This document shows positions 1 to 64,000 of a DNA stretch of 64,000 nucleotides, one piece after another. The stretch spans positions 62,001-126,000 of the forward strand of contig NZ_SCUT01000063.1 in the NCBI RefSeq assembly GCF_004297265.1, given 5' to 3'. Within the stretch, counting starts at the first letter, position 1, and the number at the start of each line of letters is the position of its first letter. Position numbers and translations under genes: made by a program. The notes under the pieces are model-generated. The model did no database searches and had not been told where the DNA came from. It was given only the letters and a program-made list of their open reading frames with translations. The stretch is from Reyranella sp. Its GTDB lineage: Bacteria > Pseudomonadota > Alphaproteobacteria > Reyranellales > Reyranellaceae.

Positions 1-144
1 GAGTTGATAGACCAGCACGTTCATGCCGTCCTCGCCGCCGTCGAGGACGCCGGTCTCGCAGTCCGATGCGCGAACCTCCCCACTGTCCCGCATCGCCGCC
101 GAGGCGGTTAGCAGGAGAAGGCAGAGGACAGCGGACCGGGCCAC
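1..144 (-). CDS. Exported protein of unknown function, N-terminal fragment
   Basis: The reading frame runs off the window edge, so only the first 48 residues are visible. It starts with GTG at 144. The N terminus is a hydrophobic signal peptide (ARSAVLCLLLLTASAA) followed by a short stretch with one cysteine (SDCETG). The start lies 9 bases after the M23 peptidase stop on the same strand, so the two are probably cotranscribed. Too little is visible to name a family. The signal peptide and the tight spacing support a real gene; the exact start is uncertain because the ribosome-binding site (GAAGACGG) is weak. Confidence 0.55.
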   Translation of the reverse strand, partial: MARSAVLCLLLLTASAAMRDSGEVRASDCETGVLDGGEDGMNVLVYQL

Positions 145-153
145 GCGCCGTCT

Positions 154-1614
154 TCAATTGGTCTCTTCGCCGCGAAGACTCGCCGCCGTTTCGCGGACAC
201 GATCGGTTTCGGCGACCTGGGCCTTGAAGCGTTCAAGATCCTTGCCCGCCAGCCGTGTGCGCTGCGCCGTGCGGGCCATGGTGAGCGGATCGATCGGGCG
301 CCCCCCGCGATGCAATTCGAAATGCAGGTGCGGGCCGGTCGAGAGGCCGGTGCTGCCGACATAGCCGATCACCTGGCCCTGGCGCACGCGCGCGCTGCGC
401 TTCATTCCCGGGGCAATGCGAGACATGTGCGCATAGCCGGTGGCGAGCCCTCCGTCGTGGCCGATCTTCACCCAGTTCCCGTAGCCACCGAACCGACCGG
501 CCTCGATCACATGCCCCGCGCCCGCAGCGAGGATCGGCGTGCCCGGCGGCGCGGCGAAGTCGACACCGGAATGCAGTCGCGTGAACTTGAGGACCGGATG
601 GTGACGCAGGCCGAAGCGTGAGGAGATCCGGCTCATGTTCAGCGGCGTGCGCAGCAGTGCCTTGACCACGCTTTCGCCCTCCGGATTGTAGAAGAACTCC
701 TCCCCATCGCGCGGCTTGAACCTGTAGATGCTGTAGGTTTCGGCGCCGCCACCCGTGGTGATCTCGGCCCACAGAACGCGGCCGTCGTCGGCCGGCCTGC
801 CATCGATGGTCCATGAGCGTTCAACCAGCACGTCAAAGCGGTCTCCGGGCTTGATGTCGTGCTGGAAGTTCACGTCCCAGGAAAAGGCGCGCAGCATTTC
901 CGCCAGAGGGCCATGCGGCACGCCGGCCGCCTCGACGCTCGCGATCACCGAGCCGTCGACCTCGCCCGACGCGCGCATCACCTTCGGCGCGACCTCGAAG
1001 ACCTCCTCCTCCAGGCTGTAGCCGCCATCATCGTCGCGCTCCACGTTAAACGCGCGCTGCGGCTCGGGCCGGATCGACAGCCCGACGAGGACCGTCGGCT
1101 TCTCTGCCTCGTGCAGTCGCTGCAGTTTGACGATCAGAGCCTGGCCGATCGGCAGACGGTCCAGGCGCACCCGTTCGGCGAGGACTTCCACGATCTCGGC
1201 AATGTCGGCCGCCTCGATGCCGAGCCGGTCGAGCACTCGGGCGACGGTGTCGCCCTTCTGCAATTCGATCGCCGCTTCGACATGCGGCGGTCCGAAGTCC
1301 GGCGGCTCGACGTCCGCCGGGTCGGGATCCGGAAGGACCATCGCGATGTCGGTCATCGGGGTTTCCGGCAGCATCTCCGACGTCTCCGGCATCGCCATCA
1401 GCGTCACCGGCGTTCCCGATTCGGGATGGAGGTCACGTTCGCTGGTCATGCTCCGAGGCTCTCTTTTCGCCGTCAGCGCCATCAGGCTGACCATCGCCAC
1501 GACCAACAGACTGCCGAAACACATTCCGACGGTCTTCCAGTGGCGCCCCGCCGAAACCGCGGGGCGAATCCGTTCAAAGGGGGGCCGTGCCATGAAAGCC
1601 TGGGGATGGGGCAT
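154..1614 (-). CDS. M23 family metallopeptidase, membrane-anchored
   Basis: Predicted zinc endopeptidase of peptidoglycan, 486 residues. One N-terminal membrane segment lies at about 28-47. A LysM/OapA-like stretch (QKGDTVARVLDRLG) sits near residues 115-150, and a C-terminal LytM domain carries HSGVD (about 348) and HLHFE (about 430), the usual zinc-binding motifs. It should act in the periplasm on cell-wall cross-links. The frame stays open much further upstream, but that part is antisense to the divergent membrane-protein gene. The ATG at 1614, preceded by GAGGA, or the ATG at 1593, is the plausible start. The exported protein at 144 follows after 9 bases. Whether the enzyme is an active hydrolase or only an activator of one cannot be told. 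Confidence 0.9.
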   Translation of the reverse strand: MPHPQAFMARPPFERIRPAVSAGRHWKTVGMCFGSLLVVAMVSLMALTAKREPRSMTSERDLHPESGTPVTLMAMPETSEMLPETPMTDIAMVLPDPDPADVEPPDFGPPHVEAAIELQKGDTVARVLDRLGIEAADIAEIVEVLAERVRLDRLPIGQALIVKLQRLHEAEKPTVLVGLSIRPEPQRAFNVERDDDGGYSLEEEVFEVAPKVMRASGEVDGSVIASVEAAGVPHGPLAEMLRAFSWDVNFQHDIKPGDRFDVLVERSWTIDGRPADDGRVLWAEITTGGGAETYSIYRFKPRDGEEFFYNPEGESVVKALLRTPLNMSRISSRFGLRHHPVLKFTRLHSGVDFAAPPGTPILAAGAGHVIEAGRFGGYGNWVKIGHDGGLATGYAHMSRIAPGMKRSARVRQGQVIGYVGSTGLSTGPHLHFELHRGGRPIDPLTMARTAQRTRLAGKDLERFKAQVAETDRVRETAASLRGEETN

Positions 1615-1821
1615 TCGTGGGGAGTCCTCGAGGACAGGGGTTGGGGGAGCGCGATGTGAGCGGGCGTCTGCGCACGCGAACAATTGGACGGAAACTTGGC
1701 AGCAATGTGGTTCCGCGTCGTCGCGACGCGGTGAGGTTCGACAGATGACGCAACCGTCTGGAATGACTCGACGTGCGGGCGCGCCATCGTTTTGGCGATA
1801 TCGCACCTCATCAGTCGCCGC

Positions 1822-2961
1822 ATGGTGGAAGCGTTGCAGGCGTGGCTTTCCGATTGGAAGCATCTTGCCTTTCTGGCGGGAGCCATCGTCCTGCTCTATC
1901 TCGCGCGCGATGCGGCCCACCGACTGTTGCGCGCGGCCTTCCTGCTGGCCGCACGCACGCTTCGACTGGTCGAACGCTGGATCGGCTTCGGCGCCGTCGC
2001 AGCGAATGTTCGATACGAGAGATTGAGCGCGGGCATGAAGGAAGCCGAACTGCAGCCGCGGCTTCCCGACGAGATGCGGGACGTGCAGCGCCTCTTCGAC
2101 CGCAAGGGACCGGACGATCCGCAGGTACAGAATGGCCTGGAGCGTCTGGGTGCGCATGTCGCCGAACATCGAGAGGTGATCCAGTCCTATGGCGTCCAGC
2201 TGCAGACCATCCAGGCATCTCCGGTCCCGCCGCGCGACGTGAAGCTCGGCCACTCGACCGGCATCGGCCTCGCCTTCGCCATCGTGCTGATCCTTGCCGT
2301 GGGCATCGCCGGCTGGCTGAACTTCGCCCTGCTGGAACGGCCGATTGCCGAAGTGGTGGGCGATTCCTATCGCATCATGGGCGTGCCGATCTACCGGCTG
2401 GCCGCGCTCGCCATCATCGTGCTCGAGGTCGCCGTCGGCATCGTGCTGCTGGAGGCCCTGGGCGTCACGACCATGTTCCCGCAGTTCGAGCGGCTGGAGC
2501 AGAAGAAGGGCCTGCGGCTCGCCATCATCATCGTGATGACGACGGCGCTGGTGGTGCTGGCTCTGATCGAGGCGGCGCTCGCGCTCACCCGGGACGAGAT
2601 CTCCCGGCTCGAACGCGAGCTGCTGGGGACCCTGGCTGGCGCGGCGCCCTCCGAAGCCGGCGAGGCCGCCGGCGCGATGGCGCGTTACGCGCAGGCGGCG
2701 TTCGGCCTGATCATTCCCTTTGCTCTCGCCTTCCTGGGCTTCGCCATCGAAGCGCTGATCCGCAACGGCCGCGTCGTGCTGCAGCTTCTTCTGGGATTCA
2801 TCCTCGAATCTCTGTCCTTCGCCGTCCGCCTGCTGCGCTTCCTTGTCGAGGGGCTGCTCGCGGTCGCGCTTGCCGCCTACGACCTCGTTATCTTCCTGCC
2901 GCTGGTCATCGAACGTCTGGTGCGGGCCCTTCTCTCGTCGCGCACGGTGCGTTCCTCATGA
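1822..2961 (+). CDS. Polytopic inner-membrane protein of unknown function
   Basis: About 379 residues from the ATG at 1822; a TTG at 1792 is an alternative start. One N-terminal membrane segment (about 13-29) is followed by a charged, probably helical cytoplasmic stretch of about 110 residues (RLPDEMRDVQRLFDRKG). Five or six further membrane segments lie in the C-terminal two thirds. I do not recognise the family. The stop overlaps the start of the VWA lipoprotein gene (ATGA), so the two are translationally coupled and probably work together at the membrane. It is transcribed divergently from the M23 peptidase. Confidence 0.75.
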   Translation: MVEALQAWLSDWKHLAFLAGAIVLLYLARDAAHRLLRAAFLLAARTLRLVERWIGFGAVAANVRYERLSAGMKEAELQPRLPDEMRDVQRLFDRKGPDDPQVQNGLERLGAHVAEHREVIQSYGVQLQTIQASPVPPRDVKLGHSTGIGLAFAIVLILAVGIAGWLNFALLERPIAEVVGDSYRIMGVPIYRLAALAIIVLEVAVGIVLLEALGVTTMFPQFERLEQKKGLRLAIIIVMTTALVVLALIEAALALTRDEISRLERELLGTLAGAAPSEAGEAAGAMARYAQAAFGLIIPFALAFLGFAIEALIRNGRVVLQLLLGFILESLSFAVRLLRFLVEGLLAVALAAYDLVIFLPLVIERLVRALLSSRTVRSS

Positions 2962-3644
2962 CCCAACTCGGCCGCCGCGTCTTCAACACCGGCCTCCTGG
3001 CCACGGCGGCGACCGGATCCGCTCTCGCGGTCGGCGCGTGCGAGGAACGCAGCGCCACCGCTTCCGCCGTCTATGGCCTGCTCGATGTGTCGAAGAGCTA
3101 CTTCCGTGAAGTCGACAAGGCATTGCGCACCCTTCGCGTGACGATGGGCTTCATGCGGGCCCACGACAGTTTCGCGGTGGCGGAAATCGGCGCCTGCAGC
3201 TTCACCGACGAGGCGGTCCTGCTGAGCTTTACCGCGCCTGACCGGCCGACCGAGCGCCAGCGGCTCGTCGCCGCCTACGGGCAGAAGCTGGCCGACTATG
3301 GCAGCCGCGCCAAGCCGGCGGGCTACACCGATATAAGAGGGGCCCTGCTGCAGGCCGCCCAGCATCTCGCGGCGCGACAGGCGGCCACGCACACCATCGT
3401 ACTGTTCTCGGACCTTGAAGAGGACCTGCCCGCCAATTGCCGCCGCGACCCCAACCTGCCTGCCACCCTGCGCGGCATGGAGGTGATCGCGACCAACGTA
3501 ACCCGCCTGCCAGAGGACAATCGCGAACCCGCGCGCTACGCTCGGCGGCTGGACGGATGGCGGCAACTCGTGGAAGCCGCCGGCGCGCGCTGGAGGGTGG
3601 CGCCCGATGCGGCCGCAGTCACCTCGCTGTTCAGGGACAGCTAG
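2958..3644 (+). CDS. VWA-like putative lipoprotein
   Basis: 228 residues. The N terminus has a signal peptide ending in a lipobox-like ALAVGAC, so the mature protein is probably lipid-anchored at Cys27. Directly after it comes YGLLDVSKSYF, where D-x-S-x-S matches the first MIDAS segment of von Willebrand factor A domains. A later TDIRGALLQAA and HTIVLFSDLEED fit the remaining strands of the fold (FSDxxE). VWA domains bind a metal ion and a partner protein. The ATGA overlap with the preceding membrane-protein gene suggests the two form a membrane complex. The stop shares a CTAG with the convergent ATP-grasp gene. The role is unknown. Confidence 0.72.
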   Translation: MTQLGRRVFNTGLLATAATGSALAVGACEERSATASAVYGLLDVSKSYFREVDKALRTLRVTMGFMRAHDSFAVAEIGACSFTDEAVLLSFTAPDRPTERQRLVAAYGQKLADYGSRAKPAGYTDIRGALLQAAQHLAARQAATHTIVLFSDLEEDLPANCRRDPNLPATLRGMEVIATNVTRLPEDNREPARYARRLDGWRQLVEAAGARWRVAPDAAAVTSLFRDS

Positions 3645-4498
3645 CCGAGGCGCTTCAGCGTCGCCTCGGCGAAGCGTTCGGCCGAGAGCGAGTCAAACTC
3701 CAGGAACAACGCCGGCTCCAGCACCTCCACTTCGATCACGATTAGCACGCCGTTGCGCACGACGCCGTCGACGCGTGCATAGAGAGGCACTTCGGGCAGG
3801 GTTATGAGGCAGCCGGCGCCCTGCTGCGTCACGTCCAGCGGCGGCGTTTCAGCGGTGCGCGTTGGCCTGTAGCGCGAGTTGGAGCGGAACTCACCGGCGG
3901 GCGGCCGCTTGCGGATCGCGTGGCTGAAGACGCCGTCGAAATAGACCAGCGACAGCTCGCCCTCGGCGATCTCCGGCAGGAACTCCTGCACCACAACGCC
4001 CGCCCGGCGGGCCTCGTCGGCAAGGCCTGCGATCTGCTCGACCCATGTCGCGCGCTGCAACAGCTCGACCGAATGGCCCGACGCGCCACTGGCCGGCTTC
4101 ACGACGGCCTGCGCCCAGCCTGTCCGGTCGAAGACCCGGCCGATCGCCGACACTTCGCAGGGGACGAGGAAGCTTCGCGGCACGCGCACGCCCGCCGCGG
4201 CGAGCTTCTCCACGTAATCCTTGCGCAGGTTCCAGCGCACCAGATCGATGGAATTGAACAGCCGCGTCGACGCGGCCATCGCCTCGGTCCATGTCTTGAA
4301 GGCATCGAGCGCACGGTAGTAGCCCCAGGTCGAGCGCAATACGATGGCGTCGGCTCCGGCGAACGCCTCGCCCGGCCCGTCCCATGGCGCGCCCGTGACA
4401 CGGCATCCTCGCTGCTCCAGCGCCTCCGCATAGAGCCGGTCCGATGCGGTGATGGCGGGGTCGTCGGCAGCGGTGGCGAGAACGATGTGCGGGCTCAT
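3641..4498 (-). CDS. ATP-grasp domain protein (RimK/DcsG-like)
   Basis: 285 residues. The chain has ATP-grasp features: an N-terminal pre-ATP domain (IVLATAADDPAITASDRLYAEAL), a nucleotide-binding lysine in AVVKPASGASGHSV, a hinge VVVQEFLPEI and a C-terminal metal-binding acidic strand (VLIVIEVEVLEPALFLEF). Such enzymes join a carboxylate to an amine or thiol through an acyl-phosphate. The overall pattern recalls glutathione-synthetase-like and cycloserine-pathway DcsG-like ligases, but the substrate cannot be inferred. It is convergent with the VWA gene, sharing a CTAG in which both stop codons lie, and divergent from the chlorite-dismutase-like gene. Confidence 0.78.
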   Translation of the reverse strand: MSPHIVLATAADDPAITASDRLYAEALEQRGCRVTGAPWDGPGEAFAGADAIVLRSTWGYYRALDAFKTWTEAMAASTRLFNSIDLVRWNLRKDYVEKLAAAGVRVPRSFLVPCEVSAIGRVFDRTGWAQAVVKPASGASGHSVELLQRATWVEQIAGLADEARRAGVVVQEFLPEIAEGELSLVYFDGVFSHAIRKRPPAGEFRSNSRYRPTRTAETPPLDVTQQGAGCLITLPEVPLYARVDGVVRNGVLIVIEVEVLEPALFLEFDSLSAERFAEATLKRLG

Positions 4499-4546
4499 GC
4501 CGCTTCATAGCCAAGGAGCCGGCGCGCGTCTTGCTACGATCGGCCC

Positions 4547-5086
4547 ATGCCGCCGCCCTTCACCGTCACCTTTTCCGGCAGCGACGCCGGTCCCTGGCGC
4601 ATCGAGCGTCTGTCTTCCGTCTCCGGTCCCAGCCTGGCCGCCGCGACGCATCTCGCCCTGACCGACAATCCCGGCGCCGCGTGGCGCCTGAGCGGCGTCG
4701 TCAGCCACCAACGCTACTCGACGGCGGCCGAACTGAAGGAGCTGGCGGGCGTGCAGGCCGGGCTCGGCCGCAGCGAGGCCACGTGCGCGGCGCTGATCCC
4801 CATCCGCAAATCCGAAGCCTGGTGGTCGATGGCCCAGGACGAGCGCCGGGCGATCTTCGAGGAGAGGTCCCGCCACATCGCCCTGTCGATGAAGTACCTG
4901 CCGGCGGTGGCGCGCCGCCTCCACCACGCCCGCGACCTCGGCGAGCCCTTCGACTTCCTCACCTGGTTCGAGTTCGCACCCGAGCACGAGGCGGCGTTCG
5001 ATGCGCTGCTGGCCGAACTGCGGGCCAGCGAGGAATGGAAGTACGTCGAGCGTGAGGTCGAAATTCGCCTGACACGGACGCGCTGA
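4547..5086 (+). CDS. Chlorite dismutase-family protein
   Basis: 179 residues. The C-terminal half has the strong family signature LHHARDLGEPFDFLTWFEF (about 125-143), in which His127 is in the position of the proximal heme ligand, and an upstream segment ALIPIRKSEAWWSMAQDERR typical of short family members. The family includes chlorite-detoxifying enzymes and coproheme decarboxylases. This short protein lacks an obvious extended N-terminal half, so chlorite activity should not be assumed. A dimeric heme protein of unknown role is the safer reading. It stands between divergent and convergent neighbours and is probably monocistronic. Confidence 0.8.
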   Translation: MPPPFTVTFSGSDAGPWRIERLSSVSGPSLAAATHLALTDNPGAAWRLSGVVSHQRYSTAAELKELAGVQAGLGRSEATCAALIPIRKSEAWWSMAQDERRAIFEERSRHIALSMKYLPAVARRLHHARDLGEPFDFLTWFEFAPEHEAAFDALLAELRASEEWKYVEREVEIRLTRTR

Positions 5087-5099
5087 ACGCGGCGAACCG

Positions 5100-6161
5100 C
5101 TATTTGCAGACGTTCCGCAGTGCCTGCCACTCGGCGGCACTGAAGGCCGGCCGGCCCGTGGGCGGGCGCTTCGTCGACTCGATGCGTTCCCGCGTGGGCG
5201 GGTGACTCGACCAGATGCCGGCGGCGGTGGCAGCGTCGGCGGGTTCCTTCTCGAGCATCTGTTCGAAGAAGGTCGAAACGCCGTCGGCGCGCAGGCCTCG
5301 CTGTTCGAGCAGGCGCACGCCGGTGGCGTCAGCCTCGCGCTCGAAGGCCCGGCCGTTGCGCATCGCAAGCAGTGCGCTTCCGCCGGTGCCGAACGTGCTC
5401 AGAATGTCGGAGTAGCCGCCGGTCAGGACCTTGAACAGGAGGTCGATGCCATAGGCGCGCGCCACGCCCTTGATCGGGTGATCGTGCACGACATGGCCGA
5501 TCTCATGCGCCAGCACGCCCGCGACCTGCGAACTGTCTTTGGCCTGGGTGATCAGGTCCGAGTAGAAGACGAGGATCGAGCCTGGCAGGGTGAAGGCATT
5601 GACCGGTCCGCCCTCGACGATGTGCACCGTGACCTCGTGCTTGTAGCCGGCCTCCCCGGCGAGATCGTTGGCCAGTCGGTTGATCGCCGCCAGGCCCGCC
5701 CGGCCCTGGCACGTTTCCTTGTCCGCAAGCAGTTCGTCGAGCACCGTCTCACCCAGTTTGGCCTGCAACGTGTAGGGCAGCAGCGGCACGGCATATTCGC
5801 TGCCGTATTCCACCGCGTTCCAGAACAGACCGACCAGCGCGACGATCGCCAGCGAATAAGCGCCGAGCCGCGGCCCGACCTTCACCGGCTCGAGCGCCAG
5901 CGGCTTCAGCGCCGGCACCACCGAGACGAGCTGCGCTCGCCACGCCGGATCCTCGACGACCAGCCGCGCGTCGCTGCCGCGGAGCGCGAGCGGCGGTGCG
6001 GCCTCGTGGTGCGAATCACCCAGTACGACCATGTCGGCGACCGGCCAGCGCACCACGACCGAGGAATCGGCCGGGCGACAGATCAGCAGCTCCTGGGTCG
6101 TGATCTTCAGCATCACGTCCTGCACGTCGGCGGTCACGCCGTCGTAGTAGCGGGCGGCCAT
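5100..6161 (-). CDS. M48 family metallopeptidase with N-terminal PH-like domain
   Basis: 353 residues. The N-terminal 90 residues look like the small beta-rich domain often found in front of this M48 subgroup. A membrane segment follows at about 100-116. The catalytic motif is HEIGH at 219-223 with a downstream E274xxxD278 (FEREADATG), both standard for M48 zinc peptidases. The peptidase domain should lie in the periplasm and handle misfolded or membrane proteins. The start lies only 2 bases after the stop of the DUF898 membrane-protein gene on the same strand, so the two form an operon. The C terminus (HPPTRERIES) is typical of the family. Confidence 0.9.
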   Translation of the reverse strand: MAARYYDGVTADVQDVMLKITTQELLICRPADSSVVVRWPVADMVVLGDSHHEAAPPLALRGSDARLVVEDPAWRAQLVSVVPALKPLALEPVKVGPRLGAYSLAIVALVGLFWNAVEYGSEYAVPLLPYTLQAKLGETVLDELLADKETCQGRAGLAAINRLANDLAGEAGYKHEVTVHIVEGGPVNAFTLPGSILVFYSDLITQAKDSSQVAGVLAHEIGHVVHDHPIKGVARAYGIDLLFKVLTGGYSDILSTFGTGGSALLAMRNGRAFEREADATGVRLLEQRGLRADGVSTFFEQMLEKEPADAATAAGIWSSHPPTRERIESTKRPPTGRPAFSAAEWQALRNVCK

Positions 6162-6163
6162 CG

Positions 6164-7378
6164 TCAGACCCCGCTCACGTCGAACATGTCGAGCAGGCCC
6201 TCGCCATAGCCCGGACCGCGATCGGCCGGCTGACGGATCTCGCTGCCCCGGGGTTCACCGTAGATCCAGAGCTGGCCGGCGATCAGCTTCATCGTGCGGT
6301 GCATCACCCACGGCCAGCCGATGCCGAGCGTCAGCAGCACGATCAGGTAGTTCAGAACCAGGAAGCCCCACATCTGCCAGGTCGAGATGGCGGTGGCGAA
6401 CAACACGTTGCCGGCGCGGCTGTGCGTGACGAGGTAGCGCAGCAGATAGGCCTGCCACCAGCAGCGCAGCGGCAGGATGAGCAGCCCGAACAGCAGATAG
6501 GCGCCGACGGCGATGAGCAGCACCGCGGCCACGGTTCGCAGGCTCGGATGGGCGAACAGTTTCAGGAATTCGTCGGAGGAGATGCCCAGCGTCTCGATCG
6601 TGCCCCCGATCGCCATGAAGGTGACGACCGCCGCGGCAACCCAGGCCGCGATGTTCAGGAAGTAGTAGCCGAGATAACGGCCGTAGATGTCGCCGGCACG
6701 GCCGGCGAAGATGAACCCGAGGGTGCCGACCCGCGCGTTGACGATCCGCGGTCTCGCGAGGTTCACCGACACGACCGGCGTCAGCAGGTAGCCGGTCATG
6801 GCGTTGGCGAACTGCAGGAAGGTGGCGGTGGCGCCGTAGCCCCAGGCCGACCCCGCCATGCCGCAGCGGATGCCGCGCCAGCGCGTGCGCGAGAGCTTGT
6901 AGCGCAAGCCGGCATAGTGGCCGACATAGGCCAGTGGGAAGCCGATCAGCACGACCGACAGCGAGAACAGGTCGAACAGGCCGAAGCTGGCGAACGGCTT
7001 CTCGTGGAAGACATAGCGCCACACCAGGTACATGAGCCCGGACCAGGCTGCGACCACGAGCAGCGCCAGCAGGAATCCGATCAACAGCTCGCGGCCGTGG
7101 CCGCGATACTCGAACCGGTCACCCAAAACCGAGAGATGGTTCCAGACATAGCGCCGGATGCGGGTGCGGCCCCAGAACCGCGACCAGCCGAGCGTGACCA
7201 GCATCATCGCGAGATGGCGCAGATAGATGGCGTACAATTCGCCCAGCCGCCCGTCATAGACCGGCCGGCTCGGGCTCAGATCTGCCCCCCATGGCGTGCC
7301 GGGAGCGGCTGTCGGGCTGGAAGTTCCTGCCGGCGCCTGGCTGGCCGCCTGCACCCAGGGGGAAGAAGCGTCGCTCAA
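6164..7378 (-). CDS. DUF898 (YjgN-like) membrane protein
   Basis: About 404 residues from a TTG at 7378 that has a purine-rich AGGGG just ahead; the true start is uncertain. The only other initiation codon giving a complete chain is a TTG at 7489, which would overlap the mutase start. The family signature RPVYDGRLGELYAIYLRHL, then TLGWSRFWGRTRIRRYVW and GDRFEYRGHGRELLIGFL, is clear. Six or more membrane segments follow, with internally repeated TRWRGIRCGM motifs. Function is unknown. The pairing with the M48 peptidase gene, 2 bases downstream, suggests the peptidase works on or with this protein. Confidence 0.85.
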   Translation of the reverse strand: MSDASSPWVQAASQAPAGTSSPTAAPGTPWGADLSPSRPVYDGRLGELYAIYLRHLAMMLVTLGWSRFWGRTRIRRYVWNHLSVLGDRFEYRGHGRELLIGFLLALLVVAAWSGLMYLVWRYVFHEKPFASFGLFDLFSLSVVLIGFPLAYVGHYAGLRYKLSRTRWRGIRCGMAGSAWGYGATATFLQFANAMTGYLLTPVVSVNLARPRIVNARVGTLGFIFAGRAGDIYGRYLGYYFLNIAAWVAAAVVTFMAIGGTIETLGISSDEFLKLFAHPSLRTVAAVLLIAVGAYLLFGLLILPLRCWWQAYLLRYLVTHSRAGNVLFATAISTWQMWGFLVLNYLIVLLTLGIGWPWVMHRTMKLIAGQLWIYGEPRGSEIRQPADRGPGYGEGLLDMFDVSGV

Positions 7379-7417
7379 AACCCCTGTTTCCCCTTCCGCC
7401 GCAATGCAAAATCTTGG

Positions 7418-7434
7418 ATGCTGCGACGCAGCAT
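7418..7434. promoter_or_regulatory. 17-bp palindrome containing CTGC-N3-GCAG, candidate PhaR-type operator
   Basis: The sequence ATGCTGCGACGCAGCAT is a perfect palindrome around a central A, located 49 bases ahead of the mutase ATG and 40 bases from the proposed DUF898 start. Its core, 7421-7431, is CTGCGACGCAG, which fits the CTGC-N3-GCAG site reported for the polyhydroxybutyrate regulator PhaR in alphaproteobacteria. The palindrome is seen; the identity of the binding protein is inference. Confidence 0.45.
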
Positions 7435-7482
7435 GATCTGGTGTACCCAAGTTTACGTCAACAGCACTGCGAACCGCCACAA

Positions 7483-9462
7483 ATGACAATCCCGAACCGC
7501 GACAAGCCCTGGCTCATTCGCACCTATGCCGGTCACTCGACCGCCGAGAAGTCGAACGAGCTCTACCGTACCAATCTCGCGCGTGGCCAGACCGGCCTCA
7601 GCGTCGCCTTCGATCTGCCGACGCAGACCGGATACGACAGCGACCATGTGCTGGCGAAGGGCGAGGTCGGCAAGGTGGGCGTGCCGATTTCGCATCTCGG
7701 CGACATGCGCACCCTGTTCGACGGCATCCCGCTCGACCGGATGAACACGTCGATGACGATCAACGCGCCGGCGGCCTGGCTGCTCTCCCTGTACATCGCG
7801 ACCGCCGAAGCGCAGGGGGTCGAACGGTCGAAGCTGCAGGGCACGACGCAGAACGACATCATCAAGGAATATCTCTCGCGCGGGACGTACATCTTCCCCC
7901 CCGAGCCGTCGCTGAAGCTGACGGCCGACACGATCGGCTTCACCTATCGCGAGGTTCCCAAGTGGAACCCGATGAACGTCTGCAGCTATCACCTGCAGGA
8001 AGCCGGCGCGACGCCGGTCCAGGAACTCGCGTTCGCGCTGGTCAACGCCATCGCCGTGCTCGATGCCGTGAAGGCGCGCGGCCAGGTGCCGGACGCCGAC
8101 TTCCCCAAGGTCGTGGGCCGTATCTCCTTCTTCGTGAATGCCGGCATCCGCTTCATCACCGAGATGTGCAAGATGCGGGCGTTCGCGGAGATGTGGGAAG
8201 ACATCACGCTGAACCGCTACGGCGTCGCCGATCCCAAGCAGCGCCTGTTCCGCTACGGCGTGCAGGTGAACTCGCTCGGCCTCACCGAGCAGCAGCCCGA
8301 GAACAACGTCTACCGCATCCTGCTGGAGATGCTGGCGGTGGTGATGAGCAAGAACGCCCGCGCGCGTTCGGTGCAGCTCCCCGCCTGGAACGAAGCGCTG
8401 GGCCTGCCGCGGCCGTGGGACCAGCAATGGTCGCTGCGCCTGCAGCAGATCGTAGCTTTCGAGACCGACCTGCTTGAGTACGGCGACATCTTCGACGGCA
8501 GCAAGGAGATCGCGGCCCGGGTCGAGGCGCTGAAGCAGGAGGCGCTGGCCGAGATGGGCCGCATCGCCGACATGGGCGGCGCGGTGGCCGCCATCGAGGC
8601 GGCCTACATGAAGCAGCGCCTGGTCGAATCGAACCTGAAGCGTCTGGCCGCCATCGAATCGGGCGAGCAGACCGTGGTCGGCGTCAACGCCTATACCGAA
8701 GGCGCGCCCTCGCCGCTCGGCGGCGGCCAGGAATCGATCCTGACGGTCGACGATTCGGTCGAGCGCGGCCAGATCGAACGGCTCCAGGTGTGGCGGGCGA
8801 CGCGTGACCAAGCGGCCGTGAAGGCCGCCCTGGCCGAACTCGTGGCCGCGACAAAGGAAGACCGCAACGTCATGCCGGCCTCGATCGAATGCGCCAAGGC
8901 CGGCGTCACGACCGGCGAATGGACCGACGCGCTGCGCGGCGTGTTCGGCGAATATCGCGCACCCACCGGCGTGGCACGCGCCGCCGGCGTCACCGACGGC
9001 CGTCTCGAAGCGACACGCCGCGAGGTCGACGCGGTTTCACGCCGCCTTGGTCGTCGTATAAAAATCCTGGTCGGCAAGCCCGGCCTCGACGGCCATTCCA
9101 ACGGCGCCGAACAGATCGCCGTGCGCGCCCGCGACTGCGGCATGGAAGTCGTCTACGAGGGCATCCGACTCACGCCCGAGCGCATCGTCAATGCCGCGCT
9201 GGAGGAGAGCGTCCATGTCGTCGGCCTGTCGATCCTGTCCGGCGGTCACGTCTCGCTGGTCGGCGACGTGCTGAAGGGCCTGCGCGAGGCCGGTATCGGC
9301 GACGTGCCGGTCGTGGTCGGCGGCATCATCCCGCCTGCCGATGCAGAGGCCCTGATCGCCGCCGGCGTATCGCGCGTCTACACACCCAAGGATTTCGACC
9401 TCACACAGATCATGCGCGACGTGGTGGGCGTGGTCGACAATGCGTGGAAGGAAGCAGCTTAG
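7483..9462 (+). CDS. ecm: Ethylmalonyl-CoA mutase (B12-dependent, single chain)
   Basis: 659 residues. It converts (2R)-ethylmalonyl-CoA to methylsuccinyl-CoA in the ethylmalonyl-CoA pathway for acetyl-CoA assimilation. The N terminus (PWLIRTYAGHSTAEKSN, then GLSVAFDLPTQTGYDSDH) is that of the Ecm/MeaA branch and not of two-subunit methylmalonyl-CoA mutase. The large TIM-barrel domain is followed by a fused cobalamin-binding domain with D536-x-H538-x-x-G541, SILSGGH and VVVGGIIP. The start was set at the ATG before TIPNRDKPW because upstream residues lack conservation and overlap the intergenic palindrome. No Shine-Dalgarno is evident. The stop overlaps the convergent thioesterase stop by 4 bases. 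Confidence in the mutase family is very high; the ethylmalonyl specificity rests on remembered sequence similarity. Confidence 0.92.
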   Translation: MTIPNRDKPWLIRTYAGHSTAEKSNELYRTNLARGQTGLSVAFDLPTQTGYDSDHVLAKGEVGKVGVPISHLGDMRTLFDGIPLDRMNTSMTINAPAAWLLSLYIATAEAQGVERSKLQGTTQNDIIKEYLSRGTYIFPPEPSLKLTADTIGFTYREVPKWNPMNVCSYHLQEAGATPVQELAFALVNAIAVLDAVKARGQVPDADFPKVVGRISFFVNAGIRFITEMCKMRAFAEMWEDITLNRYGVADPKQRLFRYGVQVNSLGLTEQQPENNVYRILLEMLAVVMSKNARARSVQLPAWNEALGLPRPWDQQWSLRLQQIVAFETDLLEYGDIFDGSKEIAARVEALKQEALAEMGRIADMGGAVAAIEAAYMKQRLVESNLKRLAAIESGEQTVVGVNAYTEGAPSPLGGGQESILTVDDSVERGQIERLQVWRATRDQAAVKAALAELVAATKEDRNVMPASIECAKAGVTTGEWTDALRGVFGEYRAPTGVARAAGVTDGRLEATRREVDAVSRRLGRRIKILVGKPGLDGHSNGAEQIAVRARDCGMEVVYEGIRLTPERIVNAALEESVHVVGLSILSGGHVSLVGDVLKGLREAGIGDVPVVVGGIIPPADAEALIAAGVSRVYTPKDFDLTQIMRDVVGVVDNAWKEAA

Positions 9463-9830
9463 AGAGGCTGAACCAGCGTCGCCGTCGCGTGCAGCATCGG
9501 CTCGACGACGGCGTGGCTGAACAGCCAGGTTTCGGCATGGACCAAGTCGCCGTCGCGGCGGATCACGCGCGAGAGCGCAAGCACGTCCGCAGCCTGCGCG
9601 GGCCGCAGCACCGTCACGTTGAGATGCGACACGCGCGCTTCCAACCCTGAGGCAGCGCGCAGCGAGGTGTCGACCAGCGACAGCAGTGCCGCTGTCGTCC
9701 ACCCAGCCCCGGCCGCCGGTGAAAAGCGGAGACGCACGTCCTGGTCCTGGCATTCCTCGACGAATACTTCGTGGAGATCGGCGGTGGGCAGCACGGCTTC
9801 GAGCCGCGCCTGAAGTTCGTCTTCGGTCAT
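9459..9830 (-). CDS. PaaI-like hotdog thioesterase
   Basis: About 123 residues from the ATG at 9830; a GTG at 9839 adds three codons. The chain has the hotdog pattern of the PaaI/ComA thioesterase group: AGAGWTTAALLSLVDTSLRAA for the central helix, then SHLNVTVLRPAQAADVLALSRVIRRDGDLVHAETWLF. The conserved Asn-Gly of canonical PaaI is not obvious, so catalytic competence is uncertain. It would hydrolyse acyl-CoA in the cytoplasm. It converges on the mutase gene and faces the Nudix gene divergently, an arrangement that would let it clear CoA thioesters, but this link is only positional. Confidence 0.75.
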   Translation of the reverse strand: MTEDELQARLEAVLPTADLHEVFVEECQDQDVRLRFSPAAGAGWTTAALLSLVDTSLRAASGLEARVSHLNVTVLRPAQAADVLALSRVIRRDGDLVHAETWLFSHAVVEPMLHATATLVQPL

Positions 9831-9860
9831 CGGTCGCACTCTATGCTATCTCCCCGCCCC

Positions 9861-10736
9861 ATGTCCTTCCTCGACCATATCCGCCGTTGCAACAACGCCG
9901 ACCTCACCCAGTTCGAGCCGTGGTTCGTCGGCCGGCATCGCGCCGGGTTCGTCCATCGCGACTTCGCGGCCGATGCGGTGCAGGGCTCCGGCCTGTTCGA
10001 GCGGCGCGACGGCGCGTGGCATCTCGATCCCCGCCTCGACACACCGGAGAAGCGCACGGCGGAGATTCGCGCGTTTCTGCTCTCCTTGCGCGAGCGCGGC
10101 TATTTCAAGGGCCTGTGGCGCGAGGAGGAATACGCAGTGGCGCCGCAGGAGGGCGCGCCGTTCCTGATGGCGATGGAGCGCTCGGCGGTGCCGTGGTTCG
10201 GCGTGCGCGCCGGCGGCCCGCACATGACGGGCTATGTGCGCCGTGCCGACGGGCTGCACATCTGGGTGCCGCGCCGCTCCTACGAGAAGCCGACCTTTCC
10301 CGGCCAGCTCGACAATACAGTGGCCGGAGGCCAGCCCGCGGGGCTCGGCCTGCACGAGAACCTGGTGAAGGAATGCGGCGAGGAAGCCTCGATCCCGCCC
10401 GAGCTGGCGCGGCAGGCGAAGGCGGTGAGCGTCGTCGGCTACTGGAACCAGTCGGGCCAGCAGTTGAAGCCCGACGTGATGACATGCTTCGATCTCGAGC
10501 TGCCCGCGGATTTCACACCACGCGCGAACGACGGCGAGGTCCACTCGTTCGAGCTGTGGCCGGTGCAACGCGTGTTCGAGGCGGTACGCGATACGGTCGA
10601 GTTCAAATACAACTGCAATCTTGTGTTGATCGACTTCTTCGTGCGCCACGGATTGCTGTCGGCCGACGATCCGGAGTTCATCCCCATCGTCGCCGGCCTC
10701 AGGATGATGTACACTCCCCGCAACGGTTCAGGCTGA
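9861..10736 (+). CDS. DUF4743-type Nudix hydrolase
   Basis: 291 residues from the ATG at 9861. The N-terminal 110 residues match the domain that precedes Nudix in eukaryotic-like thiamine-diphosphate-handling proteins (NADLTQFEPWFVGRHRAGFVHRDFA). The Nudix domain carries VAGGQPAGLGLHENLVKECG followed by EEAS, a divergent Nudix box with the EE pair retained. The C terminus has FKYNCNLVLIDFFVRHGLL, also characteristic. These proteins are thought to hydrolyse damaged thiamine diphosphate or related pyrophosphates; the substrate here is not established. A TATGCT at 9842 may be its -10 element. Confidence 0.83.
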   Translation: MSFLDHIRRCNNADLTQFEPWFVGRHRAGFVHRDFAADAVQGSGLFERRDGAWHLDPRLDTPEKRTAEIRAFLLSLRERGYFKGLWREEEYAVAPQEGAPFLMAMERSAVPWFGVRAGGPHMTGYVRRADGLHIWVPRRSYEKPTFPGQLDNTVAGGQPAGLGLHENLVKECGEEASIPPELARQAKAVSVVGYWNQSGQQLKPDVMTCFDLELPADFTPRANDGEVHSFELWPVQRVFEAVRDTVEFKYNCNLVLIDFFVRHGLLSADDPEFIPIVAGLRMMYTPRNGSG

Positions 10737-10800
10737 GCGACGGCACGTCGCCTCGAATACGTTGCCGGCTCGGCCGACACAGCGAAAGGTGGCGGCCCCC

Positions 10801-11178
10801 ATGCCACGACGTTTGCTGATCGCCGCATTGGTGGCGGCGTTCGTTGTCACTGCCCTACCCTTTTCTTCCGCGATGGCGCAGGACGGCCATCACGGCCAGG
10901 GTCATTCCGAAAGCCACGACTGGTACGAGAAGCTGAAGCAGCCGGGCTCCAACGCCTCGTGCTGCAACGGTTCGATCAACGGCGTCGAAGGCGATTGCCG
11001 CCCGACGCGGGCCTACCAGAAGGACGACGGCAACTGGTATGCACTGCTCGACGGCCGCTGGGTCCTGGTGCCGCCGAAGGTCGTCCTGAAGGAACTCGCC
11101 CCGGATGGGCGCAGCCATATCTGCGCCAACAAGACCGGCAGCATCTTCTGCTTCCTTGGCGGTTCGCCGAAGAGCTGA
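10801..11178 (+). CDS. Small exported cysteine-containing protein
   Basis: 125 residues. A clear Sec signal peptide (RRLLIAALVAAFVVTALPFSSAMA) is cleaved before QDGHHGQGHSESHDW. The mature part has conserved-looking cysteines (ASCCNGSINGVEGDCRP, then HICANK and SIFCFLGG) that could make disulfides in the periplasm. The start at 10801 is preceded by AAAGGTGG at good spacing. Proteins of this type occur widely in alphaproteobacteria without assigned function. The His-rich N terminus might bind metal, but nothing else supports that. Confidence 0.78.
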   Translation: MPRRLLIAALVAAFVVTALPFSSAMAQDGHHGQGHSESHDWYEKLKQPGSNASCCNGSINGVEGDCRPTRAYQKDDGNWYALLDGRWVLVPPKVVLKELAPDGRSHICANKTGSIFCFLGGSPKS

Positions 11179-11190
11179 CGCTCCGATGAC

Positions 11191-12174
11191 TTAAGCCGGC
11201 GGCGTGATCTTCGCTTCCTGGATGACCTTGCGCCACTTCACCGTCTCCGCGGCGAGGCGCTTGCCGTAGTCGGCGGCACTGCCCCCGACCAGCACGAAAC
11301 CGAGGTCGACCAGCTTCTTCGAAGTGGCCGGATCGGCGAGCAGCTCCTTGAAGGCGGCATTCAGCTTCGCGATGACCGGCTCGGGCGTACCGCCCGTCGC
11401 CATGACGCCGAAGAACACCGCGCCCGTCAGGTCCGCCGGCAGACCGGCTTCGGCCACCGTCGGCACGTCGGGAAGCATGGGAACGCGCTTGGCGGCCGCG
11501 ACGACCAGGCCGCGCAGCCTTCCGTCCTTCACCGCAAGCCCGCCCGGCAGCAGCGTGTCGGAGAACAGCATCACGTGACCGCCCAGCACGTCCTTGAGGG
11601 CGTCGGCGCTGCCCTTGTACCCGACATGGTCGAGTTTGATGCCGGTTGCGATCTTGAGCTGCTCACCCCACAGATGCGGCATGCTGGCGTTGCCGGCCGA
11701 CGCATAGGGTATCGGCGAAGTCTGCGCCTTGGCCCAGGCGAGGAACTCGGCCATCGTCTTGTAGGGCGCCTTGGGATTGCAGGCGAGCAGCAGCGGCATG
11801 TCGACATAGCTGCAGACCGGCGCCAGTTCCTTCACCGGATCGTAGGGCAGCTTGAGGCCGAACGACGTGTTGGTGGCAACGGGAGCCGCTGCCAGCAGGA
11901 GCGTGTATCCGTCGGGCTTCGCCTTGGCGACGATCTCGGTGGCGATGATCGTGCCGCCGCCCGGCTTGTTTTCGACCAGCACCTGCTGGCCGAACTTGTT
12001 CGCCAGATATTCGGCCGCGATGCGCGCCGACGTGTCGGTTGCGCCGCCCGGCGCGTAGGGCACGACGAAGCGGATCGGCTTGTCGGGGAATGCCTGGGCA
12101 CGCGCGATCGAAGGCCCGAGGCCCGAAGTGATTGTAAGAGCTGCGGCGGAACCCAGCAGATGGCGACGCTTCAT
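11191..12174 (-). CDS. Bug/TctC tricarboxylate-transporter substrate-binding protein
   Basis: 327 residues. It has an RR-containing signal peptide (KRRHLLGSAAALTITSGLG) and the Bug-family landmarks FPDKPIRFVVPYAPGGATDTSARIA, NKPGGGTIIA and KPDGYTLLLA. Bug proteins bind carboxylates or other small organic molecules in the periplasm, usually for a TctAB permease. No tctA or tctB lies next to it, so it may be an orphan receptor using a permease encoded elsewhere. A strong GGGAGGAAG ribosome-binding site precedes the ATG. It converges on the small exported protein gene. The ligand is unknown. Confidence 0.93.
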   Translation of the reverse strand: MKRRHLLGSAAALTITSGLGPSIARAQAFPDKPIRFVVPYAPGGATDTSARIAAEYLANKFGQQVLVENKPGGGTIIATEIVAKAKPDGYTLLLAAAPVATNTSFGLKLPYDPVKELAPVCSYVDMPLLLACNPKAPYKTMAEFLAWAKAQTSPIPYASAGNASMPHLWGEQLKIATGIKLDHVGYKGSADALKDVLGGHVMLFSDTLLPGGLAVKDGRLRGLVVAAAKRVPMLPDVPTVAEAGLPADLTGAVFFGVMATGGTPEPVIAKLNAAFKELLADPATSKKLVDLGFVLVGGSAADYGKRLAAETVKWRKVIQEAKITPPA

Positions 12175-12304
12175 TTTCTTCCTCCCTGGCGTTTTCTGAT
12201 CGTTCTTGATTACCAGTATCGGCGACAGACTTAAGAAGAGCTAGCCTCTCGACCAGTCGCGGTACGGCATGCGAAGCTGAGTTTCGTAAATTCGAGGGGG
12301 CCGG

Positions 12305-13711
12305 GTGGCGAGGGACGGGCAAGGGCTGGAGCTGGGCAATGCTGACGAGGGTGCGGTCGCCGCGCTGGATTTCGTCAGGCAGGAATGGCTGGGCTTCGGC
12401 AAGCGGTTCGCCGACTTCGTCGCCGCTGCCGACGCGGAAGAAAAGTGCCCGATGCTGCCGCTGGTCGCGGCGAGCCTCTTCCTCTCGATGTATTCGCCAG
12501 AGGGCCAGGCCGCGGCGACGCGCTACCGTGCGCGCGCCAAGACGATGACGGCGGGCGCCACCCCGCGCGAGCTGGCCTGGCTCGCCGCCATCGACGCCTG
12601 GATCGATGGCGACACCGGCCAGAGTCTCGCTTCATTTCGTAAAATCGTGTCCGAGTGGCCGCGAGACCTTCTGGCCGGCAAGCTGGCGCAGCTCCTCGCC
12701 TTCAACCGCGGCGAGGCCGAAACGCTGCTCGAGGTCGGCGAGAAGCTCCTCGCCGCCAACCAGGACAATCGTTTCGTCTGGGGTATGTATGCGTTCGGCC
12801 TCGAAGAGTGCCATCGACTCGACGAGGCCGAGGCCGCGGCGCGCAAGGGGCTGGCGCTCGACCGCAACGACCCGTGGGCGCATCACGCCATCGCCCATTG
12901 CCTCGAAGCGCGCGGCCGCATGCTGGAGGGCGTCGCCTTCCTCAGTTCCGTGTCCGACACCTGGAGCGACTGCAATTCGTTCATGCAGACGCACAACTGG
13001 TGGCACCTCGCGCTGTTCCTGATCGACCTCGACCGCACCGACGAGGCGCTGGCACTCCATGACGAGCGCGTGTGGGGCGTGTGGAAGGAGTTCTGCGAGG
13101 ATCAGGCCAACGCCGTCTCGCTGCTGGCGCGACTCGAGCTGCGCGGTGTCGATGTCGGCGCACGCTGGGCCGACCTCGCCCTCTATCTCAAGCCTCGCCT
13201 GCACGAGCATCTCTCCGCCTTTCACGACGTCCACTATCTCTACGGGCTGGCGCGCGCCGGCGAGCGCAGCGCCGTCACCGAGATGCTGGCAAGCCTCGAG
13301 GATCGCGCCGAGCGTGCCAAACCCTTCGAGCGCGAACTCTGGGCCGATTGCGTGGTGCCGCTGGCGCATGGCCTGGCCGCCCACGCCGCGGGCGACATGC
13401 CGGCGGCGGCGCGCCTCATGGGTCAGGCGATGCCGCACCTGCGCAGCCTCGGCGGCTCGATCGCGCAGCGCGCCGTGTTCGGCGCAATCCATCTCGATGC
13501 GCTGAGCCGCGCCGGCTGGAACGATGCGGCGCTGGCGATCCTGCAGGCCGACGAACGCGAACGGCCTGGCGTGGCTGCAATCAAGCGCGCGCTGGCCGAT
13601 CTCTATCGCAAGGTCGGCCGCACCGAGCAGGCGCTGGCCGCCGAGTACCAGGCCGAACAGCTCGCCCGCCGGTATCGCGAAGCGGCGACCCGGACGGGAG
13701 AAGCGGCATGA
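12305..13711 (+). CDS. TTC38-like tetratricopeptide repeat protein
   Basis: 468 residues from a GTG start. The chain consists of helical repeats, with several TPR-like pairs (HRLDEAEAAARKGLALDRNDPWAHHAIAHC is one clear example, here quoted in part: EAAARKGLALDRND). The segment THNWWHLALFLIDLDR with nearby FHDVHYLYGLARAG is characteristic of the TTC38 family, conserved from bacteria to animals but of unknown biochemical role. The stop overlaps the first amidase start (ATGA), and a second amidase follows, so the three are one operon. A function in handling amide substrates could be guessed only from that context. Confidence 0.85.
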   Translation: MARDGQGLELGNADEGAVAALDFVRQEWLGFGKRFADFVAAADAEEKCPMLPLVAASLFLSMYSPEGQAAATRYRARAKTMTAGATPRELAWLAAIDAWIDGDTGQSLASFRKIVSEWPRDLLAGKLAQLLAFNRGEAETLLEVGEKLLAANQDNRFVWGMYAFGLEECHRLDEAEAAARKGLALDRNDPWAHHAIAHCLEARGRMLEGVAFLSSVSDTWSDCNSFMQTHNWWHLALFLIDLDRTDEALALHDERVWGVWKEFCEDQANAVSLLARLELRGVDVGARWADLALYLKPRLHEHLSAFHDVHYLYGLARAGERSAVTEMLASLEDRAERAKPFERELWADCVVPLAHGLAAHAAGDMPAAARLMGQAMPHLRSLGGSIAQRAVFGAIHLDALSRAGWNDAALAILQADERERPGVAAIKRALADLYRKVGRTEQALAAEYQAEQLARRYREAATRTGEAA

Positions 13712-15117
13712 CGACGGATCTCACGCAGGCGAGCGCGGCCCAGCTCGGTAGGCTCTACCGCAAGGGCAAGGCCTCCCCGGTCGAGACGATGAAGGCGGTA
13801 CTGGCGCGCGCCGACCGCCTCGCGACGGCGATCAATGCGCTCTGCCATGTCGACAAGAAGGCGGCGCTGAGCGCGGCGCGCGCCTCGGAGAAGCGCTGGA
13901 AGAAGGACGAGCCGCTCTCGCCGCTCGACGGCGTGCCGGTCTCGATCAAGGAGTTGGTGAGGGTGAAGGGCTGGCCCGCCTCGATGGGCAGCAAGCTCAC
14001 CGACAAGACACCCGTCGATGCCGATGCGCCGGCGGTAGCCCGGCTGCGCGAGGCCGGCGCGATCGTCTTCGCGCAGAGCACCAGCTCGGAATACGGGCAC
14101 AAGGGCGTGACCGATTCGCCGTTGCACGGGATCACGCGCAATCCCTGGAACACCGGCGTGACGCCGGGCGGCTCCTCGGGCGGCGCCGGTGCCGCGGTCG
14201 CAGCGGGCCTCGGTCCGACCGCCATCGGCACCGACGGCGGCGGCTCGGTGCGCATCCCCGCGAGCTTCAGCGGGCTGATCGGCCTCAAGGCCACGTTCGG
14301 CCGCGTGCCGGCCTGGCCGCCGTCGATGACCGGCGACCTGTCGAACACCGGCCCGATGACGCGAACCGCGCTCGACGCCGCGCTGATGATGAACGCCATC
14401 GCCCGGCCCGATCCGCGCGATGGCTACGCTCTGCCTCCGGACGACACGGACTACACGAAGAAGCTCACGACCTTGCCGAGGAAGCTGAAGATCGGCTTCG
14501 CGCTGCGTTTCGGCGACCATCCACTCGACATCGAGGTCGCTGCGATGGTGACGAAGGCGGCCCGCGACTTCGAGGCGCTGGGCTGCACGGTCGAGGAGGT
14601 CGAGGCGCCCTTCTCCTTCGCCGAGGCGAGCCGCGCCTTCGTGATCCACTGGCTGTCGGCGCTGCAGCGCCTGCTGCAGGTCTTTCCCGAAGCGCGCCAC
14701 GGCGAGTTCGATCCCAGCCTGCTGGCCGGCGCGAAGGCGGGCCTGCGCTACACCCTGCAGGACGTGGTGAACGCGCAGGTGACGCGGCGCGACCTCACCC
14801 TCGCCTGGAACCTTTTCTTCGCGAAGTACGACCTGCTGCTCACGCCCACCGTCGCCGTGCAGCCCTTCGAGACCGGCACCAACCTGCCGCCCGGCCCCGA
14901 CGGCAAGCCGAACTTCATGTGGTCGCCCTACACGCCGCAGTTCAACCTGACGCGCCATCCCGCGGCGACGGTGCCCTGCGGCCTGTCGCGGCAGGGCCTC
15001 CCCGTCGGGCTGCAGATCGTGTCCGCCCATTACAACGACGCGCTGGTGCTGCGCGCCGCCGCCGCCTACGCCGACGCCCATCCCCTCGAATTCCCTGTCC
15101 TTCCGGAGACCAAGTAG
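13708..15117 (+). CDS. Amidase signature enzyme, first tandem copy
   Basis: 469 residues. It has the full amidase-signature triad: Lys81 (VSIKEL), cis-Ser156 (GGSSGG) and nucleophile Ser180 (DGGGSVRIPA). The spacing of 75 and 24 residues equals that of characterised family members. It should hydrolyse a carboxamide in the cytoplasm; no signal peptide is seen. Family members range from aryl-amidases to GatA, but the lack of gatB/gatC neighbours argues against a tRNA amidotransferase subunit. It overlaps the TTC38-like gene by 4 bases and is followed at once by a paralogous amidase gene (TAG then ATG with no gap). Confidence 0.9.
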   Translation: MTTDLTQASAAQLGRLYRKGKASPVETMKAVLARADRLATAINALCHVDKKAALSAARASEKRWKKDEPLSPLDGVPVSIKELVRVKGWPASMGSKLTDKTPVDADAPAVARLREAGAIVFAQSTSSEYGHKGVTDSPLHGITRNPWNTGVTPGGSSGGAGAAVAAGLGPTAIGTDGGGSVRIPASFSGLIGLKATFGRVPAWPPSMTGDLSNTGPMTRTALDAALMMNAIARPDPRDGYALPPDDTDYTKKLTTLPRKLKIGFALRFGDHPLDIEVAAMVTKAARDFEALGCTVEEVEAPFSFAEASRAFVIHWLSALQRLLQVFPEARHGEFDPSLLAGAKAGLRYTLQDVVNAQVTRRDLTLAWNLFFAKYDLLLTPTVAVQPFETGTNLPPGPDGKPNFMWSPYTPQFNLTRHPAATVPCGLSRQGLPVGLQIVSAHYNDALVLRAAAAYADAHPLEFPVLPETK

Positions 15118-16539
15118 ATGACTGCCGACCTTGCGATGATGCCGGCCCACGAGCTGGTGAAACTCTTCAAGGCCCGCAAGGCCTCGCCGGTCGAGGCTGC
15201 GAAGGCCGCACTCGCCCGCATCGATGCCTTCAACGGCCAGCTCAACGCCTTCCAGCATCTCGATCCCGACACCGCGATGCGCCAGGCGCGCGCTTCCGAG
15301 AAGCGCTGGAAGAAGGGCGGCAAGCGGTTCTCGGACATCGACGGCGTGCCGATTACCATCAAGGACATGGTGCTGACCAAGGGCATGCCCACGCGCATGG
15401 GCAGCCTGGCCACCGATCCCGACGGACCCTTCAACGTCGACGCGCCGGTGGCGCAGCGCCTGCGCGAGGCCGGGACCGTGCTGCTCGGCAAGACGACGTC
15501 GCCGGAATATGGCTGGAAGGGCGTGACCGATTCCAAGCTTTACGGCGCCACGCACAATCCGTGGAAGATCGGCCGCACGCCCGGCGGTTCCTCGGGCGGC
15601 GGCACGGCGGCCGAGGCGGTCGGCATGGGCAACCTCGCCATCGGCACCGACGGCGCGGGCTCGGTCCGCATCCCCTGCTCCTTCTCCGGCATCTTCGGCC
15701 TGAAGCCCACCCAGGCGCGCGTGCCGCTGTGGCCCGTCTCGGCGCAGGGCACCCTGTCGCACGTCGGCCCGATGACGCGCACCGTGCGCGACGCGGCGAT
15801 GATGATGAACGTCATCGCCCGCCCCGATCCGCGAGACCCCTATGGCCGCCCTGACGATGCCGAAGACTATCTCAAGGGCTTCGACAAGGGCGTGAAGGGC
15901 CTGCGCATTGCCTATTCCCCCCACCTGGGCTTCGTCGAGCGCGAGAAGATCGACCGCGACGTGGCGGTGGCGGTCGAACAGGCGGTCAAGGTGTTCAAGA
16001 CCCTGGGCGCCAGGATCGTCGAGGATTCGCCCGACTTCATGGGCATGGACCCGCGCAAGGTGCTGAACGCTCACTGGCAGTCGAACGTCGCCCTGCTGCT
16101 CAATAACTTCAGCCCCGAGAAGCGCGAGCTGATGGATCCCGGCCTGCTGAAGGCCGCCGAATACGGCGTCAATCTCGGTCAGGAAGCGGTCGTCACCGCG
16201 ATCCATCAGCGCCAGGCAATCTCGGCGATCATGAACCAGTTCATGGCCAAGTACGACCTGCTGCTGACCCCGACCATGCCGATGACCGCCTTCGCGGTGA
16301 ACGAGAACGCAGCCTGGGGCGGCGACGGTGTCGACATCGGCTGGACGCCCTTCACGCTGACCTTCAACCTGACGCGCCAGCCGGCCGCCACCATCCCCTG
16401 CGGCCTCGACCGCGAGGGCATGCCGATCGGCCTGCAGATCGTCGGTGGCCACGCCCGGGACGCGCTCGTCCTGCGCGCCGCCGCTGCCTACGAACGCGTC
16501 CGCCCGATCCCCGCGCCGCCAATGGCGCATCAGATCTGA
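15118..16539 (+). CDS. Amidase signature enzyme, second tandem copy
   Basis: 473 residues. It is clearly related to the preceding amidase: matching segments include ASEKRWKK, LDGVP/IDGVP and RPDPRD. Catalytic residues are Lys82, Ser158 (GGSSGG) and Ser182 (DGAGSVRIPC). The start directly abuts the previous stop, so translation is coupled. The pair probably arose by duplication with later change of substrate range, or the two chains form a heteromer; the sequence does not decide. The next gene starts 21 bases on and may share the transcript. Confidence 0.9.
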   Translation: MTADLAMMPAHELVKLFKARKASPVEAAKAALARIDAFNGQLNAFQHLDPDTAMRQARASEKRWKKGGKRFSDIDGVPITIKDMVLTKGMPTRMGSLATDPDGPFNVDAPVAQRLREAGTVLLGKTTSPEYGWKGVTDSKLYGATHNPWKIGRTPGGSSGGGTAAEAVGMGNLAIGTDGAGSVRIPCSFSGIFGLKPTQARVPLWPVSAQGTLSHVGPMTRTVRDAAMMMNVIARPDPRDPYGRPDDAEDYLKGFDKGVKGLRIAYSPHLGFVEREKIDRDVAVAVEQAVKVFKTLGARIVEDSPDFMGMDPRKVLNAHWQSNVALLLNNFSPEKRELMDPGLLKAAEYGVNLGQEAVVTAIHQRQAISAIMNQFMAKYDLLLTPTMPMTAFAVNENAAWGGDGVDIGWTPFTLTFNLTRQPAATIPCGLDREGMPIGLQIVGGHARDALVLRAAAAYERVRPIPAPPMAHQI

Positions 16540-16560
16540 CGGAATGGGAAAGCGCGTCTG

Positions 16561-17124
16561 ATGGCTATCAGCCGCCAGACGCGCCTCTACATCGTGCTCG
16601 GCGTGGCGCAGGTCGCCGCGCTGGCGGTGCTCGCCTGGTTCGCCGAACGGCAGGTGGCGCTGGGGCCGACCGACAAGCTTGGCTGGCGCCCCTTCACCTG
16701 GCCGCTCTCGACCGAGCGTGCGCCAGCGGGTCACGCCTATAGTGGCGAGGATCACGATGTCTATGTCTGGCTGACGCTGAATGGTCTCGGCAGCAGCGGC
16801 GACTGCCCGAAAGGCATCGCGAACGACGCGGCGCTGGAACGTGCCGTCGACATCCGCCTCCTCGATCCGCGCTTCGAGCCGGTCGGTCCCGGCGAGCGGC
16901 TCCGCGTGACCGATCTCGTGGGTTGGACCCGCGTTTACGTCCACCGGCGCAACAACAAGTCCCTGCGCTACGGCGAGGCCGTGGCCGTCTCCTACAAATG
17001 CGACGTGATCAGCGCGATCATCGATGGCGACGCCCGCGATCCGGCGAAGCGCAAGACCGCGCACGAGTTCCTGGAGTCGAACACCGTGCAGGTGTGGATC
17101 AACAAGCAGCTCGAGGGGCGATAA
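16561..17124 (+). CDS. Membrane-anchored protein of unknown function
   Basis: 187 residues. One N-terminal membrane segment (LYIVLGVAQVAALAVLAWF) is followed by a periplasmic domain of about 155 residues with two cysteines (GDCPKGIAND and SYKCDVIS) that could pair. The domain looks beta-rich (DVYVWLTLNG, VYVHRRNNKSLRYGEAVAVSYK). I recognise no family. It lies 21 bases after the second amidase stop on the same strand and could be the last gene of that operon. A 130-bp hairpin repeat follows its stop. Confidence 0.7.
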   Translation: MAISRQTRLYIVLGVAQVAALAVLAWFAERQVALGPTDKLGWRPFTWPLSTERAPAGHAYSGEDHDVYVWLTLNGLGSSGDCPKGIANDAALERAVDIRLLDPRFEPVGPGERLRVTDLVGWTRVYVHRRNNKSLRYGEAVAVSYKCDVISAIIDGDARDPAKRKTAHEFLESNTVQVWINKQLEGR

Positions 17125-17133
17125 AATGAAATA

Positions 17134-17263
17134 CCCGTCGTCTCGACCGGAGCCTCGCGCAGCGAGGCGTAGCGGAGAGACCTTCTCTCTACACTCAGCC
17201 GGCTTTTAGCTGAGAGAAGGTCTCTCCGCTTCGCGCCTTCGGCGCTCCGGTCGAGACGACGGG
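17134..17263. repeat. Long hairpin repeat, family R1, complete copy
   Basis: The outer arms are perfect 20-bp inverted repeats (CCCGTCGTCTCGACCGGAGC at 17134-17153 and its complement at 17244-17263). Inner arms of 19 bp at 17171-17189 and 17212-17230 are also perfect. The element lies between convergent genes. A second, diverged copy is at 25307-25429 and an end fragment at 55616-55628, so this is a dispersed family and not a unique terminator. Confidence 0.9.
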
Positions 17264-17269
17264 GTTGTG

Positions 17270-17677
17270 TTACAGCTTCACCGGCATCTTGCGCGCGAAG
17301 GCCGCTGCGACGACACCGAAGCCCATGCTTGCAAGCCACAGCCAGTAGCCCTCGCGCAGGCCCGTCACCGGATTGGCCATGCCGGCCTCGTTGGTGATCA
17401 CATTCGTCTCGAACATGAACGAGCCGGCGAGACCGAGCGCAGCAAAGGCCAGGATCAGCGCCGGCACGCGGCGGCTGAACAACGCGGCGATCCACGACGC
17501 TGCGAGCAGCGGGTTGGCGAACCAGCTCGTGTGCCCCAGCGCGCCGAACAGCAGGATGCTCCAGCCCGGCCAGTCCGAGCAGATGCCGGAGACGCAGAAC
17601 GCATCCTGCGTGAGGCTCGCGGCAAACAGGATGACGCTGAGCACCAGCGCGACACGCGTCGTGCGGTTGGTGGTCAT
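17270..17677 (-). CDS. Small four-helix membrane protein
   Basis: 135 residues with four predicted membrane segments. After the first segment comes a loop with two cysteines (DAFCVSGICSDWPGW) that would face the periplasm and could form a disulfide. The last residues (RKMPVKL) are cytoplasmic and basic. The family is not recognised. It is bracketed by two different hairpin repeats, R1 downstream and R2 upstream, and so is probably transcribed alone. Confidence 0.68.
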   Translation of the reverse strand: MTTNRTTRVALVLSVILFAASLTQDAFCVSGICSDWPGWSILLFGALGHTSWFANPLLAASWIAALFSRRVPALILAFAALGLAGSFMFETNVITNEAGMANPVTGLREGYWLWLASMGFGVVAAAFARKMPVKL

Positions 17678-17685
17678 CTCGAACT

Positions 17686-17779
17686 CCTCTCGCCCGCTAG
17701 GGGGAGAGGTTGGGTGAGGGGGTTGCGCACGAGCCTTGGACGCCCCCTCACCTAGCCTCTCCCCCTAGCGGGGGAGAGG
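17686..17779. repeat. Long hairpin repeat, family R2, complete copy
   Basis: Two arms of about 37 bp (17686-17722 and 17742-17779) are complementary except for a few positions. Each arm contains the smaller inverted unit CCTCTCCCCCTAGC with its complement. A single-arm copy of the same unit is at 58992-59015. The element lies between two minus-strand genes and could form a strong RNA hairpin ahead of the downstream Rieske gene's neighbour. Confidence 0.85.
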
Positions 17780-17795
17780 AACATGAAAAGGTCGT

Positions 17796-18953
17796 TCACG
17801 CCGCCACACCCAGCACACTTCGGATCGAGCTGTGGAAATGGACGAGCGAGGGCTCGTTGCGACCATAGATGACCTCGTCCGTCGCGCCGGACTCGAAGCC
17901 GATCTGCATGCGCTCGCCCAGCGGGAAGTCCTCCTCCAGCACGGTGCGGATCGCGATGTCGCGGTTCTTGGCCCAGTGCTTCTCCGGGCGGTCACTGTCG
18001 GCGGGGCGGTAGAGCGTGAACTCGACGGAGCAGCTTCCGGGGTCGTTGCGATCGGGGAAGGCGCGCCAGACCTCGATATGGTCGACCTGCCAGATAACGA
18101 TGGTGTTGGGGAAGAGCTGGTAGATCGCGATGATGTGCGGGTGCAGGTTGCGTTCGTCGTCAGGCAGCGCGCGCAGCGCCTCGATCGAGGTCCGCGGCAC
18201 GCACATGCGGCCGTGAGGCCCCGCGCCGTCGAAGGTGCCACAGTTGCCGATAAAGTACGGCGCGATTGTTTTCCGGTGCAGGTGCGGGATGTGATAGCCC
18301 TCGAGGAACGTATCGACGGCGAACTTCCAGTTGATGCGCGGTGTGATGCGGTCGACCGAATAGAGCGGGTAGGTTTCGGGTCGCAGTGCCGCGAAGTCCG
18401 AAACAAAGGAACCCAGCACACCATCGACGTCGATCCCGGCACGCTCGCCCTCGCGCACGGGCGTCGCGCGTACAAAAATCATGCCGTGCTTCTCGCCGGC
18501 CGGCAGCCTCACCAGACCGTGCGCGCCGAGGTCGAGTCCGGCAAAGCCCACCTTGTCGGTGACGCCCAGCAGCTTGCCCTGGGAGTCGTAGGTCCAGGCG
18601 TGATAGGGACAGACGAAGGCGCGGGCGTTGCCGCAGCCCTCCGCGACCGGTGCGCCACGATGGCGACAGATGTTCGCGAAGGCGCGCACCTCGCCGTCGA
18701 GGCCGCGCACCAGCAGCACCGGCATCCCGGCCACGTCTTCGGTGATGTAGTCACCGGGTTTGGAGAGCCGCGAGGACAGGCCCATGAACAGGGGCTGGCT
18801 GCGGAACAGCGCGTCGCGTTCGCGGGCGGCACGTTCGCGGCAGGAATAGGCGTCGACACGGTTGCGGAACAGCGCGTCGGCGAGATCGGTGGTGCGGCCG
18901 TCGATATGGCCGAGCAGCCGCCTCCCGACGGCCAGTTGTTCTTTCCGGTCCAT
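17796..18953 (-). CDS. Rieske-type aromatic ring-hydroxylating oxygenase, alpha subunit
   Basis: 385 residues. The Rieske [2Fe-2S] ligands are Cys96, His98, Cys115 and His118 (CRHRGAP and CPYHAW). The catalytic domain has the mononuclear-iron motif in DTFLEGYHIPHLHRKT (Asp214, His221, His224/226). It would use electrons from a separate reductase to hydroxylate or demethylate an organic substrate in the cytoplasm. No reductase, ferredoxin or beta subunit is adjacent, so redox partners are encoded elsewhere. It lies 10 bases downstream of nothing on its own strand except gluQ's promoter side; gluQ ends at 18964. The substrate is unknown. Confidence 0.9.
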   Translation of the reverse strand: MDRKEQLAVGRRLLGHIDGRTTDLADALFRNRVDAYSCRERAARERDALFRSQPLFMGLSSRLSKPGDYITEDVAGMPVLLVRGLDGEVRAFANICRHRGAPVAEGCGNARAFVCPYHAWTYDSQGKLLGVTDKVGFAGLDLGAHGLVRLPAGEKHGMIFVRATPVREGERAGIDVDGVLGSFVSDFAALRPETYPLYSVDRITPRINWKFAVDTFLEGYHIPHLHRKTIAPYFIGNCGTFDGAGPHGRMCVPRTSIEALRALPDDERNLHPHIIAIYQLFPNTIVIWQVDHIEVWRAFPDRNDPGSCSVEFTLYRPADSDRPEKHWAKNRDIAIRTVLEEDFPLGERMQIGFESGATDEVIYGRNEPSLVHFHSSIRSVLGVAA

Positions 18954-18963
18954 GACCGAAGTG

Positions 18964-19827
18964 TCAGCCCTTCACGGGGGGCGCGCAACTCCAACCATCG
19001 ATCATCTCGAATACCTCGGCCGCACTCTTCCCGCTCTCGCGCAAGCTGCGGATGGTGAGGTCGCGATCGCGTTTGGCGAAGCGGCGGCCGTTCTCGTCGG
19101 TCAGAAGCGGGTGATGCGCATATTGCGGCGCAGCATAGCCCAGCAGCTTCTGCAGCAGGGCGTGGACATGGGTGGAGGGCAGCAGGTCGATGCCGCGCGT
19201 GACGAGCGTGACACCCTGCAGATGATCGTCAACCGTCACCGAGAGATGGTAGCTGGTCGGCGTGTCCTTGCGCGCGATCACGAAGTCGCCCATCAACAGC
19301 GGCTGCCCCTCGATGCGGCCCAGCGTCTCGTCGACGAAGGAATAGGGTCCCGCCTGCTCCGCCGCGCGGGCGCAATCGAAGCGCATACAGTGCTCGACGC
19401 CCGCGGCGATGCGGCGGCGACGCTCCTCGTTCGACAGATGGCGGCAGGTGCCGGGATAGAGCGGGCCGTCGGGCCCCATTTCCGTCGGGTGCGGGGCGCT
19501 CGTGGACGCCGCGATGTCGGCTCGCGTACAGAAACAGGGATAGACCAGGCCGCGCGCGTCGAGCCGGTCCATCACCCGGCCGTAATCCGCGAAATGATCC
19601 GACTGGCGGCGCACCTCGCCGTCCCAGGCGAGACCGAGCCACTGCAGGTCCGCCAGCATCGCCGTCTCGTACTCGCGGCGGCAGCGGCGGATGTCGATAT
19701 CCTCGATGCGCACCAGGAAGCTGCCATCCGCGTCGCGCGCACGCCGCCAGGCGATGCGGGCCGAATAGGCGCTGCCGAGATGAAGTTCGCCCGTCGGGCT
19801 GGGGGCAAAACGCGTGACGATGGTCAT
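18964..19827 (-). CDS. gluQ: Glutamyl-Q tRNA(Asp) synthetase
   Basis: 287 residues, the length of the truncated GluRS paralog that attaches glutamate to queuosine in tRNA(Asp). The N terminus has the class I signature PSPTGELHLGSA (HIGH-like at 16-19). A zinc-type cluster region follows (YPCFCTRADI, later YPGTCRH), and the KMSKS-like loop reads GRRFAKRDRD. The anticodon-binding domain of true GluRS is absent. The ATG overlaps the stop of the nucleotidyltransferase gene (ATGA), so the two are coupled. The Rieske gene starts 10 bases beyond the stop on the same strand and may be cotranscribed. Confidence 0.93.
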   Translation of the reverse strand: MTIVTRFAPSPTGELHLGSAYSARIAWRRARDADGSFLVRIEDIDIRRCRREYETAMLADLQWLGLAWDGEVRRQSDHFADYGRVMDRLDARGLVYPCFCTRADIAASTSAPHPTEMGPDGPLYPGTCRHLSNEERRRRIAAGVEHCMRFDCARAAEQAGPYSFVDETLGRIEGQPLLMGDFVIARKDTPTSYHLSVTVDDHLQGVTLVTRGIDLLPSTHVHALLQKLLGYAAPQYAHHPLLTDENGRRFAKRDRDLTIRSLRESGKSAAEVFEMIDGWSCAPPVKG

Positions 19828-20621
19828 GCCGGGCCGTCGAGGAAGTCGAGCAACGCGCCCGGCATGTGCGCGATCGGATGCGGCGGCGGATCGACAGCAC
19901 GCAGGTCGAGATAGAGAGCGATCGAGGCATGCCACGCCGCGACGAGGGAGGCGCGATCGCACGTCGCCACCGTGGGCAGCAGACGGTCGACCGCACCGGA
20001 ACTTGTCTCGATGCGGCGCAGGCCGCGTGGTCGCTCGCCCGCCTGGCGTCGCAGCATCGGTCCCAGCACGGCCTCGCGGAAGAAATCGAGCGCGGCCAGC
20101 GCCTCGAAATACTCTCCGCGCCGGATCTTGGTCGCGCTGTAGTGCATCCAGACCCAGGTGCGATCCTCGAACCATTGGCCGTCGCGCAGCGCCGGCTTGA
20201 TCTGCAGTGCATCGAGCCGGCACTGCATCGTCTCCGGGTCTCGCGCCCACAAGAGCAGCGGCCGCTCGACAAATCCCGACAGGTCGTCGGCCGCGACGAA
20301 CTTGAAATCGACATGCAGCAGCGGCGGCCCGTAGAGACAGATCAGCAGTCGCGGCTCCCCGACATGCTCGCCACTGAAACACGCCAGCAGGTCGCCGAGC
20401 CCGCCAGCAAAGGCGCGGCGGTCGGCCATCGCCGTGGCGAAAGCGTCCGGTCGCACCAGCAGCACCAGATCGAGGTCGGACTCGTCATCGAAGCCGCCCG
20501 TGACCATCGAGCCGGCGCCGACCAGTGCCTCGAAACGCAGGTCGGCCGGCACCGAAGCCACGACACGCGAGAGCATCGCGGCATGCAAGGCAGGCAGTCG
20601 AGGAATCACTTCGGTCTCCAC
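19824..20621 (-). CDS. Nucleotidyltransferase-fold protein
   Basis: 265 residues. The chain begins with a pol-beta-type nucleotidyltransferase motif GAGSMVTGGFDDESDLDLVL: Gly37-Ser38, then Asp49 and Asp51. A third acidic position is plausible in LLHVDFKFV. The C-terminal half is helical (YSATKIRRGEYFEALAALDFFREAVL), as in aminoglycoside and related adenylyltransferases. It overlaps gluQ by 4 bases. It could modify a small molecule, a protein or a tRNA. The link to gluQ hints at tRNA, but no direct evidence supports one choice. Confidence 0.78.
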   Translation of the reverse strand: METEVIPRLPALHAAMLSRVVASVPADLRFEALVGAGSMVTGGFDDESDLDLVLLVRPDAFATAMADRRAFAGGLGDLLACFSGEHVGEPRLLICLYGPPLLHVDFKFVAADDLSGFVERPLLLWARDPETMQCRLDALQIKPALRDGQWFEDRTWVWMHYSATKIRRGEYFEALAALDFFREAVLGPMLRRQAGERPRGLRRIETSSGAVDRLLPTVATCDRASLVAAWHASIALYLDLRAVDPPPHPIAHMPGALLDFLDGPA

Positions 20622-20669
20622 ATGCCGAACTTACAGTTCCGCCTCGCCGCGTGCTATGGCGGGAACAAC

Positions 20670-21347
20670 ATGGCCAAAACGGCACTCAAGACCTCGCCCC
20701 GGATCGTCCTCGACAAGAAGACTCTGAAGAAGGCGCTGACCGAGCTGGCGGCTGCCGATCCCGACATCGCGCGTGCACTCGCGGAGGCGGGTCCTCCGGA
20801 ACTGCGCGAGATGCCGACGGGCTATGGCGGCCTGATGCGATCGATCGTGGGCCAGCAGGTCTCGGTTCATGCCGCCCGCAGCATCTGGTTGCGGCTCGAA
20901 GCGGCCGTGCCGTCGATGGAGCCGGCGGATTTTCTGGCGATGAGCGACGAGCAGCTGCGCGCCGTCGGTCTCTCGGGCGCCAAGATGAAATACGGCAGAA
21001 GCCTCGCCACCGACATCGTCGAAGGCCGGATCTCGTTCGAGGCCTTACATGAGCTCGACGATGCGGCGGCCATCGCCATGCTCACCCAGGCCAAGGGGAT
21101 CGGCCCGTGGACCGCGGAGATCTACCTGATGTTCGCGCACGGCCGGCCCGACATCATGCCGGGGCTCGATCTCGGCCTCGTCGTGGCGGCGCAGCATCTC
21201 AAGAAGCTGCGCAACCGCCCCGACGCAAAGCGGCTTCTCAAAATCGCCGAGGCCTGGCGGCCCTGGCGCAGCGCAGCCGCGCTCGTCCTCTGGCACTATC
21301 GCCGCAACATGCCGGACTGGAGCGCAAGGGAGAAAAAGACCAAATGA
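20670..21347 (+). CDS. DNA-3-methyladenine glycosylase (HhH-GPD family)
   Basis: 225 residues from the ATG at 20670. It is a base-excision repair enzyme that removes alkylated purines. The helix-hairpin-helix is at about 139-152 (LTQAKGIGPWTAEIY) and the catalytic aspartate is Asp167 in DIMPGLDLGL. The C-terminal WRPWRSAAALVLWHY is typical of the AlkA/Mag II group. There is no N-terminal TATA-like domain, as in the short bacterial forms. An earlier ATG at 20622 would begin right at the divergent gene's start and is less likely. The stop overlaps the esterase start (ATGA), giving a three-gene coupled run. Confidence 0.92.
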   Translation: MAKTALKTSPRIVLDKKTLKKALTELAAADPDIARALAEAGPPELREMPTGYGGLMRSIVGQQVSVHAARSIWLRLEAAVPSMEPADFLAMSDEQLRAVGLSGAKMKYGRSLATDIVEGRISFEALHELDDAAAIAMLTQAKGIGPWTAEIYLMFAHGRPDIMPGLDLGLVVAAQHLKKLRNRPDAKRLLKIAEAWRPWRSAAALVLWHYRRNMPDWSAREKKTK

Positions 21348-22015
21348 CCAGGAAGATCGACGGCCCGAGCCACGGCCCCCATGCTGGCGGCAAGCCCGGC
21401 CATCTGGTGATCCTGCTGCACGGTTACGGCGCCGACGGCAACGACCTGATCGGCCTCGCGCCCGTGCTGGCGCCACTGATGCCCGACGTGGTGTTCCATG
21501 CACCCAACGCGCCCTATCCCTGCGAGGGCAATCCGATGGGCTTCCAGTGGTTCGGCATCTCGCGCCTCGATCCCGAGGTCGCGGCGGCGGGCGTGCGCTC
21601 GGCCGCCCCCTTCGTCGAGCAGTTCCTCGATGACACGATGGCGAAATACGGGCTCGACGAATCGAAGACCGTCCTGATCGGCTTCAGCCAGGGCACGATG
21701 ATGGCGTTGCATGTCGGCCTGCGCCGCGCGAAGCCGCTGGCGGGCATCGTCGGCTTCTCCGGCATGCTGGCCGCGCCCGAGGCGCTGGAGACGGAGATCA
21801 GGTCGAAGCCGCCGGTCCTGCTGGTCCATGGCGACAGCGACGACATGCTACCGGCGGTCCTGACGCAACGCGCCGCGCACACCTTGCAGGAGAACGGCGT
21901 GCAGGTCGGTGTGCACATCGCCAAGGACGTCGGCCATGGGATCGACCAGACCGGCCTGTCGCACTGCGCACGCTTCGTGCTCGACGCTTTCAATATCGCG
22001 GTGCCGAAGCAATGA
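21344..22015 (+). CDS. Carboxylesterase/phospholipase-family alpha/beta hydrolase
   Basis: 223 residues. The triad is Ser115 in GFSQGT, an Asp in HGDSDDMLP (166/167) and His198 in VGHGID. The oxyanion segment is ILLHGYGADGNDL. This matches the small carboxylesterase/lysophospholipase family (YpfH/EstB-like) of cytoplasmic serine hydrolases. It is coupled to the glycosylase gene upstream (4-base overlap) and to the serine hydrolase gene downstream (4-base overlap). The physiological ester is unknown. Confidence 0.9.
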   Translation: MTRKIDGPSHGPHAGGKPGHLVILLHGYGADGNDLIGLAPVLAPLMPDVVFHAPNAPYPCEGNPMGFQWFGISRLDPEVAAAGVRSAAPFVEQFLDDTMAKYGLDESKTVLIGFSQGTMMALHVGLRRAKPLAGIVGFSGMLAAPEALETEIRSKPPVLLVHGDSDDMLPAVLTQRAAHTLQENGVQVGVHIAKDVGHGIDQTGLSHCARFVLDAFNIAVPKQ

Positions 22016-23244
22016 GTTCAACGATGACCCAGGGCACCTGCCGGCCGGGCTTCGAGCGGGTCGCCGAGGCCTTCGAGAAGAACCTGAAGGAAAAAGGCGA
22101 GATCGGCGCGTCGGTCTGCCTGACGGTTGGCGGCGAGACGGTCGTCGACCTGTGGGGCGGCGTCGCCGATGCGAAGACCCAGGCGCCCTGGACACGCGAC
22201 ACGGTCAGCATCGTCTTCTCCTGCACCAAGGGCGCGACGGCGCTCTGCGCGCACATGCTGGCGAGCCGCGGCGCGCTCGATATCGACGCGCCGGTCGCCG
22301 AGCTGTGGCCGGAGTTCGCACAGCACGGCAAGGAGCGCGTGACGACGCGCATGATGCTCGACCATTCCTCGGCGGTGCCGGCGGTGCGGGCCAAGGTGAA
22401 GGACGACGGACCCTACGACTGGGCCTACATGACGGAGCGGCTGGCGGCCGAGGTGCCGTTCTGGGAGCCCGGCACGCGCAACGGCTATCACGGCTTCACA
22501 TTCGGCTGGACCGTGGGCGAGATGGTGCGCCGCGCCTCGGGCAAGTCGCTGGGCACCTTCTTTCGCGAGGAGATCGCGGGGCCGCTGGGCCTCGATTTCT
22601 GGATCGGCCTGCCCGAGGAGATCGAGCCGCGGGTCGCACCCATCGTGGCGCATGTCTACAAGGCGGCCGACGCGGTGACGCCCTTCATGCGCGACCTCGC
22701 CACCAACAAGGAATCTGTGGCCGCCCTCTTCTATTTCAACAACGGCGCCTGGCGCTCGGGCGGCGCCAACACGCGGGCGGGCCACGCGGCCGAGATCGGT
22801 GCGGCCAACGGCATCACCAACGCGCGCGGCCTCGCTGGCATGTACGCGCCACTGGCGAATGGCGGCGGCGACCTAGTGGACACCACGACGCTGGCGCGCA
22901 TGGGTGAGGTCTCGATGGCGACCCACGACGACGCCACCCTGCGCATCCCGACGCGTTTCGCATTGGGCTTCATGAAGTCGATGGACAACCGCAAGCGCAG
23001 CCTCGCCGCCAAACTGTGGGGCGAGGATTGCGACAGCGTCATCCTCGGCAGCGCCGCCTTCGGCCATGTCGGTGCCGGCGGCTCGCTGGGTTTCGCCGAT
23101 CCGGCCGCGGGAATGTCGTTCGGCTACACGATGAACCGCATGGGCCCCGGCCTGTTGATGAACGAACGCGGCCAATCGCTGGTCGACGCAGCGTATCTCA
23201 GCCTCGGCTACCGCAACAAGGACGGCGGCGTGTGGGTGAAGTGA
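22012..23244 (+). CDS. Serine hydrolase of the class C beta-lactamase fold
   Basis: 410 residues. The S-x-x-K motif is Ser70-Cys-Thr-Lys73 (VFSCTKG). A Tyr in YHGFTFGW probably supplies the second motif (Y-x-N-like), and GHVGAGGSLGFADP fits the third. No signal peptide is visible, so this is more likely an esterase of the EstB type than a secreted beta-lactamase. It overlaps the preceding hydrolase gene by 4 bases. The R3 hairpin repeat begins 8 bases after its stop and separates it from the MFS gene. Confidence 0.88.
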   Translation: MSSTMTQGTCRPGFERVAEAFEKNLKEKGEIGASVCLTVGGETVVDLWGGVADAKTQAPWTRDTVSIVFSCTKGATALCAHMLASRGALDIDAPVAELWPEFAQHGKERVTTRMMLDHSSAVPAVRAKVKDDGPYDWAYMTERLAAEVPFWEPGTRNGYHGFTFGWTVGEMVRRASGKSLGTFFREEIAGPLGLDFWIGLPEEIEPRVAPIVAHVYKAADAVTPFMRDLATNKESVAALFYFNNGAWRSGGANTRAGHAAEIGAANGITNARGLAGMYAPLANGGGDLVDTTTLARMGEVSMATHDDATLRIPTRFALGFMKSMDNRKRSLAAKLWGEDCDSVILGSAAFGHVGAGGSLGFADPAAGMSFGYTMNRMGPGLLMNERGQSLVDAAYLSLGYRNKDGGVWVK

Positions 23245-23252
23245 CTCAGGTT

Positions 23253-23384
23253 CGCCTCCCCATTCAAATGGGGAGGTGTCAGCGCCTCGCGCTGACGGAG
23301 GGGTCAGCCCTTCTCGCCCGCTCCGAGTTCGTGCCCCCTCCGCCCGCGGTTACGCGGGCACCTCCCCATTTGAATGGGGAGGCG
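23253..23384. repeat. Long hairpin repeat, family R3
   Basis: The outer arms are perfect 26-bp inverted repeats (23253-23278 and 23359-23384). Each arm is itself a palindrome, CCTCCCCATT followed by CAAATGGGGAGG. The interior holds further short inverted repeats. The right arm ends 5 bases before the GTG of the MFS gene and supplies its GGGGAGG ribosome-binding site (23376-23382). Confidence 0.9.
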
Positions 23385-23389
23385 GGTTG

Positions 23390-24694
23390 GTGATCCCCGT
23401 CTTCCGTCCGCTGAAGGATCCGGCTGTCGCCACGATCTGGTCGGGCCTCGCCGCCTCGACCATCGGCGAGGACCTGTTTCGCGTCGCTGTCGTGTGGATC
23501 GCGGCCGCGCAGATCGGCAATGCCGCGGGCTATGTGAACGCCACGCAGTACGGCGCCATGCTGGTGGTCGGCCTGCTGGGTGCCTCGGCCTTCGACCGCT
23601 GGCGAGCCGACCGCGCCATGATCGGCGCCAAGTATGCGAGCGCGATGCTCGCCCTGCTGCCGGTGATCGGCTTCTACATCTGGGGAATCTCGATCCCCCT
23701 CCTCATCCTGTCGGTCATGGGCCTCGCGGCGATGCGCATGGTGTTCACGCCGGCGCTGCAGTCGGCGGTGCCGGTGCTGGTCACCGACCGCGACGCCATG
23801 CAGGCGATCAACGGCCTGTTCGACGCGACGTGGCGGCTCGCCCGCCTGATCGGACCGATGATGGCGGCGGTCCTCAACACCTTGCTGCCGGTGATCCATT
23901 TCCTGTCGATCACGGCATTGGGCTTCGTGCTCTCGGCCGTGGCGGTGTGGGCCGTGCGCGACCGGCTGGTCGACCCGACGAACAAGCCGCGGCCCGGCCG
24001 CGGCGGCTGGCGCGGCGCCTGGGACGCCCTGCTCGACGGCGCGCGACTGATGTTGCGCCAGCGTACGATGGGTGCGCTGCTGATGGTCAACGCCTTCGCG
24101 AACGGACCCTGGAGCGTGGCGCTGCAGCTATGCATCGCGCTGATGGTGGTCGAGCACGACCCGCACCTGTTCGGCCTGCACGGCCTCGCGTCGCTGGGCA
24201 TGATCGTCGGCGCCTGCGGCGTGGGCGACGTGGTCGGCAACCTGGTGGCGGGCAGCGTCCGCTTCCGCCGTCCGCTCTCGACCATGTTCCTGGGCTACGT
24301 GGCGATGGGTAGCGGCTTCGCCCTGATCGCGCTGGCAGCCTGGGGTATCGACAACCCCTACAAGCTGCCGGCGATGATGCTGGCGGGGCTGGTCGCGGGC
24401 TTCGGCGGGCCCTTCTTCTTCATCCCGATGATCACGCGCATGCAGACCGTGTTCCGCGGCGCCGAGATCGCCCGTGTCTTCCGGCTGCGACTCGCGGTGA
24501 TGGCGGGCTCGATGCTGCTGTTCAATCTCGCGGCCACGCCGCTCTTCGACCTGATCGGCCCAACCCACACCGAGTTTTATCTCGGCCTGCTCCTGCTGGC
24601 CCTCGGCATCGCCGGCTGGTTCCACTACCGGCGGATCGAGGACCGCGAGGCTGCGGGCGCCGCGGCATCAGTCGAGCAACGGCACGTGCCGTGA
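23390..24694 (+). CDS. MFS transporter (enterobactin-exporter EntS-like group)
   Basis: 434 residues from the GTG at 23390. About twelve membrane segments are visible. The MFS loop pattern is loose (FDRWRADRAMIGAKYA), and FNGL/INGLFDATWRLARLIGP is typical of the EntS/MdtG-like subgroup. It would export a small molecule by proton antiport. The start is chosen because GGGGAGG, contributed by the adjacent R3 repeat, lies 7 bases ahead. The 3' end overlaps the convergent GNAT gene by 27 bases. The substrate is unknown. Confidence 0.83.
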   Translation: MIPVFRPLKDPAVATIWSGLAASTIGEDLFRVAVVWIAAAQIGNAAGYVNATQYGAMLVVGLLGASAFDRWRADRAMIGAKYASAMLALLPVIGFYIWGISIPLLILSVMGLAAMRMVFTPALQSAVPVLVTDRDAMQAINGLFDATWRLARLIGPMMAAVLNTLLPVIHFLSITALGFVLSAVAVWAVRDRLVDPTNKPRPGRGGWRGAWDALLDGARLMLRQRTMGALLMVNAFANGPWSVALQLCIALMVVEHDPHLFGLHGLASLGMIVGACGVGDVVGNLVAGSVRFRRPLSTMFLGYVAMGSGFALIALAAWGIDNPYKLPAMMLAGLVAGFGGPFFFIPMITRMQTVFRGAEIARVFRLRLAVMAGSMLLFNLAATPLFDLIGPTHTEFYLGLLLLALGIAGWFHYRRIEDREAAGAAASVEQRHVP

Positions 24695-25279
24695 GCAGTC
24701 CCGCGGCAAGGCGCCGGTAAGGCGCGGGTCGGGAAACACCTCGACCTGGAAGGCAAAGGGCACGAAGCCCGATCGACGATAGAAGTCGAGAGCCGCCGGA
24801 TGGTCGAGCGTGCAGGTATGCACCCAGAAACGCCGGATGGGCCGCGCCCAGGCCCGCACGATCGCCTCGTTCATCAGCGCCCGGCCGACTCCCGTGCCGA
24901 CCAGGCCCGGCGCCACGCCGAAAAACGACAGCTCGCATTCTCCCGGCTTGCTGAAATCCAGTTCGAGGATCCCGGCATCTCGCCCTTCCTGCCGCAGCGC
25001 GAAGAACTCCACCTGCGGATTGTCGAGGATCGCCTGCAACTTCTCGTCCGCCATCACCAGCCGCGAGAACCACAGCCACTCCGTCCCCACCGCCCGATAG
25101 AGCTTGCGATAGGCCGCGATCGTGCGCTCCAGCGGCTCCAGCGTGACGCCCGCCGGAAACGGCTGCGCAGATCGTGCGGGCGGCCGGCTCAACATTTCGA
25201 GACTCGTCACGATGGTAGCGACGTGGCCGGAGGGAACAGCGGAATAGCCGGGCAGCAGGACAGGATTGGATGGGTTCAT
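24668..25279 (-). CDS. GNAT family N-acetyltransferase
   Basis: 203 residues from the ATG at 25279. The acetyl-CoA-binding motif is VAPGLVGTGVGRALM, close to the Q/R-x-x-G-x-G/A consensus, with the following HTCTLDHPAALDFYRRSGF closing the fold. It would acetylate a small molecule or protein in the cytoplasm. The sequence resembles GNATs often found with unknown substrate in alphaproteobacteria. It converges on the MFS gene with a 27-base overlap. The R1 repeat copy lies beyond its 5' end. Confidence 0.85.
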   Translation of the reverse strand: MNPSNPVLLPGYSAVPSGHVATIVTSLEMLSRPPARSAQPFPAGVTLEPLERTIAAYRKLYRAVGTEWLWFSRLVMADEKLQAILDNPQVEFFALRQEGRDAGILELDFSKPGECELSFFGVAPGLVGTGVGRALMNEAIVRAWARPIRRFWVHTCTLDHPAALDFYRRSGFVPFAFQVEVFPDPRLTGALPRDCSRHVPLLD

Positions 25280-25306
25280 CCTAGCGTGACTAACCGATTT
25301 CCATGG

Positions 25307-25429
25307 CCGTCGTCTCGACCGCAGCGAGTAGCGCGAAGTGGAGAGACCTTTTTGTCTCAAGCCGTCCAATCGCAAGATATAGGTCTCTCCACTACGCTTC
25401 GCTACGCGAGGCTTCGGTCGAGACGACGG
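25307..25429. repeat. Long hairpin repeat, family R1, second copy
   Basis: The outer arms are perfect 15-bp inverted repeats (CCGTCGTCTCGACCG at 25307-25321, complement 25415-25429). Inner arms AGTGGAGAGACCT (25337-25349) and its complement (25381-25393) correspond to the inner arms of the copy at 17134-17263. The central loop differs between the copies. Unlike the first copy it lies between two divergent genes. Confidence 0.88.
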
Positions 25430-25461
25430 AGCATTTTATCCCCAAATATCTCCTTGCGGGA

Positions 25462-25501
25462 AACGCCGTGTATGGATAACGTCTCATAGATACACGGCGT
25501 T
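25462..25501. promoter_or_regulatory. 12-bp perfect inverted repeat ahead of the carotenoid oxygenase gene
   Basis: AACGCCGTGTAT (25462-25473) and ATACACGGCGTT (25490-25501) are exact complements separated by 16 bases. The site ends 19 bases before the GTG start and just ahead of the AGAAGGAGA ribosome-binding site. There is no T-run after it, so it reads better as a dimeric-regulator operator or a 5' UTR stem than as a terminator. Confidence 0.5.
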
Positions 25502-25520
25502 ACCCAGAAGGAGACTTCCC

Positions 25521-26954
25521 GTGGCCAAGGCATTCCCGACCGACAATCCGTTCCTTCGCGGCTACTACGCGCCCGTCAATACCGAGGCCGATGCCGGGCA
25601 TCTCCAGATCAGCGGCGAGATGCCGAAAGAGCTTCTGGGCACGCTCTACCGCAACGGGCCGAACCCGCAGTTCGCGCCGCGCGGGCCCTATCACTGGTTC
25701 GGCGGCGACGGCATGATCCACGCCTTCCACATCGAGAACGGCAACGTCTCGTACAAGAACCGCTGGGTGCGGACACCGAAGTGGAAGATCGAGAACGAGG
25801 AGGGCGAGGGCCTGTCCGGCACGTTCGGCAATCCGCGCTACACCGACCCGCGCGTGTTTGCGCTCAACTCCACCATCGCCAACACCAACATCGTCTGGCA
25901 CGGCGGCAAGCTGCTGGCGCTGGAGGAGGCGCACGCCCCCTTCTCGCTCGACCCCAAGAGCCTGATGCCGGTCGGCCCCAAGGACGGCGGCTACGAGACG
26001 TTCGGCGACATGCTCTGTGGGCCGTTCACGGCGCATCCCAAGTTCGATCCCGAGACCGGCGAGATGATCTTCTTCGGCTATTCGGCGAAGGGCCGCTTCA
26101 CCAAGGAAGTCAGCATCCAGACCGTGACCGACGACGGCACGGTCACGCGCGCCGAGATTCTCGAGGGGCCCTTCCCGTCGATGATCCACGACTTCGCGGT
26201 GACGAAGAACTGGATCGTCGTGCCGGTGTTCCCGCTCACCTCGTCGATGGAGCGCGCGATGGGCGGGCTGCCGCCCTTCGCCTGGGAGCCGGACAAGGGC
26301 ACGCACATCGCCTTCATCCCGCGCAAGGGCACGGTGGCCGACGTGAAGTGGGTGACGGCGCCGCCGTCCTACGTCTTCCATCCGATGAACCATTTCGAGA
26401 CGGCGGACGGCAAGGTCGTGATCGACGTCATGAAGTACGACGTGGCGCCGCTGTTCCCGCTGCCCGACGGCTCGCCCTCGACCAAGGAGCCGCCGGCGGC
26501 ACGCCTGTTCCGCTGGACCTTCGACCTCGGCGGCCAGGGCAACACCTTCCGTGAGGAGCAGCTCGACGACCGCGCCGGCGAGTTCCCGCGCTTCGACGAG
26601 CGCTTCTGCATGAGCGACTATCGTCACGGCTGGATCGTGTCGGGCAACATCGCCCATGCCGGCGTCCGCCGCGGCGAGGGCATCACCCACTACGACCTGA
26701 AGAAGGGCACCAACGCCACCTGGCAGGCGGGCGAGGACGACCGGTTCGGCGAGCCGGTGTTCGTGCCGCGCCACGATAAGGCGGCCGAGGGCGATGGCTG
26801 GGTGCTCTCGGTGATCTATCGCTCCGGCGAGGGCCGCAGCGATCTCGCGGTCTTCGAGGCGACCGACATCGCCAAGGGTCCGGTAGCGCTTGCCCATCTC
26901 AGCAGCCGGGTGCCGGCGGGCTTCCACGGCAACTGGCGGCCCGGTACGCTGTGA
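25521..26954 (+). CDS. Carotenoid oxygenase family protein (RPE65-like)
   Basis: 477 residues, GTG start with AGAAGGAGA well placed. Four iron-ligand histidines of the seven-bladed propeller are visible: His172 (FTAHPK), His223 (SMIHDF), His287 (YVFHPMNHF) and His469 (FHGNW). The N-terminal LYRNGPNPQF and WFGGDGMIHAF are standard. The family cleaves double bonds in carotenoids, stilbenes or lignin-derived phenols. No carotenoid genes are nearby, so an aromatic-stilbene (lignostilbene dioxygenase-like) substrate is at least as likely. The GST gene starts at its stop codon. Confidence 0.92.
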   Translation: MAKAFPTDNPFLRGYYAPVNTEADAGHLQISGEMPKELLGTLYRNGPNPQFAPRGPYHWFGGDGMIHAFHIENGNVSYKNRWVRTPKWKIENEEGEGLSGTFGNPRYTDPRVFALNSTIANTNIVWHGGKLLALEEAHAPFSLDPKSLMPVGPKDGGYETFGDMLCGPFTAHPKFDPETGEMIFFGYSAKGRFTKEVSIQTVTDDGTVTRAEILEGPFPSMIHDFAVTKNWIVVPVFPLTSSMERAMGGLPPFAWEPDKGTHIAFIPRKGTVADVKWVTAPPSYVFHPMNHFETADGKVVIDVMKYDVAPLFPLPDGSPSTKEPPAARLFRWTFDLGGQGNTFREEQLDDRAGEFPRFDERFCMSDYRHGWIVSGNIAHAGVRRGEGITHYDLKKGTNATWQAGEDDRFGEPVFVPRHDKAAEGDGWVLSVIYRSGEGRSDLAVFEATDIAKGPVALAHLSSRVPAGFHGNWRPGTL

Positions 26955-27622
26955 GGATGATCACCGTCCATCACCTGAACAATTCCCGCTCGCAGCGCAT
27001 TCTCTGGATGCTGGAAGAGCTCGGCCTGCCCTACGAGGTGAAGCGCTACCAGCGCAAACCCTCGATGCAGGCCCCCGACGAGCTGCGCAACGTGCATCCG
27101 CTGGGCAAGTCGCCGGTCATCACTGACGGCGACAAGGTGCTGGCCGAGTCGGGCGCCATCCTCGAATATCTGTCGGAAACCTATGGCGGCGGCCGGTTCA
27201 CCCCGGCCCCCGGAACGCCCGAGCGGCTGCACTACACCTATTTCATGCACTACGCGGAGGGCTCGCTGATGCCGCTCCTGTTCATGAAGCTGGTGTTCAA
27301 CCGCATCCCGTCGCGCGTGCCCTTCTTCATGCGGCCGGTGGCGCGAGCCATCTCGAACGGTGCCGACAAGTCGCTGCTGATGCCGCAGATCGGCAACCAC
27401 TTCATGTTCCTCGAAGGCGAGCTGATGCGCCGCGAGTGGTTCGCCGGCCCCGCGTTCACCGCGGCCGACATCCAGATGAGCTTTCCGCTGGAGGCCGCCA
27501 CGGCGCGCTCGCCGATGGTCAACAAGATGCCGAAGCTGAAGGGCTTCCTCGACCGCATCCATGCCCGTCCCGCATACAAGAAGGCGCTGGAAAAAGGCGG
27601 CGCCTACGAGCTGGCGAAGTAG
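26951..27622 (+). CDS. Glutathione S-transferase
   Basis: 223 residues from a GTG that overlaps the preceding stop (GTGA); an ATG at 26957 is the alternative. The thioredoxin-like N-terminal domain has NNSRSQRILWMLEELGLPYEV, HPLGKSPVI and LAESGAILEYL, the glutathione-binding segments. The helical C-terminal domain ends with FLDRIHARPAYKKALEK. Ser in NNSRSQR is in the usual catalytic place. Coupling to the carotenoid-oxygenase gene suggests it may conjugate or isomerise the aldehyde products of that enzyme; this is inference. Confidence 0.9.
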   Translation: MRMITVHHLNNSRSQRILWMLEELGLPYEVKRYQRKPSMQAPDELRNVHPLGKSPVITDGDKVLAESGAILEYLSETYGGGRFTPAPGTPERLHYTYFMHYAEGSLMPLLFMKLVFNRIPSRVPFFMRPVARAISNGADKSLLMPQIGNHFMFLEGELMRREWFAGPAFTAADIQMSFPLEAATARSPMVNKMPKLKGFLDRIHARPAYKKALEKGGAYELAK

Positions 27623-27691
27623 CGAAAAAGACCGGGGCCGTGCTAGGCCCGTAACCGACACGACGAAAAGACGAATCCAAGGAGCGAAACG

Positions 27692-28693
27692 ATGGCCCTT
27701 CCCGCCCTGCTGCGCGACAACCTCTCGATCCCGGTGGTCGGCGCGCCGCTGTTCATCGTGTCCAACCCCGACCTCGTCATCGAGCAGTGCAAGGCGGGCG
27801 TCGTCGGCTCCTTCCCGGCGCTGAACGCGCGGCCGAAGGAGCTGCTTGAGGAATGGCTGAAGCGCATCACCGGCGAACTGGGCGAGTACAAGGCCAAGCA
27901 CCCCGAGAAGAAGGTCGCGCCCTTCGCCGTCAACCAGATCGTGCACAGTTCCAACGACCGTCTGCAGCACGATGTCGACATGTGTGAGAAGTACAAGGTG
28001 CCGATCCAGATCACGTCGCTGCGCGCGCCCGACGACGTCGTCGTCTCGGCCCACCGCTACGGCTGCCTGGTGTTCCATGACGTGACCAACGTGGCCCACG
28101 CCAAGCGTGCGCTGAAGGCCGGCGTCGACGGTCTCATTCTTGTCTGCGCCGGCGCCGGCGGCCATGCCGGCCGCCTCTCGCCCTTCGCGCTGGTGCCCGA
28201 AGTGCGCCAGTTCTACGACGGCACGATCCTGCTCTCGGGCTCGATCTCCAATGGCGCCTCGGTGCTGGCGGCCCAGGCCATGGGCGCCGACCTCGCCTAT
28301 CTCGGCACGCGCTTCACCGCGAGCAAGGAAGGCAACGCCACCGACGCCAACAAGCAGTGCATCATCGATTCGACCGGCGAGGAGATCGTCTACACCAACC
28401 TCTTCACCGGCGTGCACGGCAACTACATGAAGCGCAGCATCGCCGCGGCCGGCCTCGATCCCGACGCGCTGCCGGAAGCCGACAAGAGCAAGATGAACTT
28501 CGGCTCGGGCGGCAACATGAAGGTCAAGGCCTGGCGTGACATCTGGGGCGCCGGCCAGGGCGTCGGCCAGATCCACGACGCCCCGCCCGCCGCCGAGATC
28601 GTGACCCGCCTCAAGGCCGAGTACGACGCCGCCCGCGCTGCGTTGTTCGCCGGCGAGACGGTGCCGACGCAGCTGAAGCAGGCGGCCGAATAG
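27692..28693 (+). CDS. Nitronate monooxygenase / NADH:flavin enoyl-reductase-like TIM-barrel flavoprotein
   Basis: 333 residues. The FMN-binding TIM-barrel of the 2-nitropropane dioxygenase family is clear: PVVGAPLFIVSNPDLV at the start, CAGAGGHAGRLSPF with His158 in the catalytic position, then LSGSISNGASVLAAQAMGADLAYLGTRF for phosphate binding. The enzyme oxidises alkyl nitronates or reduces quinones, depending on class. AAGGAG lies in good position before the ATG. The small coiled-coil gene follows after 14 bases. Confidence 0.9.
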   Translation: MALPALLRDNLSIPVVGAPLFIVSNPDLVIEQCKAGVVGSFPALNARPKELLEEWLKRITGELGEYKAKHPEKKVAPFAVNQIVHSSNDRLQHDVDMCEKYKVPIQITSLRAPDDVVVSAHRYGCLVFHDVTNVAHAKRALKAGVDGLILVCAGAGGHAGRLSPFALVPEVRQFYDGTILLSGSISNGASVLAAQAMGADLAYLGTRFTASKEGNATDANKQCIIDSTGEEIVYTNLFTGVHGNYMKRSIAAAGLDPDALPEADKSKMNFGSGGNMKVKAWRDIWGAGQGVGQIHDAPPAAEIVTRLKAEYDAARAALFAGETVPTQLKQAAE

Positions 28694-28707
28694 GCAGCAG
28701 GGCGAGC

Positions 28708-28959
28708 ATGCCGCGCCTCGTCGTGCTGGCCCTGCTCCTGGTGCCCGGCGCCGCCGCGGCCCAGAGCGTCGATGCCCGCCTGAACGAGTTGCAACGCTCG
28801 ATCGCGGCCCTCTCGCAGCAGATCGAACAGCTCAAGGTCCAGGACCAGCAGCTCCAGCAGCGCATGGAAAAGATGCAGAAGGGCTTCGAACAGCGGATCG
28901 AACGGCTGGAAAAGGCTCCAGTCAAGCCTACGCCCAGGACGGGCCGGTCCAGGCACTGA
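28708..28959 (+). CDS. Small exported coiled-coil protein
   Basis: 83 residues. A Sec signal peptide (RLVVLALLLVPGAAAAQS) is followed by about 45 residues of regular heptads (LNELQRSIAALSQQIEQLKV onwards) forming a predicted coiled coil, then a proline- and arginine-rich tail. It probably oligomerises in the periplasm. It has no enzyme motif. The gene follows the flavoprotein gene by 14 bases and ends 24 bases before the convergent MFS stop, with a short hairpin between. Confidence 0.68.
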   Translation: MPRLVVLALLLVPGAAAAQSVDARLNELQRSIAALSQQIEQLKVQDQQLQQRMEKMQKGFEQRIERLEKAPVKPTPRTGRSRH

Positions 28960-28981
28960 GAGCGCGGCCCGTCACGCTCTC
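28958..28981. terminator. Hairpin between convergent genes
   Basis: GAGAGCG (28958-28964) and CGCTCTC (28975-28981) form a 7-bp stem with a 10-base loop exactly between the two stop codons. No T-run follows, so it may serve as a weak bidirectional terminator or a 3'-end protecting stem. Confidence 0.35.
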
Positions 28982-28982
28982 G

Positions 28983-30218
28983 TCAGTCCCTGCGATCTCC
29001 CGCGAGATTGGCCGGCTTCAGCAGGAGGAAGGCTCCCAGCGCTCCAAGCATCAGCACGCCGACGATGAGGAAAGCGAGGCCCCAGGCCATCGGCGACATG
29101 CCGCCGGCGAGGTCGAGCGTCCAGCCGACGACCAGCGGGCCCACGAAGCCGCCCGCATAGCCCAACGTCGAGTGCACCGCGAGCGTGGCGCCGCGGCGCG
29201 CGGGATCGGCGTTGCCGGCCGCACCTGCCGTCACCGATGAGGAATCGAGCCAGACGACCATGCCGTAGACGATCAGCAACACCACGGCGAGCCAGTAGTT
29301 GGTCGAGCCGGCGAAGCCCACGATGGCGGCAAAGCCGATCGACAGCACCATCGCCGTGGCGACGAGGCGACGGCGGCCGAAGCGGATCGACGCCTCGTTG
29401 CCGATCACGCTCGACATCGTGCCAAGCAGGGCCAGCACGGTGACGACCAGCGCCGGCGACAGCGTCTCATCGGTCAGGCCGGTATGCGTCGCGACGAACG
29501 CCAGGAAGGCCACGCCCCACCCCCTGAGCGCGCTCATCTCCAGTGTGTGGACGCAGTAGACGACCGAATAGGCGAAGGCGGATGTGTTGCGGATCACCGG
29601 CCGGAAGTCGAACAGGCCGCCGCCCTGGGCGGGCTTGCGCGGTGCCGGTCGACGGGAAGGCACGACGAAGGCGACCATGGTCCAGGCGACGGCCGCCGTC
29701 AGCGCGGAGAACACGAACGCGGACTGCCAGCCAAGCCAGTCCGCGAGGATGTCGCCGAGGAGGAACGACACGGCTCCGGAAATCCCGATGCTCGCCGCGT
29801 GCCCGGTGACGGCTCGCGACATCAACTTGGAATTGACCTGGTCGGCCAACAGCTTGAGGCCGGTCATGTAGGTGCCGGCCCATCCGAGGCCCGCCAGCGC
29901 GCGCGTGACGAAGGCCGACCAGAAGCCGTCGGCGAACAGACCGAACATCAGGTGGCCCGCGACGGTGCAGGCGACGCCGAACAGGTAGACCCTCTTTCCG
30001 TCGACCCGATCGGTGAGCGTGACCAACACCGGCACGGAGACCATGTAGGCCCCGAAGAAGATGGCCGTGATCCATCCCGCTTCACTGTTCGTGAGGCTCC
30101 ACCGCTGCATCATCTGCGGCAGCAGCGCGGGCCAGAAGCCGGCGCCGATCTGGACGAAGATCTGGGCCGCACAGACGACGACCACCAGGCGCGCGCCGCT
30201 CGGTCCGTCAGTCGGCAT
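28983..30218 (-). CDS. MFS transporter, distal gene of the ars-linked operon
   Basis: 411 residues and about twelve membrane segments. An MFS loop 2-3 motif is visible in LTDRVDGKRVYLFG. The N terminus (ARLVVVVCAAQIFVQIGAGFWPALLP) is typical of nitrate/nitrite-like or organic-anion MFS groups, not of classical drug pumps. It overlaps the 3' end of the next MFS gene by 11 bases and so belongs to the arsR2-flavoprotein-MFS transcript. Whether it moves an arsenical is unknown; it may be a later addition to the operon. Confidence 0.8.
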   Translation of the reverse strand: MPTDGPSGARLVVVVCAAQIFVQIGAGFWPALLPQMMQRWSLTNSEAGWITAIFFGAYMVSVPVLVTLTDRVDGKRVYLFGVACTVAGHLMFGLFADGFWSAFVTRALAGLGWAGTYMTGLKLLADQVNSKLMSRAVTGHAASIGISGAVSFLLGDILADWLGWQSAFVFSALTAAVAWTMVAFVVPSRRPAPRKPAQGGGLFDFRPVIRNTSAFAYSVVYCVHTLEMSALRGWGVAFLAFVATHTGLTDETLSPALVVTVLALLGTMSSVIGNEASIRFGRRRLVATAMVLSIGFAAIVGFAGSTNYWLAVVLLIVYGMVVWLDSSSVTAGAAGNADPARRGATLAVHSTLGYAGGFVGPLVVGWTLDLAGGMSPMAWGLAFLIVGVLMLGALGAFLLLKPANLAGDRRD

Positions 30219-31377
30219 GGCTGGCGCCGGGTTGCGGCAGCGGGATCATCCAGAGCGCCGCGAACGCCGTGAGGCAGAGGGCGGAGGAGATGATCAGGAC
30301 CCCGGCGCCGAGCCGGTCGATCAGAAGGGCGAAGACGAAGGGCGCGCCGGCCGACAGGAAGCGCGACGGCGCCCCCAGCAGCCCCAGGCGATAGCCGTAG
30401 CTCTTGGGGCCATAGAGCGCGAGGGGAACCGTCCCGCGCGCGATGGTGATCACGCCGTTACCCATTCCGTGCAGCACTGCGAAGACGCTGGCCATCAGAC
30501 CACCGCCGAAGCCGAGCAAGAGGGCGCTGCCCACCGGATGAGTTGTGGTGGCGAGGCGGCCCGAGGTCAGGGGGTGAAGGTGTCGCAGCGGCCCGGCCTC
30601 GAGCATGCGCGCCGCAACCTGGGCCGGTCCGATCAGGGCGCCAGCCGCAATGGCCTGCGTGGGCGTGGCGCCCGCCGCCTCCATGATGCGCGGGAAGTGC
30701 GCCGCCATCCCCGACGAGACGATCCACGCGCCGGAGAAGGCGATGGCCAGCAGCACCATCGTGCGATCGAACGGCACCGGCTCGTCGACCGCCTTGAGCG
30801 TGGCCGCAAGATCAGTCGGACGCGGCAGCAGCAGGAAATTGCAGGGAAGACCGATCACGACATGCGCGGCGGCCCACATCAGACAGGTCTCGCGCCATCC
30901 GATTGCGGCGGCACCCCAGGCGGTGAGCGGCCAGGCGACGGTGCTGGCGAACCCCGCCAGCAGGGTGATGCCGGTGATCGCTCCGCGCGCATCCTTGCCG
31001 TAGAGCCTTCCCAACGCGCCGAAGGCGGCGTCGTACAGGCCAAGCCCCATGCCGATGCCCAGCAGGGTCCAAGCGGCGGCGAAGGGCAGAAACGAATGCG
31101 CCTGCGACAACAGCACCAGCGCCGCCGCGAACAGCAGGCTCGACGCCGACAGCACGCCGTTGCCGCCGGCCCGGTCGATCACCCGCCCCACCTTCGGCCC
31201 GATCACCGCAGAGATGATCAGGGCTGCGGAGAAGGTACCGAAGAACAGGTCGGTCGAGATGCCGATGTCGCGCGCCATCTCGTCCGCCAGCACCGCCGGC
31301 AGATAATAGGTCGAGCCCCAGGCCAGCGTCTGCGCTGTCCCTAGAACCAGGATCGTCGAAAGCCGGCGGCGATTCAT
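30208..31377 (-). CDS. MFS transporter in the arsenic operon (possible ArsK-like)
   Basis: 389 residues from the ATG at 31377. The start overlaps the flavoprotein stop by one base (TGATG). About twelve membrane segments are seen; the N terminus NRRRLSTILVLGTAQTLAWGSTYYLPAVL is characteristic of MFS proteins that accompany flavoprotein genes in ars clusters. It may export trivalent or organic arsenicals in the manner of ArsK, but I cannot assign the subfamily firmly. It overlaps the next MFS gene by 11 bases. Confidence 0.8.
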   Translation of the reverse strand: MNRRRLSTILVLGTAQTLAWGSTYYLPAVLADEMARDIGISTDLFFGTFSAALIISAVIGPKVGRVIDRAGGNGVLSASSLLFAAALVLLSQAHSFLPFAAAWTLLGIGMGLGLYDAAFGALGRLYGKDARGAITGITLLAGFASTVAWPLTAWGAAAIGWRETCLMWAAAHVVIGLPCNFLLLPRPTDLAATLKAVDEPVPFDRTMVLLAIAFSGAWIVSSGMAAHFPRIMEAAGATPTQAIAAGALIGPAQVAARMLEAGPLRHLHPLTSGRLATTTHPVGSALLLGFGGGLMASVFAVLHGMGNGVITIARGTVPLALYGPKSYGYRLGLLGAPSRFLSAGAPFVFALLIDRLGAGVLIISSALCLTAFAALWMIPLPQPGASHAD

Positions 31378-32735
31378 CAGGAGGCTTTGGGCCCGGCGCA
31401 ACAGCCGCTGGCGGCGGGCGCCGTCTTGGCAGGCGCACAGCATCCAGCGGCGGCCGCCGCAGGCGCGGCCTGCGCGGGCGCGCCGTTGCAGACACCGGTT
31501 TCCGGCAGCACCAGCTCGACCCGGCGAGCGGCGTCATGGTCGCCCGCCAGTTCGGCCGCGATCGAACGGACCTGCTCATAGCCCGTCATCATCAGGAAGG
31601 TCGGGGCGCGACCGTACGACTTCATGCCGGCGAAGTAGAAGCCCGCCTCGGGCTGCGCCAGTTCGCGCGCGCCGTGGGGGCGCACTGAGCCGCAGCTATG
31701 CTCATTCGGATCGATCAGCGGCGCCAGCGCCGGCGGGCACTCCAGCGCCGGATCGAGCGAAAGCCGGATCTCGCGCAGGAAGTCGAGGTCGGGCCGGAAG
31801 CCGGTCGAGACCACCAGCTCATCGACCGCGACGTGGCGACCGGGGCAGCCCGCCTCCGCGACGACGATGCGGTCGCCCTCGCGCGCGATACGGTTGACCC
31901 TAAAACCGCTCTCGATCGTGAGGCTGCCGCTCGCCACCAGCGCGGCGAAGGCGGTGCCCAGCGCGCCGCGCGCCGCGAGCTGGTCGGCCGAGCCGCCGCC
32001 GAACGACTTCTCCGGCGCGTCGCCACGCAGCAGCCAGACGATCTGCGTGGCGGGCTCCTGCTCCTTCAGCTTCGCGAGGTCGAGAAGCGTGCCGACGGCG
32101 GAATGGCCGGCGCCCAGGACGGCCACGCAGCGGCCGGCATAGCGAGGACGATCACGGACCAGCACGTCGGGCATGCCGTAGGCGATGCGGTCGCGCGCCT
32201 CGCGCTCGCCGAGGGCGGGCAGGCCGTTGGCGCCGGCCGGATTGGGCGAGAACCAGGTGCCGGTGGCATCGATGACGGCATCGGCGCGCAGCACTTCCGG
32301 TCCCTTGCCGTTCTGGTAACGGATCTCGAAGGGCGCGGCGTCGCGACCCCGTGTCTTCACCTTGTCGAAGCCCACGCGGCCGATCGCCGTCACCACGCTC
32401 TGGGTCCGGATGTGGTCCTTGAGCCGCGTCCGGGTCGCCAGCGGCTCGAGATACTGCTCCACCAGCTCGGCGCCGGTCGGATAGTGGTCGGGCTGCGGCC
32501 GGTTCCAGCCAGCTTCGGTCAACAGTCGGTCGGCAGTCTTGTCGATATTGTATTCCCAGGGCGAGAACATGCGGACGTGGCTCCACTGGCGGACCGCATG
32601 GCCGACGGTCGGACCGGCCTCGATGACGACGGGTTCCAATCCGCGTTCGAGCAGATGTGCCGCTGCGGCGAGGCCCACCGGACCGGCGCCGATCACGGCG
32701 ACCTTCTTCTTCGGAGGGGTGATTGAAGCAGGCAT
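31377..32735 (-). CDS. arsO: FAD/NAD(P)-binding oxidoreductase, ArsO-like, with cysteine-rich tail
   Basis: 452 residues. The FAD-binding site is VAVIGAGPVGLAAAAHLLERG (residues about 12-32, here the first 20 matter) and the NADPH-binding site VLGAGHSAVGTLLDL; VSTGFRPDLDF completes the flavoprotein monooxygenase pattern. The last 40 residues are an Ala/Pro linker with two Cys pairs, CC432-433 and CC445-446, plus Cys416, suited to binding As(III) or another soft metal. AGGAGA precedes the ATG. It is the first gene of a three-gene run with two MFS pumps and has its own promoter. The flavoprotein family is certain; a role in arsenic handling is inferred from context and the tail. Confidence 0.82.
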   Translation of the reverse strand: MPASITPPKKKVAVIGAGPVGLAAAAHLLERGLEPVVIEAGPTVGHAVRQWSHVRMFSPWEYNIDKTADRLLTEAGWNRPQPDHYPTGAELVEQYLEPLATRTRLKDHIRTQSVVTAIGRVGFDKVKTRGRDAAPFEIRYQNGKGPEVLRADAVIDATGTWFSPNPAGANGLPALGEREARDRIAYGMPDVLVRDRPRYAGRCVAVLGAGHSAVGTLLDLAKLKEQEPATQIVWLLRGDAPEKSFGGGSADQLAARGALGTAFAALVASGSLTIESGFRVNRIAREGDRIVVAEAGCPGRHVAVDELVVSTGFRPDLDFLREIRLSLDPALECPPALAPLIDPNEHSCGSVRPHGARELAQPEAGFYFAGMKSYGRAPTFLMMTGYEQVRSIAAELAGDHDAARRVELVLPETGVCNGAPAQAAPAAAAAGCCAPAKTAPAASGCCAGPKAS

Positions 32736-32751
32736 GTTAAATCTCCTATCC

Positions 32752-32783
32752 TTCTAGAATATTGGAAAGACCAGACGCAACAA
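32752..32783 (-). promoter_or_regulatory. arsO promoter with ArsR-type operator motif
   Basis: On the minus strand TTGTTG (32783-32778) and TATTCT (32761-32756) are 16 bases apart, a credible -35/-10 pair. TTCTAGAAT on the plus strand (32752-32760) overlaps the -10 box and recurs in the arsR upstream region. A repressor bound here would block RNA polymerase. Confidence 0.5.
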
Positions 32784-32792
32784 AATCGTCAT

Positions 32793-33113
32793 CTAGGCGA
32801 CGCATGTCCTCTCCGCGGCCGGGCGCACGCCATCGGCACAGCATTCCTCGGCCAGGTAGGCGAGGAGATCGTGCATCAGCTCATAGTTGGCGTGACAGAC
32901 CAGAGTCGCCCCTTCCCGCACCTGGGTGACGAGGCCAACGATCACCAGCGACTTGATGTGGTGCGACAGGGTCGAGGCCGCCACATCGAGCTTGGCCTGG
33001 AGGCGACCGACCGGCATCCCCTCGGCACCGGCGCGCACCAGGGTGCGATAAATCTTCAATCGGGTCGGATTGCCCAGCGCTTCGAGGCGGGCGGCGGCAT
33101 CGTCGAGTTTCAT
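32793..33113 (-). CDS. arsR: ArsR/SmtB family repressor
   Basis: 106 residues. The winged-helix DNA-binding domain has ARLEALGNPTRLKIYRTLV and the recognition helix region VAASTLSHHIKSLVIVGLV. Candidate As(III) ligands are Cys91, Cys92 and Cys104 near the C terminus (EECCADG and RTCVA), a C-terminal site unlike the classical helix-3 CxC. The protein should repress the arsenic genes until As(III) binds. The upstream region carries a good promoter and a near-perfect 20-bp palindrome. The ATG is so close to the -10 box that the mRNA may be leaderless. Confidence 0.9.
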   Translation of the reverse strand: MKLDDAAARLEALGNPTRLKIYRTLVRAGAEGMPVGRLQAKLDVAASTLSHHIKSLVIVGLVTQVREGATLVCHANYELMHDLLAYLAEECCADGVRPAAERTCVA

Positions 33114-33120
33114 AACGACA

Positions 33121-33172
33121 AAAATAGTACTCCCGCCCGCAGAGTCAACTATATTTCTAGAATTCTCGAAAT
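33121..33172 (-). promoter_or_regulatory. arsR promoter and 20-bp palindromic operator
   Basis: On the minus strand TTGACT (33148-33143) and TATTTT (33126-33121) are 16 bases apart. Just upstream, ATTTCTAGAATTCTCGAAAT (33153-33172) is a palindrome at 18 of 20 positions. Its halves TTCTAGAAT and TTCTCGAAA match the motifs at 32752 and 36320. The predicted +1 falls at about 33114, directly at the ATG. Confidence 0.6.
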
Positions 33173-33176
33173 ACCT

Positions 33177-34409
33177 TCAGATCGCCGGGGCGCGAACCTT
33201 CCCGGTCGCCCCGGGCAGCAGGAAGGTGATGATCCAGCAGGCGAACAGCATCGCCGCCGAGCCGCCGAGGCAGAAGCCGATACCGCCCCACTGGTAGAAG
33301 AGTCCGGAGAGGAGTGTTCCCGCGAGGCGGCCGCAGGCGTTGGCGGCGTAATAGAAGCCCACATCCTCGGCCGCCTTCTCCGATCCTGCATAGGCCAGGA
33401 TCAGGTACGAATGCAGCGAGGAGTTGACGGCGAAGGGCAAAGCGAACAGCGCCAGTCCCACCACGACGACGAGATCAGGTCGCAGGTCGAACTGGCTGTT
33501 CAAGACGAGGGCGATCGCCAGCGGCACGGCGAGCAGGAGGACCGCCCAGAGGCGCGCGCCCGGCACTTCGCGGCTGAGCCCGTCGGCGCTGCGCGGCACC
33601 AGGGCGGGCGCGACGGCCTGCAGCCCGCCATAGGCGATCGTCCAGGCGGCGAGGAACGCGCCCACCTCCACGAACCGCCATCCCGAGGCGTAGAGAAACA
33701 CCGGCAGGCCGACGACGAACCAAACGTCGCGTGCGCCGAACATGAAGACCCGCGCGGCTGCCAACAGGTTGACGCCCGCCGACTTGGCGAACAGCTCGCG
33801 CATCGTCTTCGAGGCCTTCGCCTTGCCGAGGTCGCGCGGCAGCAGCAACAGCCCAGCCAGCAGCACGACGAGCAGCAGCCCAGCCATCAGCCAGAGCGCC
33901 GCGCGGAAGCCTGCCGCCTCGAGCAGCAGGCCGCCCACGAAGAAGCCCAGGCCCTTCATGGCGTTCTTCGAGCCGGTGAACCATGCCACCCACTTGAAGA
34001 GACGGCCTGCGCCCTCGCCCGCCGTCGCCTTGATGGCCGACTTGGAGGCGGTCTTGGTGAAGTCCTTGGCGAGCCCGGCCAGGCCCTGCGCCACGACGAC
34101 CCAGGCAACGGAGAGGACGGGGCTCCATGCCGGATCGAGCGCCGAGAGCAGGAACAGGCTGGCGATCTGCAGCAGCTGGCCCGTCATCATCATGCGCGGG
34201 ATGCCGAAGCGCGTGGCCAGCCAACCGCCAGCGAGATTGGCGACGATGCCGGCGAACTCGTAGAGCAGGAACAGGAAGGCGAGCGTGAACGGCGAGTAGC
34301 CGAGCTGGAAGAAATGCAGCAGCACGAGCATGCGCAGCGCGCCGTCGACCAGGGTGAAGCCCCAGTACGACGCGGTGACGATCAGATAGTCGCGCGCCTT
34401 CGTTGCCAT
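33177..34409 (-). CDS. arsJ: Organoarsenical efflux MFS transporter ArsJ
   Basis: 410 residues from the ATG at 34409, which overlaps the GAPDH stop by one base (TGATG). The N terminus ARDYLIVTASYWGFTLVDGALRMLVLLHFF (first 20: ARDYLIVTASYWGFTLVDGA) and FTKTASKSAIKATAGEGAGRLF are hallmarks of ArsJ. About twelve membrane segments are seen. ArsJ exports 1-arseno-3-phosphoglycerate, the unstable product of GAPDH acting with arsenate instead of phosphate, which then breaks down outside. The coupled GAPDH gene directly upstream fits this known pair. Confidence 0.93.
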   Translation of the reverse strand: MATKARDYLIVTASYWGFTLVDGALRMLVLLHFFQLGYSPFTLAFLFLLYEFAGIVANLAGGWLATRFGIPRMMMTGQLLQIASLFLLSALDPAWSPVLSVAWVVVAQGLAGLAKDFTKTASKSAIKATAGEGAGRLFKWVAWFTGSKNAMKGLGFFVGGLLLEAAGFRAALWLMAGLLLVVLLAGLLLLPRDLGKAKASKTMRELFAKSAGVNLLAAARVFMFGARDVWFVVGLPVFLYASGWRFVEVGAFLAAWTIAYGGLQAVAPALVPRSADGLSREVPGARLWAVLLLAVPLAIALVLNSQFDLRPDLVVVVGLALFALPFAVNSSLHSYLILAYAGSEKAAEDVGFYYAANACGRLAGTLLSGLFYQWGGIGFCLGGSAAMLFACWIITFLLPGATGKVRAPAI

Positions 34410-35452
34410 CACGTGGCCTTATCGATCACCATCCGGGCGAGATCGACCATGCGGCAGACATAGCCGACCTCGTTGTCGTACCAGGCATAGACCTTGAGCA
34501 GCGTGCCGTCGGTCACCATGGTGCTAGGTGCATCGACGATCGAGCTGCGCGTGTCGTTGCAATAGTCCGCCGACACCAGGGGCCTGGTCTCGTAGCCCAG
34601 GATACCGGCGAGCGGCCCCCGCGCCGCTTCCTGAAAGAGCGCGTTGACTTCGGCTTCCGAGGTGGAGCGCTTCAGTTCGAACACGCAGTCGGTGAGGCTG
34701 GCGTTGAGGACCGGCGCGCGGACAGCATGGCCGTTCAGTTTGCCCTTGAGCTCGGGATAGATGACCGTGATCGCGGTGGCGCTGCCGGTCGTCGTCGGCT
34801 GTAGCGACAGCATGGCTGAGCGCGCGCGGCGAAGGTCCTTGTGCGGCGCATCGACGACGACATTGGTGTTGGTCGGCGCATGGATCGTCGTGATCTGGCC
34901 ATGCCGGATGCCAATCGACTCATGCACGACCTTGACCACGGGCGCGAGGCAGTTGGTGGTGCAGGAGGCCGCTGTCAGCAGGTGATGACGGGCAGGCTCG
35001 TAGAGATGGTCGTTGACCCCCAGCACGAGGTTCAGCGCCCGCTCGTCCTTTACGGGAGCCGCCACGATCACCTTCTTCACGCCGCGATCGAAGTAGGCCT
35101 GAAGCTGCTCCGGCTTCAGGAACTTGCCGGTGCATTCGAGCACCATCTCGCAGCCGAGGTCGCCCCAAGCGACGTCTCCGGGCGAGGCGGCGGCACTGAA
35201 GCCCAGATAGGTGCCGCCGACCGCCAGGCCGCGCTCGCCGTCGACTTCGAAGGAGGTGTGCCAGCGCCCGTGCATGCTGTCGAACTCGAGAAGATGCGCC
35301 GTTGCTGCCGCACCGCCCTTGATCTCATTGACGTGGATGACCTCGAGGCGGTTGTCCCGCCGCGGATCGTCCAGCGGGCGCTGTATGCCGCCGAACGCGG
35401 CCCGCAAGGCGAGGCGTCCCATGCGCCCCATGCCGTTGATACCGATCTTCAT
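34409..35452 (-). CDS. gap: ArsJ-associated glyceraldehyde-3-phosphate dehydrogenase
   Basis: 347 residues. The NAD-binding start is [12 protein letters not shown]; catalytic Cys164 lies in [11 protein letters not shown] and His191 in [10 protein letters not shown]. The C-terminal [19 protein letters not shown] is standard. In this position the enzyme is expected to make 1-arseno-3-phosphoglycerate from arsenate for export by ArsJ. It is not likely to be the housekeeping glycolytic enzyme because it is coupled to arsJ and follows the arsR-arsC fusion by 16 bases. GGAGCGG precedes the ATG. Confidence 0.92.
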
Positions 35453-35468
35453 CGTCCGCTCCGCCGGC

Positions 35469-36317
35469 TCAGGCGAGTGCTTTGGCGGAGTCGCCGATCT
35501 CGTCGAGACGCTTCTTGAGGGCCATCCGGTCGAGCGACGCATAGGGAAGGTTGACGAAGATCTCCAGGCGTCGGCGGATCATGCCGTAGAGCTCGTTGAT
35601 CATCGTCGCCCGCTCCACCTCCGAGCCGATGAACTTGGCGGGATCGGGCAATGGCCACGCGCCCGTCACCGAACGCTCGCCGAAATCAGGGCAGTGCTGG
35701 CCCTGCAGGATGTCGCAGAGCGTGATGACGAAATCCATGCGGGGCGCATTCGGGCCGGTGAACTCGTCCCACGATTTGCAGCGCAGTGCTTCGACGTCGT
35801 GACCGAGGGCGCGAAGCTTGGCCAGCACCTCCGGCATCGGCTGCGGCGACGGATCGGAGCCCGCGGAGTAGGCGTTGAACTTGCCCTTCCCCACCTGCCC
35901 GAGGATCGCCTCGGCCATGAGCGATCGGGCGGAATTATGCGTGCACAGGAACAAGACGTTGAAGGCGGGGGTCATGTGAACCTCGGGTTGATCCTCGGGC
36001 AGGAGTCGCGCCAGGTCGCCACAGAGGTCCGGTCGTCCGCCACAGCACGTCTCCGTCAGGAAGCTGAAGAGCGCGCGCAAACCGGCGAAACGGACCGCGT
36101 AGATGATGTTGCGGCCCTGCCGGGTGGACTGGACGAGGCCGGACTGTTCGAGAGCGGCCAGATGGAACGACAGCGTCGAGGGCAGCTGCCCCAGCGCGCT
36201 GGCGATTTCGCCGGCCGCCATGCCGGAAGCGCCCTTGGTCGCCAGAATCCGCATCAGTTTGAGGCGGGTTTCCTGGGAAAGGGCACTAAATCCGGCAGCG
36301 GCGTCCGAGGCTTCCAT
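35469..36317 (-). CDS. arsRC: ArsR-ArsC fusion: repressor joined to thioredoxin-type arsenate reductase
   Basis: 282 residues. Residues 1-100 are an ArsR winged helix ([33 protein letters not shown]) with Cys91, Cys92 and Cys99 ([11 protein letters not shown]) as candidate As(III) ligands. Residues 119-282 are a low-molecular-weight phosphatase-like arsenate reductase with the P-loop C125THNSAR131 and the relay cysteines Cys201 and Cys209. One chain would thus make As(III) and sense it. Met115 (MTPAFN) could allow separate ArsC synthesis. The start at 36317 is the first Met of the conserved ArsR part. It is divergent from acr3 and leads the gap-arsJ transcript. Confidence 0.93.
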
Positions 36318-36414
36318 AGTTCTCGAATAATCCAAAAATGTGACATACGTATTACCCAGTTGGCCGTCATGAGTCGATGGCGACCCTCGGCAGAACGATC
36401 CGGAGACGACCCAC
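36318..36414. promoter_or_regulatory. Shared promoter region of arsRC and acr3
   Basis: This 97-base divergent spacer is locally AT-rich. TTCTCGAAT at 36320-36328 matches the half-sites seen at the other two ars promoters and lies right against the arsRC start, where a bound repressor would block it. Exact -35/-10 boxes are not clear enough to place. Confidence 0.5.
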
Positions 36415-37470
36415 ATGTCCCTTTTCGAGCGTTACCTGACCCTGTGGGTCGCCCTGTGCATTGTCGTCGGAATCGCTCTGGGGCATTTCTTCCCCGCCCT
36501 CTTCCATGCCGTCGGGGCGGCGGAGGTAGCGCACGTCAACCTGCCGGTGGCGGCGCTGATCTGGCTGATGATCATCCCGATGCTGATCAAGGTCGACTTC
36601 GCCGCCATCGCCGAGGTGCGCCAGCACTGGCGCGGCATCGGGGTCACGCTGTTCATCAACTGGGCGGTGAAGCCCTTCTCGATGGCTGCCCTCGGCTGGC
36701 TGTTCGTCGGCTGGCTGTTCAAGCCGTGGCTGCCGGCCGACCAGATCGACAGCTACATAGCGGGCCTGATCCTGCTGGCCGCCGCGCCTTGCACGGCAAT
36801 GGTGTTCGTGTGGAGCAACCTGTCGGACGGCGATCCCGACTTCACGCTCACGCAGGTGGCGTTGAACGACACGATCATGCTCGTCGCCTTCGCCCCCATC
36901 GTCGGGCTGCTGCTCGGCCTCTCGGCGATCGTCGTGCCGTGGCAGACGCTGCTGCTCTCGGTCGCCCTCTACATCCTCGTGCCGGTTGTGCTGGCGCAAC
37001 TCGTGCGCCGGGCGGCTCTTGCACAGGGCGGCCAGCAGGGTCTGGGCGGCCTGCTGGCGCGCCTTCAGCCGGCGTCGCTGGTCGCCTTGCTGGCGACGCT
37101 CGTCCTGCTGTTCGGCTTCCAGGGCGAGCAGATCATCGCGCAGCCGGTGATCATCGCCCTCCTGGCCGTGCCCATCCTGATCCAGGTCTACTTCAACTCG
37201 GGTCTCGCCTATCTCCTGAACCGCGCTGCCGGCGAGCAGCATTGCGTGGCCGCCCCTTCGGCGCTGATCGGCGCCAGCAACTTCTTCGAGCTGGCGGTCG
37301 CGGCCGCCATCAGCATCTTCGGCTTTTCCTCGGGCGCGGCACTGGCCACCGTGGTCGGCGTCCTCATCGAGGTGCCGGTCATGCTGTCCGTGGTGAAGAT
37401 CGTGAATGCGAGCAAGGGGTGGTACGAACGTAACGGCGCCGTCTCCCCTCGCGGCGGCTCGCGACTCTGA
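36415..37470 (+). CDS. acr3: ACR3 family arsenite efflux permease
   Basis: 351 residues and about ten membrane segments. Family marks are SLFERYLTLWVALCIVVGIALG at the N terminus, Cys126 in LLAAAPCTAMVFVWSNL, essential in characterised Acr3 proteins, and SALIGASNFFELAVAAAIS with the conserved Glu. It exports arsenite, and possibly antimonite, using the proton gradient. It is divergent from arsRC and shares its control region, so As(III) made by the reductase half should relieve repression and be pumped out. Confidence 0.95.
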   Translation: MSLFERYLTLWVALCIVVGIALGHFFPALFHAVGAAEVAHVNLPVAALIWLMIIPMLIKVDFAAIAEVRQHWRGIGVTLFINWAVKPFSMAALGWLFVGWLFKPWLPADQIDSYIAGLILLAAAPCTAMVFVWSNLSDGDPDFTLTQVALNDTIMLVAFAPIVGLLLGLSAIVVPWQTLLLSVALYILVPVVLAQLVRRAALAQGGQQGLGGLLARLQPASLVALLATLVLLFGFQGEQIIAQPVIIALLAVPILIQVYFNSGLAYLLNRAAGEQHCVAAPSALIGASNFFELAVAAAISIFGFSSGAALATVVGVLIEVPVMLSVVKIVNASKGWYERNGAVSPRGGSRL

Positions 37471-37532
37471 CGCGCCCAGGGGGAGCGGTCGACTTTGCCT
37501 CGTCCCCTGGTGGTGATAGCATTCTTCGATTG

Positions 37533-39059
37533 ATGACCATCGTGGGGAAGCCGTCGCCGGCATGCTTCGTGGCTTCTTCGTTTCATAGGTGCTTCCGCGT
37601 CGCGACCGTTGCGATCGCCCTGTTCCTGTTGGGTCATCCGTCTGCACAAGCCCAGAACGCGCAGACGCAGGGCGGCGTCTTCCAACACAAATGGTCGAGC
37701 CCCATTCCTCCGGACGCCATCACGACGACGGATGTCGAGAATGCGCTCGTCTGGACACGCCACCTCGGTGCCGCGGTGGATGGCGATGCTGGTCCGTACC
37801 TTCGACGGGCCATCTCGGGATGGCAGACATCAAAGGGCTTTCAGGCCACGGGAACGCTGACCGCCTCGCAGAAAATGGATCTGGTGAGAGAAGGCCTCAA
37901 AGCACGGGATACCCATGGCTGGGCCTTGATGATTGACGACGCCATCGGCTTCTCGGTCGGCATACCGACGAAGTTCTCCACCCCGCAGCCTCCGACCAGG
38001 TCCCAGGGCGATTGGTGGTACGAGGCGTCGGGCGCCTTCGGCCACACCGTGACGGTCATCCCCCGCAAGGCGGCATGCGCGTCGATGGACGAGATGTTCA
38101 ATGCCCTGCTTTCCATTTCGGCACCCGATCGGGAGGTCACCTACCAGGCGCGCAAGGACGACTGGTTCGTGATCGCCGGGCGACGCGGCGAGCACCGTTT
38201 CTACACACGGGCACAGTGCCGCGATCAGGCGATCGTCAGGGTCATCATGAGTGTGCATGCCTCGCAAGCCGAGGCTCTCGGGTTCATGTTCGTGGCCGTT
38301 GCCAACAGTCTTTCCCTGAAGCCGACCCTGAATGCCCAGGCACAGCCATCCCCCCGGATCGTCTTCCCGCCGCCTCCTCCCGGCTACGCCGCGGCGGCGA
38401 CCAGGCCATACCCATCGCCGCCTTTGACGCCGCAGATTCCCGAGCCCGAGCCGGCAACTTCGCGCGCGCCGACCGGTGCGGTCGACAAGGCCGGCAAGAC
38501 GGCCTCGATCCGACTGACGCTCTTCGACGGGATCGAATTGAAGCCCCGCGAAGTCTTCGAGCGCGCTTCCGAGACGGTGTACGTCGTGCGTACCGGGCAA
38601 AAACAGGGCTCAGCCGTGGCCATCAGCGACCGCGAGGTGGTGACGAACTGTCATGTGCTGGACTCGAACCTGCGCGCGGTCCTGGAACGGGACGGGCGAA
38701 AGCAGAATGCGACCCTGACGTCGGCGAACCCGAAGGCGGATCGCTGCATCCTCACCAGCGAAGCTCCCCTTCCCAAGTGGGTCCGGGTTCGTCCCTATGC
38801 CGACATCAAGGTCGGGGAGAGAGCCTTCTCCATCGGCGCGCCCCAAGGTCTCGAATTGACCATTGCCGAAGGCATCGTCTCGGCCAAGCGAGTGATCGAC
38901 GGCGAACGGCTGCTGCAGACGTCCGCCCCCATCTCGAGGGGTTCCTCCGGCGGCGGCCTGTTCGATGCGCAGGGCCAGCTCATCGGCATTACGACCTGGA
39001 TGCGCAAGGATGCGCAAAACCTGAACTTCGCAATCGCGGCCGAGGAATTCGCCAGATAA
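37533..39059 (+). CDS. Exported trypsin-like serine protease with N-terminal peptidoglycan-binding-like domain
   Basis: 508 residues from the ATG at 37533 (TTG at 37530 possible). A signal peptide (RVATVAIALFLLGHPSAQAQ) precedes a helical segment (DVENALVWTRHLGAAVDGDA, then RRAISGWQTSKGFQATGTL) resembling peptidoglycan-binding modules. A middle domain has two or three cysteines, and a long Pro-rich linker (PPPPPGYAAAATRPYPSPP) leads to an S1C-type protease with His374 (TNCHVL), Asp403 (KADRCIL) and Ser472 (RGSSGGGLF). It lacks PDZ domains. It lies after acr3 but has no obvious arsenic role. The protease is expected to work in the periplasm or at the surface. Confidence 0.87.
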   Translation: MTIVGKPSPACFVASSFHRCFRVATVAIALFLLGHPSAQAQNAQTQGGVFQHKWSSPIPPDAITTTDVENALVWTRHLGAAVDGDAGPYLRRAISGWQTSKGFQATGTLTASQKMDLVREGLKARDTHGWALMIDDAIGFSVGIPTKFSTPQPPTRSQGDWWYEASGAFGHTVTVIPRKAACASMDEMFNALLSISAPDREVTYQARKDDWFVIAGRRGEHRFYTRAQCRDQAIVRVIMSVHASQAEALGFMFVAVANSLSLKPTLNAQAQPSPRIVFPPPPPGYAAAATRPYPSPPLTPQIPEPEPATSRAPTGAVDKAGKTASIRLTLFDGIELKPREVFERASETVYVVRTGQKQGSAVAISDREVVTNCHVLDSNLRAVLERDGRKQNATLTSANPKADRCILTSEAPLPKWVRVRPYADIKVGERAFSIGAPQGLELTIAEGIVSAKRVIDGERLLQTSAPISRGSSGGGLFDAQGQLIGITTWMRKDAQNLNFAIAAEEFAR

Positions 39060-39338
39060 GCGATGCCTGCAGCAGGCCTTTGGCCTCATCTCCGTGCGTG
39101 TAGTCGAAGTCAGACGACTGTGCCGTGCTGTGTCCTCAGTGGAGCGGTGGCCACTCTGTCGAGTGTCCAAGCGAATGCGACAGCGAAATCAGGGCCCCCG
39201 CAATGCGCACAGCGGCCGACCCTCGTTGCAGACCGGCAGAAGTACCCCCCTTCCAGGGGCTCCTCCAGCCAGACGGTGATGCCGCTATATCCCCTTTATG
39301 CAGATCACGACAGAAGCACATGGAAATCATATGGGGCA

Positions 39339-39599
39339 ATGGCCAATCATTGCCTCATGACATTGTTGCAGGCACGTATTTGGTCCGGCTTCGTCACGTC
39401 GATGGGTGTGATCGGCTTCGTGGGCCTGCTTGTCGCCAGCGGCCTGCTGCCGGACGAAGCGACGTTCTTGCGGACTGTGGCGTTTGCCTGGTTCCTCGCG
39501 TTCGGCATTGCCGGAATTGCCGTGAGGCACCGCACCAAACGTTCGGGGCGGAAAATGGAAAGGCCTGCGAAGCGTTCGATCAAACCCCAGCCTCGATGA
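39339..39599 (+). CDS. Possible small membrane protein
   Basis: 86 residues from the ATG at 39339; an ATG at 39357 gives 80. Two hydrophobic segments (GFVTSMGVIGFVGLLVASGL and FLRTVAFAWFLAFGIAGIAV) are followed by a very basic tail (RHRTKRSGRKMERPAKRS). GGGG lies near the first ATG, which sits inside a small stem GGCAAT/ATTGCC (39335-39354). The hydrophobic/basic layout favours a real product, but there is no recognised family. The 280 bases before it, from 39060, show nothing else I can support. Confidence 0.4.
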   Translation: MANHCLMTLLQARIWSGFVTSMGVIGFVGLLVASGLLPDEATFLRTVAFAWFLAFGIAGIAVRHRTKRSGRKMERPAKRSIKPQPR

Positions 39600-39868
39600 C
39601 TGCCGCGTCGCGCGTTCGAGGCTCACGCCTCGAGTCTCTGGCAAGCCTCGACGAGAGGCGAGACCGCCTTTCTGAGGTCAGGATGGCATGAAGGATGTAT
39701 TCCTCACCGCGGGCGAGGACGGTGGGACAGGCCTCGGACCGATTTTAATGCCGCGACTATGTGCGACCGATGCCGACCGTCTCGAATTCATATGCCGTCC
39801 GGCTTAGGAACGAGTGTCCAGTGACCGCCGAGAGGGTGCCTCATGGCGAATGCAAAGGGCGCCAACGT
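39600..39868. other. Intergenic stretch without a supported gene
   Basis: Short open frames exist on both strands, but none has a convincing start, ribosome-binding site or recognisable motif. It contains a small stem GAGGCTCACGCCTC (39618-39631). Together with 39060-39338 this is the least dense part of the window. Confidence 0.5.
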
Positions 39869-40150
39869 ATGTCGATCGTTCCGTGCTGGTCCAAAGCCTT
39901 GGCGCTTGCCACGGTCCTGCTTTGTGGTAGCCCGATTGTGATGGCTCCTGCCGGAGCCGAGCCTGCGGAAAGGCCCGCGGCACGGCCGGAAAAGCCAGGC
40001 GAACGCCCGCGGATGGCGCCGCCCTCGGGTGCTCCGTTGGTCGATCTTGCAAGCGGCTCGCGGCCTCTTGGACCGCTGTGCCGGATCTATTTCGGGTGCC
40101 CGCCGTCGCCTGCGCGGCGGCCGGCATTGCTCGACGGTGACCTTCAATAG
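39869..40150 (+). CDS. Small exported proline/arginine-rich protein
   Basis: 93 residues from the ATG at 39869, with AAAGGGCG ahead of it. A signal peptide (LALATVLLCGSPIVMAPAGA) precedes a low-complexity EPAERPAARPEKPGERPRMA and a C-terminal part with two cysteines (GPLCRIYFGCPPSP). I do not recognise the family. Small secreted proteins of this composition are common in alphaproteobacteria, and some are cell-envelope components. Confidence 0.5.
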   Translation: MSIVPCWSKALALATVLLCGSPIVMAPAGAEPAERPAARPEKPGERPRMAPPSGAPLVDLASGSRPLGPLCRIYFGCPPSPARRPALLDGDLQ

Positions 40151-40293
40151 TTAAGTCAAAACTGCAGGAGGCCCGTCGCATCGGCCCCGGTTAACGCGTC
40201 CTGTGTAGCCCGTATGTCTCGCCGAAGCTGTCGCCTGACATGCCGGGAAAGGTCCCTCGCTTCGACTTGGGCGACACGCTAAGAACGGCGCAC

Positions 40294-40875
40294 ATGATCC
40301 GTCGCCTCTACGATTGGGTGATCCGCCTCGCCCAACACAAGAATGCCATCCCCGCCATGGGCGTGATCTCCTTCATGGAGAGCTCGTTCTTCCCCATCCC
40401 GCCGGACGTGATGCTGGTGCCGATGGTGCTGGCCAACCGAGACAAGGCGTTCAGGATCGCCCTTGTCTGCACCGTCTGCTCCGTGCTGGGCGGCCTGTTC
40501 GGCTACGCCATCGGCTACTATTTCTTCGAGACGCTCGGCGCCTGGGTGGTGAAGACCTACGGGCTGCAGGCCGGCCTTGCCGCCTTCCGCGCCGGGTTCG
40601 AGGAGTACGGGATCTGGATCATCCTGATCAAAGGCCTGACGCCGATCCCCTATAAGCTGGTAACGATTGCTTCAGGCGCCGCGCATTTCGACCTCTTCAC
40701 ATTCGTGTGGGCGTCCATCGTGACGCGTGGCCTGCGCTTCTTCCTCGTGGCAGCCTTGCTCTGGAAGTTCGGCGAGCCGATCCGGGCCTTCATCGAGAAG
40801 CGCCTGACCCTGCTCACCTGGATCTTCCTGTTCGCCCTGATCGGCGGCTTCGTCGTCGTCCGCTATCTCTTCTAG
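40294..40875 (+). CDS. YqaA/DedA-like membrane protein
   Basis: 193 residues from the ATG at 40294; an ATG at 40240 would add 18 residues without membrane or signal character. Family marks are FMESSFFPIPPDVMLVPMVL and IKGLTPIPYKLVTIASGAAHFDLFTF, with four or five membrane segments. DedA-like proteins act in lipid-carrier and proton-dependent envelope homeostasis; this YqaA-type subgroup is less defined. dsbB follows after 9 bases and coq7 overlaps dsbB, so the three form an operon. Confidence 0.88.
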   Translation: MIRRLYDWVIRLAQHKNAIPAMGVISFMESSFFPIPPDVMLVPMVLANRDKAFRIALVCTVCSVLGGLFGYAIGYYFFETLGAWVVKTYGLQAGLAAFRAGFEEYGIWIILIKGLTPIPYKLVTIASGAAHFDLFTFVWASIVTRGLRFFLVAALLWKFGEPIRAFIEKRLTLLTWIFLFALIGGFVVVRYLF

Positions 40876-40884
40876 GATCGCTCC

Positions 40885-41388
40885 ATGGCTGCCACGCAGC
40901 GCCTCCCTCTCCCCAGCCAGCTCGGCCTGATCGCCCTGCTCGGCAGCGGCGTCATGATCGGCGGCGCCCTCTTCTTCCAGTATGCGATGGGCTTCCCGCC
41001 CTGCGAGATGTGCCACTGGCAGCGTTGGCCGCACATCGCGGCCATGGTCGCGGGCCTTGCAGCGTTCGCCTCGTCGAGCCGGCCCCGTCTCGCCACAACC
41101 TTCGTGGTGGTCGCCATCGCGGCCATCGCCGTCAGCTCGGCCATCGGGATCTTCCATGCCGGCGTCGAGTATCGCTGGTGGGCCGGCCCGCAATCCTGCA
41201 CCGGCACCGTGCCGACGGGTCTCTCGCCCGAAGAGCTGAAGAAGTACCTGTTCGGCGCCAAGATGGTCCGTTGCGATGCGGTCGTGTGGTCGCTGTTCGG
41301 GATCTCGATGGCCGGCTGGAATGCGATCCTGTCGGCGATCCTTGCGGGCGGCCTCGCCTCGTCCCTCTCCCGGATGGCAAAGCGATGA
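40885..41388 (+). CDS. dsbB: Disulfide bond formation protein DsbB
   Basis: 167 residues and four membrane segments. The two redox pairs are in place: Cys40-x-x-Cys43 (FPPCEMCHWQRWPH) after the first helix, and Cys105 with Cys130 in the second periplasmic loop (GPQSCTGT and MVRCDAV). It reoxidises a DsbA-type protein and passes electrons to ubiquinone. The neighbouring coq7 makes ubiquinone, which gives the operon a logic. The stop overlaps the coq7 start (ATGA). Confidence 0.92.
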   Translation: MAATQRLPLPSQLGLIALLGSGVMIGGALFFQYAMGFPPCEMCHWQRWPHIAAMVAGLAAFASSSRPRLATTFVVVAIAAIAVSSAIGIFHAGVEYRWWAGPQSCTGTVPTGLSPEELKKYLFGAKMVRCDAVVWSLFGISMAGWNAILSAILAGGLASSLSRMAKR

Positions 41389-41948
41389 AGACCGGCGACA
41401 ACCGCAATCCCGGCGATCCCGATGCCCGCGAACTGATCGAGCGCACGATCCGCGTCGACCAGGCCGGCGAGTTCGGCGCCGTGCGCATCTACGAGGGCCA
41501 GCTGGCGGCGCTGCGCTGGACCGGCCGCTCCAACAGCGAGACCGGCCGCCGGATCCAGCACATGGCGGCCCAGGAGCGCGAACACAACAAGGCGTTCGAC
41601 CGGCTGCTGGTCGAGCGCCGCGTTCGGCCGACGGTTCTCTCGCCGCTCTGGCACGTCGCGGGCTTCGCCCTGGGCGCGGCGACCGCGTTGATGGGCGACA
41701 AGGCGGCGATGGCCTGCACCGTCGCCGTCGAGGAGACGATCGAAGAGCATTACGCGAGCCAGGCCGCCAGGCTCGGCAACGACGAGGCGGAGCTGCGCAC
41801 GACGGTCGAAAAGTTCCGCGCCGAGGAGATCGAGCATCGCGACACGGCGCTGGCTGCGGGCGCCGAGCAGGCGGTGGGCTACGAAGCGCTGTCGGCCGTG
41901 ATCAAGACCGGCTCTCGACTGGCCATCTGGCTTTCGACGCGGATCTGA
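41385..41948 (+). CDS. coq7: Demethoxyubiquinone hydroxylase Coq7
   Basis: 187 residues. It adds the last hydroxyl group in ubiquinone synthesis. The diiron ligands are in place: Glu in QAGEFGAVRIY, E-x-x-H in AQEREHNKAF, Glu and E-x-x-H in VEETIEEHY and EIEHRDTAL. The short length is typical of alphaproteobacterial Coq7, in contrast to UbiF flavoproteins. It is translationally coupled to dsbB. A 12-bp stem follows its stop. Confidence 0.94.
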   Translation: MKTGDNRNPGDPDARELIERTIRVDQAGEFGAVRIYEGQLAALRWTGRSNSETGRRIQHMAAQEREHNKAFDRLLVERRVRPTVLSPLWHVAGFALGAATALMGDKAAMACTVAVEETIEEHYASQAARLGNDEAELRTTVEKFRAEEIEHRDTALAAGAEQAVGYEALSAVIKTGSRLAIWLSTRI

Positions 41949-41954
41949 ATCAAG

Positions 41955-41982
41955 GGAGTGCGCAACCGGAGTTGCGCGCTCC
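41955..41982. terminator. 12-bp stem between convergent coq7 and HNH genes
   Basis: GGAGTGCGCAAC (41955-41966) pairs with GTTGCGCGCTCC (41971-41982), with one wobble, around a CGGA loop. It lies between two convergent stops 40 bases apart and could serve both directions, but no T-run follows on either side. Confidence 0.45.
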
Positions 41983-41988
41983 AGCGAC

Positions 41989-42552
41989 TTAGCCCTGATC
42001 GAGCTCGGAATCCCAGTACAGGAAGTCGCGCCAGCTCTCGTGCAGATAGCCCGGCGGAAACGCGCGGCCATGTTCCTGCAGCAACTGCGTCGAGGGTTCG
42101 ACGGGCGCAGATCGCAGAATCAGGCCGCTTTCCTTGAGCAGCATGTTGCCCTTCTGCAGATTGCAGGGGCTGCAGGCGGTGACGACGTTCTGCCAGCTTG
42201 TGCGGCCGCCGCGTGACTTCGGGACCACGTGGTCGAAGGTGAGTTCGTTGGTCGCGAAATCGCCGTTGCAGTACTGACAGGTGAAGCGGTCGCGCAGGAA
42301 GACGTTGAACCGGGTGAAGGCCGGCCGGCGTGCCGCCGGGACGTATTCCTTCAACGCGATGACGCTGGGCAGCCGCATCTCGAAGGTCGGGCTGTGGATC
42401 GTGCGCTCGTACTGGGAGACGACGCTGACGCGGTCGAGGAAGACCGCCTTTACGGCATCCTGCCAAGACCAGACGGACAGGGGGAAATACGACAGGGGCC
42501 GAAAATCGGCGTTGAGCACCAGCGCGTGGCAGGACTCAAGGCCGGGCGTCAC
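41989..42552 (-). CDS. HNH endonuclease family protein
   Basis: 187 residues, GTG start. A zinc-stabilised HNH motif is present: Cys92-x-x-Cys95, Asp107-His108 (TFDHVVPKSRGG), Asn122 and Cys127-x-x-Cys130. The N-terminal LVLNADFRPLSYFPLSVWSW is the hallmark of a short housekeeping HNH protein conserved across alphaproteobacteria. It lacks the extra domains of restriction or homing enzymes and is not linked to a mobile element here. Its DNA target and role are unknown. A repair or processing function is more likely than defence. Confidence 0.9.
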   Translation of the reverse strand: MTPGLESCHALVLNADFRPLSYFPLSVWSWQDAVKAVFLDRVSVVSQYERTIHSPTFEMRLPSVIALKEYVPAARRPAFTRFNVFLRDRFTCQYCNGDFATNELTFDHVVPKSRGGRTSWQNVVTACSPCNLQKGNMLLKESGLILRSAPVEPSTQLLQEHGRAFPPGYLHESWRDFLYWDSELDQG

Positions 42553-42691
42553 GGCTAGGCCCGCCGCCGCCGCAGGGTGGGACTACTCGGAAAATCGATG
42601 CGGTCCAACATGCCGGCCATAGTGGCCGGACTCGTGGGGAAACACAATATGCGGGAGCCGCCGTCACCGACATGTCATGAGGCGCGGCTTC

Positions 42692-43903
42692 CTAGCGACT
42701 GAGACGCTCCCGCGCGCCGGCTTCGGAACCCAAGGTTGCGGCGGCCGTCACCAGCGCCAGCACCGAGAGCACCATGACCGCGGCATAGCCGCCGGTGAGG
42801 TCGTGCAGCACGCCGCCGATCCAGGCGCCCAGAAAGCCACCCAGCCCCATGCCGATGGCGATCAGCCCGTAGATGCGGCCGAAATGCGCGCCGCGATAGC
42901 GCAAGGTCGCAAGCGTCGAGATCATCGGCCCGCGCGACCCCATGCTGCCGCCGAACAACAGCACGAAGGTCCACAGCCAGAAATCATCGCCCGGCCCGCG
43001 CACCATCGCCAGCGCCCCGACCCCGGCGATGGAGCAGACATAGGCCAGGATCGCGGCCAGCCGGCGACCGCCGCGATCGGCCAGCCACGAGAAGCCGATC
43101 ATGCCGAGCGGCGTCAGGAAACCCGCGACCGCCATGGCTCGTGCCGCATAGGGACCGTCCATGCCGCGCTCGAGCAGATAGACCATGGTCTGCGGCATCA
43201 GCGCGAAGATACCGATCGAGGTCAGCGCGAACGACGAGGTGAGCGCCCAGAACGGCCAGTCGCGCAGCGCCTCGCGCACCGTGATCCCCGGCGCCGCCGT
43301 CTCGCGCAAGCGCGCGAGGCCCGGCGCCCCGCGCTCAATCGTCTTCCACGGCAGCACCAGCAGGAGCGGAATGAAGACTGCGCTCACGCCGGAGAAGACA
43401 AGATAGGCATGGCGCCAGCCCTCGGTCTCGATGAGATACTGCGCCGCCGGAAACGTCGCCATCGCGCCGACACCCGACGCGGACCAGGACACGGCGAGCG
43501 GTACGCCGAGGCGATTGGCGGGGAACCAGCGCGCGATCAGCGACGAGGACAGGATCCCGGAGAGCGATGCCGCACCGAACCCCATCATCAGCCCGAGCGA
43601 CAGATAGAGGTGCCAGAGATGGCTCGCCTGCGAGGCGACGGCGGTGCTGGCCGCCGCTGCGATCACGCCGACCACGGTCAGGGTGCGCAGTCCGAAACGA
43701 TCGAGGATCCAACCGGTGATCGGCGCGGCGGTGCCGCCGACCAGCAGCGCGAAACTGTAGATCAGCGTGACCGAGCCGCGATTGGCATCGAAGGCATGCT
43801 GGAGCGCCGGCACGAAGACGAGGAAGGTGTCGCTGATCGAGCGACTGGCCACGCCGAGCGCAAAACACAGCGCCACGAGCGCCCACGGCAAAGCCGATCC
43901 CAT
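42692..43903 (-). CDS. MFS transporter (oxalate/formate antiporter-like)
   Basis: 403 residues from the ATG at 43903. Twelve membrane segments are visible. GSVTLIYSFALLVGGTAAPITGWILDRFG is the loop 2-3 region (key residues GWILDRFG), and WSASGVGAMATFPAAQYL and GLIAIGMGLGGFLGAWIGG resemble the OxlT/monocarboxylate-type group. It would move an organic anion across the inner membrane. The thioesterase-like gene runs divergently from its 5' side. The substrate is not deducible. Confidence 0.85.
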   Translation of the reverse strand: MGSALPWALVALCFALGVASRSISDTFLVFVPALQHAFDANRGSVTLIYSFALLVGGTAAPITGWILDRFGLRTLTVVGVIAAAASTAVASQASHLWHLYLSLGLMMGFGAASLSGILSSSLIARWFPANRLGVPLAVSWSASGVGAMATFPAAQYLIETEGWRHAYLVFSGVSAVFIPLLLVLPWKTIERGAPGLARLRETAAPGITVREALRDWPFWALTSSFALTSIGIFALMPQTMVYLLERGMDGPYAARAMAVAGFLTPLGMIGFSWLADRGGRRLAAILAYVCSIAGVGALAMVRGPGDDFWLWTFVLLFGGSMGSRGPMISTLATLRYRGAHFGRIYGLIAIGMGLGGFLGAWIGGVLHDLTGGYAAVMVLSVLALVTAAATLGSEAGARERLSR

Positions 43904-44023
43904 CGCCTCAACCTCGACGAGCGCGGCATCCGATGCAAGACGATAGACGGCCCGGCAGGCTTGCATTCTCCGCATGCGCGCGGCAGCTTCGGCGCCCGAA
44001 TTTCCACGCTGCGAGGGCCCACG

Positions 44024-44749
44024 GTGGACGACACGCTCATCATCCCGGTCGGCTTCAACGGCCCGCGCCTCTCGGGCAATGGCGGCTATGTCGCCGGCCT
44101 GCTGGCCGAACGCTATGCCAGGGCCTTCGGCGGCAACAGCGCCGTCGAGATCACTTTGCGCGCGCCGATTCCCATCGAGACGAAGATGCGCCTCATGCGC
44201 GAGGACGCGGTGCTGCTGATGCGCGACGGAAACACGCTGGTCTGCGAAGCGCGCGCCGGCAGAGTCGACCATCTCGATCCGCCGAAACCGCCATCGGACT
44301 GGAACGCGGTGATGCAGCAGGACGCGGTCGGCGGCTGCGGCGAGGGCAGCGACTTCCAATGGTGCCTCGTCTGCGGCCGCAGTCGCGGCGTCGGCGATGG
44401 CCTCCGCGTGTTCGGCGGCCACTCAGGAAACGGCACTTCCCTCTCCTGCTACGTGCCGCATGCGAACCACGCCGACAGTGACGGCCGCATCCGGCCGGAG
44501 TTCATCTGGGGCACGCTCGACTGCCCGGGCGCCTGGGCCGTTCAGGATCCCGGGGACATGCGCCCCGCCCTGACCGGCCGCATGACCGCGAAGGTGCTCG
44601 ACGCTCCGCGAGTAGGCGAACGCTGTGCGGTCGTCGGCTGGCGCATCGGCGCCGAAGGGCGAAAGCTCTATTCGGGTACGGCGCTCTATACCGAATCAGG
44701 CCGCCTCTGCGCCATCGGACATTGCACCTGGATCGTGTTGAAGGAGTAG
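44024..44749 (+). CDS. Hotdog-fold thioesterase-like protein
   Basis: 241 residues from a GTG at 44024, with GAGGG ahead. The frame is open for a long way upstream, but that part is antisense to the MFS gene. Segments FNGPRLSGNGGYVAGLLAE and APIPIETKMRLMREDAVLLM fit one hotdog half. RIRPEFIWGTLDCPGAWAV, TGRMTAKVLDAPRVGE and LYSGTALYTESGRLCAIGHCTWI fit a second. The double-hotdog layout resembles acyl-CoA thioesterases or dehydratase-like proteins; the CPGAW and C-x-V-C (WCLVCGRSR) cysteines are unexplained. Probably cytoplasmic. Confidence 0.75.
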   Translation: MDDTLIIPVGFNGPRLSGNGGYVAGLLAERYARAFGGNSAVEITLRAPIPIETKMRLMREDAVLLMRDGNTLVCEARAGRVDHLDPPKPPSDWNAVMQQDAVGGCGEGSDFQWCLVCGRSRGVGDGLRVFGGHSGNGTSLSCYVPHANHADSDGRIRPEFIWGTLDCPGAWAVQDPGDMRPALTGRMTAKVLDAPRVGERCAVVGWRIGAEGRKLYSGTALYTESGRLCAIGHCTWIVLKE

Positions 44750-44777
44750 TCCTCCGGGGCTCACTCGCCGCCGCGTC

Positions 44778-46535
44778 TCAATTCAGCGCCGCACCGCGCG
44801 CCACGTCGACGACGAACACCGGCACGGGCCGGTCGAAGCCCTTCATCATCCGTGAATCCTTCTGGGCCAGAGGGACCCGAGTGCCGATTGCAGCCGCGGC
44901 CACCAGGTCGACGAGGATCTCCGAGTCCGCCGCACTGGAGCAGAGGCGGGAGGCAAGGTTCACGACGTTGCCGATGGCGGTGTAGTTGAGGCGGCCGCCC
45001 GAGCCGATCCGCCCGACCGTCGCGGGCCCCATCGCCAGGCCGATGCCGAAGCCCAGTTCGGGGTGGAGTTTCCGCCATTCCACCAAGAGCTTCTGCACGT
45101 TCGCCTGCATGTCGATCGCCATCTCGGTGGCGCGAAGCTCTGGGTCCGTGCACGGCACCGGCGCGTTGAGCAGCACCATCACGCCGTCGCCGAAGAAGTT
45201 TACCAGTGTCGCCCCGTGCGCGCTGACCACCCGCTCGAGCGCGTCATAGTATTCGCGCAGCATGTCGATGATTTCCTCGGGCTCGGCGTTGGCCGAGAAC
45301 GAGGTGAAGCCGCGGATATCGCAGAACAGCACCGCCACCTCGACCCGCCGCCCGTCGAGGACGCGCTCGTCGCCGGTGCGATCGATCAATTCGGCGATCT
45401 GCGGCGCGAGGAAGCGCTTCAGCCTAGCGATGCGCTCGGAGCGCTCGCGCGAGACTGCCAGCTCTCCCGCCATCTCGTTGAACCGCGTCGCCAGCCGCTC
45501 GAACTCGTCGCTGGTCGGGAGGCTGATCCGGTGATCGAACTGGCCGGCGCCGATACGGGCGACGCCGTCCTCCAGCACGCGGATCGGCTCGACCATGCGC
45601 TGCGACAGCCACGAGGCGAGCGCGGCCGCGATCAGCCCGCCGGCGACCAGGAGGAAGCCGAGACGCCAGAGCGCAGCGTAGATCGGTGCATAGGCCTCGG
45701 CGATCGGCTGCTTGACGACCACCTGCCAGTCCACGCCGGGGACCTGGGCCATGGCCGCGATGACCGTCTTGCCGGTGATGTCCCGGCCGGCCGCCGCCTG
45801 TCCGGGCGCGCGGGCCTGGATCGCAGCGCGCAGAGCCTGGAGCGGTGCTTGCGCAGCCTGGTCGGCGCGCAGCACCAGGCTGATGTCGGGATGGGCCACC
45901 AGGCGCCCGGGCTCGTCGAGGACGAACGCCTCACCCGTGCGCCCAACGCGAATGCCGGAGACGACCTCCCAGATGAACTTGAGGTTGACCTCGGCCACGG
46001 CCACGCCGACGGCGGCACGGTTGCCCGCCACCGCGATGGTCATGAACGGCTCGGAGTCGTTCTGGAACGTCACGGGACCGAACCAGACGCGATCGGCGCG
46101 CGCACCCGTCACCGGGGCGGTCGCGGAGCGGTCCTCGCCGGCCTCGACCCGGTTGAGGCCGATGCGCGACACGAACAGGCGCTCGCGGCCGGTGCCGTCG
46201 ACCAGGGCCAGGCTTTCGACGGCTGGCGCCTGGCGCAGAAGGCGCATCGCGTCGAGCATCCGCCTGTCGCCGGCATTGTCGGTCCACGGCAGCTGCACGG
46301 TCCAACTCAGCTGATCCTGTATGCCCTCGATGAAGTCGTGGATCTTCACAGCGGCCAGGCGGGCTTCGGCGTCGAGAAGCTCGTTCAGCCGGGCGCGCTG
46401 GTCGTGATAGCCGAACCAGGCCTCGCCGGCACCCGCGATCATCAGCGGCGCCACGACGGCCGCGAACAGCGCGCGGAAATATTTCCAGAAGAGCGACCGG
46501 TGCTTCGTAGGCGCCCCGGCCGGCTGGAAGGTCAT
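44778..46535 (-). CDS. Membrane adenylate/guanylate cyclase with periplasmic sensor and HAMP
   Basis: 585 residues. Membrane segment 1 is at about 16-37, a periplasmic Cache-like sensor at about 40-290 (GRTGEAFVLDEPGRLVAHPD is a dCache landmark), membrane segment 2 at about 297-320, HAMP at about 320-370 and a class III cyclase domain from about 395. Metal-binding Asp406 (VLFCDIRGFTSFS) and Asp450 (FFGDGVMVL) are intact, as is GLAMGPATVGRIGS. It should make a cyclic nucleotide in response to a periplasmic signal. The ATG overlaps the stop of the binding-protein gene (ATGA), so a ligand-binding partner is probably part of the signal chain. Nucleotide choice is not certain. Confidence 0.9.
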   Translation of the reverse strand: MTFQPAGAPTKHRSLFWKYFRALFAAVVAPLMIAGAGEAWFGYHDQRARLNELLDAEARLAAVKIHDFIEGIQDQLSWTVQLPWTDNAGDRRMLDAMRLLRQAPAVESLALVDGTGRERLFVSRIGLNRVEAGEDRSATAPVTGARADRVWFGPVTFQNDSEPFMTIAVAGNRAAVGVAVAEVNLKFIWEVVSGIRVGRTGEAFVLDEPGRLVAHPDISLVLRADQAAQAPLQALRAAIQARAPGQAAAGRDITGKTVIAAMAQVPGVDWQVVVKQPIAEAYAPIYAALWRLGFLLVAGGLIAAALASWLSQRMVEPIRVLEDGVARIGAGQFDHRISLPTSDEFERLATRFNEMAGELAVSRERSERIARLKRFLAPQIAELIDRTGDERVLDGRRVEVAVLFCDIRGFTSFSANAEPEEIIDMLREYYDALERVVSAHGATLVNFFGDGVMVLLNAPVPCTDPELRATEMAIDMQANVQKLLVEWRKLHPELGFGIGLAMGPATVGRIGSGGRLNYTAIGNVVNLASRLCSSAADSEILVDLVAAAAIGTRVPLAQKDSRMMKGFDRPVPVFVVDVARGAALN

Positions 46536-47545
46536 TCGATCACCCGATCGGCGCTGCCGAGGATCGAGGGCGGGAAGGAGATGCCGAGATTGTCGGCGGC
46601 CTTCAGATTGATGAACAACTCGACCCGCGTGACCCGCTGCACCGGCAGCTCGGCGGGCTTCTCGCCCTTGAGGATACGGCCGGCGTAAATGCCGGTTTGG
46701 CGATGCGACTGGCTGAAATCGCCGCCGTAGCTCATCAGGCCGCCGGCCAGCGGGAAGTCGCGCGACTGGGTCATCGACGGCACGGCATGACGCACCGAGA
46801 GCGCGGCTAGCTGCGGGCTGCGATAGGCGAAATAAGGATCGGAACTGAAGACCAGCCCGCCCGCCCCGCTGTCGCGCACCGCGGTGAACATGCCGGGAAA
46901 CTCCTGCTCCTGGCTGCCGTACAGCACGACCAGCTCGACGCCGAGCGCATCGGCCGCCGCCTGCAGGTTCTTGAGCTGCGCACCCGAGGTTGGACTCGTC
47001 GGGTTCATTGCAACGGCGAACTTCCCGGTTGCGGGCCGCAGCTCCCGCATGAACTCCAGCCGCTTGCGCGAGACCTCGACGCTGAGGCTCGACACGCCGG
47101 TGAGGTTGCCGCCCGGTCGCGACAGACTCGTAACGACGCCCAGTGCAATAGGATCGCCGCCCATTTCGAAGACGATGGGAATGGTCGAGGTCGCGGCCTT
47201 GGCCGCCAGCGCGACCTCGGCGCCGCCGGCCGCCACGATCACGTTGATGTTCCTCGCCGCCAGTTCCCTCGCTAGCGCCGGCAGGCGGCTGTATTGGCCT
47301 TCTGCCCACTTGTACTCGATGGCGACGTTGCGTCCCTCGATGTAGCCCGCTTCCGCCAGCCCCTGCCGGAAGGCTTCGAGACGGCTGCGGTAACGTTCCT
47401 GCGTCTCGGAACCGAGATAGCCGATGACGGGCATGGACTGGGCCCGCGCGGAGACGGTCCAGCCCGCGACGCCGCCGAGCAGCGCCATCGCGATGCGCCG
47501 GTTCAATCCCGTTCCGCCTTCACCACCAAGGTGCCTGACCCGCAC
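46532..47545 (-). CDS. ABC-type periplasmic substrate-binding protein (PF04392 type), no permease nearby
   Basis: 337 residues from a GTG with GGGGAGA at good spacing; a TTG at 47506 is the alternative. Signal peptide: RRIAMALLGGVAGWTVSARA. Family marks are PVIGYLGSETQERYRSRLEAF, GLAEAGYIEGRNVAIEYKWA and VSSLSVEVSRKRLEFMREL. These proteins resemble TrpX-like tryptophan/tyrosine binders. There is no permease or ATPase gene beside it. Instead it is coupled to a membrane cyclase with a periplasmic sensor, which suggests a receptor role. The ligand is unknown. Confidence 0.88.
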   Translation of the reverse strand: MRVRHLGGEGGTGLNRRIAMALLGGVAGWTVSARAQSMPVIGYLGSETQERYRSRLEAFRQGLAEAGYIEGRNVAIEYKWAEGQYSRLPALARELAARNINVIVAAGGAEVALAAKAATSTIPIVFEMGGDPIALGVVTSLSRPGGNLTGVSSLSVEVSRKRLEFMRELRPATGKFAVAMNPTSPTSGAQLKNLQAAADALGVELVVLYGSQEQEFPGMFTAVRDSGAGGLVFSSDPYFAYRSPQLAALSVRHAVPSMTQSRDFPLAGGLMSYGGDFSQSHRQTGIYAGRILKGEKPAELPVQRVTRVELFINLKAADNLGISFPPSILGSADRVIE

Positions 47546-47679
47546 GGTCGTCTCCCCGTCAACGTCGCGCCGTCACCCGGAAACGATAGCGCCGCGACCG
47601 GACTTCGGAAAGCAGCCCAATCGCGTAAAGAGGCGCAGAAATCAAGCGGTGTTCTACCGGCCGACGCTGCCCGTAGACG

Positions 47680-48075
47680 TCAGGCGCCCTCGCGCTCCTC
47701 CCAAGCGTAGTCGTAGAAAACGCGGATGAAGTTGCCGTCGAGGTCCTCGGCGAAGAATTCGTAGAGCTTGGCATCGGGATGCGCCGCCGGTGGACCGGAT
47801 AGCCTCGCGCCGACGACTTGCCATTCGCGATGAAGCTCGTCGATCTCCTCCCGGCCATCGAGGTTCAGCCACAGCAAGATCGGACCACGCACGCCGAGCG
47901 GCGCCCGAAACTGTTCGTTCGACAAGAACATGCGCGTGGCGCCCCGCGAGACGCAAGCGAGGCCGATCCCGTCCGCCGACCAGTCGATGTTGAAGCCCAG
48001 GCGATCGCGATAATAGGCGAGCGCGGTAGCGAGATCCGCGACAGGAACGTCGGGACACATCGCCGGGAACTTCAC
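47680..48075 (-). CDS. Glyoxalase/bleomycin-resistance-fold protein
   Basis: 131 residues, GTG start with GGAGCGC ahead. VOC-fold features are PDVPVADLATALAYYRDRLGFNIDW at the start and AKLYEFFAEDLDGNFIRVFYDY at the end, with a Glu in YEFF and possible ligands in the paired repeats. Family members include glyoxalase, dioxygenases and antibiotic-binding proteins. The start lies 3 bases after the stop of the large membrane-protein gene, so the two are cotranscribed. No substrate can be named. Confidence 0.83.
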   Translation of the reverse strand: MKFPAMCPDVPVADLATALAYYRDRLGFNIDWSADGIGLACVSRGATRMFLSNEQFRAPLGVRGPILLWLNLDGREEIDELHREWQVVGARLSGPPAAHPDAKLYEFFAEDLDGNFIRVFYDYAWEEREGA

Positions 48076-48078
48076 GGA

Positions 48079-49611
48079 TCAGCGCTCCCGCACGAAGATC
48101 ACGGCCGCCTCATCGGCATAGGCCTGGCGCCAGCCCGGAAGGCGGGCGAGCAAACGATTGGCCGGCTGGTCGGGCGGCATGAAGGTCCAGTCGATGCGGT
48201 TGCGCTCGAGCAGCTGCTCCAGCGATTCGCCGCCGCGCAGGCCAATCGTGTCGGCATAGCGCCGGATGAAGGCGCGGCCGTAGAGCTCGCCCCTGCCGTC
48301 GATGAAGGTCGGCACGCCGGCATGGATGAGATAGCCGCCGAAGACATAGTGGTTGAGCACGCGGCCGCCGATCCCCGCCTGCTTCACATAGGCCATCGCG
48401 GTCGAGGGCATGGTCGAGAGCGGCGGCACGATGCCGGCGTAGCGCACGAGGCCCAGCGCGATCAGCGCGCAGCAGGCGACGCCCACGACGACGGCGGCGC
48501 GCCCGGCAGGCAGCGCCAGCGCGGCCGCCTGCCCGGCGAGCGAACCGTCGCGGCCGACAGCGGAGTCGGGCCGCAGCGCCGGCCACTGACGTGCCAGCAG
48601 CGGCGCCAGCGCCAGCGGCGCGAGCATGGCCAGCAGCTCGGCATTGAAGGCATAGCGCAGATAGAGGTGCAGCAGGCCGAGCACGATCAGGAGCCGCAGC
48701 AACGGCAGCTTCAGCCCGCGCGACAGCGCGGCATAGAGCGCGATCAGGAGCACCAGCTCCTGCAGCGGCGCCTTCTGGAAGTCTGGCGACTTCCATTCCG
48801 CGATGAAGGCCAGCGTGTCGTCGAGGGCGAAGATGCGCAGCGTCACCCAGATCGATTCGGGTCCGTAGGGCGTGATGCAGGCCGCGAGGAACGAGGCCAC
48901 GCCGAACTTCGCCCAGCCGGACAACAAGGCCTTGCGCTCCGCGGCACCGCGCGCGCCGACCACCGCCTCGACCGCAAAGGCGACGCCCAGCAGCAAGCCC
49001 ATGATGAAGCTGCCATGCAGGTTGGCCCACAGCAGCATGACGAGCAGCAGCAGCGGCGCGGGCGCGCGTCTCTCCTCGACGGCGCGCACCAGGCCAGCCA
49101 TCCAGAGCAGCATGAACGGAAAGGCGAGCACGGCCGGCCGCGCGAGGAAGTGCGGCAGGATCATCGCGATGGCGGCCAGCACGAAAACCGCGGCCGGCAA
49201 GGGCCGCAGATCGCGCAGCAGGAGCCGCAGCATCAGCGCGAAGGAGGCGGTGAGCGCGCCCGCGGCCAGCACGGTGACGCCGCCCCAGCCGCCGAGCCTG
49301 AACGCGACCGCCATCAGGAGCTGCGACAGCCATTCCTTGGCGATCCAGGGCTGGCCCGCGAAGGAGAAGGAGAACGGATCGACCGTCGGCACGGTGCCCT
49401 TGGCCAGCATCCAGTTGCCGACGGCGATGTGCCAGTGTGTGTCGGGATCGGCCAGCAGCGGCAGTCCGCTGCCGTTGGCGAGGCAGATGAAGAGGAGCAG
49501 ACCCAGCACCAGGGGCCAGGACAGCGACCAGGCCGAACGCGGCTCAGCCGCGACTCTCGACTCGTCCTCGGGAAAATCAGGGGAAACCGTGAGGCCGGAA
49601 GTGACGGCCAT
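48079..49611 (-). CDS. Large polytopic membrane protein, glycosyltransferase-like
   Basis: 510 residues with about ten membrane segments. The first periplasmic loop has an acidic/aromatic motif DPDTHWHIAVGNWMLAKGTV then FAGQPWIAKEWLSQ, reminiscent of the first loop of GT-C enzymes (lipid-linked sugar transferases). The C-terminal 100 residues (GGYLIHAGVPTFIDGRGELY and RNRIDWTFMPPDQPAN) form a soluble domain on the outside. I call it glycosyltransferase-like by architecture only. It is followed after 3 bases by a VOC-fold gene. The upstream region is unusually AT-rich. Confidence 0.7.
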   Translation of the reverse strand: MAVTSGLTVSPDFPEDESRVAAEPRSAWSLSWPLVLGLLLFICLANGSGLPLLADPDTHWHIAVGNWMLAKGTVPTVDPFSFSFAGQPWIAKEWLSQLLMAVAFRLGGWGGVTVLAAGALTASFALMLRLLLRDLRPLPAAVFVLAAIAMILPHFLARPAVLAFPFMLLWMAGLVRAVEERRAPAPLLLLVMLLWANLHGSFIMGLLLGVAFAVEAVVGARGAAERKALLSGWAKFGVASFLAACITPYGPESIWVTLRIFALDDTLAFIAEWKSPDFQKAPLQELVLLIALYAALSRGLKLPLLRLLIVLGLLHLYLRYAFNAELLAMLAPLALAPLLARQWPALRPDSAVGRDGSLAGQAAALALPAGRAAVVVGVACCALIALGLVRYAGIVPPLSTMPSTAMAYVKQAGIGGRVLNHYVFGGYLIHAGVPTFIDGRGELYGRAFIRRYADTIGLRGGESLEQLLERNRIDWTFMPPDQPANRLLARLPGWRQAYADEAAVIFVRER

Positions 49612-49811
49612 GCGGGGGTGGCTCCGAAATCAGGGGAACAAGCACCCCTAATCAATTGATATACATTACAGTTTCCCCAAATACCACTAATAGATCACGG
49701 AGCGCGGGCGCCGGGGCCTTCTTTAGATTCGTTCGTTTCGTTTATTTCGTCTGTTGCGTTTGCTCATCAGTAATCCGGCTTTTTCTCCCGCGTCCTGCTA
49801 AAGGAAAGACG

Positions 49812-52037
49812 ATGAAAGCGGCGCCCCTCCTCAAGGATCTCGTGCTCGTGGGCGGCGGCCATTCGCACGTCCATGTCGTGAAGAGCTTCGGCATGAAGCC
49901 GATGCCGGGTGTCCGGCTCACCCTGATCGGGCGGGACATCGAGACACCCTACTCCGGCATGATCCCGGGCTTCGTGGCCGGCGCCTACTCCTTCGACGAA
50001 TGCCACATCGATCTCGCTCGGCTCTGTGCCTGGACCGGCGCGCGATTGATTCATGCCGAGGCGATCGGACTCGATCGCGCGAACCGGCAGGTGCTGCTGA
50101 AGGATCGGCCGCCGGTCTCCTACGATCTCGTGTCGCTCGACGTCGGCTCCTCGCCCAGCATGGACCAGATTCCCGGCGCGGCCGAGCATGCGACGCCGGT
50201 CAAGCCCATCGCCGAACTCGGCCGCCGCTGGCTGGGCTTCCTCGAAAGGGTGAAGGATTGGCAAGGCGCGTTGCGCATCACGGTGATCGGCGGCGGCGCG
50301 GGCGGCGTCGAGCTGGCATTGGCCATCGACCATCGACTGCGTACCGTCGCGCGCAACGCCGAGGTCTCCGTCACGCTCGCGACCAAGGGCGAGATCCTGT
50401 CGGGGCAGGCGGCGGCCGCGCGGCGGCGCATGCGCGCGATCTTCGAGCGCCGCGGCGTGCGGCTGCTGGAGAACGCCGCCACGACTCGTATCGACGCCGA
50501 TGCGGTGCATCTCGAGTCGGGCGAACGGCTGCCGGTCGACGACGTGTTCGTGGTGACGCAGGCCAGTGCGGCCGCATGGTTCGCCGGGACCGGCCTGCCG
50601 CTCGATGAGCGCGGCTTCTTCGCCGTGGAGCCGACCCTCGCCTCGAAGGGCGATCCACTGGTGTTCGCCGCCGGCGATTGCGCGAGCGTGACCGAACATC
50701 CGCGTCCCAAGGCTGGCGTCTTCGCGGTGCGACACGGTCCGCCACTCGCCGCCAACCTGCGTCGCGCGTTGCTGGGACAGGCGCTGCAGCCCTTCACGCC
50801 GCAGCACCGCTATCTCTCGATCCTGGGCAGCGGTGACGGGCACGCGGTGGCGACGCGCGGCGCGTGGGCCGTCGAAGGGACGTGGGTGTGGCGCTGGAAG
50901 GACCATATCGACCGCAAGTGGATGCGCATGTATCGCGAGCCGCCGGCGGAGCCGATGGACACGGCCGCACGGGCAGCACCGCCCGATCCGGCGCTGGCCG
51001 ATGCCGAAGCGAGACGCCTGCTGACCGACATCGGCATGCGCTGCGGCGGTTGCGGCGCCAAGGTGGGGGCCGGCGTGCTCGATCGCGTGCTGGCGCGCCT
51101 CGGTCCTTCGCCCGCCGCGAACGTCACGATCGGCCTCGATGCGCCCGATGACGCCGCGATGATCGAGGTGCCACCGGGCCAGGCGCTGGTGCAATCGGTC
51201 GATTTCTTCCGCACCTTCATCGACGATCCCTTCGCCTTCGGCGAAATCGCCGCCGTGCATGCGCTGGGCGACGTCTGGGCGATGGGTGCCAGACCGCACA
51301 GCGCGCTCGCGCTGGCGGTCGTGCCGGCGGCGGCCGAGCGGCTGATGGAGGAAGACCTGTTCCAGATGCTGTCGGGCGCGCGACGCATCCTGGACGGTGC
51401 GGGCTGCGCGCTGATCGGCGGCCATTCCGGCGAAGGCCCGGAGACGGCGCTGGGATTCTCGGTGAATGGCCTCGTCGTCACGTCACAAGCCTTGCGCAAG
51501 GGTGGGCTGAAACCGGGCGACAGGCTGGTGCTGACGAAGCCGCTCGGCACCGGTGTGATCTTCGCCGCCGCGATGCGCGGCATGGCGAAGGCAGGCTGGA
51601 TCGAAAGCGCCCTCGTCTCGATGCGCATGCCATCGGGCGATGCTGCACGTGCGTTGGTGGTGGCGGGCGCGCATGCCTGCACCGACGTGACGGGCTTCGG
51701 CCTCGCCGGCCATCTCAGCGAGATGATACGCGCCAGCGGCAACGTCATGGTCGAGTTGCATCTCGACTCGCTGCCGGTGTTGCCGGGAGCCCTCGAACTG
51801 TTCGCGCGAGGCTATGCGAGCTCGTTGCAGCCTGCGAATCTGCGCGCGCGTCATCTCATCGATGGTCTCGATCGCGCGCAGGGTCATGCGAAGATTCCTC
51901 TGCTGTTCGATCCGCAAACCGCGGGAGGATTGCTCGCCGCAGTACCCGCCGGTGCCGAACTCAGCGACCACATGACTCACATCGGCACGATAAAATCACG
52001 CGAAGAATACGTGACAGAGATAAGACTCGTGATCTAG
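49812..52037 (+). CDS. selD: Fusion of NADH-dehydrogenase-like flavoprotein and selenide, water dikinase (SelD)
   Basis: 741 residues. The N-terminal 380 residues are a pyridine-nucleotide-disulfide oxidoreductase domain (LVLVGGGHSHVHVVKSFG, VIGGGAGGVELALAI, VFAAGDCASV). The rest is SelD, with active-site Cys414 and Lys417 (CGGCGAKVG), the ATP-binding LDAPDDAAMI and DVTGFGLAGHLSEM. SelD makes selenophosphate for selenocysteine or 2-selenouridine. The flavoprotein half may supply reduced selenium. The active-site residue is Cys, not selenocysteine. selA, selB and selU are not in the window. The ATG follows AAAGGAAAGACG. Confidence 0.94.
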   Translation: MKAAPLLKDLVLVGGGHSHVHVVKSFGMKPMPGVRLTLIGRDIETPYSGMIPGFVAGAYSFDECHIDLARLCAWTGARLIHAEAIGLDRANRQVLLKDRPPVSYDLVSLDVGSSPSMDQIPGAAEHATPVKPIAELGRRWLGFLERVKDWQGALRITVIGGGAGGVELALAIDHRLRTVARNAEVSVTLATKGEILSGQAAAARRRMRAIFERRGVRLLENAATTRIDADAVHLESGERLPVDDVFVVTQASAAAWFAGTGLPLDERGFFAVEPTLASKGDPLVFAAGDCASVTEHPRPKAGVFAVRHGPPLAANLRRALLGQALQPFTPQHRYLSILGSGDGHAVATRGAWAVEGTWVWRWKDHIDRKWMRMYREPPAEPMDTAARAAPPDPALADAEARRLLTDIGMRCGGCGAKVGAGVLDRVLARLGPSPAANVTIGLDAPDDAAMIEVPPGQALVQSVDFFRTFIDDPFAFGEIAAVHALGDVWAMGARPHSALALAVVPAAAERLMEEDLFQMLSGARRILDGAGCALIGGHSGEGPETALGFSVNGLVVTSQALRKGGLKPGDRLVLTKPLGTGVIFAAAMRGMAKAGWIESALVSMRMPSGDAARALVVAGAHACTDVTGFGLAGHLSEMIRASGNVMVELHLDSLPVLPGALELFARGYASSLQPANLRARHLIDGLDRAQGHAKIPLLFDPQTAGGLLAAVPAGAELSDHMTHIGTIKSREEYVTEIRLVI

Positions 52038-52095
52038 ATGCAATCAGGAGCGGTGCGCCCCGTGCCGTTCCTTGACATGGACAGGGAGATTTCAG

Positions 52096-52230
52096 ATGGC
52101 TGCGAAGAAGAAGGTTGCGAAGAAGAAGGCAGTGAAGAAGGCCGTTGCAAAGGCGAAGACCAAGACCGCCGCCAAGAAGGCCGTGAAGAAGGTCGCGAAG
52201 AAGGCAGCTTCTCGCCGCAAGCGCCGCTAG
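52096..52230 (+). CDS. 44-residue Lys/Ala-rich histone-H1-like peptide
   Basis: The peptide starts AAKKKVAKKKAVKKAVAK and ends in SRRKRR. It is made almost only of Lys, Ala, Val, Thr and Arg in an irregular KKA/VAK repeat, like the C-terminal tails of eukaryotic histone H1 and bacterial Hc1/AlgP proteins. GGGAGA precedes the ATG by about 7 bases. Such peptides bind DNA or RNA without sequence preference. The gene lies between selD and osmC on the same strand. The alternative frame here gives only Glu/Gly repeats and no ribosome-binding site. Confidence 0.75.
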   Translation: MAAKKKVAKKKAVKKAVAKAKTKTAAKKAVKKVAKKAASRRKRR

Positions 52231-52286
52231 ACTGATGCGAGGGCCCGGCAACGGGCCCTCCAGCATCGGGAGGCGACGACGGCACC

Positions 52287-52691
52287 ATGGCACACGCAAA
52301 GGCAAGCATCGGCACCACCAACTACGTGACGGCCATCGCGACAGGCCATGGCGGGCGTCACAAGCTCACGGCCGATGAGGGCCCTGAACTGGGCGGCACG
52401 GATGCCGGTCCCGCTCCCTACGATCTTCTCACTTCGGCGCTGGGCGCCTGCACGGTCATCACGCTCCGCATGTATGCCGAGCGCAAGCAGTGGCCGGTGA
52501 CGGCGGTCCATGCCGATATCCATTTCAGTCGCGACGGCGACAAGCAGCGCATCGACCGCGTGCTGACCATCGAGGGCGCCGTCGACGACGAGCAGAAGAA
52601 GCGCATGGCCGACATCGCGGAGCGCACGCCGGTGACGCTGACCCTGAAGAACGGCCTGGAGATCAGGACGTCGCTCTCTCAGTCTTCCTGA
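52287..52691 (+). CDS. OsmC family protein
   Basis: 134 residues. The OsmC fold is clear from HKLTADEGPELGGTDAGPAP and YDLLTSALGACTVITLRMYAERK, with the first redox cysteine at Cys55. The second family cysteine, expected in the helix starting AERxPV, is Thr114 (IAERTPVTL). Without a Cys pair, hydroperoxide reduction by the classical route is doubtful. The protein may belong to a non-redox OsmC clade. Its stop codon lies within the first arm of the R4 hairpin. It converges on the RraA-like gene. Confidence 0.88.
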   Translation: MAHAKASIGTTNYVTAIATGHGGRHKLTADEGPELGGTDAGPAPYDLLTSALGACTVITLRMYAERKQWPVTAVHADIHFSRDGDKQRIDRVLTIEGAVDDEQKKRMADIAERTPVTLTLKNGLEIRTSLSQSS

Positions 52692-52742
52692 ACGCAGCGA
52701 AGGACTCTGTTGCTGGCGCAAGATCCTTCGCTGCGCTCAGGA
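52686..52742. repeat. Hairpin repeat R4 overlapping the osmC stop
   Basis: TCCTGAACGCAGCGAAGGA (52686-52704) and TCCTTCGCTGCGCTCAGGA (52724-52742) are complementary with one mismatch. The TGA of osmC is formed by the first arm. The unit is of a kind widely dispersed in alphaproteobacterial genomes; no second copy was found in this window. Confidence 0.7.
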
Positions 52743-52754
52743 TGACACGGGATC

Positions 52755-53471
52755 CTACTTCCTCCCTCGCGCCTTCCACGCCTCGAAGTCGCGCTTCGCT
52801 TCTTCGCCGGCCACAGGAAACAGGCCTTTGAGCGACCGGCCGCGCGCGACCTCGGCTTCGGCGAATTCCTCGTAGGCGTAAGTGTCGAGGGCTTCCTGAG
52901 CCACGGCCTCGACGATGTCGGGCGGGATCACGAGCACCGCATCGCGGTCGCCGACGACCACGTCACCGGGATAGACGGCGACGCCGCCACAGGCGATCGG
53001 CAGGTTGAGATCGACCGGACGGTGGGCGATCGGGCTGGGCGGCGATGACGGACGGCGGTGATAGGCCGGCAGACCCGTCTTGTGCACGCCATCGGTGTCA
53101 CGAAAGCCGCCGTCGGTGACGATGCCGGCGGCGCCGCGCGCCTTCAGCCGGCCGACATAGAGATCGCCCGCCGAGGCCGCCCGCGAATCGCCGCGGGAGT
53201 CGATCATCAGCACATGACCCGGCGGGCACTCCTCCATCGCCTGCGGCTGCACCATCGAGCGGCTTGTCGAGGCCGGCCCGTCCTTGTCCTCGCGCGAGGG
53301 GATGAAACGCATGGTGAAGGCCAGCCCCACCATGCGCGGCTGCTCGGGTCGGATCGGCCACACATCGTACAGGGTCATGCTGCGCAGGCCCCGCTTGTTC
53401 AGCACGCCGGTCAAAGTCGAGGTGCCGACTTTCGCGAGCGCCTCCCGCAGGTCGGATGACAGGACGGACAT
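52755..53471 (-). CDS. RraA-like / oxaloacetate decarboxylase-family protein
   Basis: 238 residues. The RraA/HMG-aldolase fold shows in ASAGDLYVGRLKARGAAGIV, TDGGFRDTDGV (the Gly-x20-Arg-Asp metal and pyruvate site) and AVYPGDVVVGDRDAVLVIP. Members are aldolases or oxaloacetate decarboxylases acting on pyruvate-type substrates, or RNase E regulators in enterobacteria. A length of 238 with C-terminal extension favours the aldolase-like branch. GGGAGAGAAG precedes the ATG. It is divergent from cinA. Confidence 0.87.
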   Translation of the reverse strand: MSVLSSDLREALAKVGTSTLTGVLNKRGLRSMTLYDVWPIRPEQPRMVGLAFTMRFIPSREDKDGPASTSRSMVQPQAMEECPPGHVLMIDSRGDSRAASAGDLYVGRLKARGAAGIVTDGGFRDTDGVHKTGLPAYHRRPSSPPSPIAHRPVDLNLPIACGGVAVYPGDVVVGDRDAVLVIPPDIVEAVAQEALDTYAYEEFAEAEVARGRSLKGLFPVAGEEAKRDFEAWKARGRK

Positions 53472-53523
53472 GGTGCTTCTCTCCCTCTCGATTTTGCGTC
53501 GACCTTAGCCGATACTCCCGCGA

Positions 53524-54765
53524 ATGCGCGTGGAAATCCTCTGTACCGGCGACGAGATCCTCACCGGCAAGACCGTCAACACCAACTACAGCCACATCGC
53601 CCGCCGCCTCGTCGAGGTCGGGCTGGGTGTCCACTGGGGCACCACCGTCGGCGACGACCGCGAGAGCCTGCTGAAGGCTTTCCACCAGGCCGGCGAGCGG
53701 GCCGATGCGGTGATCGTGAACGGCGGGCTGGGGCCCACGGTCGACGATCTCTCGCAAGAGATCGCCGCCCAGGCCTGCGGCGTGGATCTGGTGCTGAGCG
53801 ATTACTGGATGACGCGCATGGAGGAATCCTATGCGCGGCGCGGCCGGGTCATGCCGCCCAACAACAAAAAGCAGGCGATGCTGCCGGCCAATGCCGAGTT
53901 CATCGACAATCCGATCGGCACGGCCTGCGGTTTCGCGGTCACCATCGGCAAGGCGCGCTTCTTCTTCACGCCCGGCGTGCCGCGCGAGATGCGCCGCATG
54001 CTCGACGAGCAGGTGCTGCCGCGCATCCTGGCGATGAGCGGCCTCCAGGGCGTCACGAAGCTCAAGCGTTTCCACACGTTCGGCATCGGCGAATCGCGCG
54101 CAGACCAGATGCTGGGCGATATCGGGGCCTTCAAGGAAGAAGGCGGCATCAAGCTCGGTTTCCAGGCGCATTACCCGCAGCTCGAGACCAAGCTCGCGCT
54201 CCGCGCCGACAACGAGGAGGCGCTGGCCGCCCTGCTCGCCCCGGCCGAGGCCGAGGTGCGCAAACGGCTGGGCAATTTCATCGTCGCCGAGGACGAACAG
54301 ACGATCGAAGGCGTGATCCTGGGCAAGCTGCTGGAGAGCGGCTTCACGCTTGCCATCGCCGAGACGGTGACCGGCGGCCACCTTGCCGCACGACTTGCGC
54401 CGCTGGCCGGCGCCGAACGCGCCTTCCGTCGTGGCACCATCGCGCGCGATCTGTCGGAACTCGGTGCCACCGCGGTCGCTCCCGATGAGGCGGCAAGCGT
54501 CGCCAAGGCTTTGCGCACGTCGAGCGGCGCCAGCCACGCGCTGGTCGTGTTGCTCGAACTCGACGAGGGCGCCGACAGGCCCGACATGGGCGGTACGATC
54601 TGCATCGGCCTCGCCGACGCGGGCGGCACGGTAACGCGCCAGGCCCGCCTGGTCGGCGGTCGCGACTGGGTGCGCATCGGCGCAACGGAACTCGGCCTCG
54701 ACTGCCTGCGCCGTCACCTGCTGGGTCTGCCGGTGGACGAACGCATCGATTTCGAACGGCGCTGA
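53524..54765 (+). CDS. cinA: CinA-like protein with degenerate deamidase motif
   Basis: 413 residues, the full CinA layout. The N-terminal COG1058 domain has EILCTGDEILTGKTVNTN, VIVNGGLGPTVDDL and FTPGVPREMRRML, the molybdopterin-binding-like ADP-ribose pyrophosphatase fold. The C-terminal PncC domain, from about 260, should carry A-E-S-C-T-G-G; here it reads AETVTGG (residues 279-285), so the catalytic Ser is Thr281 and the neighbouring Cys is Val282. The later Tyr/Lys strand is also changed (RRGTIARDLSELG). Nicotinamide-mononucleotide deamidation is therefore doubtful, while the pyrophosphatase half looks intact. No Shine-Dalgarno is seen; GATACT at 53511 could make the mRNA leaderless. Confidence 0.88.
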   Translation: MRVEILCTGDEILTGKTVNTNYSHIARRLVEVGLGVHWGTTVGDDRESLLKAFHQAGERADAVIVNGGLGPTVDDLSQEIAAQACGVDLVLSDYWMTRMEESYARRGRVMPPNNKKQAMLPANAEFIDNPIGTACGFAVTIGKARFFFTPGVPREMRRMLDEQVLPRILAMSGLQGVTKLKRFHTFGIGESRADQMLGDIGAFKEEGGIKLGFQAHYPQLETKLALRADNEEALAALLAPAEAEVRKRLGNFIVAEDEQTIEGVILGKLLESGFTLAIAETVTGGHLAARLAPLAGAERAFRRGTIARDLSELGATAVAPDEAASVAKALRTSSGASHALVVLLELDEGADRPDMGGTICIGLADAGGTVTRQARLVGGRDWVRIGATELGLDCLRRHLLGLPVDERIDFERR

Positions 54766-54799
54766 ACGGGCCACCTCACTGAACGGATAGGAGCTACAC

Positions 54800-55606
54800 A
54801 TGGCTGTCGTCGAGACCGAGAAGCACGGGCAGATCTTCGTCGTACGGATGAACCGGCCGGACCGGCTGAACGCGCTCAATCACGAGATGCGGACCGAATT
54901 ATCGGCGGCGTGGAATGAGTTCCGCACGTCCAGGGAACTCGAAGTCGCGATCTTCACCGGCGCTGGCCGCGGCTTCTGCGCCGGCGAGGACATGAAGGAA
55001 TCGCTGAAGGACGGCGTGGCCGGCGGCCGGCGGCCCGAGATCGAGGATCCGTTCATGTCGGGCAAACTCGAGAAGCCGGTGATCGCCGCGATCAACGGCT
55101 TCGCCATGGGCGGCGGTTTCATGCTGGTCGAGCGCACCGACCTGCGGGTCGCCGTGCGCGAGGCGGTGTTCGAGGTCTCCGAGGCCAAGCGCTGGCTGCT
55201 TGGCGGCTACAATCACGGCCACATCGCCAACCTGCCCTATCCCGTGGCGATGGAGATGGCGCTGGGCTTCCGCTTCACCGCCCAGCGCTTCTACGAGATC
55301 GGCTTCGTCAACCGGCTGGTCGACGCCGCCGAGCTGATGCCGACGGCCATGTCGATGGCCGAGCACCTGCTCACGCTGCCGCCGGCGTCGCGGGTGAACA
55401 CGGTCCATATGATGCGGCAGATGCGTCCCGCCCCCACCGCCGACCAGCAACGGCTCGCCGACGCGCTGCACGATCACGGCGCCAAGAGCGACCTAATGGA
55501 ATCGCGCGCCGCCTTCGCCGAGAAGCGCAAACCCAACTTCAAGGGCTGGAACGATCCGGAAGACCGGTATCGCCTGCCGACGCTGGAGAGCGTCAGGAAG
55601 AAGTAG
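54800..55606 (+). CDS. Enoyl-CoA hydratase/isomerase family protein
   Basis: 268 residues. The crotonase fold shows in RMNRPDRLNALNHEM, the oxyanion-hole segments GAGRGFCAGEDM and AINGFAMGGGFMLVERTDL, and AVFEVSEAKRWLLGG for the catalytic loop, where Glu in VSEAK is in the position of a catalytic acid. It would hydrate, isomerise or hydrolyse an acyl-CoA. GGATAGGAG precedes the ATG. It lies 34 bases after cinA and could be cotranscribed. The substrate is not deducible. Confidence 0.88.
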   Translation: MAVVETEKHGQIFVVRMNRPDRLNALNHEMRTELSAAWNEFRTSRELEVAIFTGAGRGFCAGEDMKESLKDGVAGGRRPEIEDPFMSGKLEKPVIAAINGFAMGGGFMLVERTDLRVAVREAVFEVSEAKRWLLGGYNHGHIANLPYPVAMEMALGFRFTAQRFYEIGFVNRLVDAAELMPTAMSMAEHLLTLPPASRVNTVHMMRQMRPAPTADQQRLADALHDHGAKSDLMESRAAFAEKRKPNFKGWNDPEDRYRLPTLESVRKK

Positions 55607-55615
55607 CGCGCTGCA

Positions 55616-55628
55616 GTCGAGACGACGG
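55616..55628. repeat. R1 repeat fragment
   Basis: GTCGAGACGACGG equals the outer right-arm end of the R1 elements at 17244-17263 and 25415-25429. It lies between two convergent stops. No left arm is present, so this is a remnant. Confidence 0.55.
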
Positions 55629-55637
55629 CGTTACATC

Positions 55638-56666
55638 CTAATACGCCTGCCCCTCGCACCGCGCGGTGACGGTCTGGGTGATCGCGCCGCGGGTATCGGC
55701 GTAATAGACGTAAGTGCCGGTCTCCAGGCCGCGCTTGATGCCGATTATGATCGTGTCGCTCGGCACGATGTTGTTCAGCACGACGAGATAGCGGTCCGCG
55801 AGCTGGACCGAGGCGCGCACCGGCGGCGCGCCATTGTAGATCACGGTGGGCTCGCCGCTGCGATTGATGATGGCGAACTTGGCGCCGTCGTCGGCGATGC
55901 AGACCGACTGGCCGTCGGCGATCAAGGGCGGCACGGGCCTCGGCACTGCCGAGTGGCCCACCATGGTGCCGGGCAACGGCGCTGACGGCGGCAGGCCCGA
56001 TGGGCCCAGCTGGCTTGGCTGGTTGACCGGGGGCACCGGCTTGGGCTTCGGCCTGCCTTGCGGCTTGGCTTCGACCGAAGGCTTCGCCTCGACCGGCCGC
56101 GCGGTTTCGGCCGCCATGACCTGCAGACCCGGTCCCTTCACAGCGCGCGTGGCAAGATAGCCGCCAACCCCGATGAACGTCATCAGCACGACGGCGACGA
56201 CCAGGATCGAACGACGCCGCGCCATCGCATCGGCGTGCGGCAGATAGGCCGGCGGCGGCGCGGGCCTGGGCGGAAGCAACGGTCCGGGCGGACGCCCTGC
56301 CACCGATTTGACGACAGGTTTCCTGGCGGCATTGAACGCGGACCTGCCGAACAGTCTCTCCGCCATCGTCGCTTTCGCGGCCGCGTTCGCCGCCAAAGCG
56401 ATCGCCGCGACCTGTTCGCGCCGGGTCCGCTCGGCATCGAGCGCCGCCTGAACCCTCGCATCGTAGCATGCGCGAGCATCCGGATCGGAGAGCGTTTGGT
56501 AGGCGTCGGTGATCTGCCGGAAATTGAACGCCGCGAGCTCGGGGTTCCCGGCTGCCACGTCAGGATGATAGCGCTTGGCCAGCGCCACGTAGGCGGCACG
56601 GATCATCGCCGCATCCGCCGTCCGCGACACGCCCAGCACCAGGTAATGGTCGACGTCGATCCTCAT
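55638..56666 (-). CDS. Membrane-anchored J-domain protein
   Basis: 342 residues from the ATG at 56666; a GTG at 56675 adds three. The N-terminal 70 residues are a J domain (DHYLVLGVSRTADAAMIRAA then RYHPDV, with His34-Pro-Asp36), followed by an alanine-rich helix and a proline linker, a membrane segment at about 154-172 and another proline-rich linker. The C-terminal 90 residues are a beta-rich domain (AIINRSGEPTVIYNGAPPVR) that would face the periplasm. The J domain should stimulate a cytoplasmic Hsp70. The layout, with a chaperone cofactor inside and a folded domain outside, is unusual. Confidence 0.83.
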   Translation of the reverse strand: MRIDVDHYLVLGVSRTADAAMIRAAYVALAKRYHPDVAAGNPELAAFNFRQITDAYQTLSDPDARACYDARVQAALDAERTRREQVAAIALAANAAAKATMAERLFGRSAFNAARKPVVKSVAGRPPGPLLPPRPAPPPAYLPHADAMARRRSILVVAVVLMTFIGVGGYLATRAVKGPGLQVMAAETARPVEAKPSVEAKPQGRPKPKPVPPVNQPSQLGPSGLPPSAPLPGTMVGHSAVPRPVPPLIADGQSVCIADDGAKFAIINRSGEPTVIYNGAPPVRASVQLADRYLVVLNNIVPSDTIIIGIKRGLETGTYVYYADTRGAITQTVTARCEGQAY

Positions 56667-56783
56667 CGCCGCCACAGTCTAGCGGATTCCGCCGGCGGCG
56701 GCCTGGATTTCGCGCATCGATTGTTTTTGCGGGGGACGGGCAAGGTCTCCCGGCCTATCCTCGCGGAAAAGGAGGAGACACCA

Positions 56784-57623
56784 ATGGCCTACCAGTCGAT
56801 CGAAGTGCGCAAGCTGACGCCGTCCATCGGCGCGGAGATCTTCGGTGTCGATCTCGGCAAGCCACTCGGCAACCAGCAGTTCCAGGAAGTGCACGACGCC
56901 TTGATGGAGAACCTGGTGATCTTCTTCCGCGACCAGAAGATGTCGATCGACCAGCACAAGGAGTTCGGCCGGCGCTTCGGGCCGCTGCACGTCCATCCCA
57001 ACGCACCCATCACCTTCCCCGAGCATCCCGAGATCCTGGTGATCAAGGCCGACGAGAACTCGAAGCACGTCGCCGGCGAGGAATGGCACTCCGACGTCTC
57101 GTGCGACCTCGAGCCGCCGATGGGCTCGATCCTCTACCTCACCGAAGTCCCGCCCGAAGGCGGCGGCGACACGCTGTTCGCCAACATGTACCGCGCCTAC
57201 GACACGCTCTCCGAGCCGATCAAGGAGATGCTGAAGGGGCTGACCGCGCTGCACGACAGTTCCAAGGCGCACTATTACCGGGTGAAGGCGACGGACCGCG
57301 ACGACATCAAGTTCCCCAACGCCGAGCACCCGATCGTGCGAACGCACCCGGTGACCGGCCGGCAAGGGCTCTACGTCAACCGCGGCTTCACCCTGCGCAT
57401 CCCGCAGCTCAAGCGCCACGAGAGCGACGCGCTGCTGGAGATGCTCTACCGCCACATCGAGACGCCGGAGTTCCAGTGCCGCTTCAAGTGGCAACCCAAC
57501 TCCGTGGCATTCTGGGACAATCGCTGCGTCCAGCACCACGCCATGTTCGACTACTTCCCGCACCGGCGGCATGGCCACCGCGTGACGGTGTGCGGCGACA
57601 GGCCGTTCCTGCGGACAAACTAG
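56784..57623 (+). CDS. TauD/TfdA family 2-oxoglutarate-dependent dioxygenase
   Basis: 279 residues. Fe(II) ligands are His102 and Asp104 (WHSDVSC) and a distal His at 251 or 252 (VQHHAMFDY). 2-Oxoglutarate would bind the Arg in HGHRVTVCGDR. PMGSILYLTEVPPEGGGDTLFANM is typical of the taurine/alkylsulfate/2,4-D dioxygenase group. It hydroxylates a substrate such as a sulfonate, aryloxyacid or alkylsulfate. AAAAGGAGGAGA gives an excellent ribosome-binding site. It ends 16 bases before the R5 hairpin. Confidence 0.92.
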   Translation: MAYQSIEVRKLTPSIGAEIFGVDLGKPLGNQQFQEVHDALMENLVIFFRDQKMSIDQHKEFGRRFGPLHVHPNAPITFPEHPEILVIKADENSKHVAGEEWHSDVSCDLEPPMGSILYLTEVPPEGGGDTLFANMYRAYDTLSEPIKEMLKGLTALHDSSKAHYYRVKATDRDDIKFPNAEHPIVRTHPVTGRQGLYVNRGFTLRIPQLKRHESDALLEMLYRHIETPEFQCRFKWQPNSVAFWDNRCVQHHAMFDYFPHRRHGHRVTVCGDRPFLRTN

Positions 57624-57638
57624 GTTACGACCGGCATT

Positions 57639-57717
57639 ATGGAGCGCGCCACTCCAGTGGCGCTCTTGCGTCGTCGGCAGGCAAGGGCATGAGCGCCACT
57701 GGAGTGGCGCGCTCCAT
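57639..57717. repeat. Hairpin repeat R5
   Basis: Perfect 27-bp inverted repeats, 57639-57665 and 57691-57717, contain the unit GCGCCACTCCAGTGGCGC and its complement. The element lies between the dioxygenase stop and the asd promoter and would insulate the leader from upstream transcription. Confidence 0.85.
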
Positions 57718-57726
57718 CGAGCGGCC

Positions 57727-57755
57727 TTTACACCCGGCCGGTCCCTGCCCTATAT
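57727..57755 (+). promoter_or_regulatory. Predicted promoter of the asd leader
   Basis: TTTACA (57727-57732) and CTATAT (57750-57755) are separated by 17 bases and are close to the sigma-70 consensus. The expected +1, about 7 bases after the -10 box, is near 57762, only about 5 bases ahead of the leader-peptide ATG at 57767. Confidence 0.6.
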
Positions 57756-57766
57756 CCCTCGGCACC

Positions 57767-57844
57767 ATGATGCGTTTCGCGACCAAAACGACCACGACCA
57801 CCAAAACGACCACCTTCGGTGGGCCGGCGAGGACGTGCGCGTAA
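57767..57844 (+). CDS. Thr/Lys-rich leader peptide of asd (attenuator peptide)
   Basis: 25 residues, starting MMRFATKTTTTTKTTTF. Ten of the 25 are Thr and two are Lys; between residues 6 and 16 nine of eleven codons are Thr (ACC or ACG) and two are Lys (AAA). Asd is on the pathway to Thr, Lys and Met. The codon run is placed just before the first pairing segment of a downstream RNA switch, as in thrL of E. coli, although the peptide sequence is unrelated. No ribosome-binding site is evident; with the predicted +1 at about 57762 the transcript would be nearly leaderless. The peptide ends with TAA at 57842, 29 bases before the terminator stem. Confidence 0.75.
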   Translation: MMRFATKTTTTTKTTTFGGPARTCA

Positions 57845-57908
57845 AGTCGAACGTGACATAGGACAACCTCTCAAGGCCCCGCCGGTTTCGGACGGGGCCT
57901 TTGTCTTT
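57810..57908 (+). terminator. Transcription attenuator: mutually exclusive stems with an intrinsic terminator
   Basis: Segment 1, CCACC (57810-57814, the last Thr codons), pairs with segment 2, GGTGG (57818-57822). Segment 2, GGTGGGCC (57818-57825), can instead pair with segment 3, GGCCCCGCC (57875-57883), with one bulge and one GU pair. Segments 3 and 4 form the terminator: AAGGCCCCG (57873-57881) with CGGGGCCTT (57893-57901), 9 perfect pairs, extended by CCG/CGG around a GTTT loop and followed by TTTGTCTTT. A ribosome stalled at Thr codons would mask segment 1, favour 2:3 and let transcription reach asd. Confidence 0.75.
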
Positions 57909-57948
57909 CCAGGCGTCCGTCTCCCGGCTTCAAACGAAGGAGACAGAC

Positions 57949-58983
57949 ATGAGTTCGAGACCTCTCACAGTGGCGCCTCCCACGGTGGCAATCGTCGGCG
58001 CGACTGGCGCCGTCGGCGTCGAGTTCCTGCGCTGCCTGGCCCAGCGCCGCTTCCCGGTAAAGGAGCTGCGCCTGCTGGCTTCCGCCCGCTCGGCGGGCCG
58101 CGAGCTGTCGTTCGACGGAAAGGCCCTGGTGGTGCAGGAGCTGACCGAGAAGAGTTTCGAGGGCGTCGACATCGCCCTGTTCTCGGCCGGCGGCAGCGTC
58201 TCGAAGCGCTACGCTCCCGTCGCCGTCGCGGCCGGCGCCATCGTCGTCGACAATTCCTCGGCTTTCCGCATGGACCCCGAGGTGCCGCTGGTGATTCCCG
58301 AGATCAACGCCGGCGCCATCGCGGGTCACAAGGGCATCGTTGCCAACCCCAATTGCGCCGCCATCATCGCCATCACGCCGCTGTGGCCGATCCACCAGCA
58401 GAACCGCATCAAGCGCATGACCATCGCGACCTACCAGGCGGCCTCGGGCGCGGGTGCCGCGGCAATGGACGAGCTGGCCGATTCGACCCGCGCCTATCTG
58501 GACGGCCGCAGCTTCCAGCCCAAGGTGTTGCCGCACCCCTACGCCTTCAATCTGTTCAGCCACAACACCGCGATCGATCCCGCGACCGGCTACAACGACG
58601 AAGAAACCAAAGTGATGCGCGAGACCCGCAAGATCTACGGCGACGAGGACCTGCGCCTCTCGGCGACCTGCGTACGCGTGCCCGTGCTACGCGCCCATGC
58701 TGCTGCCGTCACCTTCGAGTGCGAGAACCCGATCGACGAGGCCCGCGTGCGCGCGCTGCTCGCCAACGCGCGCGGCGTGCGCGTGGTCGACGACCGTGAG
58801 CGCAACGTCTTCCCGATGCCGCGCGACGCCAGCCAACAGGACGACATTCTGGTCGGCCGCATCCGCCAGGACCTGGGCGATCCGACCGGACACTCGATCT
58901 CGCTGTTCGTCGCAGGGGATCAGTTGCTGAAGGGCGCCGCCCTCAACGCCGTGCAGATCGCGGAACATCTGTTGGCGGCGTAA
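57949..58983 (+). CDS. asd: Aspartate-semialdehyde dehydrogenase
   Basis: 344 residues. It reduces aspartyl-phosphate to aspartate semialdehyde, the branch point to lysine/diaminopimelate, threonine and methionine. NADPH binds at AIVGATGAVGVEFLRCL; the catalytic cysteine is Cys136 in VANPNCAAII; further marks are SSAFRMDPEVPLVIPEIN and ATYQAASGAGAAAMDEL. The ATG follows ACGAAGGAGACAG. An intrinsic terminator and a Thr/Lys-rich leader peptide lie between its promoter and start, so expression is probably controlled by attenuation. It ends 9 bases before an R2 half element. Confidence 0.96.
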   Translation: MSSRPLTVAPPTVAIVGATGAVGVEFLRCLAQRRFPVKELRLLASARSAGRELSFDGKALVVQELTEKSFEGVDIALFSAGGSVSKRYAPVAVAAGAIVVDNSSAFRMDPEVPLVIPEINAGAIAGHKGIVANPNCAAIIAITPLWPIHQQNRIKRMTIATYQAASGAGAAAMDELADSTRAYLDGRSFQPKVLPHPYAFNLFSHNTAIDPATGYNDEETKVMRETRKIYGDEDLRLSATCVRVPVLRAHAAAVTFECENPIDEARVRALLANARGVRVVDDRERNVFPMPRDASQQDDILVGRIRQDLGDPTGHSISLFVAGDQLLKGAALNAVQIAEHLLAA

Positions 58984-58991
58984 CTCAAACT

Positions 58992-59015
58992 CCTCTCTCC
59001 CTAGCGGGGGAGAGG
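58992..59015. repeat. R2 repeat, single-unit copy
   Basis: CCTCTCTCCCTAGC followed by GGGGGAGAGG matches the inner unit of the R2 element at 17742-17779 with one mismatch. It forms a stem between the convergent asd and XRE genes and may help terminate both. Confidence 0.6.
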
Positions 59016-59026
59016 AACGCGAGCGG

Positions 59027-59482
59027 CTACTTCTTCTTGCTCGCGCGCTCTGCGTTGCTGGCCGCCCCCATGGTCTTGACCAGCTCGTAGATGCGCTTGC
59101 GCACGGAACCTTCGCGGATCTTGTAGTAGGCGCGTACGAGCTGCAGCGTCTCGCGCTTGATCAGCGGGTCCTTTTCCGTGGTGAAGGGCGTACCGGCTTC
59201 ACCGAAACCACCCCCCTTCTTCACCTTGGCCGCCATCGGCCGGCCGGACAGCACGTTGCCCGGCATCTCGTCGAAGAAGTAGGAGACCGGGACGTCGAGC
59301 GCCTTGGCGAACTCGTACAGCCGGCTCGAGCCCACACGGTTCGAGCCGCGCTCGTATTTCTGGACCTGCTGGAAGGTGAGGCCGACCGCATCGCCCAGCT
59401 TGGTCTGGCTCATGCCGAGCAGGGTGCGCCGCTGACGCATGCGGACGCCGACATGTGCGTCTACGGGATGTGATTTGGCCAT
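59027..59482 (-). CDS. XRE-family transcriptional regulator, alphaproteobacterial type
   Basis: 151 residues. The HTH is at about 13-67 (VRMRQRRTLLGMSQTKLGDA, FQQVQKYERGSNRVGSSRLY), followed by a C-terminal extension with TEKDPLIKRETLQLVRAYYKI, a helical segment found in a conserved alphaproteobacterial regulator group. That group includes proteins linked to phage-like or cell-cycle control, but no target is known here. GAAGAGAG precedes the ATG. The C terminus is lysine-rich. It converges on asd with the R2 unit between. Confidence 0.85.
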   Translation of the reverse strand: MAKSHPVDAHVGVRMRQRRTLLGMSQTKLGDAVGLTFQQVQKYERGSNRVGSSRLYEFAKALDVPVSYFFDEMPGNVLSGRPMAAKVKKGGGFGEAGTPFTTEKDPLIKRETLQLVRAYYKIREGSVRKRIYELVKTMGAASNAERASKKK

Positions 59483-59703
59483 CTATCTCTCTTCCATATT
59501 GTTCACGAGCCCGTGAGCCTGACCGGTATGCCCTCGGCGCACTCCCGACCAGATGATTTGTACGCTTGGTGACACTTTCCGGACCACGCCGAAGCGACTG
59601 CCCTTCTTACATGGGTCGGACCTGTCCCCCGGACTCGGGCACACTGCAACTCGACGTTGCCCTCTTTCGGACAATACGTCCAATATCGTTGGCGGTTCGC
59701 CCT

Positions 59704-59720
59704 GATACCATTATGGTATC
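59704..59720. promoter_or_regulatory. 17-bp palindrome next to the LysR-type regulator start
   Basis: GATACCATTATGGTATC is a perfect palindrome around a central T. It contains T-N11-A (59706-59718), the LysR-type binding-site pattern. It ends only 5 bases before the regulator's ATG, so binding there would block transcription or translation of the regulator itself. Confidence 0.6.
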
Positions 59721-59725
59721 AATCC

Positions 59726-60634
59726 ATGGACCTGAGAACGCTTCGTTACTTCAGCGCCGTGGTGCGCGAGGGTCACTTCGGGCGCGCCGCCGTTTCCCTG
59801 GGCATCGCCCAACCTCCCCTCACCCGGCAGATCCAGAAGCTTGAACGCCAACTGGGCGTCGTTCTCCTTCACCGAGGCCAGAAGAAATTTGAAGTCACCG
59901 AGGCGGGGCTATTGCTCTACGAGCGCGCGCGGCGCCTTCTGGACAGCGCTGAACAGGCCGAAGCCGACGTACGGCGGCTCGGAACCGGAGAGACCGGCAG
60001 GCTCGTCATCGGCTTCGTGCGCTCGACCCCTTTCACGATCCTCCCGGGCATTGTCGTCCGGTTTCGCGCCGCCTTTCCCGACGTCGAACTCGAGCTGCGC
60101 GAGATGCGCAATCCCGATCAGGTAAAATGCCTCGAGAACGGCATCATCGATGTCGGCCTGCTGCGTCCGCCGGTCAGCAGTCGGGCTTTGCAGATGGTGA
60201 CGTTGATCCGTGAGCCGTTCCTCGCTCTCGTTCCGGCTGATCATCCCCTCGCGCCGCGCCGGACGACCACCATCCGGCAACTGGCCGCCGAGCCTTTCGT
60301 CATGTACTCCCGCGCCGGCTCGCCGCTGATTCACGCCCGCGTGATGGAGATGTGCCGGCGCGCCGGATTCGAGCCGCGCATCGCCCAGTATGCCGACCAG
60401 ATTCACACCGTCGCGAGCTTCGTCGGGGCTGGCGTGGGCGTCGCCCTTTCGCCCTCGACGGTAACCAGCTTCAGGATGCCGGGGCTCCGCTGCCTTGCGG
60501 TCGCGGACAAACCTGCTCCGCTGCCGGTGGTGGCCGTATGGCGCACCGGAAATTCGTCCGTCCTGCTGCGCAACTTCACCCGCATCGCGCGGGAGGCCGC
60601 TTCAGCCTGGCAGCCACAGGAACTGCCAGGCTGA
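59726..60634 (+). CDS. LysR-type transcriptional regulator
   Basis: 302 residues from the ATG at 59726. The N-terminal HTH is MDLRTLRYFSAVVREGHFGR then IAQPPLTRQIQKLERQLG, and the remainder is the two-lobed effector domain (LVIGFVRSTPFTILPGIVVRFR, FVGAGVGVALSPSTV). It resembles regulators of the CatM/BenM/TfdR type that sense aromatic breakdown products, but no target genes are adjacent. A LysR-box palindrome just before the start suggests autoregulation. The XRE gene lies divergently 243 bases away. Confidence 0.92.
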   Translation: MDLRTLRYFSAVVREGHFGRAAVSLGIAQPPLTRQIQKLERQLGVVLLHRGQKKFEVTEAGLLLYERARRLLDSAEQAEADVRRLGTGETGRLVIGFVRSTPFTILPGIVVRFRAAFPDVELELREMRNPDQVKCLENGIIDVGLLRPPVSSRALQMVTLIREPFLALVPADHPLAPRRTTTIRQLAAEPFVMYSRAGSPLIHARVMEMCRRAGFEPRIAQYADQIHTVASFVGAGVGVALSPSTVTSFRMPGLRCLAVADKPAPLPVVAVWRTGNSSVLLRNFTRIAREAASAWQPQELPG

Positions 60635-60646
60635 GGATGCGCGTCG

Positions 60647-60943
60647 TCAGTCGGCCTTCTTGGACAGCATCTTGAAGTCGGGATCGAAGACGAGGTCGTG
60701 CTTCTGGTTGCCGCACATCGCATCCTCGACCTCGAACTTGCCGGCGGGATGGGTGGCGTCCTTGTCGTCGTCGAATTCCATCTTGCCGCCCGTGCAGCCC
60801 GCGGTCTTGACGGCCGCCTCGAGCTTCGCCCGCTCCTGGTCGGTGACGGGCCGGTCCTTCGCAAGCGCCGGGAAGGCGAGCCCGGTCGCGACGAGAAGAA
60901 CGGCGGTGGTGACGAAAACAGGGCGCACGAAAACAGGGCGCAT
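60647..60943 (-). CDS. Small periplasmic PepSY-like protein
   Basis: 98 residues. A Sec signal peptide (VTTAVLLVATGLAFPALAKD) precedes RPVTDQERAKLEAAVKTAGC, FDDDKDATHPAGKFEVEDAMC and YDLVFDPDFKML-like residues; the two cysteines could pair. GGAGGTTCAT precedes the ATG. The N terminus RPVFVRPVFV comes from two perfect tandem copies of a 15-bp unit (60912-60926, 60927-60941). PepSY-like proteins bind peptides or inhibit proteases. The role here is unknown. Confidence 0.72.
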   Translation of the reverse strand: MRPVFVRPVFVTTAVLLVATGLAFPALAKDRPVTDQERAKLEAAVKTAGCTGGKMEFDDDKDATHPAGKFEVEDAMCGNQKHDLVFDPDFKMLSKKAD

Positions 60944-61136
60944 ATGAACCTCCGTGTTGGAATTTCAGAGACAATGCAATGGTGAAGCAGAGGTTCCTCC
61001 AACTGCGCGCCGCAATCCCTTGTGAGACCAAAATCGGAACGCGCGCCACTGATTGAAATCGCCCGCGCCGCCCGGCAATGCCGCAACAAGAGACGCTCGA
61101 ACCAGTTGAATCGCCCGTACGTGAGGGGATCTGAAA

Positions 61137-62003
61137 ATGGCTGCACGACCGAGCTGGGAAGGGCATCTCCGCCTTTCCCTGGTGACCTGTCCTGTCTCCC
61201 TGTGGTCGGCGACGACCGAGGCGGAGACGGTGCGTTTCAACCTGATCAATCCGAAGACGAACAATCGCATCAGGATGAAGACGGTTGACGCCGGCACCGG
61301 CGAGGAGCTGTCTCGCAGCGACCTGGTGAAGGGATTCGCAATCGCGAAGGATGAGTATGTCCTGCTCGACAAGGAGGATTTCGAGAGCGTGAAGCTCGAA
61401 TCGACCCGCATCATCGACATCGAGAAGTTCGTCGCCCGCGAGACCATCGACCGCCTCTACTGGGACACGCCCTACCATCTGGTGCCCTCGGGCAAGACCG
61501 GCATCGAGGCCTTCGCCGTGATCCGGGAGGCCATGAAGCGCAGGGGTATGGTGGCGATCGGCCGGCTCGTCATGAGCACGCGCGAGCGGGTATGCGCCAT
61601 CGAGATCGAAGAGGACGGGTTGGTGCTGACGACGCTGCGCACCGCCGAGGAAGTGCGCCAGCTCGACGAGATCGGTCATCCCGACCTGCCCAAGCCGAAC
61701 GCGCAGATGCTGGAGATCGCCGAGAAGATCGTGGCGCAGCAGTCCGGCGAATTCGACCCCGCCGACTTCACCGATCGCTACGAGGACGCCCTGCGCGCGC
61801 TCATCGAGGAAAAGAAGAAAGGCAAGCCGGTGAAGAGCAAGCCGGTACGCGAGGACGCGGACTCCGGCGTCGTCGACCTGATGGCCGCCCTCAAGAAGAG
61901 CCTCCAGGGCAACGGCCCCGAGCGCAACCGCGCCGAACGGTACGCTGCCGCCGCGACGGCCAACAAGAAAAAGCCTTCGACTCGGGGGCGCAAAGCGGCC
62001 TAA
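61137..62003 (+). CDS. ku: Ku protein for non-homologous end joining
   Basis: 288 residues. Bacterial Ku binds DNA ends as a homodimer and recruits LigD. Marks are WEGHLRLSLVTCPVSLWSAT, VRFNLINPKTNNRIRMKTVD, LVKGFAIAKDEYVLLDKEDF and RETIDRLYWDTPYHLVPSG. The C terminus is lysine- and alanine-rich (TANKKKPSTRGRKAA), as in the extended bacterial tails that contact DNA. No ligD is in the window. The stop directly abuts the convergent cupin stop. Confidence 0.95.
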   Translation: MAARPSWEGHLRLSLVTCPVSLWSATTEAETVRFNLINPKTNNRIRMKTVDAGTGEELSRSDLVKGFAIAKDEYVLLDKEDFESVKLESTRIIDIEKFVARETIDRLYWDTPYHLVPSGKTGIEAFAVIREAMKRRGMVAIGRLVMSTRERVCAIEIEEDGLVLTTLRTAEEVRQLDEIGHPDLPKPNAQMLEIAEKIVAQQSGEFDPADFTDRYEDALRALIEEKKKGKPVKSKPVREDADSGVVDLMAALKKSLQGNGPERNRAERYAAAATANKKKPSTRGRKAA

Positions 62004-62534
62004 TCAGGCGGGCGCCGCGCCGTTGAGGACGAACAGGACGCGGGCGATGCGGTTGGTCCGGTTCGCCCAGGCATGGTTGGTGCCGCGCTGGATCAGCACG
62101 TCGCCGACCGTCATCAGGGTCTCGCCGACATCCATCAGCGCCCAGATCTCGCCCTCGATGACGACGGCGTAGTCGACGCTTTGGGTCTTGTGGAAGCCCG
62201 GGTGCCGGGCGGCCTCGTCGTGCGCCTGCGCCGCCCCGTACTGGCGGAAGACCTCCGCCTGGTTGCCGTAGTTGCGCTCCCTGTCGGGCGGGAACTCGAC
62301 GATTCGCACGACATTGCCGGCAGAGGGCGGCTCCAACCTGAAGGGCCGCGCAGTCGGATCCGGCTCCCCTTCCCTGTTCGAGGCGGGAATCGCGTCGAGC
62401 AGCCACAGGTTGGTCAATCCGACATTGGGCGAGTGCGACGGCGAAAACGGATGCGGCGCCGGCCCATCCTCGAGGAACACCGAGCGCCCCTGGCTGTCGT
62501 GGCCCGTCACGATCCGGCGAACCGGCTTGACCAT
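62004..62534 (-). CDS. Cupin-domain protein
   Basis: 176 residues. The cupin fold shows in HKTQSVDYAVVIEGEIWALM (motif 1) and GDVLIQRGTNHAWANRTNRI (motif 2, with His as likely metal ligand). The N terminus RRIVTGHDSQGRSVFLEDGP is typical of a group often annotated as cupin-domain proteins near aromatic-degradation or regulator genes. It may bind a small ligand or act as an enzyme such as an isomerase or dioxygenase. It converges on ku with no gap. Confidence 0.85.
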   Translation of the reverse strand: MVKPVRRIVTGHDSQGRSVFLEDGPAPHPFSPSHSPNVGLTNLWLLDAIPASNREGEPDPTARPFRLEPPSAGNVVRIVEFPPDRERNYGNQAEVFRQYGAAQAHDEAARHPGFHKTQSVDYAVVIEGEIWALMDVGETLMTVGDVLIQRGTNHAWANRTNRIARVLFVLNGAAPA

Positions 62535-62611
62535 GCGTCGTCTCCCTGAGGTTTCGACGCACTATGCCTCACCGCGCGGCGGCTTTCATCGCCGCGCGCC
62601 GCAGACCGGAT

Positions 62612-63349
62612 TCATTGGCTGACCTTGCCGCCGGACACGCGCAGCAGCACAGGATCGGCGCGCCATGCCGCCGGAAACAGGTGCTTCAGGCCTTCGATCT
62701 TGGGCAGGTCGAAGCGACGGATGTAGGGGCTGTTCGGGTTCAGCGTCGCGTAGTCCTGGTGGTAGGTTTCGGCGGCGAAGAAGGGCATGGCGTCGTTGAG
62801 CTGCGTCACGATCTTCTTCGGGAAGACGCGGGCCTGGTCGAGCTGGGCGATATAGGCCTCGGCGATCCGGCGCTGCGCCGGATCGGCGAAGAACAGGGCC
62901 GAGCGGTATTGCGTGCCGACATCGGGGCCCTGGCGATTGAGCTGCGTCGGATCGTGGGCCACCGAGAAGAAGATCTGCAGGATCTGGCCGTAGCTGACGA
63001 TGCCCGGATCGAACGTCACTTCGACGGCTTCGGCATGTCCGGTACGGCCTGACGTGACCATATCGTAGAATGCCTTGTCCTTGGGACCGCCGGCGTAACC
63101 CGAAACGGCGCGGCTTACGCCCTTTACATGCTGGTACACGGCCTGCACGCCCCAGAAGCAGCCGCCGGCCAGCACCGCGGTCTCCGTCGTGGCCCCGGGC
63201 TTGCGCTCGTCGAGCGTTGGCGCGGGCACCACGACCATCGCCTCCTGCGCCCCGGCCGGCCAGATGCCGTATAGCGTCGCGCCCGCGAGCGCCAATCCCG
63301 AAAAGCGGAGCGCCGCGCGGCGGCCTCGATCAAAGCGGATACCGGTCAT
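62612..63349 (-). CDS. msrA: Exported peptide-methionine (S)-S-oxide reductase MsrA
   Basis: 245 residues from the ATG at 63349. A signal-like N terminus with RR ([21 protein letters not shown]) precedes the enzyme. Catalytic Cys64 is in [32 protein letters not shown] and [20 protein letters not shown] are all standard. It reduces S-sulfoxides of methionine. The export signal places it outside the cytoplasm. It follows msrB after 29 bases on the same strand, so the two repair both sulfoxide isomers together. Confidence 0.93.
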
Positions 63350-63378
63350 GGAGCCCTCTTGATGTTGCAGACGTAACG

Positions 63379-63897
63379 CTAGGTGGCCGCGACGGCGAAG
63401 GTCATGGCCGCGCCGTTCATGCAGTAGCGCAGGCCGGTCGGCTTCGGCCCGTCGTCGAAGACATGCCCGAGATGGCCGCCGCACTGGGCGCAATGCACCG
63501 AAATGCGCTTCATGAAGAAAGTAGTGTCGATTTCGGTGCCGACCGCCCCGTCGAGCGGTGCCCAGAAACTCGGCCAGCCGGTACGGCTGTTAAACTTGGT
63601 GGCCGACGAGAACAAATCGAGCTGGCATCCGGCGCAGGAAAATATGCCCTTGCGGTGCTCGTCGTTCAGCGGGCTCGAATAGGGCCGCTCAGTGCCGTTG
63701 CCTCTCAGCACCGCGTATTGCGGCGCTGTCAGGAGCTTCCTCCATTCGGCGTCGGGGTGGGTCACCTTGAAGGCCGCTTCGGCAGCGGCAGGCCGCGCGC
63801 GCCACGGCATGGCCCCGAGCAGTGCCGCGGCGGCAAGTCCGACGCCGGCCCCCAGCATCAGGACGTTCCTTCTGTTCGGCAGGACGGAATCCGACAT
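63379..63897 (-). CDS. msrB: Exported peptide-methionine (R)-S-oxide reductase MsrB
   Basis: 172 residues. The N terminus NRRNVLMLGAGVGLAAAALLG looks like a Tat signal and ends near ARPAAAEA. Zinc ligands are Cys88, Cys91, Cys136 and Cys139; catalytic Cys159 is in LRYCMNGAAM. FNSRTGWPSFWAPLDG is a family hallmark. It reduces R-sulfoxides of methionine in the periplasm together with MsrA. The remaining 103 bases to the window end are its upstream region and show no gene. Confidence 0.95.
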   Translation of the reverse strand: MSDSVLPNRRNVLMLGAGVGLAAAALLGAMPWRARPAAAEAAFKVTHPDAEWRKLLTAPQYAVLRGNGTERPYSSPLNDEHRKGIFSCAGCQLDLFSSATKFNSRTGWPSFWAPLDGAVGTEIDTTFFMKRISVHCAQCGGHLGHVFDDGPKPTGLRYCMNGAAMTFAVAAT

Positions 63898-64000
63898 GAT
63901 GGCCTCCTCAACGCATCGTGAGGGTCTGCCGACATGTGGGCCCGGCCGTCTCCATATCCAACTAAAGATATCGAGAGGCCGGCGTGACCGTCCCTCGCCC

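Follow-up and report, generated by a model that had tools for sequence, protein, structure and literature searches.

A solute-binding protein gene conserved beside a dCache class III cyclase: a candidate two-protein receptor in Reyranella and other Alphaproteobacteria

Introduction

To our knowledge, little is known of what most bacterial membrane class III cyclases respond to. A gene pair on the minus strand of a Reyranella contig, within a 64,000-nucleotide stretch of DNA that we refer to as the window, raises the question of whether one such cyclase could take its input from a periplasmic solute-binding protein (SBP) encoded immediately beside it. A reading of the sequence without database searches (the sequence-only reading) had proposed that the ligand-loaded binding protein controls cyclic-nucleotide synthesis by its membrane-bound neighbor.

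SBPs are known to activate chemoreceptors, sensor kinases, diguanylate cyclases and phosphodiesterases, and Ser/Thr kinases (PMC9602780, PMC11113362), and we found no class III (adenylate or guanylate) cyclase among SBP-activated receptors in the open-access literature. In SBP-activated sensor kinases, the sensor is where the SBP acts (PMC9602780, PMC5908839, PMC7927077, PMC10384115). Adjoining SBP and kinase pairs without interaction are also described, namely PA0602, PA4985, and AgtB with AgtS/AruS; the two Pseudomonas aeruginosa kinases encoded beside SBP genes are not activated by those SBPs (PMC11113362). These are single cases, whereas the window pair can be examined for conservation across genomes.

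Results

The gene pair and its surroundings

Mapping of the open reading frames places both genes where the sequence-only reading had them, with the TGA stop codon of the SBP gene and the ATG start codon of the receptor gene sharing an ATGA (Table 1; junction sequence GAATGACC). A domain search of the neighboring genes found no permease or ABC ATPase adjoining the pair, as that reading had also noted; the neighbors are a glyoxalase-fold gene (47680–48075) and an MFS gene, as assigned by Pfam. We found no RNA element, terminator or promoter at the SBP/receptor junction. The closest relatives of the pair are in Reyranella, and because the source genome (6.02 Mb) contains just two PF04392 genes and 26 PF00211 genes, the adjacency is not the by-product of a large expansion. 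Elsewhere in the window, a long open reading frame at 49656–52037 on the plus strand resembles, by eye, an NADH-dehydrogenase-like flavoprotein fused to selenophosphate synthase (SelD).

Table 1. Features of the SBP/receptor locus, in window coordinates.
Feature	Position	Strand	Evidence
PF04392 (ABC_sub_bind) solute-binding protein, 337 aa	46532..47545	-	Pfam 147.8 bits, cut-off 25.9; AF2 model
Export signal, twin-arginine-like NRRIAMALLGG...ARAQ	47438..47506	-	Sequence, by eye; orthologues
ATGA stop/start overlap, SBP/receptor	46532..46535	-	Sequence reading
Receptor cyclase, 585 aa: TM1 - dCache - TM2 - HAMP - class III cyclase	44778..46535	-	Pfam, AF2
TM1, about residues 19-41	46413..46481	-	Hydropathy
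Periplasmic dCache_1 sensor, residues 50-274	45714..46388	-	PF02743 64.3 bits, cut-off 45
TM2, about residues 284-312	45600..45686	-	Hydropathy
HAMP, residues 309-359	45459..45611	-	PF00672 46.1 bits, cut-off 25
Class III cyclase catalytic domain, residues 399-547	44895..45341	-	PF00211 Guanylate_cyc 72.7 bits, cut-off 21.9

The binding protein

Assignment of the upstream protein to PF04392, already made by the sequence-only reading, holds by a wide margin. Its true start is probably the TTG at 47506 rather than the GTG at 47545, since the twin-arginine signal of the orthologues, which start with M-R-R-R-[DE]-F-[IV]-A-L, begins there. The leader read from this TTG is MNRRIAMALLGG...ARAQ; the RR...ARAQ pattern is kept in orthologues as judged by eye, no lipobox cysteine was seen in the signal, and the protein is predicted to be exported to the periplasm via Tat or Sec.

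The AF2 model (pLDDT 87.5) has a two-lobed, closed type I SBP fold, and its top structural matches are 3LKV (TM 0.81/0.91), 3LFT with L-Trp bound, and 6HNI/CD0873. The window SBP therefore has its Pfam family and fold in common with the aromatic amino-acid SBPs TrpX, CD0873 and VC_1101, but TrpX systems include a TrpYZ-type permease and ATPase that the window SBP lacks. We rejected its assignment as a TrpX transporter component both on this lack of an adjoining permease and ATPase and on its NCBIfam TrpX score (108, against a cut-off of 390). CD0873, VC_1101 and SP1069 have two side-chain selectivity positions (PMC6816091). By structure and alignment mapping these correspond to S261 and F277 of the window SBP, a combination that is not a clear match to any of the three aromatic specificities.

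The receptor cyclase

Pfam, AF2 and hydropathy agree that the dCache domain lies between two transmembrane helices and is followed by HAMP, and both domains score above their cut-offs, in line with the Cache-like sensor and HAMP described earlier. In the AF2 model (pLDDT 79) a long TM1 helix, the dCache domain, TM2-HAMP and the cyclase domain can be distinguished, and the cyclase domain is closest to those of CyaB (3R5G, TMt 0.87), Cya2 (2W01, 0.85) and CyaC.

The description of the class III cyclase as intact is correct for the metal-binding aspartates (D406 and D450) and the transition-state residues (N526 and R530), which are invariant in 33 of 33 aligned sequences, but not for the purine-selecting lysine of adenylate-type enzymes, which is replaced by N446 (45198–45200). 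This position is N, S, G, H or Q across the 33 aligned sequences of the SBP-linked direct-cyclase clade, arginine in related aligned cyclases of the response-regulator and GAF types, lysine in the phytochrome-cyclase fusion 6FHT, and glutamate in the guanylyl cyclase 2W01. With the metal and transition-state residues kept and the purine lysine replaced, the cyclase looks catalytically competent, and its substrate is not predicted; the loss of the lysine makes both activity and product less than certain.

Conservation of the adjacency

Relatives were collected by receptor sequence only, so that retrieval carried no bias toward SBPs. A search with the cyclase returned 34 relatives (52–80% identity) from Reyranella, Afipia, Bosea, Chelatococcus, Enhydrobacter, Rhodopseudomonas, Bradyrhizobium, Tardiphaga and unclassified alphaproteobacterial MAGs, and wherever the available sequence extends far enough on the relevant side, a PF04392 gene adjoins the cyclase gene. 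With a dCache-domain profile (A3) we delimited a discrete family, in that the class-wide sample gave strong matches and then nothing down to the 1e-20 threshold; it has 104 members in the Bradyrhizobium family, and in a phylum-wide sample every match falls within Alphaproteobacteria.

We took the flanking DNA of 100 dCache members, mapped the domains, and removed near-duplicates at 97%. The sequence-only reading had made conservation of the adjacency in relatives its own test, and a PF04392 gene is present within 1 kb of the receptor in all 51 of the non-redundant dCache group I loci with a dCache-HAMP-cyclase gene and enough flank, although the sequences compared are related and these counts do not represent independent events; one further direct-cyclase locus is cut by a contig end and lies outside the 51. 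The SBP gene is upstream and co-directional in 43 loci, divergent in six, and downstream in two. Nine further loci are also paired, three of them convergent (L271, L272 and L279, the last from S. fredii). Adjacency is thus kept in all four arrangements (upstream, downstream, divergent and convergent), a pattern not expected from shared transcription alone. Plasmid-borne copies in Methylobacterium, Microvirga and Rhizobium agree with the pairing, and the same architecture is found on pRL11 of R. johnstonii 3841 (RL_RS30325–RL_RS30330). A transporter is not an obligatory part of this conserved linkage: an ABC ATPase-like open reading frame occurs in the flanks of only 4 of 35 loci. No other gene is kept beside the pair across lineages, and shared neighbors are either confined to the Bosea or Afipia groups or scattered.

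Of the 75 genomes in the window's family, 17 carry the receptor gene, and these same 17 carry the SBP gene. One further family genome has an SBP match at the same threshold, a 53% relative encoded by one of five tandem PF04392 genes that lie immediately upstream of a gene for a dCache-HAMP-GAF-histidine kinase, and one of the 17 (G335) has an additional, unlinked 50% SBP relative. In five genomes (G310, G361, G362, G205 and G044) the sole PF04392 gene is the receptor's neighbor; we estimate the chance of this at about 0.001 per genome, with the caveat that the five are not fully independent. With two PF04392 copies in the window genome and exactly one in each of these five, chance adjacency in PF04392-rich genomes is ruled out.

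The linkage follows the sensor domain

The dCache proteins of a sister clade have cyclase or kinase outputs, and some of them come from the same genomes. None of the 38 with resolved output has an SBP neighbor, which rules out PF04392 pairing as a trait of dCache cyclases in general. The SBP label changes 10 times on the dCache tree, compared with a mean of 42 in shuffles, and the output type changes four times, with the proviso that the dCache and SBP trees are quick trees with long branches. Both clades contain both cyclase and kinase outputs, and on these comparisons SBP adjacency goes with the periplasmic sensor domain rather than with the enzyme, the alternative output being a histidine kinase. 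Among histidine-kinase members of the same dCache group, 12 of 39 have no PF04392 neighbor, and for this reason the dCache domain may also work without a PF04392 SBP, or with one encoded elsewhere. Five dCache kinases of this group without a PF04392 neighbor (L143, L155, L156, L161 and L172) have apparent RND-efflux genes directly upstream, of about 420 and 1031 aa and about 0.2–4.7 kb from the receptor.

In 41 core pairs, SBP distances correlate more closely with dCache distances (r 0.88) than with distances of the catalytic domain in that same protein (0.80), and the partial correlations are 0.66 and 0.34 respectively. The SBP partners of ten receptors belong to other PF04392 lineages (for example L028/L030/L031, L029, L032/L133/L134, L075, L076 and L081), from which we infer that the SBP has been replaced by another PF04392 lineage several independent times. 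SBP cleft positions show little or no variation among 27 core orthologues and are different in the replaced SBPs, a pattern that fits a single ligand shared by the core clade and different ones for the receptors with replaced SBPs.

As many as five PF04392 SBP genes lie beside one dCache receptor (L274, 854–8999; L153, 335–9000; L029, 1–5803), and such arrays suggest that several ligands could feed one receptor. A locus from the same genus as the window (L073, 4721–11069) encodes an SBP, a dCache-HAMP-GAF-GAF-histidine kinase, a response regulator, a response-regulator-class III cyclase, and a second PF04392 SBP; it is related to the window pair but of two-component type, and it likewise ends in a class III cyclase. 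L140, L150 and further loci of the Bradyrhizobium family resemble it.

Discussion

We propose that the SBP and the cyclase are one periplasmic receptor split over two polypeptides, through which an extracellular ligand would set a cyclic-nucleotide level, and we place the probability of this at roughly 0.8. The PF04392 protein would be exported to the periplasm and close there on a small ligand; the closed, ligand-loaded form would then dock on the dCache domain of its partner, and docking would shift the TM2-HAMP helices and either raise or lower the activity of the cyclase homodimer. The product would probably be cAMP, or possibly cGMP. Closure and docking are modeled on SBP-activated kinases (PMC9602780, PMC5908839, PMC7927077, PMC10384115). 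What favors the two-protein receptor suggested by the sequence-only reading is comparative evidence: the adjacency in 51 of 51 loci, the SBP replacements, and the lack of SBP neighbors in the sister clade.

An alternative explanation is that the SBP works with an ABC transporter whose genes lie elsewhere, while the cyclase senses a ligand of its own through dCache and the two genes are merely co-regulated. PF04392 does include transporter SBPs such as TrpX, and dCache domains often bind small ligands directly. We nevertheless regard this as unlikely, since 31 of 35 loci have no nearby ABC ATPase-like open reading frame and the other four have none nearer than 3 kb, the neighboring SBP is the only PF04392 gene in five genomes, and the same SBP family accompanies the dCache group when its output is a kinase but is absent from the sister clade. 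Co-regulation is further disfavored because the adjacency persists in loci where the two genes are divergent or convergent and cannot share a transcript.

Two other explanations seem to us more improbable still. The SBP could have lost ligand binding and serve the receptor constitutively as a structural or inhibitory subunit, and SBP-like regulators in which a ligand plays little or no part do exist; against this, the cleft positions mapped from TrpX/CD0873 relatives are those conserved in the core orthologues, their divergence in replaced SBPs is as expected for pockets of different specificity, and the AF2 model matches ligand-bound, closed SBPs, such that we give this little credence. Least probable of all is neutral or selfish co-transfer, in which mobile DNA carries the two genes along together although their products do not cooperate. 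The patchy distribution within the family and the rhizobial plasmid copies do suggest transfer, but retention of adjacency through rearrangement and SBP replacement needs selection for proximity, and no other neighboring gene is kept across lineages.

The proposed split receptor resembles the AioX-AioS, TctC/BctC-type, GltB-GtrS and CuaD-CuaS kinase systems in joining an extracytoplasmic SBP to the sensor domain of a membrane receptor (PMC9602780, PMC5908839, PMC7927077, PMC10384115), and differs from SBP-activated kinases in its class III cyclase output, its PF04392 SBP, and its lack of an adjoining transporter. SBP-regulated c-di-GMP receptors are a class in which an SBP controls a membrane second-messenger enzyme (PMC9602780). 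They are like the proposed pair in that the messenger is a nucleotide, but their enzymes are of the GGDEF/EAL type and unrelated to the PF00211 cyclase of the window. NspS-MbaA is reportedly an example of these receptors. The natriuretic-peptide receptor guanylyl cyclase and the trypanosome receptor adenylate cyclases place an extracellular venus-flytrap module, which has the SBP fold, on a membrane class III cyclase (PMC6027212). In those enzymes the flytrap is fused to the enzyme, whereas the window pair has a separate soluble SBP, presumably acting through dCache.

Taken more broadly, the comparisons make it reasonably probable that the pair belongs to a plug-in architecture, in which a conserved alphaproteobacterial dCache receptor accepts exchangeable PF04392 SBPs, as many as five next to a single receptor, and outputs that can likewise be exchanged and include a direct class III cyclase. 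The exchanged SBPs and outputs allow SBP-dCache recognition to be studied via natural domain swaps, and the linked SBP should help to identify the ligand of each receptor. The R. johnstonii 3841 pair is a ready test system in a genetic model with straightforward genetics. If our interpretation is correct, the direct form would be the first class III nucleotide cyclase gated by an SBP, and a bacterial parallel, built from two proteins, to the flytrap-receptor cyclases of animals and trypanosomes.
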